Source: Onthophagus taurus (Eukaryota; Arthropoda; Insecta; Coleoptera; Scarabaeidae). Taken from it: DNA of 64,000 nucleotides. Positions 1-64,000 of this stretch are shown piece after piece. The position numbers and the translations under genes are program-made. Every line of letters begins with the position of its first letter. The first letter of the stretch is position 1. The notes under the pieces were generated by a model. That model had not been told where the DNA came from and did not search any database. It saw only the letters and a list, made by a program, of their open reading frames with translations. The stretch lies in assembly GCF_036711975.1 (NCBI RefSeq), contig NC_091972.1, positions 6,949,001 through 7,013,000 on the forward strand. Reading direction: 5' to 3'.

Positions 1-205
1 GTTTTGAATAATCTGATTGTTTGTTTTCAGAAAAAAGTGAAGATGTTATTGAAATTGATTAATTTCGATAAGTATTTATGGCAAGAATTTTAACTAGTTG
101 ATGAAAACATAAACTTAAAAAAATAATAATCTTAATTATTGTAATAAGATAATAATTGAAATATTTTTATAAAAAATCGTTTTTATTTTGTACATACATA
201 AAAAT

Positions 206-2621
206 TCATTTTATAGGTTCCAAACGCTTTACCTTCAACCTTTCCGATAATTGTTCACACGTTTTCCATTGATTTGGTAAATACTTTAATCCACCTGCTT
301 CATCAACACTTTTCATATGTAATTTTTCCGGATCACCGGGAATTAGAACAGGTTTACATGGATCCACCTACAAAATGTTTTAACCAATACTTAACATTTA
401 GAATAACATGTTATTTACCGGCTCCATTTGTCGGATACCACTCATTAATTCGCTTAAACGATCTTCAAATCCTGGAGCAAAACAATTTGGATTGATTGCA
501 ACAAATGTTTGACCTAGGTTGGCTTCCTTTGCGAATGTGCCCCATTTTCGAATATTCGGCCCATAATTAGCACCGGCTAAAATACCACAAAAAATTTCAA
601 CAAGCATTCCTAATCCGAATCCTTTGTATCCGGAATGTATTTCGCTCCCTCCTAACGGCATTAAACAACCTGATTTGTACGCTAATTCAGCATCGGTGGT
701 TGAGTGTCCTTCTGTGTCTTGTGCCCATCCTTCAGGAATTGGTTGATTTTTTCTTCTTTGGATTTCTATCTGTTTGTTTAAGCATCTAAGTATGTATTAT
801 TAAGCGTAGCCTTTTATAAACATTTTACCTTTCCCACAGCTACAGCAGTTGTTGCCATATCTAAGAGAAAACTGTCGCCTTCAGCACCGGGTGCTCCCAA
901 TGCAAGAGGATTCGTACCAAGTGCAGCCTAAAATTTGAAAATTTTAATTGATGAACTAAAATAATCATTTGTTTATTACATACATACCTTTTTACTTCTT
1001 GTTGGTGCCATGAAAGGTGAAGTATTGGTAAAACTCATCCCTAGCAAACCATTATTAATAGCTTTCAAAGCATACATTCCAGCAATACCATAATGATTTG
1101 ATCCTTTACAAGTAACCCAACCAATTCCTGCTTCTTCGGCTTTTTTTATGGCCAAAGACATGCAATAATTTCCCACAACAGCTCCTAATCCGTTTTGACC
1201 GTCCACCCAGGCCGTGGCTGATGTTTCGTTCAAAATTTTCGGGATTGCTTTAGCGTCGCAACTTCCAGAACACACATCGTTTACGTACATTTCTAATAAC
1301 AGTATAATATCCCCTTTATTAGCAAACTTCGTTACTTCGTCAAAATTCTAATTTTACCACAAAATTAAGTCTCAATGTGAAATGCAGGGTGTATCTAAAT
1401 TGCTTTGTCAAACTTCACCAACTGATGTATGGAATAAATTAGATTTAGTGTAACCTAAAGAGCGATACTGGGAGTCACTGTGAGAGACAAAATTTGAAAT
1501 AGTCGCAGAAGAATACAAGTGACACATAGAATGAGTCGAAGCTTATTTGGCTTAACCTTTTGGAGACCACAAGAAACTAGAAGAGGTGCAGGAAGGCTGC
1601 AAAAGACGTGGATTGATGATGTGGTGTGGCGGCGAAAGAATCGAAAAGAACAGCAAAAGACTTAAATTAAATGGAGACATTTGAAAGAGACCTACGAGCA
1701 GTTGATGAATACTGGCTGAGGAAGAAGAAGAATTCTGATTGTGAAGTTCCAAGAAGCATCAGAACAGAAGAATTTTTATAATCTTCATCAATGGACTGCA
1801 GAAAATCCTCATGCGATTAGATAATCAAGACATCAAACTTTTTCATGTAACACTTGGGCTGGCATTAGTGGCGATTATATAATAGGACCAATGTTTTTAC
1901 CAAACAGATTAAATGGGCAAAATTACAGAATTTCTTTGGAAAATGATAACGGTGCTTCACCACACTTTAATCTTGTTACTAAGGAGAAGAATTTTTGAGA
2001 GAGTTCAACAATCAAAATGTTCCATAATGTCAAGCCTGTATTGCTACCGAAGGAGGACATTTTGAAAACAATTTGTTCATGTTGTTTTAATAAAAATTGT
2101 TACTGATTAAACTTAATTTTGGAGTTCGTGCGTAACTTTTTAAGGAAGCATTTCTAGACACATGTTTATAAGAATTTGTTTGCAATTTTATTCGTTATAT
2201 CTGTTTAGCGAAGTTTGGCCAAACAATTCAGATACACTCTCTATACCTAATCTATTCATTCCATGACTATAATGTCCTCTGTAATCTGCTTCGATGAGTA
2301 AATCGGCCATAGCTTTCGCGTGAGATTCCGGAGTACCACAAGCTTCAAGACATTCTTTGACAAATCGATTTGCTTCCTTTACTGGTACTAAGGGTGATTC
2401 TAAAGAATTTGAATTAAGTTTTTTGTTAACTTAAAAAGTGCTAGGTTAAATTCAAATATTTACTAATTTAGTTGAATAAAAATAGATACTATTTATAAAA
2501 ATCTTATTTACTTGCCTGTATTCGCAGCCATATCTCTAGTTTGTGTTCCAACACCGTTATAAAATACGGATGAACCGTTACTAAGCCCCAATTTCAGATA
2601 ACGTAATTTTGTTGCTATCAT
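206..2621 (-). CDS. Malate/L-lactate dehydrogenase type 2 (Ldh_2 family) oxidoreductase
   Basis: Six coding exons on the minus strand: 2621-2516, 2399-2247, 1292-988, 927-829, 769-419 and 367-206. They join in frame into about 391 residues, near the usual family length. Family hallmarks are GHYSHGMNRLE near the N-terminal third, SNHYGIAGMY (its His is the expected catalytic residue) and DMATTAVAVGK followed by KNQPIPEGWAQD. The family (PF02615) uses NAD(P) to oxidise 2-hydroxy acids such as malate, lactate or sulfolactate; the insect substrate cannot be read from sequence. The start is the first Met of the 5'-most exon, and the 34 residues before the core could be a short leader. Intron 1 appears to use a GC donor (CAG then GCAAGT). 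Intron 2 has been enlarged by transposon debris. Confidence in the family is high, and in the exact start moderate. Confidence 0.9.
1536..1790 (+). mobile_element. LINE 3'-end fragment inside intron 2 of the dehydrogenase gene
   Basis: The plus-strand translation reads RRGAGRLQKTWIDDVVWRRK followed by an RHLKETYEQ-like tract. This is the basic tail that follows reverse transcriptase in many arthropod LINEs, where a Gly-Arg-Pro/Leu-x-x-x-Trp-x-Asp-Asp pattern is typical. Only the tail remains and it is broken. It lies antisense to the host gene and is intronic. Confidence 0.5.
1791..2095 (+). mobile_element. DDE transposase fragment (insect IS630/Tc1-mariner-like)
   Basis: The translation contains HQWTAENPHAI, then TWAGISGDYIIGP and FLPNRLNGQNY. 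These resemble a common arthropod DDE transposase block (usually NVWAGIxGDxLIGPxFLPxRLxG). Only the middle of the catalytic domain is present, with stop codons. A second fragment, from the following part of what looks like the same family, is at 46255-46430. The family assignment is from memory of such fragments and is moderate. Confidence 0.45.
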
Positions 2622-3427
2622 ACCTATTGATAATTACGCATTAAGTGCGCGTTACATAACTCGTTAATTGGTATAGTTATTATAATAAATAATATTTAGC
2701 TAAATTCACTAAACAAAATAGAATATAAACCGACACCCGTTAAGCTTTACATGTAGAAGCAGAATGTTGAAGCTGAACTCCCACTTATTTTGTTTTTTTT
2801 AGTTCGTCATCAAATGATAATTATGCTATTGAGGTCAAGGTAATCATCGTGTTAACACGTCGAAACAATGAATTGTTAAGTATTAAGAAGTAACGAAATT
2901 GGTTTTTAACTATTTATACCCTTGATTTGTTGAATTTTAAAACATTATTATTGCAAATTTGTTGGTAATTGAGAGATTTATATTTAAAAGAACTTAGTAG
3001 TTTTATACAGTATTAGTTTTAGCTTCTGTAGGATCCGACATAGTGGAGATTAGATACCATTTTATTTTTATACTTAATCTTTGTTTATATAGTTATCTCG
3101 TTTTGTGCTTCAGTTGAATCTTTCGCATCAAAATATACCTTTATATTACCAAAATTATCTTTATATTATATATTGACATTAAAATCATTTTTAAATAAAT
3201 GATTCGTACAAAATTGCGTTGTATAGTTTTACAAAACAAACAAAAAAAACGTCATTGTCAATTAATCAAATCAATTAAAATTACACTTGTATGATAATCG
3301 AGTTGTCAACGCACTTCTTCTAGAAGTGTCGCCTCTTCATTCGGAATTAACCCTTCAAAATTGGATTTTAAATTCATAAATAAAAAAGAAAAGAAAAAAT
3401 CTGGACCGTTCGCGAAGAAGAGGCGAA
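2622..3427. other. Intergenic region between two divergent genes
   Basis: About 800 bp of AT-rich sequence between the divergently placed dehydrogenase gene and the small plus-strand gene at 3428. It must hold both promoters. No coding sequence, tRNA or recognisable repeat was seen, and no clear TATA/Inr pair could be assigned. Confidence 0.5.
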
Positions 3428-3778
3428 ATGCAAAACTTGTACGGGATATTGCTACGATGGCGATCGGGAGGCGTGCAACATTTGATTAAACGTGCATATA
3501 CAAAAAGGGTGAAACCAAGTACGAAGCCGTGTCCGCCGTGCGAACCGAAAAAAATTCCAATACCTCAAACAGCAAAGACAGTACGGGAAAAGAAATGCAA
3601 TCCTTGTGCGTACCAGTTGGAACGGAAATATATCCCGTCATATGTTCCCAAAGAAGTTAAGGTCACCGCAACAAAACCGTGCTGTGGGGCACAGGTGGAG
3701 GTCGATCACTGTCCGTCGCGAAAACCTGTTCCACCACCGTGTCCTGCAGGGAATTGGAATAATCCTGATCGTAAATAG
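3428..3778 (+). CDS. Small Cys/Pro-rich protein of unknown function
   Basis: A single uninterrupted frame of 116 codons whose GC content is clearly above its flanks, with an AATAAA signal at 3790-3795, 12 bp after the stop. The first 25 residues are basic and amphipathic (MQNLYGILLRWRSGGVQHLI, then KRAYTKR), which could serve as a mitochondrial leader. The rest is rich in Pro, Lys and Cys, with CPPC, CNPC and CC motifs that could bind metal or form disulfides. I do not recognise the family. The contrast in base composition and the well-placed polyadenylation signal argue that it is a real gene, possibly a fast-evolving lineage-specific one. It could have an upstream non-coding exon. Confidence 0.6.
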   Translation: MQNLYGILLRWRSGGVQHLIKRAYTKRVKPSTKPCPPCEPKKIPIPQTAKTVREKKCNPCAYQLERKYIPSYVPKEVKVTATKPCCGAQVEVDHCPSRKPVPPPCPAGNWNNPDRK

Positions 3779-3989
3779 ATCATAATACAAATAAAGGATG
3801 TAAAAGCATTGAGATTTGATTAAAAATGTATTAAATGTATAACAATGTTCTACGTTTGGTCCTTGCAGTTTGTTAACCTTTGAATATCAAAACTTAAAAT
3901 TACCTTAAATTATTTAACCAAAATTACTATTTCAGAGATGTTGTATGTAAACCCACTTATTACTTTATGATCTATATAATATTAACTAT

Positions 3990-4085
3990 ATTATATACCG
4001 GGAATTTCATATAACTCGTAATATATGAATGCAGCGAAACTACTATGCACTAGCACTATCCAACATAAATAACACACTAATTTAA
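3990..4085 (+). repeat. End fragment of the ctagaac palindromic repeat family
   Basis: The stretch beginning GGAATTTCATATAACTCG and continuing through the TATATGAATGCA and GAAACTACT blocks matches, on the opposite strand, 30510-30635. The same end starts the copy at about 37990. It is a diverged end of the repeat family whose fuller copies lie at 30236-30640 and 37980-38640. Confidence 0.55.
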
Positions 4086-4689
4086 TAAATAATCTAATAT
4101 TACATTTAATTCCACTGTGTAATAATCAACATAATAATAAATTAATCTCTGTTTGTACAATCCCATATAGCTCCATTTGCACCAGTTTTGCTCAGTTATT
4201 TCTCGGAAGCATTGTGTAATATTGATCTTATCTTCACATGCGACTTCCTTCTGTTTAATTAACGCTTTTTTTAATAAACTTTCTTTTATGTCCTTCGCTG
4301 TCTTATAGTAAGTGGCTCGGCTATATCTTACTTCAAGTGTTTATTGTCTCGACTGGGATTCTGAATTCCAGCTTTCAAAGATAGGCTACAACAAGTCTTG
4401 AAGCATAAATTGCTGCTCTGGGTCAGTCCTGAATACTCCTGAAGTATCAATCAAAAACATATCATAGCCATGGAATTTGGTATGATGTCAAAATGATGGT
4501 ACAAGTTTTCAGAGTAAACTTCTAACAGCTTGTCTATTATCATTAAAAATCAAATGAAATTATCTTGACAATTGAATGAACCGAATATCTTATTTTTTAT
4601 TAAATTTTACTCTTTCGTCTTTAGTCTTTTTTGAGTAAGAATGTTTAATTAACCTTAAAAGTTATTTAAATCTCTAATAATTGAGCATG
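4086..4689. other. Intergenic, nothing recognised
   Basis: AT-rich sequence with no open frame of note. A weakly coding-like stretch on the minus strand (about 4180-4550) may be transposon debris, but I could not assign it to a family. Confidence 0.3.
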
Positions 4690-5130
4690 CAGTTTACATC
4701 AATGTACAAAATTAATTAATTCAAATCTCCAGCCTTTGTGGTCTTTCCAGTCCCCTGGTGCCAGGTATCTTTCGGACATCGCCTTCTTTATCCCCGATGC
4801 CCATGTCGTTTTGGGCATCCCCTACTTCTTTTTTCGGTTGGACTCCATTGCTTGATTTTCTTCGGGATTCTTCCTGGACCCATTCTTTGAACGTGGTGGT
4901 ACCGGGCTTCCACCCTCATTATCTCACGTATGTCGACATTTCGTACTCGATCTAGTTTAGCTCTTCTCCAGAAATCCATTTCAACTGCAAGTAGCGGATT
5001 CTCTATTTGTTTATTTAATTGCCAGGTATAGCACCAAGGGAATGAAGATAGTGGAATATAGTCTTATTTTGAGATCTTTTTTGACCAAAGAAGGGAGTTT
5101 ATGGCTTTTGTTATGTTTTTGCTCCGTTGT
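4690..5130 (-). mobile_element. LINE C-terminal fragment
   Basis: The minus-strand translation includes MDFWRRAKLDRVRNVDIRE, then KEWVQEESRRKSSNGVQPKK and an MGIGDKEGD...GTRGLERPQ tract. MDFxRR...R(N)xxIRE is the conserved segment downstream of reverse transcriptase in RTE/jockey-like LINEs, followed by the usual basic Gly/Arg region. Upstream domains are missing and the frame is broken. It is an old 5'-truncated copy. Confidence 0.55.
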
Positions 5131-5539
5131 AGCCGGCTTCGTATTTCTGCTTCACAATAAAGTACAGAGACACGTATCCTTTAATTAAGGTGTTATCATT
5201 TAGCACCAGATCTTTTGCTTCTCCGCCCACGCAAAGATACTGTGTTAAAAAACAGAAAATAAAACTAAAAATGATTATTAAAAAAAAAATAATATCTTAA
5301 GTTTGTTGGTGTTATTTATATTCACGCTGTATATTTATTTTTATCGATCTGAAGACTTTCAATGTTGGGGTCCTGAACCGCTAAATTTCGCTAAAATAAT
5401 TATTAAATATAGTTGTTATCTGAAAGTTACCATTTATTTCAATAAACACTTTCTTGTCCGACAAAAGAAAAGGAGCACAGAAACGTTGTAAACTTTCTAC
5501 TAGTTACAGTACCAAGTAACCTCTACGATTTAACTTAAC

Positions 5540-5824
5540 GTAGTCGTTCACCAATGAACAGGAAGGTTTTGTCGGGCGTCAGTGTATCGACGGCACGTAA
5601 CCAGGAAGGAGCTATGCCGCTTCAGCGGCTCTTTCAGGCGGTTTCATGCGCGTTTAAACGACTACCATCCGATCGCTTCACCGAAGAAGCAGACATCATT
5701 CTTTTCAGATTTCAGGAATTGCGCGTCGTGAAAATGTGCTGACGACAGCCTTGCGGGGCGCGGACGAAGCAACTCATTATCCTTTTCCCCGAGACTAATG
5801 TAGCCGAAAACACGAGATATGTGG
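5540..5824 (+). promoter_or_regulatory. GC-rich island ending in a strong splice donor, possible distal 5' exon
   Basis: An abrupt rise in GC and CpG content against AT-rich flanks, ending at GTGG followed by GTAAGT, a near-perfect donor. A 62-codon frame lies within it but looks incidental. The nearest plus-strand gene downstream is fdl, so this could be a distant non-coding first exon and promoter for it. The link is inference. Confidence 0.3.
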
Positions 5825-6559
5825 GTAAGTAAAACGCAAATTGCCTTTTTTTTATTTTCTTATTTATTTATTTTTCTTTAATAAGCGAAAGCTAATATTA
5901 AAGTAATTGGTTTTCGATGAGGTTAAGTTCCGCGAGAAGACGCAAGCGCCGAATCAATGATTATATTATAGGTGCCCTACTCGTTTAGTTGACCGTGACC
6001 TACTCAATTCGTGTAGGAAGTTTCTCAAATAAACATATTTTTCTTAAATTACTTAGTTAATTAGTAAATACTTAGTTATTTTTGTTATATATCATCAATG
6101 GATGAAGGTTTTGCAGTTGTTGTTATTCCACCAGTGCCTATAAAAGTTGTGCGAAAGCTTAAACCACTTATACCGCTGTAGACCACTTTAGTTAATTTTA
6201 AATCTTTGAAGAATATTTTTTTTGAAACAGTTGCTTACCCCATCTAACGGTATCCACTTGCATTAAATCGTATTTTTGAGATTTTACAACAACCGGTGAT
6301 ATTTCTTCCAAAAATTAAGAGCTAAGTTCATTAAATCACACAAAGTATATCACTGTAAAAGTAATATAACATAGACAATTTATACGAAAATTAGGAATGT
6401 TTTTTAATCAAATGACCCCTCTTAAGAATTAGTCTTGTTATTTAACCTAACTTTCTGGTGTTACAAGATTTTCTATGTGCATTGTTAGGATCACGGACGA
6501 AATAGATTTTTTATAACGGACTTTTATGTCCGGTCGGGTGATTTTTGCTTACTTATTAA
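5825..6559. other. Intergenic, no gene recognised
   Basis: AT-rich sequence after the island. A short plus-strand frame starting at about 6099 (MDEGFAVVVIPPVP) is interrupted and has no recognised family. Confidence 0.3.
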
Positions 6560-6900
6560 CTATTAAATACATTTCATTTAGAACTTCTTCTGAACGAATT
6601 CTTCGATTTGTTGTCTTGACAAAACTTTCGATTTCTTAGGTTTTATTACAAGGATACTTTTCACCATTGTGTAAAATGTCCACAGAAAAGCTGCTGAATA
6701 TTTTTCTGATTTTTCCTAGAAATAGACAAAGAGAACGTCTTCGGAACACTTGCCAGTAATTTTCTGAGTTTGAGACCAGTCCATAAAACTTAGCTATTTT
6801 GGCTGCTTGAACTATTTCTTCTAAAACGACCACTTCTCCTTCTCCTCCAGAAAATACCTCTGCTATTTCTATTTTTCTAGAGTTTTTCCATTAAATATTT
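6560..6900 (-). mobile_element. Tyrosine-recombinase-type element fragment (Crypton-like)
   Basis: The minus-strand translation contains a CSEDVLCLFL / FLWTFYTMVKSIL block followed by KSKVLSRQQIEEFVQ. This resembles the N-terminal SAM-like part and the linker into the catalytic domain of tyrosine recombinases found in Cryptons and their relatives. Only this part is present, and it is a fossil. The family call is tentative. Confidence 0.35.
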
Positions 6901-7119
6901 CACTACAAAAACTAAACTCGCACTAAATTAACAATGACTACCCTTATTTATGCCGTTATTGCGGTAATAACAATAATTGGCTTATTCCACCTATTCCATA
7001 AAATTTTGTATGTACCACGGGCATAATTAGCGTTTCTGGCTCTTAGCGTGTTATGTTGCGGGCCACAAACGACTTCATTATGCCCTTAACACATGAATAA
7101 CCATTATTCCATGATTGTT

Positions 7120-7225
7120 GATGACAATAATGACAATTAAACTTTAAAAAAAATTGTTACCAATACGAACAGTCAAAATAACTGTGATACTCCTAGTGAT
7201 TTTATGTTTAACCAACCTAACGTCA
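7120..7225 (-). repeat. Dispersed short repeat, copy A
   Basis: The block containing TTGTTACCAATACGAACAG, AGTCAAAATAACTGTGA and AACCAACCTAACGTCATT is the reverse complement of a block at 15400-15510 in fdl intron 3, with about 85% identity by eye. Both are short and non-coding, so this is probably a SINE or MITE. Confidence 0.6.
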
Positions 7226-8689
7226 TTGTAACAAGTCATGGATTATATTTATTTTTATTTATAATTATTTAATTGATTATTTATTAATAATCTCTATAAA
7301 TTTTTGAATAAAAGCTAAAAATACGACAAATTCCAAATAATTTTTTTTTAATTAAGGTCAAATCAGCAATCAATTTAGATGAAATTTTTCACAAATTTAT
7401 TTATTTTAATTTAATTTAAAAAAATATATAGTTATTAATACAAATTTCATTAAGTAATCTTTATATACAAGTAAAAATTGTTATTAAAATTTGAAGATAA
7501 CTTTATTTTTTGTATACACAATTTTATCAGAAAGTTTAAGTCAAATCAGCAACTTATTTAAATTTATTTCAACAATTATCATTTCATCTTAACAAAATAA
7601 ACCGATTTCTATTTATTTCGCAAATCTTTAACATTTATAAATGATTAAGAAATGGTATTACGAAATCAATTTAAAAAATTTCAAATTTTTACTCATTAAA
7701 ATTGTTTGTTTTAAAAGTATTGAGTTAACACAAATTACTAAAATACCATAAAGTTCAAGAATGTTATTTGTTTCCATGGAATTGATTGTAAAGTTAATAT
7801 ACGCTTTAGTTTACGACAACCAGATGATGGAGTATACTTGAGTAGTTATGAATAAAAACAAAGGATTCTAAATTGTAAAAATTAGAACCCCATCACCAGT
7901 TGAAATGTTAGATTATAATTAATCAACTTTTTTTTAATAGGATGTTTCGAAATAGTGACATAAATTTGCTTTTGTAGTACAACTAGTACAAGTAAGACGA
8001 CATAAGATAAATGTTTTAAAATTTACAAGGGCAATATGTCGTCGTTTTTACTTATCTTATCATTGTACTGCGAGTATATATTGACTGAGTAAGATAACCG
8101 AAAATAACGTTGAGATTGGTATATTTGTTAGTAACTAAAAAATCGATTCAGTGACAACAATTATTGTAATCAAAAATCCATTTGGTTTATTCCAAGATAT
8201 TAATCAAATTAGTCTAATGTTTTAGGTAAGAATGATTTATTCTTATTTCTAAAAACTTATTCTCACTATAAATGCATTAATATATATAATGTTGTAACTT
8301 TCCGTTTGTACAGGCTGAATCGGAAAGATTATTAAATCTCTTATAAACATTTCACAGCTTTAGAGGACACTATTATTATAGTTCTGTTTAATAATATGAA
8401 AAAAAGTGTTTTATGTGGAGTTTTTAGATGAATTTTTTAATGTTCTTAATTAATCATTAACATTTTGAATCATGCTTCGTGCGAAGTGAAAGTTTTGTCT
8501 GAATGTAGTAGTTATCTTTTCCAATTGCTTTTGAAAATAGTTTTATTATTAGTCCTCTATAGGGATAGTTCCATCCACTGCAGCATATGCTGATGATATA
8601 AATAAATTTCTTCTTTCATTTAAACCAAAAACTTAGTTGTGGTTCTTATTACAATTTTGCAGTGGCAATAGGTTATCTTACTGGAAACT
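7226..8689. other. Long AT-rich intergenic region
   Basis: Very AT-rich with no gene. A loose inverted repeat built around GTAAGACGACATAAGATAA and its partner lies at about 7988-8077. A short YADD-like translation at about 8580 may be a further LINE scrap. Nothing else was recognised. Confidence 0.4.
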
Positions 8690-9370
8690 GACTTTTTTAA
8701 TAATTGAAAATTATTCATGGACGACGACGACGACAACCACAGTCATAGAACGATGTAATCAGGATGTGGAGAATATCTTGAGGGCTTGGATGTTTGATAA
8801 CAATTCCACCAGTTGGTCAATTGGCTGCTACTTCGTTCAGTTTCAAAAAAACTGCTTCCATTATAGAATTATTGGTCGTAGTCCATACAGGGCATTATAT
8901 GGAACAAATCCAAAGATTGGTTTATAGTCAACAACTTTATCAAGTGACATAATTAAAAATTTACAAACAAAAGAGAATATTAACGAAATACTGTCAAGAG
9001 CGGAGGAAAGCTGCTGAGTTCGATGACGATGTAGCAGAAGAACAAAATGAACAGTAATAGAAAATATTAGTTGTTTTGGAGATACCTGAAAATACTGCAA
9101 TAGAAGTAATCGAAAGTACAAACTTTGAAGTAATGCCTTTTTCTGGTCTGCAAGATAAAATAAACGAGTCCCCAGAAGTAGTAATGTGTATTGATTGCAC
9201 AAAAGAAAAGAATGCATCGTGTGAATTTTGTTCTCTTCAAAAAACCAACAGAGACGAATGCCATTCAAGACAAAAAAGAGTAACTGAAAGAATGCTAAAA
9301 AGCGCCATTACAAAATTCCCGCCGTTAACAATTGTTGACTGCGTACTATTGTCAGTTAACCAAATTGATT
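8690..9370 (+). mobile_element. Integrase-bearing element fossil (KRBA2-like / Ginger- or LTR-related)
   Basis: The plus-strand translations include NQDVENILRAWMFDN, FQKNCFHYRIIGRSPYRALY and, further on, a Cys-rich segment followed by ERMLKSAITKFPPLTIVDCV. In order these resemble the end of the integrase core and the C-terminal region of arthropod KRBA2-like proteins, which derive from integrase-carrying elements. The copy is incomplete and broken in several places. Whether the parent was a Ginger-type DNA transposon or LTR kin cannot be decided here. Confidence 0.45.
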
Positions 9371-9379
9371 GACTATTGA

Positions 9380-9890
9380 GTATATCAGTTAGGGTCTGCA
9401 ACTTTTGGATGTTCTGCTTGGCCTATCTCCTTTGCATTTGCATATAAAGAAAGTGGCCAGAATTACCATGTACAGGTTTAAGCAATATGCCCAAAACTGC
9501 TCCGACATGTGCTACCAATGGGTTGTGGAAGACACTATAAACATTGATATTGTGCTATCAATGCCGTCCGATTTCACAGGATCACTACGAGTGATTAATG
9601 CTCGATGCCAGATTGTACTGCCTAAATCGCAGAGTCATCAGTTGGTATATAATTTGCGATGGCCAACCATAGGATTGGACTGTGGACTAAAAACAGACTT
9701 CGCCTACTGTGGATCAGTTCTGCAGGAATGAGACACGCTAAGTTGTTTATCAACATGGTCACTGTCAAACCCTCACTGGAAATATTTTAGGACTTGCTCG
9801 TAGCAGCATTAAAGTTCTAATGGGTGTCTTTACTGGGCACGGCCGATTAAAAACATGTAGCTAAGGTTTGCTCCAGGTTCATTGTTTAAA
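9380..9890 (+). mobile_element. LINE RNase H / C-terminal fragment (I or R1 type)
   Basis: Frames on the plus strand show LHIKKVARITMYRFKQ, WPTIGLDCG and, later, AKLFINMVTVKPSLEIF followed by a VSLLGTAD-like stretch. The order and spacing resemble the RNase H region and following Cys-less part of the I/R1 LINE group, where (L)VGxLTGHxxLxxH is typical. The copy is 5' truncated and decayed, and sits directly after the integrase fossil. Confidence 0.4.
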
Positions 9891-11467
9891 TTCCAAAGTA
9901 TAAGTAAATAAAAGCCAAGTTTTGGCCTAAACGATGTCGTATTAATTTCAAAAAATATCATGATGAAGCTATGTGTATAGCTTTAAACCTACTTTGTATT
10001 ATAACAATAGATATTTTTATTTCTTAACTAAATCACTCTGTATATTCAAAAATTGATACCATACAACATAAAAAAAATAAATCACGACTTGTTAGGTAAC
10101 TTTAGAAAAATACTTTGTTTTAAAAACGATTGTAAAGAATGTTCGCTGCAATACTTTAGATATGTTTAAATTCTTTTCGTTTATATTTATCTTTTTAATG
10201 TTGAGATAAATGGATAATTATTGATGTTGGTTTTTAAATTTCACATTCTCTAATTAATACCTTCAACATATAACTACTATAAACGCGATTTGACCTTCTC
10301 GTTCGAGTCAATTAACCTCACTTAAATAGATTATAAATGTTTGGATGTTGAGCTGTTGCTGTCGCCACTGTTATACTCATCTGTTGACCTTTTCTCTCTA
10401 AAAATAAAATAAAAAACTTTTTGCTAAAATACTTTTTAAAAAAATTAAAATTATTTCGTCGGAAATATAAATTTAAAGAACGGTTTATTTTATAACATTT
10501 AAATAAAATTAAATGTTTTGATTTCTTTTTACTCAATATATTCTTCCTGTTTTCCTCCACCACTTTTCCTCCTACGGCAATAGTAGCCGCAGTTGCTACT
10601 TTTAGGTTCAGTTCGTTCGTTTTCGTGTTGGTATGCTCTGCGCGCTTCGTGCTGTTAACACCAGCAGCAGGAAGAACGTTAAGTTTTCACCTCACCAAGG
10701 TTACAAATGAAATTGTATTTTATACACTAGTTGATCGTCATCAACATTAATAAACGTTGAATTGTATGAAGTTTTGAAAGATTTCGATATGTTGTAAATC
10801 GCGTGTGTATGTGTGTATTTGCATTTTAGTGGACGTGTTATTTTGTTACAATATGAATATGTATATTTTTAAATCGGGCTTTTATTTAAGGTAAGGTTTA
10901 TGACACAGATAAAATATCAATTAAATTGAAAAAAAAAATATGATAAAAAAGTTTTTGTAATTATCTTAACGACATCTTTTCCCCGTAACAAACGCGTATT
11001 GAGATTAAACCACAAAACGGAAGGCTTCTGGTTAGATAACATTCTTCAATATTCGTGTGTTTATTATCTGTTGAAAAAATCTATTGAGTTAAATAAAGAG
11101 TGGTGCTAAAAATTTGAAAGAAATTCATCTATGGAAAAAAACTGTAAAAGATGAAAGTTTTTATAATAATCTCACAGACAATGTCAGGTAGACGAAGAGG
11201 TTCTTTAACCCTGGGATCGGATGCGGGTCTTTGAAGAGAAGAGAACTGTACACGATACAGGCTGTTTTAAATTTCATCTTCACCGTTGCCTTCTCAGAAA
11301 GTATGCGATAATAAAGAAACTTAATTGATTTACTTATAAGTAAATATTTATTATTTCAAGTAATATTTTTAATCTTGTTTGATGTTTATGATAAAAGTAA
11401 ATCCTTTTAATCCATTTGCAGTGTTATTTGAACAAATATCATAGAAAGTGGAATGCCATCTATTATA
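9891..11467. other. Intergenic, with a short GC-rich exon-like stretch near 10560-10710
   Basis: Mostly AT-rich. At 10560-10710 the GC content rises and the sequence has a TTCAGTTCG initiator-like motif, followed by about 95 bp ending in CACCAAG then GTTACA. This could be a weak promoter and first exon on the plus strand, but there is no direct proof. No other gene was recognised. Confidence 0.3.
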
Positions 11468-11562
11468 GACAAGCGTATTTAAATTTTATGTTTATTTGAA
11501 TGTAATCTATTTATTTACTAATAAATTTACATACATATAAATAAACATAGAATTTAAACGTA
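11468..11562. repeat. Imperfect inverted repeat (hairpin)
   Basis: A left arm around TTTAAATTTTATGTTTATTT pairs with a right arm around AAATAAACATAGAATTTAAA, across a loop of about 25 bp. It is probably a small MITE or simple palindrome. Confidence 0.45.
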
Positions 11563-12216
11563 AAAATAACTTTAACATTACCTCAACAATAAGAACTTAA
11601 ATTGGCGAGAGAGATACAAACATTAGTCAATGAGAGTACTTAAAACACTGCTTGTATCCTTCAATTTAATGGTTGAATAAAAGTCAATTAACAATCTAAT
11701 CATCTAAAAATGACTACATATTGAAGCCCTACAATTTGTTAACAATGAAATTCAACATTCGTTAAACTGTAATTTAGCAAAATTTGAACTGATTACTAAT
11801 TATTAGTTATGACTGCGAAAATGCATCTAATTATCTGACATCTTCGAGTTTTTTTGCATCTTATTGGGCATAAAGAAAAGTTGTGAAGGAAAGTTCCAAT
11901 TCGAATTTTCCGCAATTTTTATAACAATTCAACTGACTAAACTAAACTAAATTTAAACTATTTAAACTAAACGAAATTCTTCGACTTAGGTTTGCTTCGG
12001 GTTGCGTCCTTTTCATACGTTTTTGTAATTTATGAGAGATTGAAGATCTTTGGTTCTACCTAATGTACTCACCCTAACTTCTATTTCTCAAACCAATCCG
12101 AAATAGTAATCATATCCAACACAACCCAACCCAATATACATATTGCATGTTATACGTATGCGCAGAAAGGTTTAGAACTGTTGGGAACTACAGAAGTCCA
12201 GAACCAAAACAGGCCT
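11563..12216. other. Intergenic, nothing recognised
   Basis: AT-rich, with no open frame above background and no repeat noticed apart from short simple tracts such as ACTAAACTAAA. Confidence 0.4.
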
Positions 12217-12665
12217 AATGAATGAGTGCTTTAAGTCTTATGAAACGCGTTTTTATCCTTTTTTTTAACAAAAATAAAATAAATTTTGACAATGTAGCTA
12301 AATAGGTATGTAGCAGTTGGTAACACCGTAACACTTGAAAATAGAAATTTGAATTGACAATTAGAAACTGTCAAAACACAAAATGTGTTCACCTGAAAAA
12401 AATGTTTCATTTCCCAAAATAAGAGAAATTGCCAGTGTTCAACGTCCTCATCATTGTGGACCTTGTATTCGATGCTAAGAACGTGTTTAAACATTCATAG
12501 ACAAAAATTGTCACATTGACAACTAGAAAAATTAATGACCCAATGTCACCAACTTGAACTGGTTCCATAAAATGTTACTAAAATTTCATTACAGCATCGG
12601 ATGCTGTAAGGAGTCTCATTACAGCACCCGTTTGAGTACTGTTACAGCTTTCATTACCGTCGCGA
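12217..12665. repeat. Direct repeat, copy 1 (about 430 bp)
   Basis: Runs from AATGAATGAGTGCTTTAAG to CGTCGCGAATTACAAAA and is nearly identical to 12764-13253. It contains the 21-bp palindrome TTACAGCATC-G-GATGCTGTAA at 12590-12610. The two copies start 549 bp apart. A minus-strand open frame inside is incidental to the repeat. Confidence 0.7.
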
Positions 12666-12763
12666 ATTACAAAATAGTATATTAAAAAACAAGTTTTGTA
12701 AGACACGTTTGAAATGCACGAATTCAAGTTGAAAAACGAGTGGCGAAGCCACGAGTTTTTTAA

Positions 12764-13253
12764 TGAATGAGTGCTTTAAGTCTTACGAAACGTGTTTTTT
12801 ATGCTATTTTTTGTAATTCGCGTTTTTATCCTTTTTTTTTAACAAAAATAAAATAAATTTTGACAATGTAGGGAAATAGGTATGCAGCAGTTGGTAACAC
12901 CGTAACACTTGAAAATAGAAATTTGAATTGACAATTAGAAACTGTCAAAACACAAAATGTATTCACCTGAAAAAAATGTTTCATGTACACCTCCCAAAAT
13001 AAGAGAAATTGCTCAGTGTTCAATGTCTTCATCATTGTGGACCTTGTATTCGATGCTAAGAACGTGTTTAAACATCCATAGACAAAAATTGTCACATTGA
13101 CAACTAGAAAAATTAATGACCCAATGTCACCAACTTGAACTGGTCCCATAAAATGTTACTAAAATCTCATTACAGCATCGAATACTGTAAGGAATCTCAT
13201 TACAGCACCCGTTTGAGTACTGTTACAGCTTTCATTACCGTCGCGAATTACAA
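12764..13253. repeat. Direct repeat, copy 2 (about 480 bp)
   Basis: The second copy of the unit at 12217-12665, with a 40-bp insertion near its start that repeats the TTGTAATTCGCG end motif, and a few small differences. The palindrome seen in copy 1 is imperfect here. The spacer between the copies (12666-12763) includes a partial inverted version of the GTAAGACACGTTT / AAACGTGT ends. Confidence 0.7.
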
Positions 13254-13739
13254 AAAAACTATTATCACGCGTCTAAAAATTCCCACACTTCAAAAAGTTT
13301 CATGTTAGCGAAAGTTAACAATCTGTCTTTATAGAGAAGTAAAGTCTAATCAACAGCTAAAGCACTGAATTTGGCACACAAGGAATCTTCAATTAACACC
13401 ATTTTAGCAAAATTTTTTCAATATTTGTGTATGTACATTTTTAGTTGTTTCATCATGTAATTTGTAATACATTCGTCACTGCATATTTCGAGGTTCGCTA
13501 TTTTTCGAAGAATTTAAACCATTCGCTAATTTCTCAAATTCCTTTAACGTAATGATATTTACGATATTTCCCAAAACAACGATGACGATAAAAGTAATTG
13601 GTGGCAATTAAAGTTTATTTATCTTTATACAGTTTTAGAATTAGTATAAAAATAACGATAACGAATTTAAATAAGTAGTATTCACCAATTTAACCTTCCT
13701 GGTATTCCTTACTGTTTATCTCCACGTATCTCTGTTTAT
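13254..13739. other. Intergenic, nothing recognised
   Basis: AT-rich sequence upstream of the fdl 5' exon, with no gene or repeat recognised. Confidence 0.4.
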
Positions 13740-14111
13740 AGATCTGAATGGTGAATGCGGAACTTAACATCCTGTATACGTATGTAAAGTACAGTATACA
13801 GAATCGAATGGGTCGTTGTCGTAGCCAAGTGAGAAGCAACAATAATAACAGAAGCCTCGAACTCTGAGAATAGATCCTAGCTGCATTTTGATTTTAACCA
13901 CGGTAGTTTTCGTTTAGTAATAGCTCGTCACTTTGAACGATCGGACATCTTCCGCGATTTTTAAATCTATACATTATTTTTCGCTTTTGCGAAATATTTT
14001 TAGATCGAGAAGGCGGGCTTTAATCGGTTAAAACTGTGTTTGTTAATTGGATATTATTGGCTGAGAAGGCTGCTGAGAAATAGAGGAAATGATATTGTTA
14101 GATTTTCAAAG
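13740..14111 (+). promoter_or_regulatory. Probable promoter and 5' non-coding exon of fdl
   Basis: Composition becomes less AT-rich, and the stretch ends at TTTCAAAG followed by GTAACATTC, a plausible donor at 14112. The next acceptor (TTTTTGCAG, exon from 14762) is 12 bp upstream of the fdl start codon, so a spliced leader is expected. The transcription start within the region is not resolved. Confidence 0.45.
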
Positions 14112-14773
14112 GTAACATTCATGTTTATGTTGATATAGAATTAAAAAAAAATATGTTTTCATCATTATTGTTTTCAAAAGTGCTATATAATTTAAAGGAG
14201 TCTTAATGATAATTTTAATGGGTGCCTCATAAATGTTGCATTTATGAGTTAATGGCTAATAATATAAACGAACAAGTACGTGGGCAAATATAATTATTAT
14301 TACTCAACTCCTTAGTTTTCATTTCTATAAAACTACTCTTTCTCCGAGTCTTTATCACATATGATTAACTACTTACCACAAAAGTCTATCAAACGAGCGA
14401 ATTGTTTATAACTTCCAAGGTGATTATTAAAATAATTCAAAATACTCAATAATTATTAAATTCAACTTAATAATTTTTGAATCTATTACGCAAATTGTGT
14501 TCAAAAATATCTTGTACAGATTTTAAAGCAAGGTTATCCTATTTATATGCGATATTATAAAATGGCTCCTTTTATAATTAATACGGCGTCATCTGCGCTT
14601 CCCGAATAAAGACTTTTCCGGCACAATTACCCGTTTCATAGTTTTAAGAGCGAAAAACATTCTTCAATTAGATACATCACAATTGAGCCGTAGAAATGAT
14701 ATCATCTAATAAACTAAAATATTTTTCAGTTTAAAACGATAACGATTTTATTTTTTTGCAGAGGGTAAGAGTA

Positions 14774-17440
14774 ATGAAGGCAGCCGATATACGACGGACC
14801 CTTTTTGTGCTGCTGCTTTTCTGTGGCGGGCTAATGGTATATTTTTTGTTCCAACAACCAACTACTCTCAACATTCCATCGTTTAACGAACAACAAGCTG
14901 CTACACTTCCAAAAACAGATAAGTAAGTTTTAATCTTTGAAAATTAATTAAGGATTGTTTCCCTAAATACAATGAATAAACTTATTAATTGGTTGCAAGA
15001 ATTGCACAATTATATTATTTTCATTTTATAATAGGTTGGGAACTTTTCGTTCTGATTTGGAGAAATTTGTTACAAGAAAAGTTTCACAACCAAGACTAGC
15101 CGAAGAAATAAAGTAAATTAATTAATTCCAAATATAATATCAAACTGTATTCAACGAATTTTTATTGAATAGGAAATTAAGAAATCTATTATTTCCCAGA
15201 GAACAACAATTCAAAAAAATCAACGACTTTAATTACAAGACTGATAATTATAATACAGCAAAATTAACTGATAAGTAATGCTTTTTGTATTGCTAGAATT
15301 ATTATTTTGTTTTTGGGCTTAATCATTTTACAGAAAAGTAGTTAGAAAATTTTTTGACGTTTTTAAACGTCAATTATAATCCGTTCAAAAAAATCTTTAT
15401 GTCAAAATGACGTTAGGTTGGTTAAAAAAAAAATAACTAAGAGTGTCACAGTTATTTTGACGGTTCGTGTTGGTAACGATCTTTTTTTGAAGTTTAGTCC
15501 GTTTTCTTTTAGAACAGTTTTGTCCACTGTTCATTCTAGATTCGCGCGATATGACCATCATAATATATATAAAATATATTGCCGAATATAATATGAACTT
15601 TAGTAATATGCTCTTTGCTTCAATATATAGATATTAACACATAGTTACATAAATATAGTATATTATAAAATTTTTTAAAATTGTTATTGTATTTATTTTC
15701 AGAAAAACGGATGTACGGTGGACATGGAAATGCATAAATCACCGTTGCGAAAAAATACTAATGTCCGAGTGGTCTTCTGCTAAATCACAATCGCTCGCAA
15801 CGTGCAATATGCTTTGCTCGGAAGTACAACTGTGGCCTTTACCATCGGGACCAATCAAGACGAGCTCCGAGACGGTTACCTTTTCGTTCCAACAAGTCGA
15901 ATTTGAATCGCACGCCAAAGATCCAGCCTTAAGTCTATTGGAACAATCGTACGGGATATTCAATGAAAACTTGGTCACCATCCTTCGACAGCCGTACTCC
16001 GAGAACGCCGCCGCTAATGTTAATAGATTTCGGGTTAAAGTAATTGTCAATCATTCAGAAATTGTTAGATTAAAACTTTCCACGGATGAAAGTTACAATT
16101 TAACCGTAAATCATCAAGGGAATGATGTAATTTGCGCCGTACACGCGAACACTTTTTTTGGGGCTAGACACGGATTGGAAACTTTATCTCAATTAATTTG
16201 GTGGGACGATGGAAATTTAAGGATAATATCGAACGTTTATATACAAGACGTGCCGAAATTTTCTTACAGAGGCGTTATGATAGACACCGCAAGAAATTTT
16301 ATGTCGCTAACTAGTTTAAAAAGATCAATATCCGCAATGTCAGCAAATAAATTAAATGTATTCCATTGGCACATATCGGATTCTCAAAGTTTTCCGTTAG
16401 AGATTCCGAGCGTACCAGAAATACATGAATACGGAGCTTATAATGCCGATTCTTATTATTCAGTTCAAGATGTAAAAGAACTCGTGGAATACGCGAGATT
16501 AAGAGGAGTTCGGGTTGTTATTGAAGTTGATACACCTGCTCACGCGGGAAATGGGTGGACATGGGGTCCAATAAAAGGATTAGGTGATTTAGCGGTATGT
16601 GTAAACGCCCAACCTTGGTATTTATATTGTGGAGAACCACCATGCGGGCAATTAAATCCTGAGAATCCGTACGTTTACGACATTCTTGAAAAAATATACA
16701 CCGACATCTTAGAAATGACTCAGGAAGATGAAATCTTCCACATCGGCGGGGATGAGGTGAATTTGGATTGTTGGGAACAACATATGAATAGGAACATGAG
16801 CGCCGCTAATTACACAGATTTACATAATTTATGGGGAGAATTTACTTTAAAGATACTATCAAGATTACAAAAAGCGAATGGTGGCAAAAAAATTCCATAC
16901 ACGATAACTTGGTCGAGTAATTTAAGTAGACGACCATATAGCTCGAAATATTTAGATAAACGGGATATTGTAGTACAATCTTGGGGGGCTAGCGAATGGT
17001 ATGAAAATAAAGAGTTATTAACAGATGGATACAAATTAATACTATCTCATGTAAACGCTTGGTATCTCGATTGCGGATTTGGTAAATGGAGGGAACGGGG
17101 TGATGCAGCTTGTGATCCATACAGACCATGGCAAACAGTTTATTCCCACCAACCCTGGGGTTACGACACATCATATAAAACTCAAACATTAGGTGCTGAA
17201 GTTTGTTTATGGAGTGAACAAGTGGATGAAGTCTCGCTAGACACGCGATTGTGGCCGAGAGCTGCCGCATTCGCAGAGAGAATATGGACGGATCCAAAAC
17301 TCGAGGTTGATTCTTATGGGATATCTGAAAGTGTTTACACAAGATTGTCAACTCACCGTGAAAGACTGATTTCCCGAGGGATATCCGTCGAGGCTATGTG
17401 GCCTCAGTACTGTACCCAAAATCCAGGAACGTGCCTTTAA
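14774..17440 (+). CDS. fdl: Fused lobes: membrane-anchored beta-N-acetylglucosaminidase (GH20)
   Basis: Four coding exons (14774-14922, 15035-15112, 15173-15274, 15703-17440) join in frame to 688 residues. A signal-anchor helix lies at about residues 9-28 with a short basic cytosolic end, giving type II topology. A linker follows, then TWKCINHRC at the start of the hexosaminidase N-terminal domain, and the GH20 barrel with FHWHISDSQSFP, VVIEVDTPAHAG and FHIGGDEVNLDCWEQH. The GGDE Asp-Glu pair (residues 460-461) is the expected catalytic site for substrate-assisted cleavage. Insect FDL removes the GlcNAc on the alpha-1,3 mannose arm of N-glycans in the secretory pathway, giving paucimannose glycans. 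The anchor and the linker favour FDL over soluble chitinolytic hexosaminidases. Most of the enzyme is encoded by one large exon. Intron 3 carries a dispersed repeat. Confidence 0.93.
15400..15510 (+). repeat. Dispersed short repeat, copy B, in fdl intron 3
   Basis: Contains TGACGTTAGGTTGGTTAA and CACAGTTATTTTGACGGTTC, the reverse complement of the copy at 7120-7225. It is non-coding and lies wholly inside the intron. Confidence 0.6.
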
Positions 17441-17960
17441 TCGAACTCTCTAATCGCCTATATGTATAATAGAACGAGTGATTTGTAAGAAAAATTGTGT
17501 TGAAGGTATCTTGTGATATTCATCGGTGACGTTGTTTCTGTTAATCCAAAAAAAAACCTTGATATCTATCAACTCCACCCATTATTACAAAAATCCAGCC
17601 TTTCAAATCTAATACGATCCCCAATACAAAACGATAATCACAAATGCGCGACTATTTTTTCAACACCGCGTAGACATAGTACAAAACGGAATTGTATACA
17701 GCAAAAAAATTTAAAGTAACAATCCATTCCCGACTACTCTTAACGGAAGTGTCTGTGCCGATAGTTTAAATAATTTAATAGTTGATTCTAAAAAAATAAA
17801 TAAAAAAATGCCCGAAGAGACTGTGAAAAAGGAAATATATTTAAGATGTATAGGTTGTTGTACCTTAATGTTTTTATTATTTATTCAATGAAAACTGAAC
17901 AGTTGAGAAATATAAGTAATTGGAAAATAAATTATTGTGTTTTTAATAAATCTATAACAA
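17441..17960 (+). terminator. fdl 3' UTR and polyadenylation signals
   Basis: Two AATAAA hexamers, at 17926-17931 and 17945-17950, about 500 bp after the fdl stop codon. No competing gene lies between. Confidence 0.65.
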
Positions 17961-18429
17961 CTAACTTTTATGTTATTTTATACCTTTAAATTAATTTTTT
18001 AATTTTATTCGTTAAATCATATATGAGGTAAGTTAATTTCAGTTTTAAAGTGTAACATTAAGTTTAACTTATTGACAACAGTGAAGGACAAATAATTTTG
18101 TATTGGGAGCCCGCCCCATTGCAGTTTCCCCCCTAAAGGCTGTCTCCAATTTAACCCTTTCAGTCGTGTATTTTTAAACTTAACCTTTTTTTTTGGTAAT
18201 TATACCATGGAAGAAGAACCACAAAGCATGAATACTTTTACTCCTCATACATTTAGCTTTCCTTTTACAATGTGTATGTTATTTCGTAGGGATTCTTAAG
18301 AGCAAAAATTGTTAAAAATAGAATAGGCTCTTGACTCTGAAACATAAGAAGACAGAGATGACGAAAAATTATCTTGGTCTGGCTATTTGCAGAAATATAG
18401 ACAATACAAAGAATATGAATAAGGTGATA

Positions 18430-18610
18430 ACGGCCACTTCATTACTGACTGCTAGGAGCTCAGAGTTGGTGTGAGTGGCAAAAAGCTAAAGCAACTGGAT
18501 CGGTTCATTTAGTGAAGCATCATGTACTACTTCATCCAGATGTACTAAAACTTGTAATGGTAATTTATAAAGATCTATCTCAAGATAATGTGATAATCAG
18601 AAACTTTTAA
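18430..18610 (+). mobile_element. Possible Mutator-type transposase fragment
   Basis: The plus-strand translation WCEWQKAKATGSVHLVKHHV, followed by LLHPDVLKLVMVIYKDLSQD, resembles a segment common in arthropod MULE-like proteins (...WCxWxxAxAxG...KHxxxxxxxVLKxIxPIYxDLS). It is short and broken. The assignment is from memory and tentative. Confidence 0.35.
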
Positions 18611-18639
18611 CTCGACGGTTTGGCGATTGACCCCAAAGC

Positions 18640-18960
18640 ACTTATATTCTTCTTCTTCCTCCACTTTTTAAGGCCTTTGCCTTGTACTCTATAATCTAGA
18701 GACGTGGCTGGGATAATGAATGAGGAAGTCCCAATATCAAACATCTTGGCATACCGTTTTTTGCAATTTTCGGCAATCTGCCGTGACGTCTGGTTCGGGA
18801 CTATCGGACTATATCTTGGACACCGCAGAGTTCTCTGATGTCTTCGCTTGTCTTATGGTCCCTCAGGGTGTAGCCTGGCCTGTTATGGATCGTAAAGTCC
18901 ATCTCGGCTGTTCGAATAATTCTTTTCATTTTTTCTTTTTACATTCTGGCTTGAAAATAG
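18640..18960 (-). mobile_element. LINE C-terminal fragment
   Basis: The minus strand reads IIRTAEMDFTIHNRPGYTLR, then DHKTSEDIRELCG. The order EMxF...GxTLxDHxxxxxIRE is typical of the post-reverse-transcriptase segment of RTE-like LINEs. It is heavily decayed. Confidence 0.4.
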
Positions 18961-19299
18961 TCGAAATTTTTGCTTTTATTGCGAAAAGCCTGTTTAATGA
19001 AGGACACACTATTGTTTTAGAAATAATGAATTCATTTAATATTGTTATTGGCGAAAATGCAATATCCATAAAAGCACGGAAAGAACAGGTGGGGATGAAA
19101 AATTCATTTTATCAGCCAGTAAGTCATTGGAAATTGAAAAAAATTTTTACAATTCGATTTTTTCAATACTACGTTTTTACAACTCTTGGATAAGATATTT
19201 CAAAAACAAATATCGGTTAACTAGTTTTATTGCATTAATTAACAAAAATTTATATACAAATAATTGAAATACATATTGGGTAAGATTAGTTTAGTTTCC
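18961..19299. other. Intergenic, nothing recognised
   Basis: AT-rich, with only a short frame that looks like a chance opening next to the LINE fragment. Confidence 0.35.
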
Positions 19300-19700
19300 A
19301 GCTAAGGAATATTATGCAAGGTTAATTTTGTTTATAAATTTCAATCAACCTAAGAAAGAATGTTGGGTAAGGCTAGTTTTCTATTGTAATGCCAATTATA
19401 CCGTGAAGGAATGTTGAGCGAGGTCACTTTTATTTTGTAATGTCAATTATACCGTGAAGGAATGTTAGGGTAGGTCAGTTTTCTTTTGAAACCCCAATTA
19501 AAGCGTGAAGAAACCTCAATTATACCGTAAAGGAATGTTGAGCTGGGTCAGTTTTCTTTTGAAACCCCAATTAAAGCGTGAAGAAATCTCAATTATACCG
19601 TGAAGGAATGTTGAGCTAGGTCAGTTTTCTTTTATATTATCAATTATACCGTGAAGAAATGTTAAGTAAGGTCAGTTTTATTTACAAATGTCAATCATCG
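19300..19700 (+). repeat. Tandem array of about 51-bp units
   Basis: Seven or so copies of a unit containing AATTATACCGTGAAGGAATG then TTGAGCTAGGTCAGTTTTCT. Some copies have an extra 22-bp half-unit (AATTAAAGCGTGAAGAAATC). Divergence grows towards both edges. The array abuts the mariner fossil at 19700. Confidence 0.75.
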
Positions 19701-20290
19701 TAACAAGGAATTACAATTCAATATTGTCTCCCTGAATAACTTCCTTCTGAAGCTACACAGCGCTGGAGATGGTTCTTCCAATCCTCATAACAGTGCTGGA
19801 CTGCGATACTGAAATATCCTTCAGCTAAATATCGTCATTTGAATATCCTTTAAATGACCCTTTTTCGAAGTTTTTCAAGAACCTCTTGATAAAAGTATTG
19901 ATTTTGACCGTTTGACCTTGAGGCACATACTGTTTGGGGATGATTCCATGCATATCGAAAAAACAAATCAACATGCATTTGATCTTCGACTTGCTCATTC
20001 TTGCTATTTTTGGCCTTGGAGAGATTGAAGTGTGCCACTCCATGCTTAAACACCCAAGACTCGTCTCCAGTAATGACACGTTCCAGAAAATGGGTATCGT
20101 TCCACATTTTCATCGGTTCTTGAAGATAACGGCCTTCTACCTCGTGGTTCATCTTCAATCGACTTTCTTCCTTTTGGAAATGCCTTAAGCAAAACCTGGG
20201 CATTTGAGAAAACACTGTCTTCGCAGACCTGCTGAAGTTTTGCTCACAGTTTTTAGAACTCATTTTTAAAACGCACTAGAACAAACTGTT
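19700..20290 (-). mobile_element. Mariner-family transposase fossil
   Basis: The minus-strand frames contain FLERVITGDESWVF and, in another frame, KIARMSKSKIKCMLICFFD, then HGIIPKQYVPQGQTVK and EVLEKLRKRV. This is the catalytic core of classic DD34D mariners, with both D-bearing blocks visible. The frame is broken at least once, and the N-terminal helix-turn-helix is mostly missing. No terminal inverted repeats were pinned down. Confidence 0.8.
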
Positions 20291-22570
20291 TCACGAAAAG
20301 AAATCGCTACGCACAAGCAAATAACTTTAGCGAGTTCAAACTCGTACTGAAAGTGTATCACATGTTCACCTGTCGCTCCTCTGAGTGTTGCCAGTCTCAT
20401 TACTTAATTTACACACTTCGTATGATCCTGGTTTGTCTAACAGGCAAGTTATTGGAAATAGTAAAAAATCTGTTTTCTCAAAAACTATTGGACTAAAATT
20501 CCTGAAATGTGTTACAGATTATAAATAGTGATGTTGTTTTCTATTTGAACCTAAAAAATGATGGCTAACTGTATTAGTTTGAAAAAAAAACATTAATAAA
20601 AAGAATGTAATTATTAATTACTGGAATGTTTATATTTATGAAGTGAAAGTAATAAATATACAATATAAAAATATTAATTTATTCAAAATCCCAAAGAAAA
20701 AAAAATAAAGTACAACAAAAAATACATTGATGATAATAATTTTAAATCGAAATAACGTTTTAAACTAACAGATTATTAAATTTTTTTTTTAAATGTACGG
20801 ATTGCGTTTTTATTTTTGAGCCCTAATCATTTTTCCTCGTTAATTTTACAATAACGTCATTATTTTTTTTGTACAAGTAATAATAAATAACACACATGCA
20901 CTCCGAAAATGATTTTAATTTTTGAATTTTCTTTTCACCTTTGTATCTTGTTTATTTTTACTTCCTTTTCTGATATCGTTTGTTTTTTGTTAATTTTTTT
21001 ATAAACATACGGACATATATTAAGCAAAAAACCACTACTGTATTTACAGATATTTTTATCATTTTCTTGTTAGTATGTGCATTTTTCCTACAGATTATGT
21101 ACACTGTTTTCATTTTATTTTTACAAATTCGTACAACTTTTTTTATTTAATTTTCGACTTTTAACAATAGTTATCAACATACAACTTTTTACTTGTTATT
21201 ATTTTTAAGAATTTTTAATTAAGGGACTCAATAAAAACTATTTACATAAAATATAATAAGGATTAGATTTTTTTAAAGATATTAATATTGGCGAAGAAAG
21301 AAAAATCATTGAACCGTTAATTCATTATTATTATTATCGATTATACAGCAAAACAAATTTCAAACATATTTTAGGCACTTTGGTGATTATTAAATATGCT
21401 CAGGGATTATCATTCATATTAATTTTTTATCATCCACCCTTTTTAATTAATTTAATTTAACAACAATCTATAATTTAAATTTAAAACATGAATACACTAA
21501 CAAATAATAATAAACTTTTAAAATGATTATCAAAAAAATAATTGATGATGTCCCCTTCTTTAATTTAGTAAATTTTGATACAAACTTTTTATCTGTTCTA
21601 TTTTACAATCTAGAAATCTAACAAAACAAATAAAACGTTAACCAATGCAAAACTATACACAACTGTGGTAGAAAATAAAAAACATAAAAAAGTAAAAATA
21701 CAAAAAAAAAAGAAAAATTTACCTAATTATTCTTTAAACTATATATTTAAGTTATCGTTTCTTGGCTTGTAATCAACATTTTAAGTAAACATATCTGCAT
21801 CAATTTGAAAAAATCGAAATGTAATAGAGAGAAATAATAATACCAACCCAAAGACGAAAAAATTTGAAAATAAAAAATAAATTATCACAAGTTAGATTTT
21901 AATCCCACCACTACTACACTCAATTAAAAATAACATAACGAAAAAACACCAAAATAAAAATACAAATTTTGTTTGTTTAATCGATAATTTGTGCAGAGAA
22001 AAATTAGTGAAAATATGTCGAAAAAAATCTACTTCCACCGTATTTATTTAAAATCTTTATCTGGCACATTTTCATCCCGACACAAGAATTAACTTAAATA
22101 TTGAAAAGAAGAGTATATAGAACCATCAGCGTTTACCACATAAAATATTTAAAAATCGATTTTGGAAAGTTAATTTATTAATTATTAAAATTTTAAACTT
22201 CGTTTCCTTGAATGTTCTAAAATATATATTTCAACAGCTGCCATACTTCACACTTAGGTATAAACGATATTAATTTAACCTAAATTTTAATCGCCTAGAA
22301 CAATTACAAAAATCTTATGACAGCTGTTAAAAAAATTTTAAACAACAAAATGCCACGCATAAAGTATTTTCATAAAAATTAACATTTTACTTTACACATA
22401 CAATCTATTGTGGATTAGTTTTTAGTTCAAAAAATTGTTTTTGATTTTAAAATTTATTATTTTTTTGGCTTACGTAAAAGACGGGTGACGTAGTCGAGGG
22501 TTTTGTTTTGAATTTTTATTTGGCGTGAGTGTAGGATGCCCTTGTTGAGTAAGTGGCTTAGCGGGGACCA
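20291..22570 (-). other. AT-rich region downstream of atlastin, probably its long 3' UTR in part
   Basis: Very AT-rich with no coding potential on either strand and no recognised repeat. It directly follows the atlastin stop codon on the minus strand. Several TTTATT hexamers (AATAAA on the transcript) lie across it, so the 3' end cannot be fixed by eye. Confidence 0.4.
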
Positions 22571-25500
22571 TCACGATTGATGCACCTTTCCGTTTAACGT
22601 GGTCGTCGCGTTCCCCGTATTATTGATGGCCGCCTCAGCTGCTCGTACAGCCATTTCCTGCATACCTTTCTCTATAAAGCTTTGGTACACGGGTTTCAGG
22701 AACTAAAAAAATTGCACAACAAAAATTATTATTAATAAACCATTTAGTGACAAAAAAAGATCTAAATGAATTATTTAGGAGAATTAAATTTTTTTTTTAA
22801 TTTTAAAATTAAACCTGTGGCTTAAAAATAAAATACGCATTAATATTGAAGAAAAGAATGCTTTTATTAACCCTTCAATGTATCCAAAATGACTTTGAAG
22901 TGATAATTAAAGTTAGAAAAATGAGGATATTTTAAAGTGTTTATTATCACTATAACTAATACCTACTCTTTTTTTGTTTTCTCTTTTTAAAGTAAGCATG
23001 CTAAAGAAATAAAAAGATTGTTATTAAAAATGTTCTTCATTTATCTTGATTAACTCAGACAATGAGACCAAAGGTGGATTAACCCACAAATTTTCTTTAT
23101 ACCAGACAATTGCAAGATATCTTCCTTAAATATACTTTAAGTATATTAATTTCTAAATATTTTTTGTATATTTCAAATAAAAAGCGATAAACGCTGATAT
23201 CTGAAAACGATTCTGTCAACAATACCAGCAACAGTTACAATTGGAGAACGCAGTTTTTCCAAACTAAAATTAATAAAGTCTAACTTAAAAGTCAATTTGG
23301 CTATATAAAATCCGTGACCTAGTTGTGACATAACCATTCTAATCATCATAAACTTGATATTATTTACAGTGAGATTTGAAGTTGTTACTCAAAAAAGGTT
23401 TGAGATTAATCCACTTTTGCTCTAATTGCCTCAACTGTAGATGTAAAAAAAAGTATTAAATATTACAATATCAAAAAAATAAAAATAATAAGAAGACAAC
23501 GGACAATTTTATGGTATAAATTTTTTTTATTAATATGATTGTTGATCGAATTTGAATCAAAATCATCAAAAAGAAACTATTTTTTACTCCATCTTTCGTC
23601 CGTCGTCTTCACTCGGCAGCCTATCAAAAAACGAATCCACATCCGGTCTCAACCGATCTCAACCCAATCAACAAAAAAAAAATGTAAAAAAAATATGCTT
23701 ACATTTTCCCAAATGAACGTGGCCAATTCGTCGATTTGAACACCAATTTCTCGCAATTCGCCGCTATATCTAAATTAGAAAACAATCCGCCCCAAAAAAG
23801 AACCGAATTAAAAACCCATATCCAAAAAAAATAATTCTTCTATTTCTAATTACCTTATGTATGCCCACAGTGCTAATGTTAGTAACGACAACCCCATAAT
23901 TAAATTAAAGAGGTTAGCAATTGTGTAAGCACCAAATAGTCCGAAAACCCCAGAAAGTATATAACAAATAACAGCGACAGCAAAGAATACAGCTGGTGTT
24001 CGGGCGGCTTTAAAAATGTTTTTGCTTTCATTGTGCGCCTTAAATTGTTCAAAAGTATCTTCCAAATCCTAAAAACAAAAAATAATAAATCAATTAAAAT
24101 TATGCATTAGTAGAGGTGTAGAGTACAATAAATTAAGATGATTTAACGCAATTTATCTCTATACTAAGTTGTACCTCTGAGGAGTTATAGGCCTTCAAAG
24201 CCTTGTCATTTACATAAATAGTAAGCAATAATCAGGGTATGATTTCTTGATAGGTATAAAATAAACTCGGAATTTTATTTACTATAACAATCCACTAGAT
24301 GGCGCTGCTATACACAATTTGCAATCTACGTTATCAACCAAAATAGTTCGTGAACCAGAAGAAATATTATATTTTGGATAATATTAAAAAATATATACAT
24401 ATATAAATAATAATAATTATAATTTTTATATATATCATAAATAATATACCAGAAATCGACGTCAGTGTCATAATGTTAACTTCACATTTCTTTGCCATAA
24501 AGAAGACATCACATATTTTATTATTAATGTTTGTAAAATTAATTTTGTTCAACTTTTGTAAAAGAATAAATAACATATAAAAGGTAAAATTAGAAAACTA
24601 AACTCTAAGAACATATTGGCTGTTCAAGACCGCCATATTTTTTATATATCAAACATTCAAATTTCGCGGTTTATTAAAATTACTTCTATTACAATCCCCT
24701 TGGCAGTGCTGCGTTCAATTTGGTCGGTAAAATAGTGCGGAGTAATGCTTTTATATATGTAAGTATAATATAAATATTTTCTATGGCAATAACTAAAAAA
24801 TCAAATAACTTTCTAACCTATTTATCAAGTTTGACGTACAATTTCATAGCCAACTACTGAATTTTCGCTGATATTAAGCAACATTAACTAAATACATGAC
24901 TTTAGTTATTTGAGGTTTTTATGAAAACGACAAAGTTTTTTAAAAAATAATAAGAGTAAAAAAAGTTTTAGAATTAAATTCCACATGAAATGAAGTAATA
25001 ATGTATTAAATCCGCCAAAGGGTTAAAAAAATCTGTCCAAATTTAGGGTACCATCACCCTTAATCAATCCTTTGAAATGCCTCAATTGATCTCAGTTTGT
25101 TACCAATTAATACCCTAGGTACACTCACAATGTATACCAAATTTGGCATTTCTAGATTAATATATTACGAAGATATTGAATGTTTTAAACATTTAAGACC
25201 CAACTTTAAAGGCCTATAACAGCTCAGGGGTATAACTTAGTATAGAGGTAAGTTGCGTTAAATCATCTTAATTTAACGTCCTCTACATGTCTCTGCTCTG
25301 TGTCGGTTCTTATGTGAATCACCCTGTATATTAAGATTATTAAAATTTTTAAATCGAATTAACAAATAAGATTACATTTTAATTATTAAACCTATAAAAC
25401 GTACTCTTTCTAATTGTTCCTTGTATCGTTCGCTAAATTCTTCTCCACCCATTTTTCTTTTACTTTGAAATTGATGTAAAGCCTTTTCTTTAACCCGCCG

Positions 25501-28012
25501 ATGTTCCGATTCGATGGTGTTGGTGTTTAAATACGGTTTTGTGCCGCCGCAAATATCGTCCATCATTCGAATATAAAGTTCTTTAGCATCAGCTACAGCC
25601 GATAAATTATTTGCTTCTGCAGTAGCCTAAACATAAACAAAACGATTTTTTCTTATGATAATAAAAGTAATTTAGATGTGTACGAACCACAAGCATGGAT
25701 TTGGGTTCAGGAAGCTCATTACCACTATAAATCTGTATGTAAGACTTAAAATATTGCACCAAATCCCTAGCTTTCACTTTTTGACCACTAATACTTTTCA
25801 AAACTAAATTTTCAGGAGCTAAAATCATTGGCACCAAAATTTGAAGGTTTTGTTTAAATTCAGGATCAATATCTAAAAAAAATTAAATCATATTTATATT
25901 AAAATAAGATCAAATTTGTTTAATTTGTGTTACCAGAGAGTCTTCCATCAAAGTTTGGATTTGTAGCAACCTTCAAACCCGGATGAGGCATTAAAAAACA
26001 TGCAATTTCGCTAAAACACGATTGGATGTGACGCCTAAGACTTTGCAATTCCGGATGTTGTTTGTCATTGACCTGCAACCGACGGTCCAATAATTTTTTA
26101 CCACCAACAGCCCCATATTCCGCCTCGTATGGAAAACTCCAATCTCTCACAAGAAATTGTAACCTTTGAAATGGAGCTTTACCTGAATCTTCTAAAGCTA
26201 ACCTACCATACTCGGTAAATAACTTAAAGGATAAATTAAAAATTGATTAAAATTAATTAAAAAAAAAATTAAATTTATTTTTTTGTTACCTGTAAATGTT
26301 GTAAATCATCCTCTTGTATATTTTGGGATAAATTATAAATCTGTACAGAGCTAATCATGGTACTTAAAGCGAATACTGTGGCACAGTCTTTAACGGTACT
26401 TTCACTATCAAAGGCCCCTTGAGTATCCAAGAGAATTATTGCAACCTAAAAAAAAACAACAGTAAACATACGAAAAATTAAAATGTCAGAAAAACACCTT
26501 TTCTCCTGTTGATAATTGAGATAAAAAAATCTCAGACCACATTAAGATACCTGTTGTGTCCCTCTCTGAACCCCCACGCCATGAAAAGCCATCTAATGGG
26601 GCATTATCGGGACCTAACCAATCAACTGCACCTTCCGACTGTTGATACTAAAGAAAAAAGTAAACAAAAGTTGTAATTAGTTAATTTAAACTTAAACAAA
26701 AATGGATTGTTGAGTAATTTTTGGGTATTTATATCATAATTGCTTGTTTGCCAAATGGGTCTAGGTTAATTCATAAATTAATTACAACACCTGTTCGTTT
26801 TTAATTAAAAATCTGGTGATTATAAATAGAAAAATAAAACAGTTTCATCTTTAATTACAGTTGTTCTAATCAATAAATAAAATTATATTTATTAAAAATT
26901 ATTCCAAAAACATTACATCACAAAATAATTTGTTTAATGTCGCTTTTAAATTAATAATACAAAATTTGCAAAAATTCTAAAGAATTAGGTACATTAACTA
27001 AACTAATCAGGAATTTTAAGCATTTCTATCAAAATCAATTTTAATTACTCAACTCCTTGATAACATTCGAAAACTTATAGCTGTTTATGCACCAAAAAAA
27101 CTGATATTACAACAAAATCCTATTAATAATGAAAAATACATTTCATCATCACTTACACATTTTTTAAAATAATTTCTAAGTGATTACAAATTAATATTGC
27201 GTTTACCTTAGCCTTCATATAACGTAAGAAAAAGTCCAATATAAACGATTTTCCTTTTCTAAATGCTCCAGCTACTGAAACAACTACCACATAGCGATCT
27301 TTAATTTCGTCCCTCATTAACACTTTTGCAAGGGCTTCTTCATCTAAACTGAATGTATGGTCATTATTCGCCAGGACGATCTGTATGGAACGAGGAAATT
27401 CCATATTATCCATTTTGGTGTTGCTGGAACTTGTTGGTATATCTAAATTAAAAAATAAAAGAAAACATAACCTATAAAAATTACGATTTTTACATACTCA
27501 TTTTTTTGTAAAGTCATAGCAAATGTTCCTGTTTTAATTTGAATTTAAGCAGCAATTTTCTACGTAAGTGTCCGTGACACTCGAGACGACCTTCCTCGTG
27601 TATCGTTTTTTACGTATTTTATTTTTTTTATAAATGTTGACAGTTGAGCTGTCAAGTTGAAATTTAACTTTTTTTTAGTTACTATTAAAAAAATTGCTAT
27701 GTAATTAAGTTAGTATTAATGAATTTTTGATTATTTTTTTTAATTATATGGGTGATTGTCAATATTAATATTGGGGGTAATTTTCGCACGAGATGAAATC
27801 AAAAATTTTGATCCCCTACTGTCACTGTCACATCTGGTTTTCAATGTCACAAAAAAAAAGATTGTCGCCTGATTAAACGTAATTATTTAAAAATAAAAAT
27901 CGTGCTAAGGTTTAACAAAATAATCATTTAATGAAATACTTTTCGTACCTTCTGTTGAAGAAGTATTGTAGCTATTGAACTGTTGTTTACGTTGTCTTAA
28001 TGATTCCGACAT
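22571..28012 (-). CDS. atl: Atlastin, dynamin-like GTPase of the ER
   Basis: Ten coding exons on the minus strand: 28012-27949, 27442-27207, 26647-26498, 26445-26290, 26222-25934, 25872-25688, 25626-25405, 24068-23854, 23769-23703 and 22702-22571. All junctions keep frame and give 571 residues (Drosophila atlastin is about 540). The GTPase domain has the P-loop GAFRKGKS (residues 80-87), DTQG as G3 and the VRDW guanine-specificity motif. A middle three-helix bundle follows, then two close membrane hairpins (about 460-503) and the amphipathic tail [20 protein letters not shown]. Atlastin tethers and fuses ER tubules through GTP-driven dimerisation. The 1.3 kb intron at 24069-25404 contains an inverted-repeat element, and intron 22703-23702 contains a hAT scrap. 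An alternative first exon near 27498 is possible. Confidence 0.95.
23190..23300 (+). mobile_element. hAT transposase C-terminal fragment in an atlastin intron
   Basis: The plus-strand frame reads [20 protein letters not shown] followed by [13 protein letters not shown], matching the hAT dimerisation block ([25 protein letters not shown]). Only this block is left. Confidence 0.6.
24112..25300. repeat. Element with long terminal inverted repeats in an atlastin intron
   Basis: The left segment 24112-24205 (including TTAAGATGATTTAACGCAAT and TATAGGCCTTCAAAG) and the right segment 25205-25295 are reverse complements over about 90 bp at roughly 80-85% identity. The roughly 1 kb interior is AT-rich and non-coding. 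It is probably a non-autonomous DNA transposon or foldback element, old by its divergence. Confidence 0.6.
24292..24308 (+). promoter_or_regulatory. CTCF-like motif
   Basis: CCACTAGATGGCGCTGC fits the CTCF core CCASYAGRKGGC with no mismatch. It lies inside the inverted-repeat element in the atlastin intron. A weaker related site (CATAGATGGCGCT) is at 28673-28685 upstream of atlastin. Confidence 0.4.
27498..27590 (-). promoter_or_regulatory. Possible alternative first exon of atlastin
   Basis: On the minus strand an ATG at 27501-27499 plus one base is followed by the donor GTATGT. Spliced to the exon at 27442 it keeps frame and gives an isoform beginning [14 protein letters not shown], in place of the 21-residue leader from 27949-28012. 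This is inferred from phase and donor quality only. Confidence 0.3.
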
Positions 28013-28330
28013 CTTGAAAAATTATTACGTGCGTTTAGAGCGTACGTGGTGAAGTGAGCGTTAAATAATTCGGAAAATTCCCCTAAAAATCTAACCAGGT
28101 GTCCTCGAGCCAAAAGGATTTCTTGTCGCCTTTCTCCCTCTCTTTTCAACAACAACAACCGTATTACACTTATTAATATTTTAGAGATTAAAGACACGCC
28201 AAAATCAAAATCCGTACTTTACACATCTCTGGAAAAAAAATTAAAGGACGTCGTCGTTGTCGACGTTTACGATACGAACGATTTTTCTTGAACTTTGGAA
28301 TATATATCGGGACCCGAGGTGCGCGGACGT
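28013..28330 (-). promoter_or_regulatory. Atlastin 5' UTR and promoter region
   Basis: Composition is less AT-rich and CpG-bearing (GTCGTCGTTGTCGACG near 28250) directly upstream of the atlastin start codon. The exact start site is not resolved. Confidence 0.4.
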
Positions 28331-28809
28331 AAAACTGACAACTTTCGCGGTCGACACGAAACCAAAATAAGTGGGTTCACCTGAGAGGCGTTCCTCTTAT
28401 CTTTAAATAAACACACACCAAAACGTCAAATTCACCGTGACGTCATCTTCTTTGATTTAGTATGGTTAGAAAAAAAACAACAACGATCAGCTGTTTATTA
28501 TGTCTACGTCATTTCAATTTTTATAAATAAATATATTAATTAGCGTTTTTTAATCAGTAATTTTTGTACTGTTGTTTATTTTTATAGTGAGACGTTTTTG
28601 CGATGTGGATATTGCGTCTTGGTAAATTTATCGAAATAAATTAATAATTTTGATTACACGATCATAGATGGCGCTAAATGACAATTTTATTACCTTACAT
28701 TATTTTGGAGGTAAATTCAAATTTATATTTATTTATTCTTTTTCATTTCAATGTGTTATTCTATTCATTTTTGGTTACAAACTTGATGTAAAAAACGATT
28801 GTAAATTTT
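28331..28809. other. Intergenic, no gene recognised
   Basis: AT-rich beyond the atlastin promoter. It contains the weak CTCF-like site at 28673-28685 and nothing else recognised. Confidence 0.35.
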
Positions 28810-29250
28810 TTGAAGAAATGAAATGAGGTAAAGGAAATTATAAAGCAAGCAAAGGTAGATTCTTGGGAGAAATTTTTCAAAAAGATCGGAGGAGATTACA
28901 TAGGTAATCAGAAACAATTCTGAATACGATTAAAGATTAAAAGATTGAAAGGAAGCCAAAGAAAATAGATTAGGAACATCAAATAAAGAAATATTAAATG
29001 CATGGAAAGAACATTACAGCATAAAATTTAAGGAAGAGAGAGATACAAACGCTACATGAAAGAGAAGTGGGAGAGCAAGACGATGAGGAGAGAATGGTGG
29101 AAGAGTTGATAGGGATGGAAGAAGTAGGGGAGGTCCTAAAGACAATGAAAAATTGAAAAGATAATATAGCTCTGGAGGGAGGCAGCTTATTGAGCCCACT
29201 ACTATTTGTGATTTTTATGGATCAAATAATTAAGAAGTGTAAAACAAGAA
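28810..29250 (+). mobile_element. RTE-like LINE fragment with internal deletion
   Basis: The translation runs KAKVDSWEKFFKKIGGDYIG, then NQKQF and KRLKGSQRK, then a basic RYKRYMKEKWESK tract. It jumps to a GGSLLSPLLFVIFMDQIIK-like segment, the reverse-transcriptase GxSLSPLLF motif. The parts are in the right order but the fingers and palm between them are missing. It is an old copy. Confidence 0.6.
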
Positions 29251-30235
29251 CAAGACCTTTCACAATACATTTTCCTAGGAACTGAGTTGATCTCTTCCGA
29301 TCAGGGTAGAGCAGAGTTATCTTTGCAAAAACACCTACTGAAGTCTCATCTCATCTATCGCAAAAAGCTCGATGGGACTTGATCAGCTTTGATGCTGTTT
29401 TAAAAGTCTGCTATCAGTGCTGATTACAACGTTTCTGCCAACTTTTTTGGAGTCGCTGATCACATTAGCTACTATATTCTTAGCATTTATTTCGGGCTGG
29501 GCAGTCGTGCAGTACGATCCTAAAGTGCTCAGCCATGTTAGAACCTATTTGTCGTGTTCCATCAACATGTATTTTATTTGCCATGAAGACTATAAAACAA
29601 GTTTACAATCAATTAAAAGCTATTTTACGAACAAATCTTATATTAATGTTGTTTTGACTTGTTTTAGACGATTTTAACAAAGTATTATAAATAAGTTATC
29701 TAATTACAATTTTTTCTAAAGTTTCTATAACTTCTTTGTCACATCGAATTTAATGGGATAAATAATAGGATATTAATATAAGAAATAAAAATAAATCATC
29801 ATTAAACGTTTATTAAAAAGGTACAAGATACAATAATAATAAATGTACTTAGTGCGTTTTGTGTTCAGCCGTGCAATTATATTCATGCATTAATACTGTT
29901 TTTATTTTTGTTTTTGTTTAATTTTTTTTTTACTGTTTCTTAATGAAACCATTTTGCACCAGTTTAAAAGGTACAATATTAGTAATTAGATATTTACTTT
30001 ATTATTTCTTTTTAATTTACCATATAAAACAGACATAGTACAAAATTTGGTATAATATATGCGTTCTTTTTTTTTTAATTTGAATTTCGCTTTTAATTAA
30101 ATAGTTAAGATTAGATCATTGAATAATAATTCTTTCGACCCTTACCACCTATATCAAAAGATTTTTTTAAATTTTAGTTTTATTTAGCATTCTTTCGAGA
30201 AAGGTATATACAGTGAATTTCACTTAAGATGCAAT
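29251..30235. other. Intergenic region downstream of Syt14
   Basis: A less AT-rich stretch at 29270-29560 carries an 86-codon plus-strand frame with no recognisable family. The rest is AT-rich. TTTATT at about 29815 could be a Syt14 polyadenylation signal on the minus strand. Confidence 0.35.
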
Positions 30236-30640
30236 ATAGAAAAATATATTTCCATAGAAACCAGGGCGTACCCAAAGTAGACCTACTTACTTTGTCTCAT
30301 ATAAAATGCAACATGTCTTCAGAGGCACGGCTAAACCCGATTTTTCTAGTCCTAGGTCTAGTGTTAGTTCTAGTTTTGCACTACCACTATCACTAGAACT
30401 AACACAAGACCTAGAACTAGAACCATTCGGGTTTAGCCTTCTCAGGGTTGTCATAACAACATTACCTTCTTCCCAGCTAAACTTTTCCTTTGCAAAACTA
30501 CCCAATACCTGTACTATTAAGTTATGTTACATTTCATGTGGGACAGTGCAAGTGCACAGTAGTTTCGTAACTATGGTTATTGCATTCATATATTGCGAGT
30601 TATATGAAATTCCTGGTAGTTTAAACATCTTGAATTTTTC
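30236..30640. repeat. Palindromic ctagaac repeat, single unit with flanking arm
   Basis: The core at 30325-30440 is a near-palindrome: ACGGCTAAACCCGA...CTAGGTCTAGTGTTAGTTC, then ...GAACTAACACAAGACCTAGA...TCGGGTTTAGCC. The right part (30500-30635) is the reverse complement of 37985-38130. The same family is arrayed at 38130-38640. It probably lies in the Syt14 3' UTR or just after it. Confidence 0.7.
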
Positions 30641-32599
30641 TTTTATCTTTGATAATATTTTAAAAAGGCAATATTATATTCGACTGATAAAATGTGACAA
30701 CTTTTAAGAATTTTTTTTATTTTGGTTGAGAGCGAGTGATTTTTAAGACGATAAATGTTTTTACACTTAAATAGAATATATCGACGATTAATAACAGTAT
30801 ATAAACGTTTTTTTTAATTATTTCTTTTCGATTTAGTTATGTGAATTTCTTTTTCATTAATAATCTTAATATTACAAATACAACTTTTTCATATATATTT
30901 TTTTTAATACATTCTTTTCGTCCCGTTAGTTTTCAAAAAGTTTTCTCAAAAATTACTTAAAATTAAACATATACAGATGTTTTAAAAGTTAACAGAAAAA
31001 TGATTTTTTCTAAAATAACATTATTTTTAAAACATCTGTATATAATTTAACGAATTTATTACTATAAACATAACGCCATAGGAATATATTATTTCATCAT
31101 TTAAAAATCATTATCAAAATAAGCATTTTTTTTTGTTAAAGATTTGTGCATATTTTAATAACAAATAGTTTTTTAAGTTGTATTTAAAAATTATTTAAAT
31201 TTTAACACAAAATAACTTGATAAATCTATAAAATGCGCTCCTTTTTCTTAAATTTTTTTTAGCATTAAGCGCTTCCAACGTTTCCCAAATACATTTTTAA
31301 ATCCTAACAATTTCCTTTACATAAAAAGGTCATAGGTGAACACATTCAATTGACTGATTATTTATAAAGGTTTTTTTCTTGATTTTTTTATCTCCTTTTT
31401 TGGGGAAAGAATAATAACTGAAAAAAATGTTTCACGGCAATGCAAAATCACAATAAATTCTCGAGGACTTATTCTCTATTAATTATACGTCACTTTAAAA
31501 CGATGATTACGCTTTCTTATAGAAAAAATGAATTTTTCGACCGTCCAGAATTGCTCCACAACGTATCAAGACACAAAAAAATTAAATAATTCGTCTTGGT
31601 ATGATCAATTCTTAACGATCGAACACAAGTTTTTTTTTGTTGTAAATTTACAAAAACGCTCTATTAAATTTTTTTTTAATAAATTTTCCTTTCTCCTTGT
31701 TTCTTTTTGTATACTTTAACTTTCTTTAAATTTGCCGTATTTAAAATTATTATATACAAAATTGTTAAATCTTACAGATAATTTGTGCTTCCTTTTTTTG
31801 TCTCCAATAAAGAGTAGACTTTTCATGACGTCATAGAGAAAGAGATTTAATTTAAGAAAAATATTTTTGAACGAAAAAATTATGAGCATTTTTATCTCAA
31901 TTTCTCTTAATTTTCTTTTCTCTCTTAGCATTTTATATCAAAATCGTTCTAGTTTTTATCATATTTATCATTTTTTCGAACAAATTCGTTTGTAATATCA
32001 CAATAAAAGTTGCGCTCAACCCACAAAAGAACCGACCAGCAGTTTATGAATCGTTCTAAAATAATTCTTTTTTAATTATGAGTTGGAAAAACTAGTTTTA
32101 ACCCTTAAACTCCGCTCGAATAGTAAAAAACGCGATCATAGTTAAATATTTTTTTTTAATATAAGTTATAATAATAAGGCATACATAGTTTCTCTTGAAT
32201 TTCTTTTTACTTTTACAGCTTAGAAGCTAGACGAATTTGAAGAAAGATATCTTATATTTTTAATAAAAATTAAAACCAAATTAAATTGTTTCTCTTAAAC
32301 GCTTAAATTTAATCGAAATAATTTAACTTGGTTCATTTTATGAAATAGATTTTAAAAGTTGAAATCTAAATAATTTTATTCTACTTGTGCTGCTTACCGC
32401 TCTCATTTTTTTGATTACCTTTTAAGATCAAAAGATCTTTAAAAAAAATTATATTTTTCATCTCCTTTTCTTTCTCCAATATTTTTTCCTTAAAATAAGT
32501 GACATAAACAGTTACAATGAGAAACGATGAATAATTAGAGAGATATCAAGATTAAGCGCTTGTTAAGAAAAATCATGAATGATATGTATGAATTTGAGG
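30641..32599 (-). other. AT-rich region after the Syt14 stop codon, probable long 3' UTR
   Basis: There is no coding potential on either strand. The region is continuous with the end of the Syt14 last exon and has many T-rich tracts. It contains the perfect hairpin at 30969-31043. The extent of the UTR is inference. Confidence 0.4.
30969..31043. repeat. Perfect 19-bp inverted repeat, 37-bp loop
   Basis: ATATACAGATGTTTTAAAA at 30969-30987 pairs exactly with 31025-31043. On the minus strand it would form a hairpin in the likely Syt14 3' UTR. Confidence 0.6.
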
Positions 32600-35500
32600 C
32601 TATGAATGCAACAGCACGTGCCATCGACAAATTTGTTCTTGTTGAAACTCCTTCATATCCATCCAATGGGCTAATTCTTCGGCACCACTTGAATTCAAAC
32701 CCAAACTAAACCAACCCACCATTTCCTTCTTTTTCGTTACTCCTTTTCGGTTATAAACCGAAACCATCAATGTTACATCGGCCAATTGGAATAAAGCAAC
32801 CTTCAAATAAACCTTGTACACTTCCCTCTTTGAATTAATACATGATACTTACTTGAAATACAAACGTTTCTTTGAAGAGAGGGTTAGGTTGACCCCTTCT
32901 AACCGTTGTTTTACTATGGGCTAATTCTTGACCTGTACTACTGACGAGTAAAAGTTTTACGTAAGTATCTGGAGCTCTGTTTATAGCTAAGTTCCTGAAA
33001 AACACATTAAGACATAATACAAACACATAAATAAAAAGTTATTTTAAATTACCTAAAGTGTGAACCTTTAACAACTTCTACACTGAGTCTTCCAGTAGTT
33101 GCGTTATAACTTAAACCGAGTAATAATTCGGGAACCCCGCCGTGTTGCATAGAATGAGTTGATCCAGTGCTATCGGATCGGGCAAGGCTCATTAATTCGC
33201 CAGTGCAACCATTTAACTTGAAAAAATCAAATTTGTTAAAATTGGATACAAGAACAAAAATTAATTCTCACCGTGGCATTTGCTCTTGATTCTAACGTTA
33301 ACCAAAAGTTGTTCTCTAATTCTAAATTGATATTTGCGAAACTGACCACTGCCTCACCAATTAAACGTTCTCTTCGCATTCGTTCACAGCCGTATAAACG
33401 AAGTCTAACACCCATTGAATTTACATCCTCTACAATAATAGAAAATACAATACATACTTTTATATTCATTTAATGAGTAACTGGAGTTTTTAGATAAATA
33501 AAGATAAGTTACTTATGGTTTTAAACCATTCGCTGCTTTTGAATGAGCACGGTGAAATTTAATAATGTTATCAGGGTGTCAATCAGGGTACAATAGATCT
33601 TTAAGGTCGCGGTGCAAGATTGGTTGGTCCGCCTACCAGATACATAATTTATGGAATGTAATGTAATAAAATTTTATTTATTGGTTTGGAAATTTTCCAG
33701 TAAACTATATTTTTCCTTTTAACTCCTTTCAATTTCCAATTTTCTACGTAATTTACTGCCCCCTACGCCAGATATAATATACGAAACCGTGATGAATAAG
33801 GTTTGGAATGATGGCGTTGAAGCGTAAAATTTCCAATCGGCTTAACGCGACGACAATGGGGACCTTTCTGTACCAGATTCACGTCGATAAATCGTAATTG
33901 AATACGTGGAAAACCTGTTACATTTAGGAAAGAACGTCAATTTTAACCGATAATATGATTCGTAGGGGAAAAGACGTCTTTTTGAATGACTAAACTGATT
34001 TATTACTCAAGAAACGAATTTAAGAGTCAATCAAAAATTTAAATAAAAAAACATTTCATCAAGCGAAATGAAATGAAACTAGACTTTAAATTTTAAAGTA
34101 AAACTTGTAGCTGGATAGTTACCAAATATCCGGCTTTGGTCGGATATTAAAAACGTATTACTTAGTACTCTACCATTCACAGGAATTAGTATCTCTTTTA
34201 GGTGTTGGACACTGCAGATAATAATCAAGTTCAACTTTTTTCATTGAATACAACTTTATTTATATCAGGTTTGTTCGATAATTAATTAAAGTATCCTCTT
34301 TTTAATGCAAAGAGCCGTTTTGAAAAATCACTTTTAGTTCTTAAGAAATAAATTTTTGAAGTAATCGACAATTTTTTCGAATTTTGCAATTTTCGCCGAT
34401 TAAGTTTTAAAAATTCGTATAAAATCCAGTTCTTGGAATATGAGTATGAAAATTTCCCAAAGTGTTAATAAAAGTGTCTTCTTTCCAATAAATCAAGCCG
34501 TTTTGCAAAATAGCTCTTAGTTTTTGAGAAAACAATATTTGAAGTTTCGATAAAATTTTCGATGTTGCAATTTTCATCGATAAGTTTCAAAATTCGCCAA
34601 AATATTCATTTCTTGAAGGATCCTGCTGGAAATATCACCTATTATTAATTATAGTATCCTCTTTTTAATGCAAAGAGCCGTTTTGAAAAATCACTTTTAG
34701 TTCTTAAGAAATAAATTTTTGAAGTAATCGACAATTTTTTCGAATTTTGCAATTTTCGCCGATTAAGTTTTAAAAATTCGTATAAAATCCAGTTCTTGGA
34801 ATATGAGTATGAAAATTTCCCAAAGTGTTAATAAAAGTGTCTTCTTCCCAATAAATCAAGCCGTTTTGCAAAATAGCTCTTAGTTTTTGAGAAAACAATA
34901 TTTGAAGTTTCGATAAAATATTCGATGTTGCAGTTTTCATCGATAACTTTCAAATTCGCTAAAAAATTCATTTCTTGAAGGATCCTTGTGGAAATATCAC
35001 CTATTATTAATTATAGTATCCTCTTTTTAATGCAAAGAGCCGTTTTGAAAAATCACTTTTAGTTCTTAAGAAATAAATTTTTGAAGTAATCGAGAATTTT
35101 TTCGAATTTTGCCATATTCGCCGATTAAGTTTTAAAAATTCGTATAAAATCCAGTTCTTGGAATATGAGTATGAAAATTTCCTAAAGTGTTAATAAAAAT
35201 GTCTTCTTTTCAATGAACCAACCCGTTTTGAAAAATAGCTTTTAGTTTTTGAGAAAATAATATTTAAAATTTTGATAAAATTTTCGATGTTGCAATTTTC
35301 ATCGAAAATTTTCAAAATTCGCTATAAAATTAATTTCTTGAAGGATCCTTGTGGAAATATCACTAATTATTACTGAAAGTATCCTCTTTTTAGAGTTGCT
35401 TCGTTAGTTAGCATCAAATAAGTTGACATATCTTATTAGCTTTCTTATTGATTTCACTTTTATTTAAATATCGCTTTAGTGTAGCAATATAGTATCATTT

Positions 35501-38500
35501 CGGAAATGCACTAGAAATTTTAACCATAATGGCCGGATAGATTTGCTGGATAATCGGATATCCGGCCGAAGGAGATGCCGAATATCCGGTTTTTTGCAAA
35601 ATCACTATCCGTTCCATCACTAATATAGTCCATACCACCAGAAATGCGAATGACTCACCGCATTCATAATAAGCCATTTCACTCTAACACACGTCAACTG
35701 ATAGGCATAATATCTGTACCGTAAGCGGAAAATAATAACTCTACTATTTTTTTACTCACCTGGGTTTACTCTATGTAATAGAAAACTTTCCATATACTGT
35801 GGATTATCACCAGAACGTATCTTAGTTTTGTGCTTTTGCTTCTTACTGGGTAACAAAATCAAACGTACCTAAAAAAAAATAATTGCCGAATCATAAAATT
35901 ATGCCACCCCAGAAAAAATTTAATCAATTAAAAGTTAATTGATTGTCATTTTTCTTACTTGAGTGTGTGTAGGTTGACCTCTATCCCTACTGGGAATATC
36001 TCTTGCTTGAAGCACATGCACGGTCATTTTCCGCATCGGCGCATCATAAAGAAGCGCAATCTCTAAATGACCGCATTTGCTCGAAGCTGCGACTCCCACT
36101 TCCGGTTCGGATCCAACGCAGGAAATGAGCTCGCTGTTCTCGCTCTCGGTTGTCATCACAACTATGCACTAAAAAATGAATCAATACGTTAATTACAACA
36201 AAAATACATACTCAAAAGTAATCTAACGTAACTTACATCTCGGTTACTGTTGATATCCATGTGTTCAGTTGTGGTTACATTTTCCGGCTTTTCATATGCG
36301 ACTAAGTCGACTTGATTGTCGATTTTGGTTTCTCGAAGGGAATTTTGCGGCCTGAATGTACTAAAAATAATAAAAACATTAATTAACAGGATGTGGATAT
36401 CTTTTAAACAGGAAATGCTAAAATTATTTGATTTGAATGTGGTGATTTTAATCGCCTATTCACTAAAAATTACAATTTTTATAATTTAAAATAATGAATT
36501 CTTACTTTTTATTGTTTGGGGTTATTTGATTAGTGATTTTGGTAGCTGGTACACCATGTTTTTCACCAACGGAACTAGTGGTTGAGCTACAGCAAGAGCT
36601 ATTACTACTCATGCCGACCCTTCCTTTTTCCACTAGGGAAATCAAATCCTGCTGCTTCGGCGGATAATATTGCACCGTAGCGACGGCGACCGTCGGAATA
36701 GCACATGTTTGCTCCTCTTTCGTACCACCCAACTCCGAATCGGAGCTAGAATCGACGACGTCGAAGGAGTATCCTTTTGCTGAAAATAAAAAAAAAGCGG
36801 TTTTAAAACCCGTGTCTTGGGAATTTCAACCTACGATCAGAAAATTGTATCATGTGCGTGTAAAAATCGATTTATTCCTCATTGAAAGCCTTCTCCGGTA
36901 TACACTTCAACTTTTACGACCCTTTTTAAGCACAGGATCAACTTACAGAATTGCGAGACCCACACTCGAAAATTCATATAGACTTCGCGAATAGACACCT
37001 GAAACTAAAGCCAAATCGAACCGGACGCGATCGAAAACCCCCTTTAAAGAGTGACGGCTTAATGCGTCACGAAAGTGTATTAAATTTTTAATCAACATCA
37101 GAATCGATCCATTGTCATTATATTTTCTATTTCTGGGGTTGTTAATAACAGGTTTCGCCGTCCGTCATATGGTTTGGATTCCACAAGATTTCTTTTTTAC
37201 CTTACAATGTTAAATATTTACAGAAAAGTTCTTACGTAATTTGTGCTTGTTGCTGTTTGGCGATGTTGCAGAAGGCACGGGTGTTGACGATAGATGATTG
37301 CCGCTGCTTACTGTCGGGCAGGCTTCTTCGCAACAACTCATACCACTTACAGTATTCAACCACCATCTTTTATTAATGTAAAGGAGAAACACCAAGAAAA
37401 GAGCGCCTACACCGGCAAAAGCACCCAACAATGTGCTACCTTCAGATCCTAAAACAAAACAAAAATTCAAACATTAAATACAATTTATAATAAATTATCT
37501 ATATGGTTAAAGATAAAGGATGTCTAAAGTATTTTCTTATTTGCTTCTTTTTGAAAGGATTTAGAAGTAGCGTAACAAATTTAAAGATAAAACCTTAACG
37601 GTTCAGGTATAGAATCGGTTTTTCGCAGTTATTTTCCGTTTGGGAATAGAAAAGCGAGGTTGTCCCCGCGGCAATAGTGGAAAAGCGTTGCAACGTTATC
37701 GATTTTTGCCCCTGTTGAAGTCGTTTGCACTGCCGGTCGGCTACGGATAATCGTGGTAAATACGCACCCTCACAGCCAACGACCAGAAACACCAAATCGA
37801 CCTTGACTCAGGCCCCAAATCCCGTAAATTCCGATATAGCATCGTTGTTCGTGTAGCGGCACCTTATCGATTGTCACCGCAAATATTTTATTCATTTCGT
37901 ATCTACGCAACGTGCCCTTTCGAAATCCTTAAAAATTACTTTATGGGAAACGTTTGCCAATGGAATAATGTTGCCAAAAGGGTCAAATAACAGGAATTTC
38001 ATATAACTATGCATTTGCATTGTCCCACATAAAATGCAATTTAGCTCAATAGTACAGAAATTGGGTAATTTTGCAAAGAAAAAGTTTTGCTTGGAAAAGG
38101 TAACGTCCTTATGATAACCCTAAGTTTCCGTCTTAACATTTAGTTTAGCCATGCGTGCTAAACTAAATGTTTCTGGTTATAGGTCTAGTGTTAGTTCTAC
38201 TTTTCGTTCAATAAAAATATAAGACAATCTAACGCTAAATAACAATTAAAACTAAAACTAACACTAAACCTAGAACTAGAAACATTCGGATTTAGCCACA
38301 CGTCTTTCAAGACGGCTAAACCCGAATGATTCTAGTTCTAGGTTTTGTATTAGTTCTAGTGATAGTGCAAAACTAGAACTAACACTAGACCGAGAACTAG
38401 AAACATTCGGATTTAGCCGCACGTCTCTCAAGACGCCTAAACCCGAATGATTCTAGTTGTAGGTCTTGTGTTAGTTTTAGTGATAGTGCTAATGTGAAAC

Positions 38501-41500
38501 TAGAACTAGCAATAGGCCTAGAACTAGCAACAATGGGGTTTAGTCATGCGTCTCATAAGACGTCTAAAGCCGAATGATTCTAGTTCTATGTCTAGTGTTA
38601 GTTCAATAAAAACATGCAACATAGTGATATTTTATGCCAACTAGCGCTACCTAGCACCTACCAGCCGTCTTAAGAGAGATACGGCTAAACGGAATATTTA
38701 TTTGTCTAGGTCTAGTGTTAGTCGAGTTTTATTTGTTCTGTCATCATTATCTGAAATACACTAAGCTTATATACTCTTGCACTATTTCTTTCTATTAGTT
38801 TTTTGCTGACTCCTGTCTTCTCACTAACTGTGAATTGTCCAGGAATTTGATAGCCTCACTATTCACATGATGATGAAGTCTCTCTTCTTGTCCATTAGCA
38901 GAACTTGTAATAATTTCATTCATGTTTCCATTTCCAATTTTACTATATCACTATCTCTGGAGTACCAGGGTGCAGCTACCTTATTTTGGTTCGTTCTATA
39001 ATCGTTGTGTAATTGTTTCATTTGTTAGGTACTTGTTTTAACATAATTTTAAAATCCTTTTGTTTACAAATAAGATTTTGAAAGTGACAAAGAAATTTGG
39101 GTCGTATAAACTGAAAACAAAACCACTACCATCTAGACACGTAGAATCGAACAAGTGGTCGCGCCCACGCTTAGGTCCATTGATGGGGGGCAGGGTACAG
39201 CTGATTCTACTAAACGTGGGCGGTGATCAGCCGGTAACGGCAACGACGACGTTGTAACGATCGCCACGACGATGAAGAGGCCTTTATTTACGTTTCGTCG
39301 CGTTTTAATCCAATTAAGTGAAGTTGCGCATTACTTCTTTAAAGTTGGGGTTCCAAAAATAAGATGAGGAGACCTTAATAAGAGAACGAGCGAGTGTAAA
39401 GTTAAAAGAAAAAATAATGGAAGAAAAAAGAATATTGAAAGCGTAGTTGGGAATTTTTTTTACCCTCGACAGCACGTGGAGTCAAGTTGGAGGAGCCTTG
39501 GGGATAAGATATCGATTTCTTGGGTGATGCTGGGGATGAAAAAACGGAAAAATAAAGAAAGCAAAAAGGAAATGCTTCATGAGCTAGATGGTGGATTTTA
39601 CATTTTGAGTGGTTGTTTATGCAGGAAAAACGAGATTTATTGTTTCTTTTTTCAGAAAATATGTTCCGCTTCTTTAATAACAAGATAACTTTTAATAAAA
39701 ATATAATTTTAAGTTTTAATTAATTTTAATTTTACATCAAACAATCATTTACGTCGTGAATAATTCATTAATTAAAACAAATCTAAAAGACAGAATCACA
39801 AACGAAGGTATATTTCATTTTTATCATAAAATAAAATCAACATGCGTAAATGAGTTACTTTGCTGCATTGCACCATGAGAATTCGTGGTCGTCGCTGTTA
39901 ACATTTTCCACTCCTCTTTTTTCTCGACTTTTCCGTGACAGAGTTAAGAATTTATATCCGACTTTATTTGCTCACTTTGTAAAAGAAAGAAATTGACTGC
40001 TTTGTTCCTTTCCGAGTCTAATTTCGTTTTAATTAGGCCCCTTATCTTAGTCCCCACCGGGTGTAAGTCTCGGGGAATCCCGAGTTTCCGACATCAAACG
40101 CCGCAAACCGTTTTCTTCCGGATATATGGGGGCTTGGTCGTAAATTATAAACGCTGTGTAATTACTGTTTTGTACCCCGTGGTTATTAATATTAACATCT
40201 CCGTCTTTTTTTGCTTTCACAGAATTATTATTACTTCTAACTTCAAACTTAAATAAGATTTAATTTATTTTTCTTTTCACAAACAAATAACATGGAGGTC
40301 TATAAGTACGAAGGCTAGCACTAGACTAATACTAGTAGTATCACTAGAACTACAACTAGAATCTTATTTTAGTCCTCACCGGGTGTTCTTCTTCAGAAAT
40401 AAGTTGTTTCTGAAGAAGATTGTAACATGGTATTCGAAACGTTAGACATTTTTTCAGAAAACGCACGGCTTAACCTGAAAGATTTTAGTTCTAGGTCTAG
40501 TGTTTGTTCCAGTGATAGTACTAGTGTTAGTTCTAGTTTTAGTTTAACATAGAGGTCTTTCCTTATTTTTGTTGTCAGTTTCCAATATTTGTTTCGATTA
40601 TTTTTTTATATACGGATAAAGGATTATTGATTCATGGTTCGCTATTAAAACAGAGGCGGTTGGGTTTTCCAACAAAGATCTGTATATATGTATATATTTC
40701 ATAATATGATCCAAGACCATTAAATGATTGATAACACAAATGCTTCACATCTTGATTGATACGATCCTTTTCTAGACATAGAATTCTGTGTTGTATGTAT
40801 ACAGCGTGTCCCGTATCTTCCGCATCAGAGCATTATACGGTTGTAGGATACATTATTCTGAAGCGATCTTTCTAATAAAATTTTTTCGAAATGTTTATAA
40901 TAACCGCACGGGAACTGTTTAACGACGACCAATAACGGACGACTTTGATTCATCGAAAAAGTTTATTTCTCTTTCCATGACGAATCTATTGGTGAGTACA
41001 CGTGGGAAACGAGTTATCATCGGCGTAGCGAACCGGCCGAGGGTGACACCGATTACCTGAGTCTGATTTGCGATCTGCTGATTGGACGAAAAACAGTTCC
41101 TTTAAACAGTTCCCGTGCGGTTATTATAAACATTTCGAAAAAATTTTATTAGAAAGATCGCTTCAGAATAATGTATCCTACAACCGTATAATGCTCTGAT
41201 GCGGAAGATACGGGACACGCTGTATATGGCGTAGCTCAATATTTTGTTCACAAAAGAAAAATTCTTCTGCGCTAAGCAAGTATAAATAATAATAAAAAAT
41301 CTTCATATTAGATCAAAAAGTGTCAAATAATAAGTGTCCAAATTTTAACGCATCAGTCTGACGTTTAGGTAGATAGTTAAAAATCTTGTGTCGTCATACT
41401 ATTTGTAAAAATACCGGTGTGGCCACATAATGGAACGTGAAGATGTTGTAGATACTCCAGCACAAAGAGTCCTTTTCTTTGTGCTGCAGTATATGCGTCA

Positions 41501-43577
41501 AAATGTGTACCATTATTTACTAGAGGCAAGTATAAATGGTAAACTGAAGTAAGATACGATAAAAAAAAATGCAGCAGCTGGATATTTTGTGTTAGAAAAG
41601 AATATAGGTCGAATTTGGCATCGAGGACAGCGTCCTTACGTGAAGGGTCAATATGTGCAAATGTAAATTCGCGGATATCTAGATAAGTTGGCAAGAAGTG
41701 AAAAACCGTAGATGAAGTAGAAGTATTAAATCTGGATTGATTAAGCCCCACTCCGACGCAATTAAACCACACCTTACAGATCGCAACACATTTCATCGTT
41801 TGGAAAACTGCTTTGCAATGCTTAATTCTGATAGCATCGCTGTTGGTGCAATTATTTTTAAGAATATGACAAACTTCATTCGTGCTGATGAGAAATGGTT
41901 TTATTTAAAGAAAACTACTTCGCTTACGACGACAATATAGAACCTTATCAAACATGCAAAAATAACACAAAGGTTATGTTTTTGACTGTTGTTGCTCATC
42001 AACGATGGCCATTAATAAAACAAGAATCAGGGAGGTCATTGAATCTGTGACCAAGGTGAATACAGAAACATGATAGTGGATAAACTCCTGCCTGCACTTG
42101 AAGCTAAATGGTCTCGGTCTAATAGTCCTACATCTATTTTTATTCAACATGACAACACTAAACGTAATGTGTTAACCCCTAACAGTCCTAACACTAATAT
42201 ACTAAATCTCGGTTTTTAACTTATTTTTATCAACTGAGACTGAATAACGTCTTCGTACCGCATCAGCAATGCATGATAGAAATCATGAGGTAAATGGCGA
42301 CAACATTAAATTGACCCATTTACACAAAGACGAACTGGTTCGACTAGGATAGGTACCACGTTGTCTTAAATGTGATAGGAACCTCGTCGAAGCGGCTAAG
42401 GCAAAGATTATCACTTAAGTAACACTACTACTATTATTAGGCTAAATAAATGTCTCTAATACTCCCTGATCCATAGGCTGCATAATAGATATACTTTAAT
42501 ATCTCCACTTTGAAGGTCGTCCTCTTTATAATGGAATGGAGCATTATCAATAATGAATAAGGGTTTTTTGGACAAACCTTCATCATGTAAAAATTTTGCC
42601 ACGCTAGGAACGAATTCCTCATAAAGCCAATCATGAAATAAATATGCACTTCTTTGACTCTTGTAATAAACAGGCAGCGTATTCATAACTAAATTTTTGA
42701 ATGCTGTTGGTTTAGCAGACTTTCCTAGTAACATTTGTCTTGGTTTATGACGCCGAGCAACATTACTACAAGCCAAAATAGTTACACACTCTTTACTTCT
42801 TTTGAATCCTGGAGCTGTTGTTTCTTCTTTGGGAGCTAAAATTGAATTAGGTAACACTTTTAAATTTAAGTCTGTTTCATCACAGTTATAAAGTTAGTGT
42901 ATAACATTATTCTTATGCACACCAAGTGACATTTGGAAATTGATTATAACTGGGCAAAATGTTGGTAAAATTTAGAAATCAATAAAAGCTTAGAAAAGGA
43001 AAGTTAAAAATTGTTTTGAAAATGTTCTCTTTCCTGCGACGAGATTCTATTTATCCTACAGCCTCCCCGCAGCGAGTTCATGCAGGATGCAGATATTCCC
43101 TGAATGGGCCACTGTGGAAAGGGGACGCGACGCTTGATCGATACTAGTAGGGCGCCAACAACTCTCGGAAACCAACGAAGCCGAGGAGGGAAAGGGGGGA
43201 AACGCGACCACGAGGAAGTCCCACTTTTGCGTGGGAAGGCGTCTAGCGTGAAAAGGGACTCCAGCAAGTGGTCGTTACCCTCCTCATACTTTCAAAAAAT
43301 GAAAATAAGATTTTTGATTCAATTTAGAATATGAATAAAACTGAAATGTCGTATCTTTTTGGAATTTCATTTGTATCTTAAAAAACAATATTTTTCTTGT
43401 ATGAAATTTATGTTTCAATGCTCCGTGTATTTCAGTTTCGATGAAAACTGATACAAAAATGAAAAACTTTATCCCCCATTCCGCCGAAACGTTGAGCAAC
43501 GTGACCTACATTCGCCCCCATTCAAATCAACTACCCTTTAAAATTCATTCTTAATTCTTACCGATCATATTCAGCAT
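32600..43577 (-). CDS. Syt14: Synaptotagmin-14 (Syt14/16 type, Ca2+-independent)
   Basis: Ten coding exons on the minus strand: 43577-43562, 37448-37236, 36779-36506, 36360-36237, 36168-35959, 35868-35760, 33429-33272, 33216-33053, 32994-32853 and 32800-32600. They join in frame to 536 residues (human SYT14 is about 555). A single helix at about residues 11-32 ends in LYINKRWW, like vertebrate LYINKK. A Ser-rich linker follows, then C2A from about 242 ([10 protein letters not shown]) and C2B from about 394 ([20 protein letters not shown], ending HWMDMKE...CRWHVLLHS). These match SYT14/16 specifically. The Asp clusters for Ca2+ binding are largely absent, as known for this subgroup, so a role in Ca2+-independent trafficking is expected. 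The first exon codes only MLNMI plus one base and precedes a 6.1 kb intron. Introns hold a satellite array and several transposon fossils. Confidence 0.93.
33480..34108. other. Syt14 intron sequence, nothing recognised
   Basis: Part of the intron between the exons at 33429 and 35760. It is moderately AT-rich with no gene or repeat recognised before the hAT-like end at 34109. Confidence 0.4.
34109..35622. mobile_element. Non-autonomous hAT-like element enclosing a satellite
   Basis: The right end, read on the minus strand, begins TAGTGATGGAACGGATAGTG and continues through CCGGATATTCGGC and GGCCGGATATCCG, typical of insect hAT termini. The left end (34111-34160) has a related GGATAGTTACC...ATATCCGGC...GGTCGGATAT series in the opposite sense. 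No transposase is present, and the interior is the tandem array at 34292-35393. Confidence 0.45.
34292..35393 (+). repeat. Satellite-like array: three 363-bp dimeric units
   Basis: Units start with TATCCTCTTTTTAATGCAAA at 34292, 34655 and 35017, and the next unit start is truncated at 35380. Periods are 363, 362 and 363 bp. Each unit is made of two related halves of about 181 bp. One half has AGAGCCGTTTTGAAAAATCA and the other CAAGCCGTTTTGCAAAATAG, followed by comparable TTTGAAG...ATTCG blocks. Adjacent dimers are far more alike than the two halves, so the dimer is the unit of amplification. Confidence 0.85.
37449..37979. other. Proximal part of Syt14 intron 1
   Basis: Contains a 66-codon minus-strand frame (37795-37595) with raised GC content that could be an alternative 5' exon. 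It ends without a convincing donor in phase with the exon at 37448. No other feature was seen. Confidence 0.3.
37980..38640. repeat. Array of palindromic ctagaac units (cruciform-prone)
   Basis: After a 150-bp arm shared with 30500-30635 come about four units of roughly 120-155 bp. Each unit is near-palindromic: GGCTAAACCCGAATGATTCT, then TAGTTCTAGG...GTGTTAGTTCTAG, mirrored by CTAGAACTAACACTAG and GAAACATTCGGATTTAGCC. Units are joined at short inverted ACGTCT...AGACG boundaries. Non-coding. Confidence 0.75.
38641..40300. other. Syt14 intron 1, mostly unassigned
   Basis: Includes GC-richer patches at 39130-39310 and 40010-40140 that stand out against AT-rich flanks and could be regulatory or alternative promoter sequence. 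No protein family was recognised in the short frames here. Confidence 0.3.
40310..40560. repeat. Diverged ctagaac repeat with internal hairpin
   Basis: Flanks carry CTAGAACTACAACTAGAAT on the left and TTAGTTCTAGGTCTAGTG...TAGTGTTAGTTCTAG on the right, the same family as 37980-38640. In the middle is a perfect stem, TCTTCTTCAGAAA (40387-40399) with TTTCTGAAGAAGA (40407-40419) and a 7-nt loop. Confidence 0.6.
40799..41225. mobile_element. MITE with perfect terminal inverted repeats of about 120 bp
   Basis: The left arm, beginning ATACAGCGTGTCCCGTATC (40799-40920), and the right arm (about 41104-41225) are exact reverse complements by eye over roughly 120 bp. The 180-bp interior is GC-richer and non-coding. 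Flanking TA/TAT suggests a TA-type target duplication. Identical arms imply a recent insertion or gene conversion. It lies within Syt14 intron 1. Confidence 0.8.
41590..42230 (+). mobile_element. Mariner-like transposase fossil of the plant/oomycete (DD39D-like) type
   Basis: Frames in order include [71 protein letters not shown] and [12 protein letters not shown], then [12 protein letters not shown]. This matches the layout HxDEKWFYxxK ... IxxQQDNA ... NSPDLNxLDLGFF, best known from DD39D mariner-like elements of plants and oomycetes. It is broken in several places. Confidence 0.6.
42437..42900 (-). mobile_element. Pogo/Tigger-type (DDE_1) transposase fragment
   Basis: The minus-strand frame reads [20 protein letters not shown], then [31 protein letters not shown] and [19 protein letters not shown]. 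This is the first half of the DDE_1 catalytic domain with both the CDET and DNAP(S)H blocks. The N-terminal DNA-binding region is missing. It lies in Syt14 intron 1 on the host sense strand. Confidence 0.8.
43030..43275. other. GC-rich patch close to Syt14 exon 1
   Basis: About 240 bp of markedly GC-richer sequence (for example GAGGAGGGAAAGGGGGG and CGACGCTTGATCG) inside AT-rich intron. No family was recognised. Its place 300 bp downstream of Syt14 exon 1 would suit a regulatory element, but a GC-rich repeat is equally possible. Confidence 0.3.
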
Positions 43578-44040
43578 TGTGATCGTCTTCAAGTAACCAA
43601 TCACTTAAATAGAGTGTAACAAAAAGAACTGTATATAAAAAACACTACGTCCAAAAAAATAATTCCACGCCAACAAACATTGGAAACAAATTTTTCGTTT
43701 ACTAACTTGAAGGGAAGAACGCACCACAATCACTAAATTCAATAAAAACCAGCTGTTATTTTCTTTTATGTTTTTGGTGCACGATTAAAAAAAATTTATC
43801 AATTTTATATTAAACGCGTTGCGTATGTTTCACGCAGTTCGGTCCACGGTCTTCTGCGATGGATGTTGAACGTTTCGAACGACGACGACGTTGTTAGGGC
43901 GCATGTTTTTAATTTTTTGTTTTTTGGAGGGTTGCATGATTGCGCATGTCTATGGTAAATAAGGGACTTGCGCCGTTTGGTGGCGTCGCGAATCCTGCTG
44001 GCGGAAGGATATATCCTGATCGACTGGAAACTACAATGCG
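43578..44040 (-). promoter_or_regulatory. Syt14 5' UTR and promoter region
   Basis: Sequence upstream of the Syt14 start codon on the minus strand. A CpG-bearing stretch (CGAACGACGACGACGTT near 43880) is the likeliest core promoter area. The transcription start is not resolved. Confidence 0.4.
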
Positions 44041-44577
44041 GATGTCATGTTGAAAAGTGAAAATAAGGTCACTTGAAAATGATCAATGAATAAAATGCAA
44101 CAAAGGATTTTTTTAATGTGATGTTTAAGTATGATATATTTAAGATTTGTAGTAAGATCCGTCAGATATTAAACAAACAAATCATAAATATTAATATTTA
44201 TTACAGTTGTTATTATACCTGTCAATAATATCGAATGTTTATATTCATATTTGAGTACTGTCATTTGAAACAACCAACAAAAGATCGTCCTAGCTCGTGT
44301 ATGTCTAATATTTCATGAACAACTGTATAAATCATTTCTTTGACATTTTGACATCAATATTCTCTTAAAAATGACAAAATCTAGAAATAGAAACAAAATC
44401 TTACAGAACCATATTATTTTATGGCTCAATAAAAGCCGTGCAAGATGAACCATCTCAAATCATTTCAGTGTTATCTATAAAAAAGGCAAATCGAAGGTAA
44501 ATCACCAATATTATCAGAATGAATTTCCAAAGAAGAAAAAGAAGAATATAAAACTCAATAACAGTCAATTTTCATTA
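44041..44577. other. Region upstream of the 276-codon gene
   Basis: AT-rich. The frame of the gene at 44578 stays open upstream to about 44443, so its start could lie further left, or an acceptor (ATTTCAG at about 44469) could join an unseen first exon. Confidence 0.35.
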
Positions 44578-45408
44578 ATGGATTCAAAATTACCTTCAAC
44601 ATCGCCCTCAAAATTATTAAAATTAGTAGATAAGAGTAATTTAAAAAGTAAAACTAAAAATCTATTAAAATCAAGATTAAAACATTCCCGCGATGAAATT
44701 CTAAAAAAAAATGTTTCAACCCAGTTGAATACAGCATCCCTACGTAATGGAAAAGACAACGATTTAAATTTATTAAATGACTCAAAATTATCACCGGAAA
44801 TCCAATCAGAAGATAGTTCAACTAATCCATCTGTTTCGTCAGTTTCAAAATATGAACCAACAACGTCTCCGTCACAAACAAAGCGTCAAAACATTGAAAA
44901 TCATTCAAAAATGTACTTAAAAGAAACGAAATTGAAAAAAGAAATCCCATCAACAACTGAACAATCCATGCCATCTACATCTGCATTAATAAGAAAAGAT
45001 GATTTCGCATACCCAGAAATTCAACTGTCTCCAACTTTACTCCCACTACTAACGGAACATAGACCGAATCATTTAAATACCAGTTTAAACCCATCAAATC
45101 CAATGAATCGTTTACAAGAAAGAAGACATCATTCAAGACGCAGAGCAATTATGTGTTTACCAACTCCAACTCCTCCGCCGTTATTCGATGATAGTGGTTT
45201 ATATACTGGTTCACTACCTCAATCTTCTAGAAACAGATATCAATCACCAGCTGTTGAATTGGCAGAAGAATCTCAAACCTTGGGAATGGTTCGTTTCTCG
45301 TATAGAGCAGCTTTAGCAGAAACGAGAAATGAAAACAACGAACAACAATTGATACATTTAAACGAAAGGGGTCGATGGGTTCGAAGGAATAGAGAAGGAA
45401 GACGATAA
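44578..45408 (+). CDS. Paralogue of the C-terminus of the giant repeat protein; function unknown
   Basis: An intact 276-codon frame. The first 120 residues are Lys/Ser/Asn-rich and low complexity. The last 140 align with the C-terminal end of the protein encoded on the other strand at 46657-53800. Shared motifs are (Y/H)PEIQLSPTxLP, PTPPPLF followed by GLxTG and RNR, FxYR, NEN and a final basic LNxRxR...R tail. It lacks the membrane head and the 20-residue repeats. It could be a truncated duplicate with its own promoter, or a last exon whose upstream exons are not visible. The intact frame and the conservation of scattered motifs at otherwise high divergence suggest selection. No known family was recognised and no function is proposed. 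Confidence 0.65.
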   Translation: MDSKLPSTSPSKLLKLVDKSNLKSKTKNLLKSRLKHSRDEILKKNVSTQLNTASLRNGKDNDLNLLNDSKLSPEIQSEDSSTNPSVSSVSKYEPTTSPSQTKRQNIENHSKMYLKETKLKKEIPSTTEQSMPSTSALIRKDDFAYPEIQLSPTLLPLLTEHRPNHLNTSLNPSNPMNRLQERRHHSRRRAIMCLPTPTPPPLFDDSGLYTGSLPQSSRNRYQSPAVELAEESQTLGMVRFSYRAALAETRNENNEQQLIHLNERGRWVRRNREGRR

Positions 45409-46254
45409 AATATGTACATTCTAATTAAATATTTAAATAATGAATTAGTTTTGCATGGATTTAAGTTGGTATTGCCATAAATTTTGCTTTTATGTGTTGG
45501 ATACATTGACGACATTTTCGCATTTCTTGAAGATATTCGATGGGGTTAATACCGGCTTCATTCGGATATGGTCATTTATAACGATAATCTCCAAGTAGAA
45601 GACTGTGGTCAGATATTCTAAGGACGGTGAAAATAATTCTTTTTTATTGTAATTAGTGCGATATACTATACTAAAATACTACATTAAATTTAAATATAAA
45701 CTAGAGTTGTTTGTCATAATTTATGTGTCGTTTTATATTTTTTTATGTCTGCACCATGTCAATTAGTGTTTCACTCTTAGTCTCCATATTCCTGCACAAA
45801 CTTGTATCAGTCCATATATTTTACTGCTTCGCATCCATATTCTGTTCTTGATCTTGTAATAATGCGATAGATCTTGAGTTTGGAGTCTGGGTCTTTCTTC
45901 GAGATGTTGTGGATAGAGTTTACAAGAGTTGATAGATTCATTTTGGATTCCATGGAACCTTCCATTCTGCTGGAATTTGTTCAATTCTCCATATTTTCTG
46001 TACTAATTGATTGTTCTCTCCTGATGTTTGGGCAAGTTTTGTTGGCCTCTCTTCGATATTTTTCATACTCAACTCTCTTCATACTTATGTTTTGTTGTAG
46101 GCATTTTCTTTTTGTGGCATTCATTCCTTCCATTATTTCTACACTCATCATCATATTCATTTCCACATTATTTGTGGTGACCTATAGTGTCTTGAGCAAC
46201 TGAATAAACGAATTCTACCACTTTCACTACTTATTAGCCATTTCATTCTGGAAA
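45409..46254. other. Intergenic between the inverted paralogues; possible LINE remnants
   Basis: Minus-strand frames at 46166-45763 (ISMKRVEYEKYRREANKTC, then NNSSRMEGSMESK-like) have the feel of LINE linker sequence, but the match is too weak to name. No gene was seen. Confidence 0.3.
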
Positions 46255-46430
46255 ATCAATTAACTGGTGCAGTTTACAATCTTTACGCGATAATTTACCA
46301 GGATTGCTCGCAGATGTTGGTCTTGATGTTAGACAACTATGTAGTTTCTCCAAGATGGTGCTCCACCACATTTTTCGTTGGTAGTGCGGCAACATCTAGA
46401 TAACTCACCTCACCTTAATCCTCTTTGGGT
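46255..46430 (+). mobile_element. DDE transposase fragment
   Basis: Plus-strand frames give LTGAVYNL, then GLLADVGLDVRQLC and FLQDGAPPHFSLVVRQHLDN followed by SPHLNPL. This is the QDGAPxHxSxxVRxxLN...SPDLNPLD block of insect mariner/IS630-like transposases. It follows, in family order, the block seen at 1791-2095. Confidence 0.6.
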
Positions 46431-46656
46431 TGGGTTGGATTTTACATGAAGAATAAATCCCCAAGTTGATATATACTTAGTAGGCTGATTAGCCTTTTAT
46501 CAGACCTTGCATGGTGCAAGTCTATTCCAGATATTCTTTTATTCATATTATAATTATATGACACATATACATTTTAAAGGCAAAATTCTTTAATTAAATT
46601 AAACGAATACAAAATAAAAAATTCACTTCTAAAACTTTTAAAAATCCAAATTTTTT
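46431..46656 (-). terminator. 3' flank of the giant repeat gene
   Basis: TTTATT at 46538-46543 gives AATAAA on the minus strand about 115 bp after the stop codon. The remainder is unremarkable. Confidence 0.45.
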
Positions 46657-49600
46657 TCAATTGCCTCTTCGTTCTCTTTCATTATGTCGACCTCTTCGGC
46701 TACTTCTGGCATTTAAATCTCTAGATTCTTGGTCATCATTGTCGTTTTCATTATTTGCTTCTGTTACAGTTGTTCTATAATTGAAATGTACCCCATAGTT
46801 ATTTCGACGTCGTACATTTGGTGGTAATTGAGCAGGGGGTATCGGATGTCTATTTCTAGGTGGTTGACCAATAGTACCAGTTAGTAATCCGCGTCCACCA
46901 AATAATGGTGGAGGAGTCGGATTAAAGACGTCTGCAACTGGTGGGACACGATGAGAAATAAAATCATGTAGACTTTCTCCTTGACTTATTTGAACAGTTG
47001 GCGGTGGAAGAAGAATAGATGGTGACCGAGTGCTTGGATAAAATGGATTTATGTTTAACACAGTATTCGAATCTTCACGTACTGTATTTTCGTTTATTGG
47101 TGGAAGTTGAGTTGGAGATAATTGAATCTCTGGATGTACGAAATGATCTTCTCTTGTTGGTAATTCATTTTCTACTGAAAATCTGGAATGGGGTTCTGAA
47201 CGATTTTCAACTTCAAAGGGAGTGTCTTGGCTACGATTTTCAATTGGAGATCTTGAACGTTTTGTTTCTAGTGGAGACGTTGATGGTGAAAGGATATCAA
47301 AATGTCCTGTTTCTGGTAATTCTTTTAAGTGTGGTTCGGAGAGTGTTGGTGTTCCTAAATTTTTCTCAACCGCTCTAAGAGATAAATTCGATGATTTCAT
47401 TGAAATTTCTTCTGGTTTAACTGATACACTTTCGGAAGGTAAATTTGAATCATCTTGAACCATACCTTGTGATATTATATTTGATTTTAAAAGATTTTCA
47501 CTATTATTATCTAATGATGCTCCAACTACTTCTGGAATTTTATCTGATGGCTGCTTTTGATATAAAGGTTTTGAATCATCTAATAAAGTTTCTTCTGATT
47601 TGATTTCTTTTTGCTCTTCTGATACAATCAGCTTAGACCCTAAAGGTAATTTTGATTCACGTAAAGGCAGATTTGTTACTGAATCTTTAGAAGCACTCAA
47701 TTTTGAAGTAGTACTTAATGGAGCTACACTAATTTCTTTTGGTATCTCATTTTGAGATTGGTGTGAAGTTTGTTTTAAATCGTAACCAGTTGTTTGTTGA
47801 AATGAATCTAACATCTGTGAAGTTGTTTCCGGTAAATCTAAATCCCGGAATGGATAATCAATATCAATTTTGGTTGTTTCAATTTCTTCAGGAAACGTAT
47901 CCTGATGTTGTTTGGTTGCAATTACTGATGATTCTGCAACTTCATCAGGTGATTCTGCTATCTGTATTTTTGATTTATCTAATGTTGGTTCTGACTGAAT
48001 CTCCGCTGTTTCAACTGGTTTTACTTCTGATGACAATTTTGGAACAATTAATGGAAGTTCTGTAACGTTTCCTAAAGATGTATTCAGGTGTATTACTTTC
48101 ATTTCTTCCGAAATTTTTGATGGTGACTGTTCTCGTTTTAAAGATTCTGATTCATGTTCTTGTATGTCAGAAATTTTAGTTGGTGACTGTTCCAGTTTTG
48201 GAGGTTGCAAATCTCTTTTCTGTATGTCAGAAATGTTTGTTGGTAAGACCTGAAGCTTTGGAGGTTGTAAGTCATCTTTTTCCACGTCAGAAACTCTTGT
48301 TGCTGATTCTTCCAGTTTTAGAGATTGCGAATCACGTTCTTGTATATCTGATGTTTTTGTTGGTAACTGTTCCAGTTTTGTAATTTCTACATCATCTTTT
48401 TGTATGTCGGAAATGTTTGTTGGTAAAGCCTGAAACTTTGCAGTTTGTAAGTCATCTTTTTCCATGCTAGAAATGTTTGCTGCTGACTCTTCGAGTTTTG
48501 GATATTGCGAACCACGCTCTTGTATGTCAGAAGTTTTTGTTGGAAAATCTTCTAGATTTGTCCTTGGCAAATCGTGTTTCTGTATGTCAGAAGGACTTGT
48601 TGGGTACTCTTCAAGCTTTGGAGGTTCCAAGTCGTGTTTCTGTATGTCTGAAGTTTTTGTTGGTAACTGTTCAAGTTTTGTACTTTCTAAATCATCTTTT
48701 TGTGTATCAAAAACGTTTGTTGGTGACGCCTCAAGCTTTGAAGCTTGTAAGTCATCTTTTTCCATTTCAGAAATTCTTATTGGTAACTCTTCCACTTTTG
48801 GAGATTTCAAATCATCTTCTTGTATGTCAGAAGTTTTAGTTGGAAAATCTTCTAGTTTCGTACTTGGTAAATCATGTTTCTGTGTGTCAGAACGAGTTGT
48901 TGGATACTCCTCAAGCTTTGGAAGTTCCAAGTCGTGTTTCTGTATGTCTGAAGTTTTTGTTGGTAACTGTTCAAGTTTTGTACTTTCTAAATCATCTTTT
49001 TGTGTATCAAAAACGTTTGTTGGTGACGCCTCAAGCTTTGAAGCTTGTAAGTCATCTTTTTCCATTTCAGAAATTCTTGTTGGTAACTCTTCCACTTTTG
49101 GAGATTTTAAATCACCTTCTTGTATGTCAGAAGTTTTAGTTGGAAAATCTTCTAGTTTCGTACTTGGTAAATCATGTTTCTGTGTGTCAGAACGAGTTGT
49201 TGGATACTCCTCAAGTTTTGAAGGTTCCAAGTCAAGTTTCTCTATGTCTGAAGATTCTGTTGGCTTTGTACTTTTTAAATCATCTCTTTGTATGTCAAGA
49301 ATATTCGTTGGTAACGCCTGAAGCTTTGGAGATTGTAAGTCTTGTTTTTCCATTTCAGAAATTCTTGTCGGTGAGTCTTCCACTTTTGGAGATTTCAAAT
49401 CACCTTCTTGTATGTCAGAAGTTTTAGTTGGAAAATCTTCTAGTTTCGTACTTGGTAAATCATGTTTCTGTGTGTCAGAACGAGTTGTTGGATACTCCTC
49501 AACTTTTGAAGGTTCCAAGTCATGTTTCTCTAAGTCTGAAGATTTTGTTGGTGACTGTTCCAGCTTTGTACTTTTTAAATCATCTTTTTGTGTGTCAGGA

Positions 49601-52600
49601 ATATTCGTTGGTAACGCCTGAAGCTTTGGAGATTGTAAGTCTTGTTTTTCCATATCAGAATTTTTTGTTGGTGCCTCTTCCAGTTTTGGAGATTTCAAAT
49701 CACCTTCTTGTATGTCAGAAGTTTTAGTTGGAAAATCTTCTAGATTCGTACTTGGTAAATCATGTTTCTGTGTGTCAGAACGAGTTGTTGGATACTCCTC
49801 AAGTTTTGAAGGTTCCAAGTCATGTTTCTCTAAGTCTGAAGATTTTGTTGGTGACTGTTCCAGCTTTGTGCTTTTTAAATCATCTTTTTGTATGTCAGGA
49901 ATATTCGTTGGTAACGCCTGAAGCTTTGGAGATTGTAAGTCTTGTTTTTCCATATCAGAATTTTTTGTTGGTGCCTCTTCCAGTTTTGGATATTTCAAAT
50001 CACCGTCTTGTATGCCAGAAGGTTTTATTGGCAGATCTTCTGGTTTTATACTTAATGAACCAAGTTTTTGTATATCCGCACTTCTTGTTGGAAAATCTTC
50101 AAGCTTTGCTGTTTTCAAATCTTGCTTTTGTGTACCAGAAGGTATTGTTGGTGACTCTTCCAATTTTGTACTTTCTGTATCATGTTTTTGTGTGTCAGCA
50201 ATTTTTGATGGTAACTCTTCATGCTTTGGAGTTTGCAAATGTTGTTTTTGTGTATCTGAAGTTTTTGTTGGCAAATCTTCTAGTTTCGTACTTGGTAAAT
50301 CATGTTTCTGTGTGTCAGAACGAGTTGTTGGATACTCCTCATGTTTTGAAGGTTCTAAGTCATGTTTTTCTATGTCTGAAGATTTTGTTGGTGACTGTTC
50401 TAGCTTTGTACTTTTTAAATCATCTTTTTGTATGTCAGGAATGTTCGTTGGTAACGCCTGAAGCTTTGTAGTTTGTAAGTCTTGTTTTTTCATATCAAAA
50501 CTTTTTGTTGGTACCTCTTCCAGTTTTGGAGATTTTAAATCACCTTCTTGTATGCCAGAAGTTTTTATTGGCAGATTTTCTGGTTTTGTACTTAATGCAC
50601 CAAGTTTTTGTATATCCGGACTTTTTGTTGGAAACTCTTCAAGATTTGCTGTTTTCAAATCTTGCTTTTGTGTACCAGAAGGTTTTGTTGGTGACTCTTC
50701 CAATTTTATACTTTCTATATCATGTTTTTGTATGTCAGCAATTTTCGATGGTAATTCTTCATGCTTTGGAGATTGCAAATCTTGTTTCTGTTCTTCAGAA
50801 GATTTTGTTGGTAACTCTTCGTCAATTGGAGTTTGCGAATCATGTTTTCGTCCTATAAAAGATTTTGTTGGTATCTTTTTCAGTTTTGGAGTTTTCCCTT
50901 CATTTTTTTGTTTCTTAGAAGATTTCTTTGGTAACGGTTCCGGCATTGGTATTTGTAAACCAGGTTGTTGTAAGTCAATGGATTTTATGGGTAACTCTTC
51001 CGACATTGGAGGCTCTTCTAGTGCAACTAAAGATGTTGGTATCTCTTGTTGTTTAGGAATTTGCAATTCAGATTTTTGCTCAAAAGAAATAACTGTTGGT
51101 ACCTCATTTAATTTAGAAGTTGTTGTTGACAAATTTTCCAATTTTGGAGTTTGCAAATCATGTTTTTCTATATCAGAAGATTTTGTTGGTATTTCTTCTA
51201 TTTTTTCTTCTTTTATTGATGGTAGCTTTTGTGATACATTATCACTTGGTAATTCACCGTACCATTCAGACATTTTTTCTGAGAAAAACGGGTCATGACG
51301 CATTTCAGAAAATATTGTGGATACTTTCTGCTCCGCTTCATCTTGATCCGAAAAAGTACTTAACATACTTTTTTGACCAAGATTTTCTTGAAGATGTGGT
51401 TTTGGAGATTTTATTGGTAACTCTTCTAGTTGCTCTTCTTTTATTGGTGATAATTTCCTTGGTAAAATACCTTTAAATCTACTTTCATTAAGACTATCAA
51501 TTCCTCTGGCATCAATAGGTTTTATTCTATTATACCATTCAGAAACTTTTTCAGCAAAGAATGGATCTCGATCCATGTCAGAAAGAATTCTTGCTACAGT
51601 ATGCAAACTTCGTTTTTCGGTAGTACTTATTAACACAGATGTACTAGAGCTTGAAATATTTTTTTCCGAAGAAGTGGATGCAATTTGATTTCGTTGGATT
51701 GGCTCAACTTGCGCTGGAGTTCCCGTACTATGATGTGCTACTCCTAACGGTTTTGGACTTTCTAAATCAGATTTTTTTAATGACTCTTCAAGTGGTGACT
51801 TCTCGTATAAATCAGAAATGTTTCTCGTGAAGAATGAATCTTGGCCCATTTCATTAAATATTTTATCTTCATCATTTGCATATTCATTACCAACATTTTG
51901 ATGTCGTTGGGTTGGCTCAACTTGCGCTGGAGTTCCCGTACTATGATGTATTAGTCCCAAAGTGTTTGGACTTTCTAAATCAGATTTTTTTTGTGACTCT
52001 TCAAGTGGTGACTTTTCGTACCAATCAGAAATGTTTCTCGTGAAGAATGAATCTTGGCCCATTTCATTAAATATTCTATCTTCATCATCTGCATATTCAT
52101 TATCAATTTGATTTCGTTGGGTTGGGTCGACTTGCGTTGGAGTTCCCGCACTGTGATGTGTTAGTCCTAAAGTTTTTGGACTTTCTAAATCAGATTTTTT
52201 TAATGACTCTTGTGGTGACTTTTCGTGCCAGTCAGAAATGTTTCTTGTGAAGAATGAATCTTGGCCCATTTCATTAAATATTCTATTTTCATCATCTGCA
52301 TATTCGTTGCTACCAGGAATTTGCTCACTAGGACTTTTAAAATTAATATCTTCGTTGCCTTTGCTTATACCCATCTGATTGTTTTGAATTAATTGTTTTA
52401 TAACATCCAAAGGAATTTCTTTTACCCCACCAGCAGCACCAAGCAACTTATCAACCGCAACTTTAGGTGGAATAATCTTTTTCTCGTCAATTTTATATTC
52501 ATCTGTATCAACTTTACCTACACTGAAATATCCAAATTTCTCTTTAATACTATATCCACTTGGTCCACTAAGTTCACTTTGATTATCAACATCAAGGTTT

Positions 52601-53800
52601 GCGCCCGACTTTTCATCAAATAAATATCGAAGATTATCATCTAAATCTAGATTAGATGCACTCAAGAATTCAGGTAGAACAGGCTTAAATTCATAAATGT
52701 TATGATCACTACTATTTTGATCATCATCATCGTTAATGGACGATTCATATTTTCTTCGTTTTCTTGGTATTTCTTCTGCAAATTTTACGTGTGGCGAATG
52801 TGGGTGCCTCTCAAAATAGAGGTTGTGAAGAGATTGCACAGATCCATGAATTCCAGCGTGGGGTTTTGGAAAATAGTCGCCACCGGAAACATGTTTTTCC
52901 CGGACCGTTTTTGATATTCCGGTTATTTTAATTATTTGGACATAAAAATCTGGTGAAATACACATTCTTAATAAAAGGACAGCTGTATGCGCAACCCAGG
53001 CAAAAACACATAATGGAATTGAAATTCGTAAAATCACAATTGCCAAATAAATATTGACAGTTTTTTTAGTCCATGGTACAGAAAAGGCATTCATATCCTG
53101 GTTACATCTAAAATGAAAAATCTTGTATATAAGTAACAAATAAATATTTTATTTTTTACTTTTTCGTATGAAGATAAGGTTCAAATTGATTACAAAATAC
53201 GGTTAAACCATCCAATTGTAATAAAGCTGCAGTTGTGATTACAATAGTCATTATAATTGATACAATAAAAGTTGGAAAAACATGTTTCCACGGTTGGACA
53301 AATCTAAAATATATTGACATAAAAGTAAATATGGAAAATTAAAGTCTTTTAAATTACGAATCGCTTTCTTCTCCAGCTCCTCCGGATCTACTCCAGTAAA
53401 AAAATACCGCCAATATAAAACCGCTTATGAAACTAATCAGCCACACACTAAACGTATACTCACAATAAGAATCTTTACCCCATTTCGTTTCAGATAAACT
53501 GATGCATACATTATGTGGTAATACGTGGTTAACGTCGTAGTGTTTTTCGTGAATACGGAAAAAATATAAATTGGCGTATAAAGGACATTTGTGGTGATAT
53601 CCCAGCAATACAACATAAAATTGGGCGGCATTTACTATTCCACTAATAGCGGCCAAAATTTGTATTACCAAATGAAGAACTAAAAAATTATTGGTGAAAA
53701 ATATTTCTTGAAAAAAATCTTTTTGATTACCTTTCCAAACTATATTCACGTCTTTACTTGGTTTATCAACCATTACATAATAAATTCTATAAACAACCAT
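46657..53800 (-). CDS. Giant tetraspan (TMEM179-like head) protein with long repeat tail; undescribed
   Basis: Three coding exons on the minus strand, 53800-53358, 53303-53160 and 53107-46657, join in frame into about 2345 residues; the last exon alone codes over 2100. The head has four helices at about residues 39-67, 117-136, 157-176 and 213-243. It also has a loop with HHKCPLYANLYF and KWGKDSYCEY, then VFCNQFEPYL. Helix order, the Cys/Trp loop and the third-helix region recall TMEM179, but the match is from memory and moderate. After CVFAWVAHTA comes a cytosolic or luminal tail: an acidic region, three 69-residue repeats with FFTRNISDW(H/Y)EKSP, two degenerate copies, about 48 copies of a 20-residue repeat (consensus KLEExPTKxSDIQKxDLxxP), and a conserved C-terminal domain with PEIQLSPTQLPP and PTPPPLFGGRGLLTG. 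A shorter paralogue lies inverted at 44578-45408. The frame is intact throughout, which argues for a functional protein. Its role is unknown. Confidence 0.8.
48120..51000 (-). repeat. Coding 60-bp tandem repeat with 300-bp higher-order units
   Basis: About 48 units of 60 bp (20 residues), with one short deletion near 49262 that keeps frame. Blocks of five units form a 300-bp higher-order repeat, best seen by comparing 48541-48840 with 48841-49140 and then the blocks starting about 49141, 49429 and 49729. Within a block neighbouring units differ, while equivalent units in successive blocks are nearly identical. Antisense frames stay open only because the unit is a multiple of three. Confidence 0.9.
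51680..52312 (-). repeat. Three coding 69-residue repeats
   Basis: Each copy reads NEYA(D/N)DExxIFNEMGQDSF, then FTRNISD(W/L)(H/Y)EKSP, SDLESP and TGTPxQVxPxQR(N/H)Q. They are nearly identical at DNA level. Two further diverged copies of just the core (MDRDPFFAEKVSEWY and MRHDPFFSEKMSEWY) lie closer to the 20-residue repeats. Confidence 0.85.
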
Positions 53801-54233
53801 TTTTTCGCTCGTTTTGTACTTTCAAACTTGGTGATAAATGTTATGTCATTTAGATTTAGACATTAAATATATGACGGGAATAATTTTTGTTTTTGATTTC
53901 TGGTCACATAAATATAACTGTGTAAGCACGTGTACTGAAAGGAATTCTTCTTTCCTGACTTCATTATAAAGACTAAATGGAACTGGTTCTATTAGTAACA
54001 ATAAATAGAATGATTTTTTTAGTTATTTTTCTATTGCATATAAATACTATACACAAATAATTAGAATTTATTATTACAACATTCAGTGTTTTTTATTTTG
54101 TATTTAAGTTAAATAAATTAGATCGGTACATGCATCTTAATTAGAAATCAAAAATTAATACAACCAAAACAATTTAAATATCTTAAACATTTTTAACTTA
54201 CCTTTATTATTAACAAAAAAATTTAATTTAAAT
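53801..54233 (-). promoter_or_regulatory. Upstream region of the giant repeat gene
   Basis: Only 433 bp separate the start of this gene from the stop codon of the upstream zinc-finger gene on the same strand, so its promoter must be compact or overlap the zinc-finger 3' UTR. The interval is AT-rich, with no clear core element seen. Confidence 0.4.
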
Positions 54234-57200
54234 TTAAGACGGATGTTGGGTACGAACATGTTTATTCCTATCACCTTTTTGTCGAAATTGTCTCCCACAA
54301 ATATCACAAGGATACGGACGTTCATCGGTGTGAATTCTACGATGATTGTTGAGTGCGTCAGCTCGGAAGAATCGCTTTTGACAAATCTAAAAGGATTTTA
54401 TGAGAAGGTTATTATAAAAAGGATTTTATTAAATGATTTAATGAAAAATAAGGAATAGAAGGGATATGATCTTATTTTTTCTTACATCACAACCATATCT
54501 ACGATCATTTGTGTGGATTAAACGGTGCTGATAATAAACGGAACCGGTTAGGAAACATTTATCACAGACGGAACATTTAAAAGGACGTTCTCGGGTGTGG
54601 ACTTTTCTAATGTGATCTTTTAAATCTGGTCGGATCGTATAACGAGCTTCGCAACCTTCGTGGGGACATGCAAAAGGTTTTATACCTAAAAGGAAACATA
54701 AAAAGATTTTCATAAAAAAAAATTATATATTACCTTGATGAAATCTCATATGTTGCCATAAATGGGAAGTTTGTGAATAACATCTTTTACAAATTTCACA
54801 AACGTACGGTTTTAAACTTTGATGAGCTCTACTATGGATTAATAAAGCTTTTGCACTATGAACAACCTTAAAAAAATAATTTAATTATATTACAATATGA
54901 AATAAATGTAAATTTTTATGTGGTTAATATTTTTCTTCAAACGTTGGAATGACAGAATATTAATAGAGTAATTAATTGAGAAATCACAAATTTCGTTAAA
55001 CAACTAGCACTTGTTTTTGACTATTTACTTTATCCTAAAAGTCATACAAAACGTGTTTATGAATAATTTTATTCATACATAGAAAAAATAATAAAATATC
55101 ACTATGAAGTGTTATAGCCAGGCTGAGGCTCATCACCGACTATACAAAGAGCTATGTAGAAGATGCACCTTGCTTTTGAAAGCTAACCAAGCTTTCAAGA
55201 AAAAAAAAAGAGACAAAATTGCAGAAAAACGGAAAGCGAGAAAGAAATGGCAAACCAATAGAACTCCTAGTGATAAAACTAAATTAAATAAAATAACAGC
55301 CGAATTAAGAGCATTAACAGATAGCCATAAACAATGTAATATTCAAAATTACTTAAAAGATCTTACTGACGATGCCAGTACTGATTATTCTTTGTGGAAG
55401 CCAAGAAGGAAGGTTAAAATTCCAAAAACACATACACCTCCAATTCGAAATAGTAATGGAAATTGGGCTAAGAGCAATCCAGAAAAAGTTAATTTGTTTG
55501 CTGAACATCTGAACAACTATGTTAAATAGTGTTCCAGCGTAATTCAAAGTGATCAGCAGTATAATATACTATGTGTAAGAATGAAAGAACTGTATTATGA
55601 AATACAAAAACTTAATATAAAGAAATCAGTAGACTATGACCAATTAATGGAGAAACATTGAAACACCTACCAAAACGGGCGATTACAAAATTATGACACA
55701 TAATTAATGCTGCTTTTAAACCGAAATACTTCCCAAATATATGGAAAGAAAAAGTTTTCAGCAATGAGAAAGCAAATCAATAAAATTAAAACGGACCTGC
55801 AATCAAGGGCAGCAACGTAATTTGCTAGAAATGGGACAAGACTAGGATCAACAAGACAAATCTTTCCGATATCTCGATAGGACTACACGGACGAGAAAGA
55901 ACTTTCCGGAGAAACGGAATGGATTAGACTAAAACATAATCCAAAATAGAAGCTTCTTTTAGTGGCGTATACAAGTAATTTCGTGATGTTATAAATGCAA
56001 TGAGACATATAAACGCATAATTAACAAAGTATAGAAATTAAAAACTATTTGAATACTAAGTTTAACGTTTGAAGAAAAAATTAAATTAAAAATTCATACT
56101 TGTCCACATTCTTCACATTTAAACTTAGCGGGCTAAGTGTAAGAATGAAAGAACTGTATTATGAAATACAAAAACTTAATATAAAGAAATCAGTAGACTA
56201 TGACCAATTAATGGAGAAACATTGAAACACCTACCAAAACGGGCGATTACTAAATTATTACACATAATTAATGCTGCTTTTAAACCGAAATACTTCCCAA
56301 GTATATGGAAAGAAAAAGTTTTCAACAATGAGAAAGCAAATCAATAAAATTAAAACGGACCTGCAATCAAGGGCAGCAACGTAATTTGCTAGAAATGGGA
56401 CAAGACTAGGATCAACAAGACAAATCTTTCCGGTATCTCGATAGGACTACACGGACGAGAAAGAACTTTCCAGAGAAACGGAATGGATTAGACTAAAACA
56501 TAATCCAAAATAGAAGCTTCTTTTAGTGGCGTATACAAGTAATTTCGTGATGTTATAAATGCAATGAGACATATAAACGCATAATTAACAAAGTATAGAA
56601 ATTAAAAACTATTTGAATACTAAGTTTAACGTTTGAAGAAAAAATTAAATTAAAAATTCATACTTGTCCACATTCTTCACATTTAAACTTAGCGGGATGT
56701 TCCAATTCTCTATGATTCTCCAAATCAGCAATACTATTCCAAACGGTTACGCAACGTTCACATTGATATTTATACCCATCATCAACAACAGCATTCAAAC
56801 GTTTATTTTTACTTATTTGCCTGGAACATTTCCGTTTCCGGCCGCGTCGTTTCTTTTCATTTTCGCCACCGTTCCCATCCGATTTACTGAATCCACTCGA
56901 TTCGCTGCATATTTCCGATTTAATAACAATATCGCTATTGTCATCGCCATTTTCTTTGTTACTACTACTTTGATTACCATCATCGTTTTCTTTGTCCTCT
57001 TCTTCGGTGTTCATCGAAAACAATACGTCTTCGATTAATTTAACGATTGCTTCTTTGTTCTTATCTTTAGTTAACGAAACGTAAACTTTTGGCGTATAAT
57101 GTTTCTTTTTATATTTATGGGTATAAAGAATTTCGTGTGACTTAAATGTACGATCGCAATATTCGCAATACGTTAATTTTGGGAGATAGAACAAATTCGC

Positions 57201-58375
57201 TTGGTCCGTACACTTTGTTAACCAATGCTTTGAAGCGAAAACGTACGAATCAAAAGTTTCGCAACATGTTATGCATTCGTAATTAACATCGGTGGTGTGT
57301 TGTTTTTGGTGAGCTAATAACCATCTTTTATCGGCGTAAGTTCGGTTGCAATATTCACATTGTAATAATTGTTCGGTTAAGAATTTTTGAACGTTTTTAT
57401 TCGATGGTGTATCTTTTTCTTGAAACCCACCACTTTGCTCTAATAAATCGGGTGCTACTGTTGATACATTTTTAATTTCGTCGTTTAAAGCTTTGCAATC
57501 TTCGTTGTCATCATCAGTTTTATCGACACCGTTTTTATTGATATGTAAATTTTCTGCACAATTTTCTACGTGTTTATTAGCTGATGCTGGTGTGGCAAAA
57601 ACTTGATAACAATTTTCGCATTTCCAAACTGTAACATCGCTTCTATAAAACTTTGAAATATCACCTGCTTTTTTACAATGATTTTCTTTATGTATTCTTA
57701 AACGATTCTCACTAACAAACTGTTTGTTACAATGTTCACATACATTAATATTTGTTTCATCATGACTTGTCTGATGACGTTCTAAATTATTTTTACTTAC
57801 AAACTGTTTTCCACACGTTGAACAATCAAATTTCATTCTCATCCCTTTATCGATATCTTTTATATCAACATTCGGTTTTAAGACAACTTTTTCAGCGTTA
57901 AATTCGCACTGGTGTCTTTGATATTGATATTTCGTTGGGAAATTCGTGTCGCAATTCTGGCAAGCTATCATAGTTGGAATATTAGGTATCTTAGATTCCC
58001 TTTTCTGATTATGCTGAGAATTAACTGTAGGTTTACAATCCATTGAGTCAGTTTCGGATAGTACATTTTCATCCAAGCTTCCGATTTTAATCACTCTTAT
58101 CGAAGAATTATCAACATTTACCATTGGGAGTTTAAAATGTAATTTTTCACTTTGAAAATGAGAATTCGGTGATACATCCGGACTTACCGGCGTTTTCATG
58201 ATGCATTCTTGTGACATATTGTCGATTTCGTACTCTAGAGTACTCACCGTTGTATCAGGGACCATTTGATGAACGTTTATAAAAGATAAATCACTTGCGT
58301 TCATCTTCAATGCAACTAGATGATCCGAATTGGGCTCAACGATCACATTTGCTATGCTTCCTGGTTCATAGAGAT
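54234..58375 (-). CDS. C2H2 zinc-finger protein with about 14 fingers
   Basis: Visible coding exons on the minus strand are 58375-56664, 54866-54734, 54685-54486 and 54386-54234, all in frame, giving about 732 residues from the acceptor at 58375. About nine fingers, several atypical or with long spacers, lie in the big exon (for example [19 protein letters not shown]), together with a basic [10 protein letters not shown] nuclear signal and an acidic Ser/Asn stretch. The 3' exons encode five closely spaced fingers ending [20 protein letters not shown]. It is probably a nuclear DNA-binding regulator; the orthologue was not identified. The frame is open at the acceptor ([15 protein letters not shown]), so translation starts either at Met 58346 or in an upstream exon. 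A candidate is ATGG at 59279-59276, which would give MDLYEPG. The 1.8 kb intron before the 3' exons contains a jockey LINE and a 564-bp tandem duplication. Confidence 0.85.
55104..55760 (+). mobile_element. Jockey-like LINE fragment in the zinc-finger gene intron
   Basis: A 141-codon plus-strand frame includes [40 protein letters not shown] and [20 protein letters not shown], followed by a broken [15 protein letters not shown] stretch. This is the linker between endonuclease and reverse transcriptase of jockey elements and the start of the palm. The copy is truncated at both ends. It is not a host gene. Confidence 0.7.
55574..56696. repeat. 564-bp tandem duplication reaching into a zinc-finger exon
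   Basis: Copy 1 (55574-56132) and copy 2 (56138-56696) begin with TGTAAGAATGAAAGAACTGT and end with TTTAAACTTAGCGGG, at about 99% identity. Copy 2 covers the splice donor at 56663 and the last 33 coding bases of the large exon, so copy 1 carries a spare copy of that donor inside the intron. The 5' part of each copy is LINE sequence. Confidence 0.9.
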
Positions 58376-59429
58376 CTGGAAAATGATCACGTAGAATACC
58401 ACGAAATTATTTATAATAACAAATTTTATTTTTTTTGGTAACTAGGTAATCCAGATTGTCGTTGCTATGCTGACAAAAACTAACCAAAAATGTTGACATT
58501 TTAAGTTAATATGTGATGTTGACATTTTAGGTTACCTTTCAAAGAAATGTATAAATCAAAAGATTTTTCTTCAACAGTAAAATACGTGTACATTTTCGCA
58601 AATTTCTTTTTCTACTCCAAAATGAAATTCCCCGCAGTGAATAAGCAAATTTAATGCTTACGAATATGGCACTAAAATTTTTAAACGATGACCGAACAGA
58701 GTGGAGTTCCACGAAATACCAACTTAAAGTAACCTAAAAATATAAAATCACTACCTTTACTTAAATTAATTAACATTCTCTTTATAAATAAAACAAGACT
58801 TATGTATCATAAAAAGATACATAAAAAACATTAATTGTTATTAAAATTTTATTTAAAATAATCAAATAGTTAAAGTGAAAATTTTAGGTTAAGTATAGAT
58901 ACCTGCAAAGTGAGATTAGAATGTATCTTTAACAATAAAAATTTTATTGAAATTAATGTTGAAAGGTTACATAATAAATAAATATTTCTTCATATTCATA
59001 ACGAATTTTCTTTTTAAATAAATAAAATCTTCCTATAAAGGCAATATTTTAATTTAACCTAACCAACCTGAAGTTGACTCGAGTTGACTCAAAAATACCA
59101 ACCTAAATCATCAAAATCATAAAATGCAAGCTTAAATTAATACAATGGGGTCATACACGATTTTTTTTTTATTATATTTTCTGAAAGTTTATATAAAAAT
59201 ATAGTTACCGTTATTTTTTTTTTTTTTATTTTCGAACAAAGTCATTGTTAAAAAAATTATTGAAAATTTATATACCCATTTGCGCTTTTAAAATTCCCGC
59301 GTTGATGACGTACGATTCTCACTTTTGCGTCCCCTGCTCCCCGCTCAAATGCGAGAAAGAGATGAACGTCATTTAGGTTGTATTGAAAAGAGATAGAGTG
59401 TTTGTAGGTTATGTTTATTATGTTTTGTT
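58376..59429. other. Upstream of the zinc-finger exon; probable 5' intron
   Basis: AT-rich. Composition becomes GC-richer at 59280-59400, where the minus strand would read into ATGG followed by GTATAT at 59279-59274. This is a possible first coding exon for the zinc-finger gene with its promoter just beyond. Confidence 0.3.
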
Positions 59430-59464
59430 CATGGATGTAATAGAGACACTCTATTACATCCATG
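59430..59464. repeat. Perfect 16-bp hairpin with 3-nt loop
   Basis: CATGGATGTAATAGAG, loop ACA, then the exact reverse complement. It lies near the putative zinc-finger promoter. Confidence 0.7.
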
Positions 59465-60571
59465 GTTTTATTTTGACACTGTCACACCGCAAGCGCTATC
59501 TAACGGACAATTTAACTTGTTTTAGGCAGTGCGGTTCCTACGTCACAGAAAAGTCGCGAAATTATTTCGTTTGAATATTTGCTATTTTTCACTTCAAATT
59601 AGGCAAAATATAAAATTGATCAAAATATTTCTTTTACTTTGTGTTCATGCATATACTTGCATATATCGTTTGACATAAAAATTTTCTCTAAATTTAATAA
59701 GTGTGTATGACCCCATACCTCATGTAATGCACTAAAAGGTATTGCCCTTTGATTATATAATCAAAGGTATTGCCCTTGTATTGCCAATTTATCAATGCCA
59801 TATAAAAATGTTGAAGAAAGTTTTATTTAAATTATCGACCTTTACTTTTTTACTTATTATCTATTAAAAAGGCAGCCATAAGTAAAAATTACAAACAATT
59901 TCCTGTAGAAGCTTTGACAGTAGACAAGGGGAATTCCCTAATTGACTTTTTTGTATTATTCGCGCGGAAATCTAGCTTTTTATTCGAAATGTTTAGACAA
60001 AGAGGCCAAACAACTATTGAAATTATAAAATTAATGCTTAAACATTCCTAGACAGGAAATTTTATTTCTTATTTGTTTGTATCTTTCCAGTTCTTCTTCT
60101 GATGATGCGCTTTTGAAGTTAAAAAGTCCAGCCTTAACATCAACAGTTTTGAACAATTCTTAAATACTGATGTTGTGATGTTATGAGCTACTACTAAATT
60201 TAAGATCCATATTTGATGATTAATGTTTATAACTCAAAAGAAACTCGAATCCTTCACATGTCAGCCACTTAACTGATAAGTTCAAACTGCCAAAAACCCA
60301 ATGAATTAAAATAAATACGAATTAATTATTTAAAATTACATTTATTAAATCAAGATTTTTACTTCAAACATAAAAACATTCATTAAACACCTTATACACA
60401 TTCCATCTTATAATATTTTTGTAATTAAAGAACTTTTTGGAAACCTCATACCTAAACAACAACTTTGAAATAATCAATTCTTCTAATTCTTATGAAAAAA
60501 AAAACATCTACAAAACAAGAAGCATAAAAAAAATCAAAACTAAATAACTGTTAAAAACACTAAAAATTCTA
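59465..60571. other. Intergenic, nothing recognised
   Basis: AT-rich, with no coding sequence. TTTATT at about 60343 may be the polyadenylation signal of the minus-strand flavin reductase gene. Confidence 0.4.
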
Positions 60572-61361
60572 TTATGCACATTGCGCTTTATTACAAATTC
60601 CATAAATATGCCCGTAACGTTCAGGTAATAATATGGAATCAATTAAAAATTTTCCCAATGCAAACTTGGTAATAACACGTGATTTTCCTGGAGTATCTTG
60701 CGAAATAGTGTACTCTAAGCCAGGCATATCTAAAACATTTCATAATCAATAACAAAAAATTAATTATTTTATAGATAAATAACACAATTTATTATACCTG
60801 CTATATGCGGTGGATTAACAATAATAAATTTTAATCCAGAACCTTTAACAATATCCATTTGTCTCTGATGATCAGAATTTATCTCCTTAAAAACCGGGGG
60901 AACCTTTTCAGGTTCATAAAATAAAAATGCAGATAAACAAATTGAGATGATCTCAACATTCAACTCCTTCATAGCTTGTACTATGTTTTTGGTACCCTCA
61001 CTAAGAACTGTGGTGGCTTTCAAATCATTTCGTGTACCCAAGACAACTACCACAGCAGTAACTCCTTTAATAGCATTCAAAACATCTTTGTAATCGAGGA
61101 CGTCTCCTTTAACAACTTCGACGCTGTCGCGTAAATGATCAGGTAGAAGAGATGGATTTCGAACAAATGCGCGAACGTTTAATCCTAACAAACATTAAGA
61201 AAATGGATAAAATCGAGATTAAAGTTACAAAATGATGAACATAACCTATAAATGTAATGTAAATATTCGAATATAATGTAAATTTTACCTTTTTGGACAG
61301 CCGCTTCGACTGCACATAACCCAGTCATTCCGGTCGAACCAAAAATCACAATTCTTTCCAT
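60572..61361 (-). CDS. Biliverdin reductase B / NADPH flavin reductase (NmrA-like SDR)
   Basis: Three coding exons on the minus strand, 61361-61289, 61184-60798 and 60729-60572, join in frame to 205 residues; human BLVRB has 206. The Rossmann start MERIVIFGSTGMTG has the GxxGxxG dinucleotide motif at residues 8-14, followed by RNPSLLPDHL, VVKGDVLDYKDV, VVVVLGTRND and FIIVNPPHIAG. The C-terminus ERYGHIYGICNKAQCA also suits the family. The human enzyme reduces flavins and non-alpha biliverdin isomers with NADPH in the cytosol. The insect protein is likely a general flavin reductase. Intron phases are 1 and 1. Confidence is high for the family and moderate for the substrate. Confidence 0.9.
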
Positions 61362-61661
61362 TTTGTGCGTTTATTAGTCGAATAATACCTTAATTGCAAT
61401 TTTCAAACATGACTACAATTTGACGTTTTAGATATGGTTTAGATTTTGTTGATAAATTAGGGATCTTTATTGGTTACTGCTTAAAATTTTAAATTACGAA
61501 TCATATACATAAAATAATAGATTCTCAATTTAGATTATTTCTACATTCATTATATTTATTTATATTTTAAAATAAAAAAATCAAACGATTTCTTTTACCT
61601 TTAAAATCAAATTGATGTAAGCGACCTCTATAAAGAAAAAAAACAAGTTTAAATTTAAAAA

Positions 61662-62186
61662 TCACGCTATATATTTACACATATAAGTTTTACCATTTAC
61701 AGTATTAATATTACAATTATTATTTACATTTATACTATTCTCGTTTTTTACATTTATTGTATTATTAGAAATAAAAGAGCCATAAATTGAAACAGGTTGA
61801 CATATAAGGTAACCTAACTTGGTGTAAAATGGTTCTTGCCCCTTTGTTGATAAATAAATTACTTTTAATTTTAAAACATTTTTACAGTATTCTTCCGCTC
61901 GTTTCATTAAATACGTTCCATAACCTTTTCCTCTTAAATCTTTTAAAATAACCACTGATTCAATATAACAACTTCCTGGTATACTCGGGATGGGTGAAAG
62001 TTTACAATGCCCAATAACACGGTCGTTTTCGTCTAATAATATTAAAGAAGTCGGTAATTTATCACTGGAACAGTCTAAACTTCGCATCCGGGCAGTTTCG
62101 CTTCGTTTCCATTCATCGTTAATTAACTTACAACATTCTAATTTGTATTTTGGGTGTTTATGTATGGGCACTACAGGAAAATCCAT
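61662..62186 (-). CDS. Naa80: N-alpha-acetyltransferase 80 (actin N-acetyltransferase), GNAT family
   Basis: A 174-codon frame on the minus strand, preceded by an acceptor-like CATTTTAG just 5' of the start, so a 5' UTR intron is likely. The segment PIHKHPKYKLECCKLINDEW, then KRSETARMRSLDCSSDKLPT, matches the start of human NAA80 (NAT6). The acetyl-CoA motif is LRGKGYGTYL, and QEPFYTKLGY is the usual end of the GNAT fold. NAA80 acetylates the processed N-terminus of actin. The C-terminal 40 residues are Asn-rich. A donor at 61693 joined to an acceptor at 61628 (exon 61627-61581) also keeps frame and would swap the last ten residues for a 15-residue end (179 residues in all). Which form is used cannot be told here. 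Confidence 0.82.
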   Translation of the reverse strand: MDFPVVPIHKHPKYKLECCKLINDEWKRSETARMRSLDCSSDKLPTSLILLDENDRVIGHCKLSPIPSIPGSCYIESVVILKDLRGKGYGTYLMKRAEEYCKNVLKLKVIYLSTKGQEPFYTKLGYLICQPVSIYGSFISNNTINVKNENSINVNNNCNINTVNGKTYMCKYIA

Positions 62187-62667
62187 TTCTAAAATGAATT
62201 AAATTGATTATAAGTGTGTTTTACAAAAAGTTTAGTTAATATTACTCTTTTTATATGTTAAAATATAACTAGATGAAACATAACCTAAAAAGAATTTTCG
62301 AGCAATTCTCATTTTTTTTCGCTTTTTATACAAATAAAACTTTCCAAATGCATCGTGGAATGTATATTTTAATATTAACAACACCGTTTAATCACATCTA
62401 CAACATAATTTCACATGAAATGGAATGCATTATCAGCTGTGTTGAAAGTTGAGTGAAGTAAACATTCGTAAAAAGCGAAAGCATAACGAAAATAAAAACT
62501 ATTTTTATTGAATTAACGGTGAATTTTGATTAAGCAAACATTACCTTTTTCGTTTTCAAACTAGAACGTGAGTTTTTATTGAAATATCTTTAATATGCTA
62601 AAAATAACCTAAAAATATTCTGTGGCAAAGCTAGAGTTTCTCTAAAAATATCTTTATTTTTAAGAAA
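62187..62667. promoter_or_regulatory. Bidirectional promoter between Naa80 and Med6
   Basis: Only 480 bp separate the two divergent start codons. A likely Med6 leader ends at CTAGAAC then GTGAGT (donor at about 62569), with an acceptor TTTTTAAG just before the Med6 ATG. An E-box-like CAGCTG lies near 62436. Confidence 0.5.
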
Positions 62668-63496
62668 ATGCAACGTATGGGAGTACCAGGAAGCCTTACA
62701 GATAATCCTTTAAGTATTTCATGGCATGATTCCGCTTGGATTCCAAATTTAAATACTCAAAATGTTATGGATTACTTTTCAGAGCGGTCTAATCCATTTT
62801 TTGATCGAACTTGTAATAATGAGATTGTTAAAATGCAACGGCTAAATCCTGATCACTTGAAGTAAATTGCTTTCTTTGTTTAAAATTGAATTAAAACATT
62901 TTTTTCTTTAGTAACATGGTTGGTTTAGAATACACTTTATTGCACGTCCAAGAACCAATTTTATATGTTATTAGAAAACAACATAGACACAGTGTTCAAC
63001 AAGTGACCCCTTTAGCTGATTATTACATTATTGCTGGTGTTATTTATCAAGCTCCCGATTTAGCCAGTGTCTTAAATTCTCGATTGGTCAGTTTAAAAAT
63101 GTATTGTAAACAAAAATATTTCAAACACACACTTTTCAGTTGTCTGCAGTTCATCATTTGCAAGGAGCATTCGAAGAAGCATCCAGTTTTTCTAGATATC
63201 ATGCAAGTAAAGGATATTCATGGGATTTTAAATCACAAAGAGGAAATAATGATAAACCAAAAGCTAAAGAAGAAAAACCAAGAGAAGAACCGAGTTCATT
63301 ATTTCAACGCCAAAGGGTTGATATGCTTTTGGGTGAATTAATCAAAAAATTTCCTCTTCCAATTCCACCCCAAATCAAAACGGCGCCACATCCTAAAATA
63401 GAAGCCGAAAATGGAGCTACAGAGAACAAAGATATTAAATTAGAGAAACAAGACAAAATTAAACCACCACCTGAGAAGAAACCAAGAATAAATTAG
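62668..63496 (+). CDS. MED6: Mediator complex subunit 6
   Basis: Three coding exons, 62668-62861, 62912-63086 and 63140-63496, join in frame to 241 residues. The conserved MED6 core is easy to read: [72 protein letters not shown] and [20 protein letters not shown], then [21 protein letters not shown]6 sits in the head module of Mediator and links activators to RNA polymerase II. The C-terminal 50 residues are a charged, Pro/Lys-rich tail typical of insect orthologues. AATAAA at 63524-63529 follows the stop codon. It shares a short divergent promoter with Naa80. Confidence 0.97.
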
Positions 63497-63529
63497 TTAA
63501 TCTCATTCTTTTTTTTGTAATGAAATAAA

Positions 63530-63982
63530 AAATAATTTTATAATATACTACAGAAAACTGTAATCTTTATCTAATTTATATTTTTCTATTAACAGATGTC
63601 ACTGTAATTCTTGTATGAGGGTCACGTGTTTTAACACACGTGTATCACAGCCTCGATCGATAACTGGGAAGTATCAAGCGTGTTCGTTGCTGGTAATTGA
63701 GGTTGGTTCATGATAATTTCTTTTGTGGCAACGTCCTTCCCTTAGTTCCTAATAGCCAACCTCATATTGGCATGGAAAGTTAGAAAAGGAAGTGCGAATA
63801 GTTCCCAAGTGAAAAACGCCCAAAAGTAAATACGCGTAGAAAATCCAACTTTTAGTTTACTTTTAGTGACAGGTCACCTTGGACCTTTTCTTTTAATTCG
63901 TATCGGGGGGGCCCCGTAAATTTGATTCTTGGTTTTTGAGAGAGGTGTTTAAACTTTCGCAAAAACGGGTCACAAAAGCGAA
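63530..63982 (+). promoter_or_regulatory. Promoter region of the gene at the right edge, with paired E-boxes
   Basis: Two CACGTG E-boxes at 63623-63628 and 63637-63642 are spaced 14 bp centre to centre and mirror each other as CACGTGT...ACACGTG. Further down, AGGTCA and the inverted half-site TGGACCT lie about three bases apart near 63870. Composition rises in GC towards the start codon at 63983. Confidence 0.4.
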
Positions 63983-64000
63983 ATGAGCGACGACGATAGG
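63983..64000 (+). CDS. Start of a gene running off the window
   Basis: ATGAGCGACGACGATAGG (MSDDDR) at the extreme right edge, in a good AAATGA context after a promoter-like, GC-richer stretch. Only six codons are visible, so no product can be named. Confidence 0.4.

What the first reader, a model, noticed from the sequence alone, without database searches (positions are those of the whole stretch)
46657..53800. A 2345-residue tetraspan protein with an enormous repeat tail
The sequence shows an intact three-exon gene. It joins a four-helix membrane head, similar in layout to TMEM179, to more than 2000 residues of acidic, Lys/Ser/Pro-rich repeats and a conserved C-terminal domain. I know of no described protein with this architecture. 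Keeping a 6.45 kb exon free of stops in such repetitive DNA implies selection.
Basis: partly seen in the sequence, partly recalled or inferred. Interest (0 to 1): 0.82.

Follow-up and report, generated by a model that had tools for sequence, protein, structure and literature searches.

The report
Four-helix membrane protein, giant repeat tail
An animal (probably insect) gene encodes a small four-helix membrane anchor carrying a 2,100-residue repeat-rich tail, which I think acts as a long flexible tether inside the cell, although its expression and its partners remain to be shown.

Summary
Three exons on the minus strand (53800-46657, GT-AG introns of 54 and 52 nt) encode exactly 2,345 residues. 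The fourth membrane helix and the whole tail share one exon and one open frame, so head and tail are not joined by a doubtful splice. The tail holds three 71-residue repeats, about 49 twenty-residue units and a C-terminal stretch shared with a headless paralogue next door (44449-45408, +). Selection keeps the frame: neutral simulations of repeat divergence give 15-21 stops on average, none is seen, and dN/dS is 0.57 against 0.82 +/- 0.11. Amino-acid constraint is moderate. Two points need correction: the 'conserved C-terminal domain' is short conserved motifs without a confident fold, and TMEM179 kinship rests on a sequence recalled from memory, a lead only. Best mechanism: a membrane-anchored, probably disordered cytosolic tether, comparable to Futsch's repeat region; a PPxxF motif in both paralogues suggests Homer as one partner. 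No insect collection could be searched, so conservation, expression and novelty stay untested.

The parts
53358..53800 (-). Exon 1: short N-terminus, helix 1, loop with C72, C99, C113, helix 2
53304..53357 (-). Intron 1, 54 nt, GT-AG
53160..53303 (-). Exon 2: helix 3 and start of second loop (C185)
53108..53159 (-). Intron 2, 52 nt, GT-AG
46657..53107 (-). Exon 3, 6,451 nt: C197, helix 4 and the entire tail to the stop codon, one open frame
52951..53064 (-). Helix 4 (residues 211-248), in the same frame as the tail
51676..52308 (-). Three 71-residue repeats (residues 463-673); first ~30 residues of the unit predicted helical (pLDDT 68-78 by ten-residue block)
51145..51627 (-). Stretch with two diverged copies of the same helical motif (DPFF....SEWY)
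48130..51195 (-). Array of about 49 twenty-residue units (type ELPTKTSDIQKHDLESPKLE, residues 834-1855), with 100-residue higher-order period
46660..47157 (-). C-terminal region (residues ~2180-2345) shared with the neighbouring paralogue; conserved runs PEIQLSPT, PTPPPLF, RNR, VxFxYR
46900..46914 (-). PPPLF (residues 2261-2265), fits the Homer EVH1 ligand pattern PPxxF
44449..45408 (+). Paralogue of the C-terminal region without head or 20-residue array; open frame of 319 codons, first ATG at 44578, tail-to-tail with the main gene
46538..46543 (-). AATAAA polyadenylation-like signal 114 nt after the stop

Best explanation
A real, protein-coding gene with a single-copy head: a four-helix membrane anchor whose ~2,100-residue, acidic and probably disordered C-terminal tail (no Cys after residue 245) lies in the cytosol and works as a long flexible tether or scaffold. 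The 20-residue array acts as an adjustable spacer (fully stretched ~0.37 micrometres, whole tail ~0.75, my arithmetic at 0.36 nm per residue; a relaxed coil would be far smaller), the five DxFF helical motifs nearer the membrane are repeated docking sites, and the conserved motifs at the far end (PEIQLSPT, TPPPLF) hold a partner away from the membrane. Homer is my first guess for the TPPPLF site. Shown here: gene model, repeats, frame retention, moderate purifying selection, the paralogous C-terminus, a Homer EVH1 domain in the genome. Inferred: expression, cytosolic topology, disorder, tether function, any partner.
For: Gene model exact and intact. In-frame codon usage resembles two neighbouring genes in the four gene parts tested and the paralogue: correlation 0.65-0.74 in frame, 0.17-0.46 in other sense frames. 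Units five apart (33 pairs): dN/dS 0.57, other five readings 0.61-1.29; neutral simulations 0.82 +/- 0.11, 2 of 500 at or below the observed; simulated stops 14.8 on average (minimum 5 in 500 runs) or 21.0 (minimum 8 in 1,000), observed 0. Internal indels between copies are 3 and 12 nt. Loop cysteines (72, 99, 113 / 185, 197) lie on the side opposite to the tail, which has none. C-terminus: alignment score 241 to the paralogue against a maximum of 121 in 200 shuffles, yet no confident fold (pLDDT 52, pTM 0.14). Helical motif of the 71-residue unit. PPxxF in both paralogues; Homer EVH1 gene at G000:C7:4.80 Mb.
Against: No RNA or protein evidence. Loop charges do not decide the topology. PPxxF occurs in 681 of 2,000 shuffles of the tail, so alone it is near chance. 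The headless paralogue suggests that the C-terminal stretch does not need a membrane anchor. One antisense reading also reaches omega 0.61, and antisense codon correlations reach 0.58 for the head. Between the paralogues third codon positions are not the most changed (89, 61, 77 differences at positions 1, 2, 3 in 158 codons), so that pair gives no clear sign of purifying selection. The 33 unit pairs share units and are not independent. AlphaFold had 2 and 5 sequences only, so low confidence is weak evidence of disorder.
Confidence: 0.5

Rival explanations
1. Only the head (and perhaps the stretch after helix 4) does the work; the tail is a tolerated, expanding disordered repeat, kept open only because stops or frameshifts would make a truncated or unstable membrane protein.
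For: Amino-acid constraint in the repeats is moderate (0.57 against 0.82 neutral). The array shows recent exchange: two neighbouring 300-nt blocks are 98% and two others 96% identical, while units at the left edge are as low as 65% to their best match. Honeybee and fly Futsch have different repeat units between conserved ends (PMC2821913, passages read).
Against: C-terminal motifs are conserved in a paralogue that has no head; the five DxFF motifs keep six invariant positions in their first 30 residues while the two diverged units are only 23% and 28% identical to the first sequence.
Confidence: 0.27
2. The tail faces outside or a lumen (inverted topology) and is a mucin- or matrix-like brush.
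For: 18 N-x-S/T sites and high Ser/Thr/Pro content in the tail; charge counts are indecisive.
Against: Would put the Cys-bearing loops in the cytosol; tail has no Cys and is rich in Lys and S/T-P sites (47); basic RKRRK cluster after helix 4.
Confidence: 0.08
3. Two transcription units: a short tetraspan protein and a separate tail protein, joined only on paper.
For: A free-standing C-terminal paralogue exists; no RNA data.
Against: Helix 4 and the tail are in one exon and one open frame, so a separate short tetraspan would need an unseen splice or end inside exon 3.
Confidence: 0.06
4. The array is a satellite-like artefact or dead gene whose openness is accidental.
For: Repeat-borne open antisense frames of 247-295 codons exist in the same DNA.
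Against: Over the coding sequence the other five frames carry 62-245 stops, the coding frame only its last; the unique tail parts are open too (log10 P about -20 at the window's stop frequency); zero stops against 15-21 expected in the repeats.
Confidence: 0.03

Closest known systems
TMEM179 / TMEM179B (four-helix proteins of unknown function)
   Same: Four helices, WG....C in loop 1, GxTxxC in loop 2 and AWxAxT in helix 4, judged by alignment with a recalled TMEM179 (score 61, shuffles 34 +/- 5.5, 2 of 1,000 reach it)
   Different: TMEM179 as recalled (199 residues typed) has no giant tail. PMC4815072 (passages read): no conserved Pfam domain, no function found.
Futsch / MAP1B (insect giant microtubule-associated protein)
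   Same: Long middle region of tandem charged repeats that differ between fly (66 copies of ~37 aa) and honeybee (18-aa and 42-aa units) between conserved ends (PMC2821913, passages read)
   Different: Futsch is not a four-helix membrane protein (recalled); the units were compared only by reading the printed consensus.
Neurofilament heavy-chain KSP sidearm
   Same: Acidic, Lys/Ser/Pro-rich disordered repeats with S/T-P sites (recalled; of the papers only the listing was seen)
   Different: Here 11 KSP and 47 S/T-P in 2,095 tail residues; no filament rod found in the Pfam scan; membrane head instead.
Homer ligands with PPxxF (for example group I metabotropic glutamate receptors)
   Same: C-terminal PPPLF in both paralogues; motif definition from PMC11237882 (passages read)
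   Different: Single site, binding not tested; chance rate high.

Membership tests
TMEM179 family | Four transmembrane helices with short ends | tested here: inconclusive
   Four hydrophobic spans yes; short C-terminal end no
TMEM179 family | Match to a curated family profile | not testable with these tools
   No Pfam model in the held copy hits a recalled TMEM179; PF26158, recalled as such a family, is not held
TMEM179 family | Sequence similarity over the four helices and loop cysteines | tested here: inconclusive
Tetraspanins, claudins and other 4-helix families of Pfam | Pfam match | tested here: not met
   No family at E <= 1 for the head; at E <= 10 only Sdh_cyt, E 1.6, 9.3 bits against a cut-off of 25.8
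Futsch/MAP1B | Conserved N- and C-terminal MAP1 regions | tested here: inconclusive
   No MAP1-named family in the Pfam scan of exon 3 and head; whether the held Pfam has such a model was not checked
Extensin-like proteins | Pfam Extensin_1 above its cut-off | tested here: not met
   30.3 bits against a cut-off of 105; I take it as composition-driven
Homer ligands | PPxxF motif bound by Homer EVH1 | tested here: inconclusive
   Motif present and conserved in the paralogue; binding not testable; 681 of 2,000 shuffles contain one

The most novel reading that the evidence does not exclude
A new class of membrane tether: a TMEM179-like tetraspan anchor fused to a length-adjustable disordered tail, grown by unequal exchange, that can reach hundreds of nanometres into the cytosol when stretched, with docking helices nearer the membrane and a Homer-type ligand near its tip, whose C-terminal module has also been split off as a free partner or competitor (the neighbouring paralogue).
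Probability: 0.12. Interest if true: 0.8.

Novelty: new variant of a known kind. Interest (0 to 1): 0.5.

Why it matters
TMEM179 and TMEM179B had no function on record in PMC4815072 (passages read). A relative with a giant cytosolic tail, if the kinship holds, would give a handle: partners could be pulled down with the tail. The gene is also a clean case for asking whether the length or the sequence of a fast-turning repeat tail is selected, since the array mixes near-identical blocks (98%) with old edge units, and a headless copy of the tip lies beside it.

Tried and rejected
Pfam scans of head, exon 3, paralogue and four neighbouring frames: no family for head or paralogue at E <= 1, three for exon 3 (Extensin_1, OCIA, DUF5832), each below its cut-off and set aside. 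PDB sequence search with the head: no hit at E <= 10. Contig scans: viral with the head (2 stretches matched a pattern) and with the C-terminus (5), prokaryote with the head (8); none confirmed by tblastn, as expected for an animal gene. Own-genome searches, whose counts may be lower bounds by the tool's own statement: the head gives 4 rows, 3 from its own exons, the fourth at E 8; the C-terminus gives itself, one paralogue and a 37-residue match at E 1.2, of whose locus I opened the first 600 of 3,105 bases and went no further; a query from residues 247-824 gives 3 rows (E <= 1) and one 100-residue block of the array 12 rows (E <= 0.01), all inside this gene. Telomere patterns, tried to place the organism: no match for TCAGG x6, two overlapping rows at one place for TTAGG x6; organism left undetermined. 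AlphaFold on the C-terminus and on the 71-residue unit: low confidence overall (mean pLDDT 52.2 and 58.6); no structure search was run on them. The spliced head was not submitted, since the tool takes what the window's DNA gives letter for letter. The codon-usage comparison used a hexosaminidase frame that was off by one and is discarded; one search replaces it. Repeat indels: of 8 pairs compared, 4 have no gap, 2 show a 12-nt gap (I take it as one event seen twice), 1 a 3-nt gap, and 1 a 5-nt gap that is an alignment-end effect. The star simulation uses a 5-unit phase that does not fit the first units well; one search is the cleaner test. Literature, listings only (papers holding the terms / listed): 3/2, 84/30, 15/15, 1/1, 15/8, 841/5, 0/0; no title or abstract start shown describes such a protein.

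Full report
What is there. The window lies in a 290.8 Mb genome of 33 contigs. On the minus strand, 53800-53358, 53303-53160 and 53107-46657 splice with GT-AG junctions (introns of 54 and 52 nt) into 2,345 codons and a stop at 46657. The start context is AAAAAATGG and an AATAAA follows the stop by 114 nt. The frame of exon 3 is open for 2,163 codons, against 593 for the next longest of 8,324 stop-to-stop stretches in the window. Because helix 4 lies in exon 3 in the same frame as the tail, the join between membrane part and tail needs no splice.

Anatomy. Kyte-Doolittle spans mark four helices, at residues 32-67, 113-137, 152-186 and 211-248, and none after. Cysteines lie at 72, 99, 113 in the first loop and 185, 197 around the second, two more in the helix 4 span (229, 245), and none in the remaining 2,100 residues. 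After a unique stretch come three 71-residue repeats (463-673), two diverged relatives of their first 30 residues (about 702 and 793), then about 49 units of 20 residues (834-1855) with a 100-residue higher-order period, a unique stretch, and the C-terminal region. The tail has 270 K+R, 387 D+E and 47 S/T-P sites.

Is it more than chance? Three tests agree. (a) Codon usage in frame resembles that of the neighbouring hexosaminidase and zinc-finger exons in all four parts of the gene tested (0.65-0.74), while other sense frames give 0.17-0.37; antisense frames reach 0.58 for the head and at most 0.42 for the other three parts. (b) Between units five apart (33 pairs, which share units and so are not independent) dN/dS is 0.57; the other five readings of the same DNA give 0.61 to 1.29, the 0.61 being one antisense frame. 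A neutral simulation with the observed transition rate and base composition gives 0.82 +/- 0.11, with 2 of 500 runs at or below the observed. So amino-acid constraint is real but moderate. (c) The same simulation yields 14.8 stops on average (minimum 5), an earlier one of 1,000 runs 21.0 (minimum 8), and none is seen. Of 8 repeat pairs compared, 4 have no gap, two show a 12-nt gap, one a 3-nt gap and one a 5-nt gap that is an end effect.

The array turns over. Residues 1496-1595 and 1596-1695 are 98% identical in DNA, 1220-1319 and 1320-1419 96%, 1040-1139 and 1220-1319 94%, 1596-1695 and 1696-1795 82%; the two further comparisons of that call (64% and 57%) are, as I read them, out of register or at the right edge. 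Edge units are 65-85% like their best partner. A homogenised centre with older edges is what unequal exchange leaves. The tail's length is therefore likely to vary between individuals (inference).

The neighbour. A 319-codon frame at 44449-45408 (+), tail-to-tail with the main gene, aligns to residues 2025-2344 with score 241 against a maximum of 121 in 200 shuffles. It shows neither head nor 20-residue array. Over 158 aligned codons, 58 residues are identical, 36 of these with the same codon; second codon positions differ least (61), but first positions (89) differ more than third (77), so this old pair gives no clear measure of purifying selection. Its in-frame codon correlation is 0.73. Conserved residues fall in short runs, PEIQLSPT, PTPPPLF, RNR, VxFxYR. 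AlphaFold on the two sequences finds no confident fold (pLDDT 52, pTM 0.14), with two helices of low confidence. I read this as conserved binding motifs rather than a domain; with two sequences that is weak evidence. The own-genome searches show no second head and no other C-terminus at a convincing E-value.

Kinship of the head. No Pfam family matches at E <= 1 and no PDB chain at E <= 10. TMEM179 itself has no conserved Pfam domain according to PMC4815072 (passages read), and a recalled TMEM179 hits nothing in the held Pfam. The alignment with that recalled sequence scores 61, with 2 of 1,000 shuffles reaching it, and again 2 of 1,000 when the hydrophobic layout is kept. It pairs a WG....C, a GxTxxC and an AWxAxT. 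This favours distant kinship, but the comparison sequence comes from memory and the test must be redone with database sequences.

How it may work. With Cys-bearing loops taken as outside, the tail is cytosolic (inferred; charges do not decide). I propose a membrane-anchored disordered tether: five helical DxFF motifs nearer the membrane (pLDDT 68-78 by ten-residue block over the first 30 residues), a spacer of 20-residue units, and a motif-bearing tip. The PPPLF in both paralogues fits the PPxxF ligand pattern of Homer EVH1 (PMC11237882, passages read), and the genome encodes a Homer EVH1 domain (best PDB match Homer 1DDV at 1.1e-45). PPxxF also appears in 681 of 2,000 shuffles of the tail, so only its retention in the paralogue speaks for it. 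The nearest working analogue is Futsch, whose repeat units differ between fly and honeybee while both ends are conserved (PMC2821913, passages read). The Pfam scan gives no sign that this protein belongs to that family, though I did not check that a MAP1 model is held.

Limits. No animal proteome, transcriptome or relative genome was available; the window's genome 'has no relatives here'. Conservation, expression, topology and partners are open. 'Insect' is my reading of the gene set and intron sizes and was not tested. The claim of a new architecture is provisional: searches of the paper library (listings only and several cut short by the list length) showed no description, which is weak evidence because uncharacterised orthologues may sit in databases unseen here.

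Noticed in passing
44449-45408 (+): Headless paralogue of the tail's C-terminus, basic rather than acidic (45 K+R, 30 D+E after its first ATG), apparently an inverted partial duplication with an open frame
   Followed up: partly
42459-42893 (-): DDE_1 transposase fragment (pogo/Tigger type by eye) about 1.6 kb upstream of the paralogue; it may bear on how the duplicate arose
   Followed up: no
19825-20275 (-): Mariner-like transposase remnant split over two frames, judged by eye
   Followed up: no
15659-17440 (+): Hexosaminidase (GH20) with its catalytic domain in one open frame
   Followed up: no
48434-50471 (+): Open antisense frames of up to 295 codons carried by the repeat array, a reminder that repeats alone can hold frames open
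   Followed up: yes
54240-58406 (-): C2H2 zinc-finger exons ending about 440 bp upstream of the finding's start codon on the same strand (end judged by eye; 56661-58406 scanned)
   Followed up: no
whole genome: No perfect 30-base TCAGG run and a perfect TTAGG run at only one place (C3:12.2 Mb), so the usual insect telomere repeats seem absent or missing from the assembly
   Followed up: no
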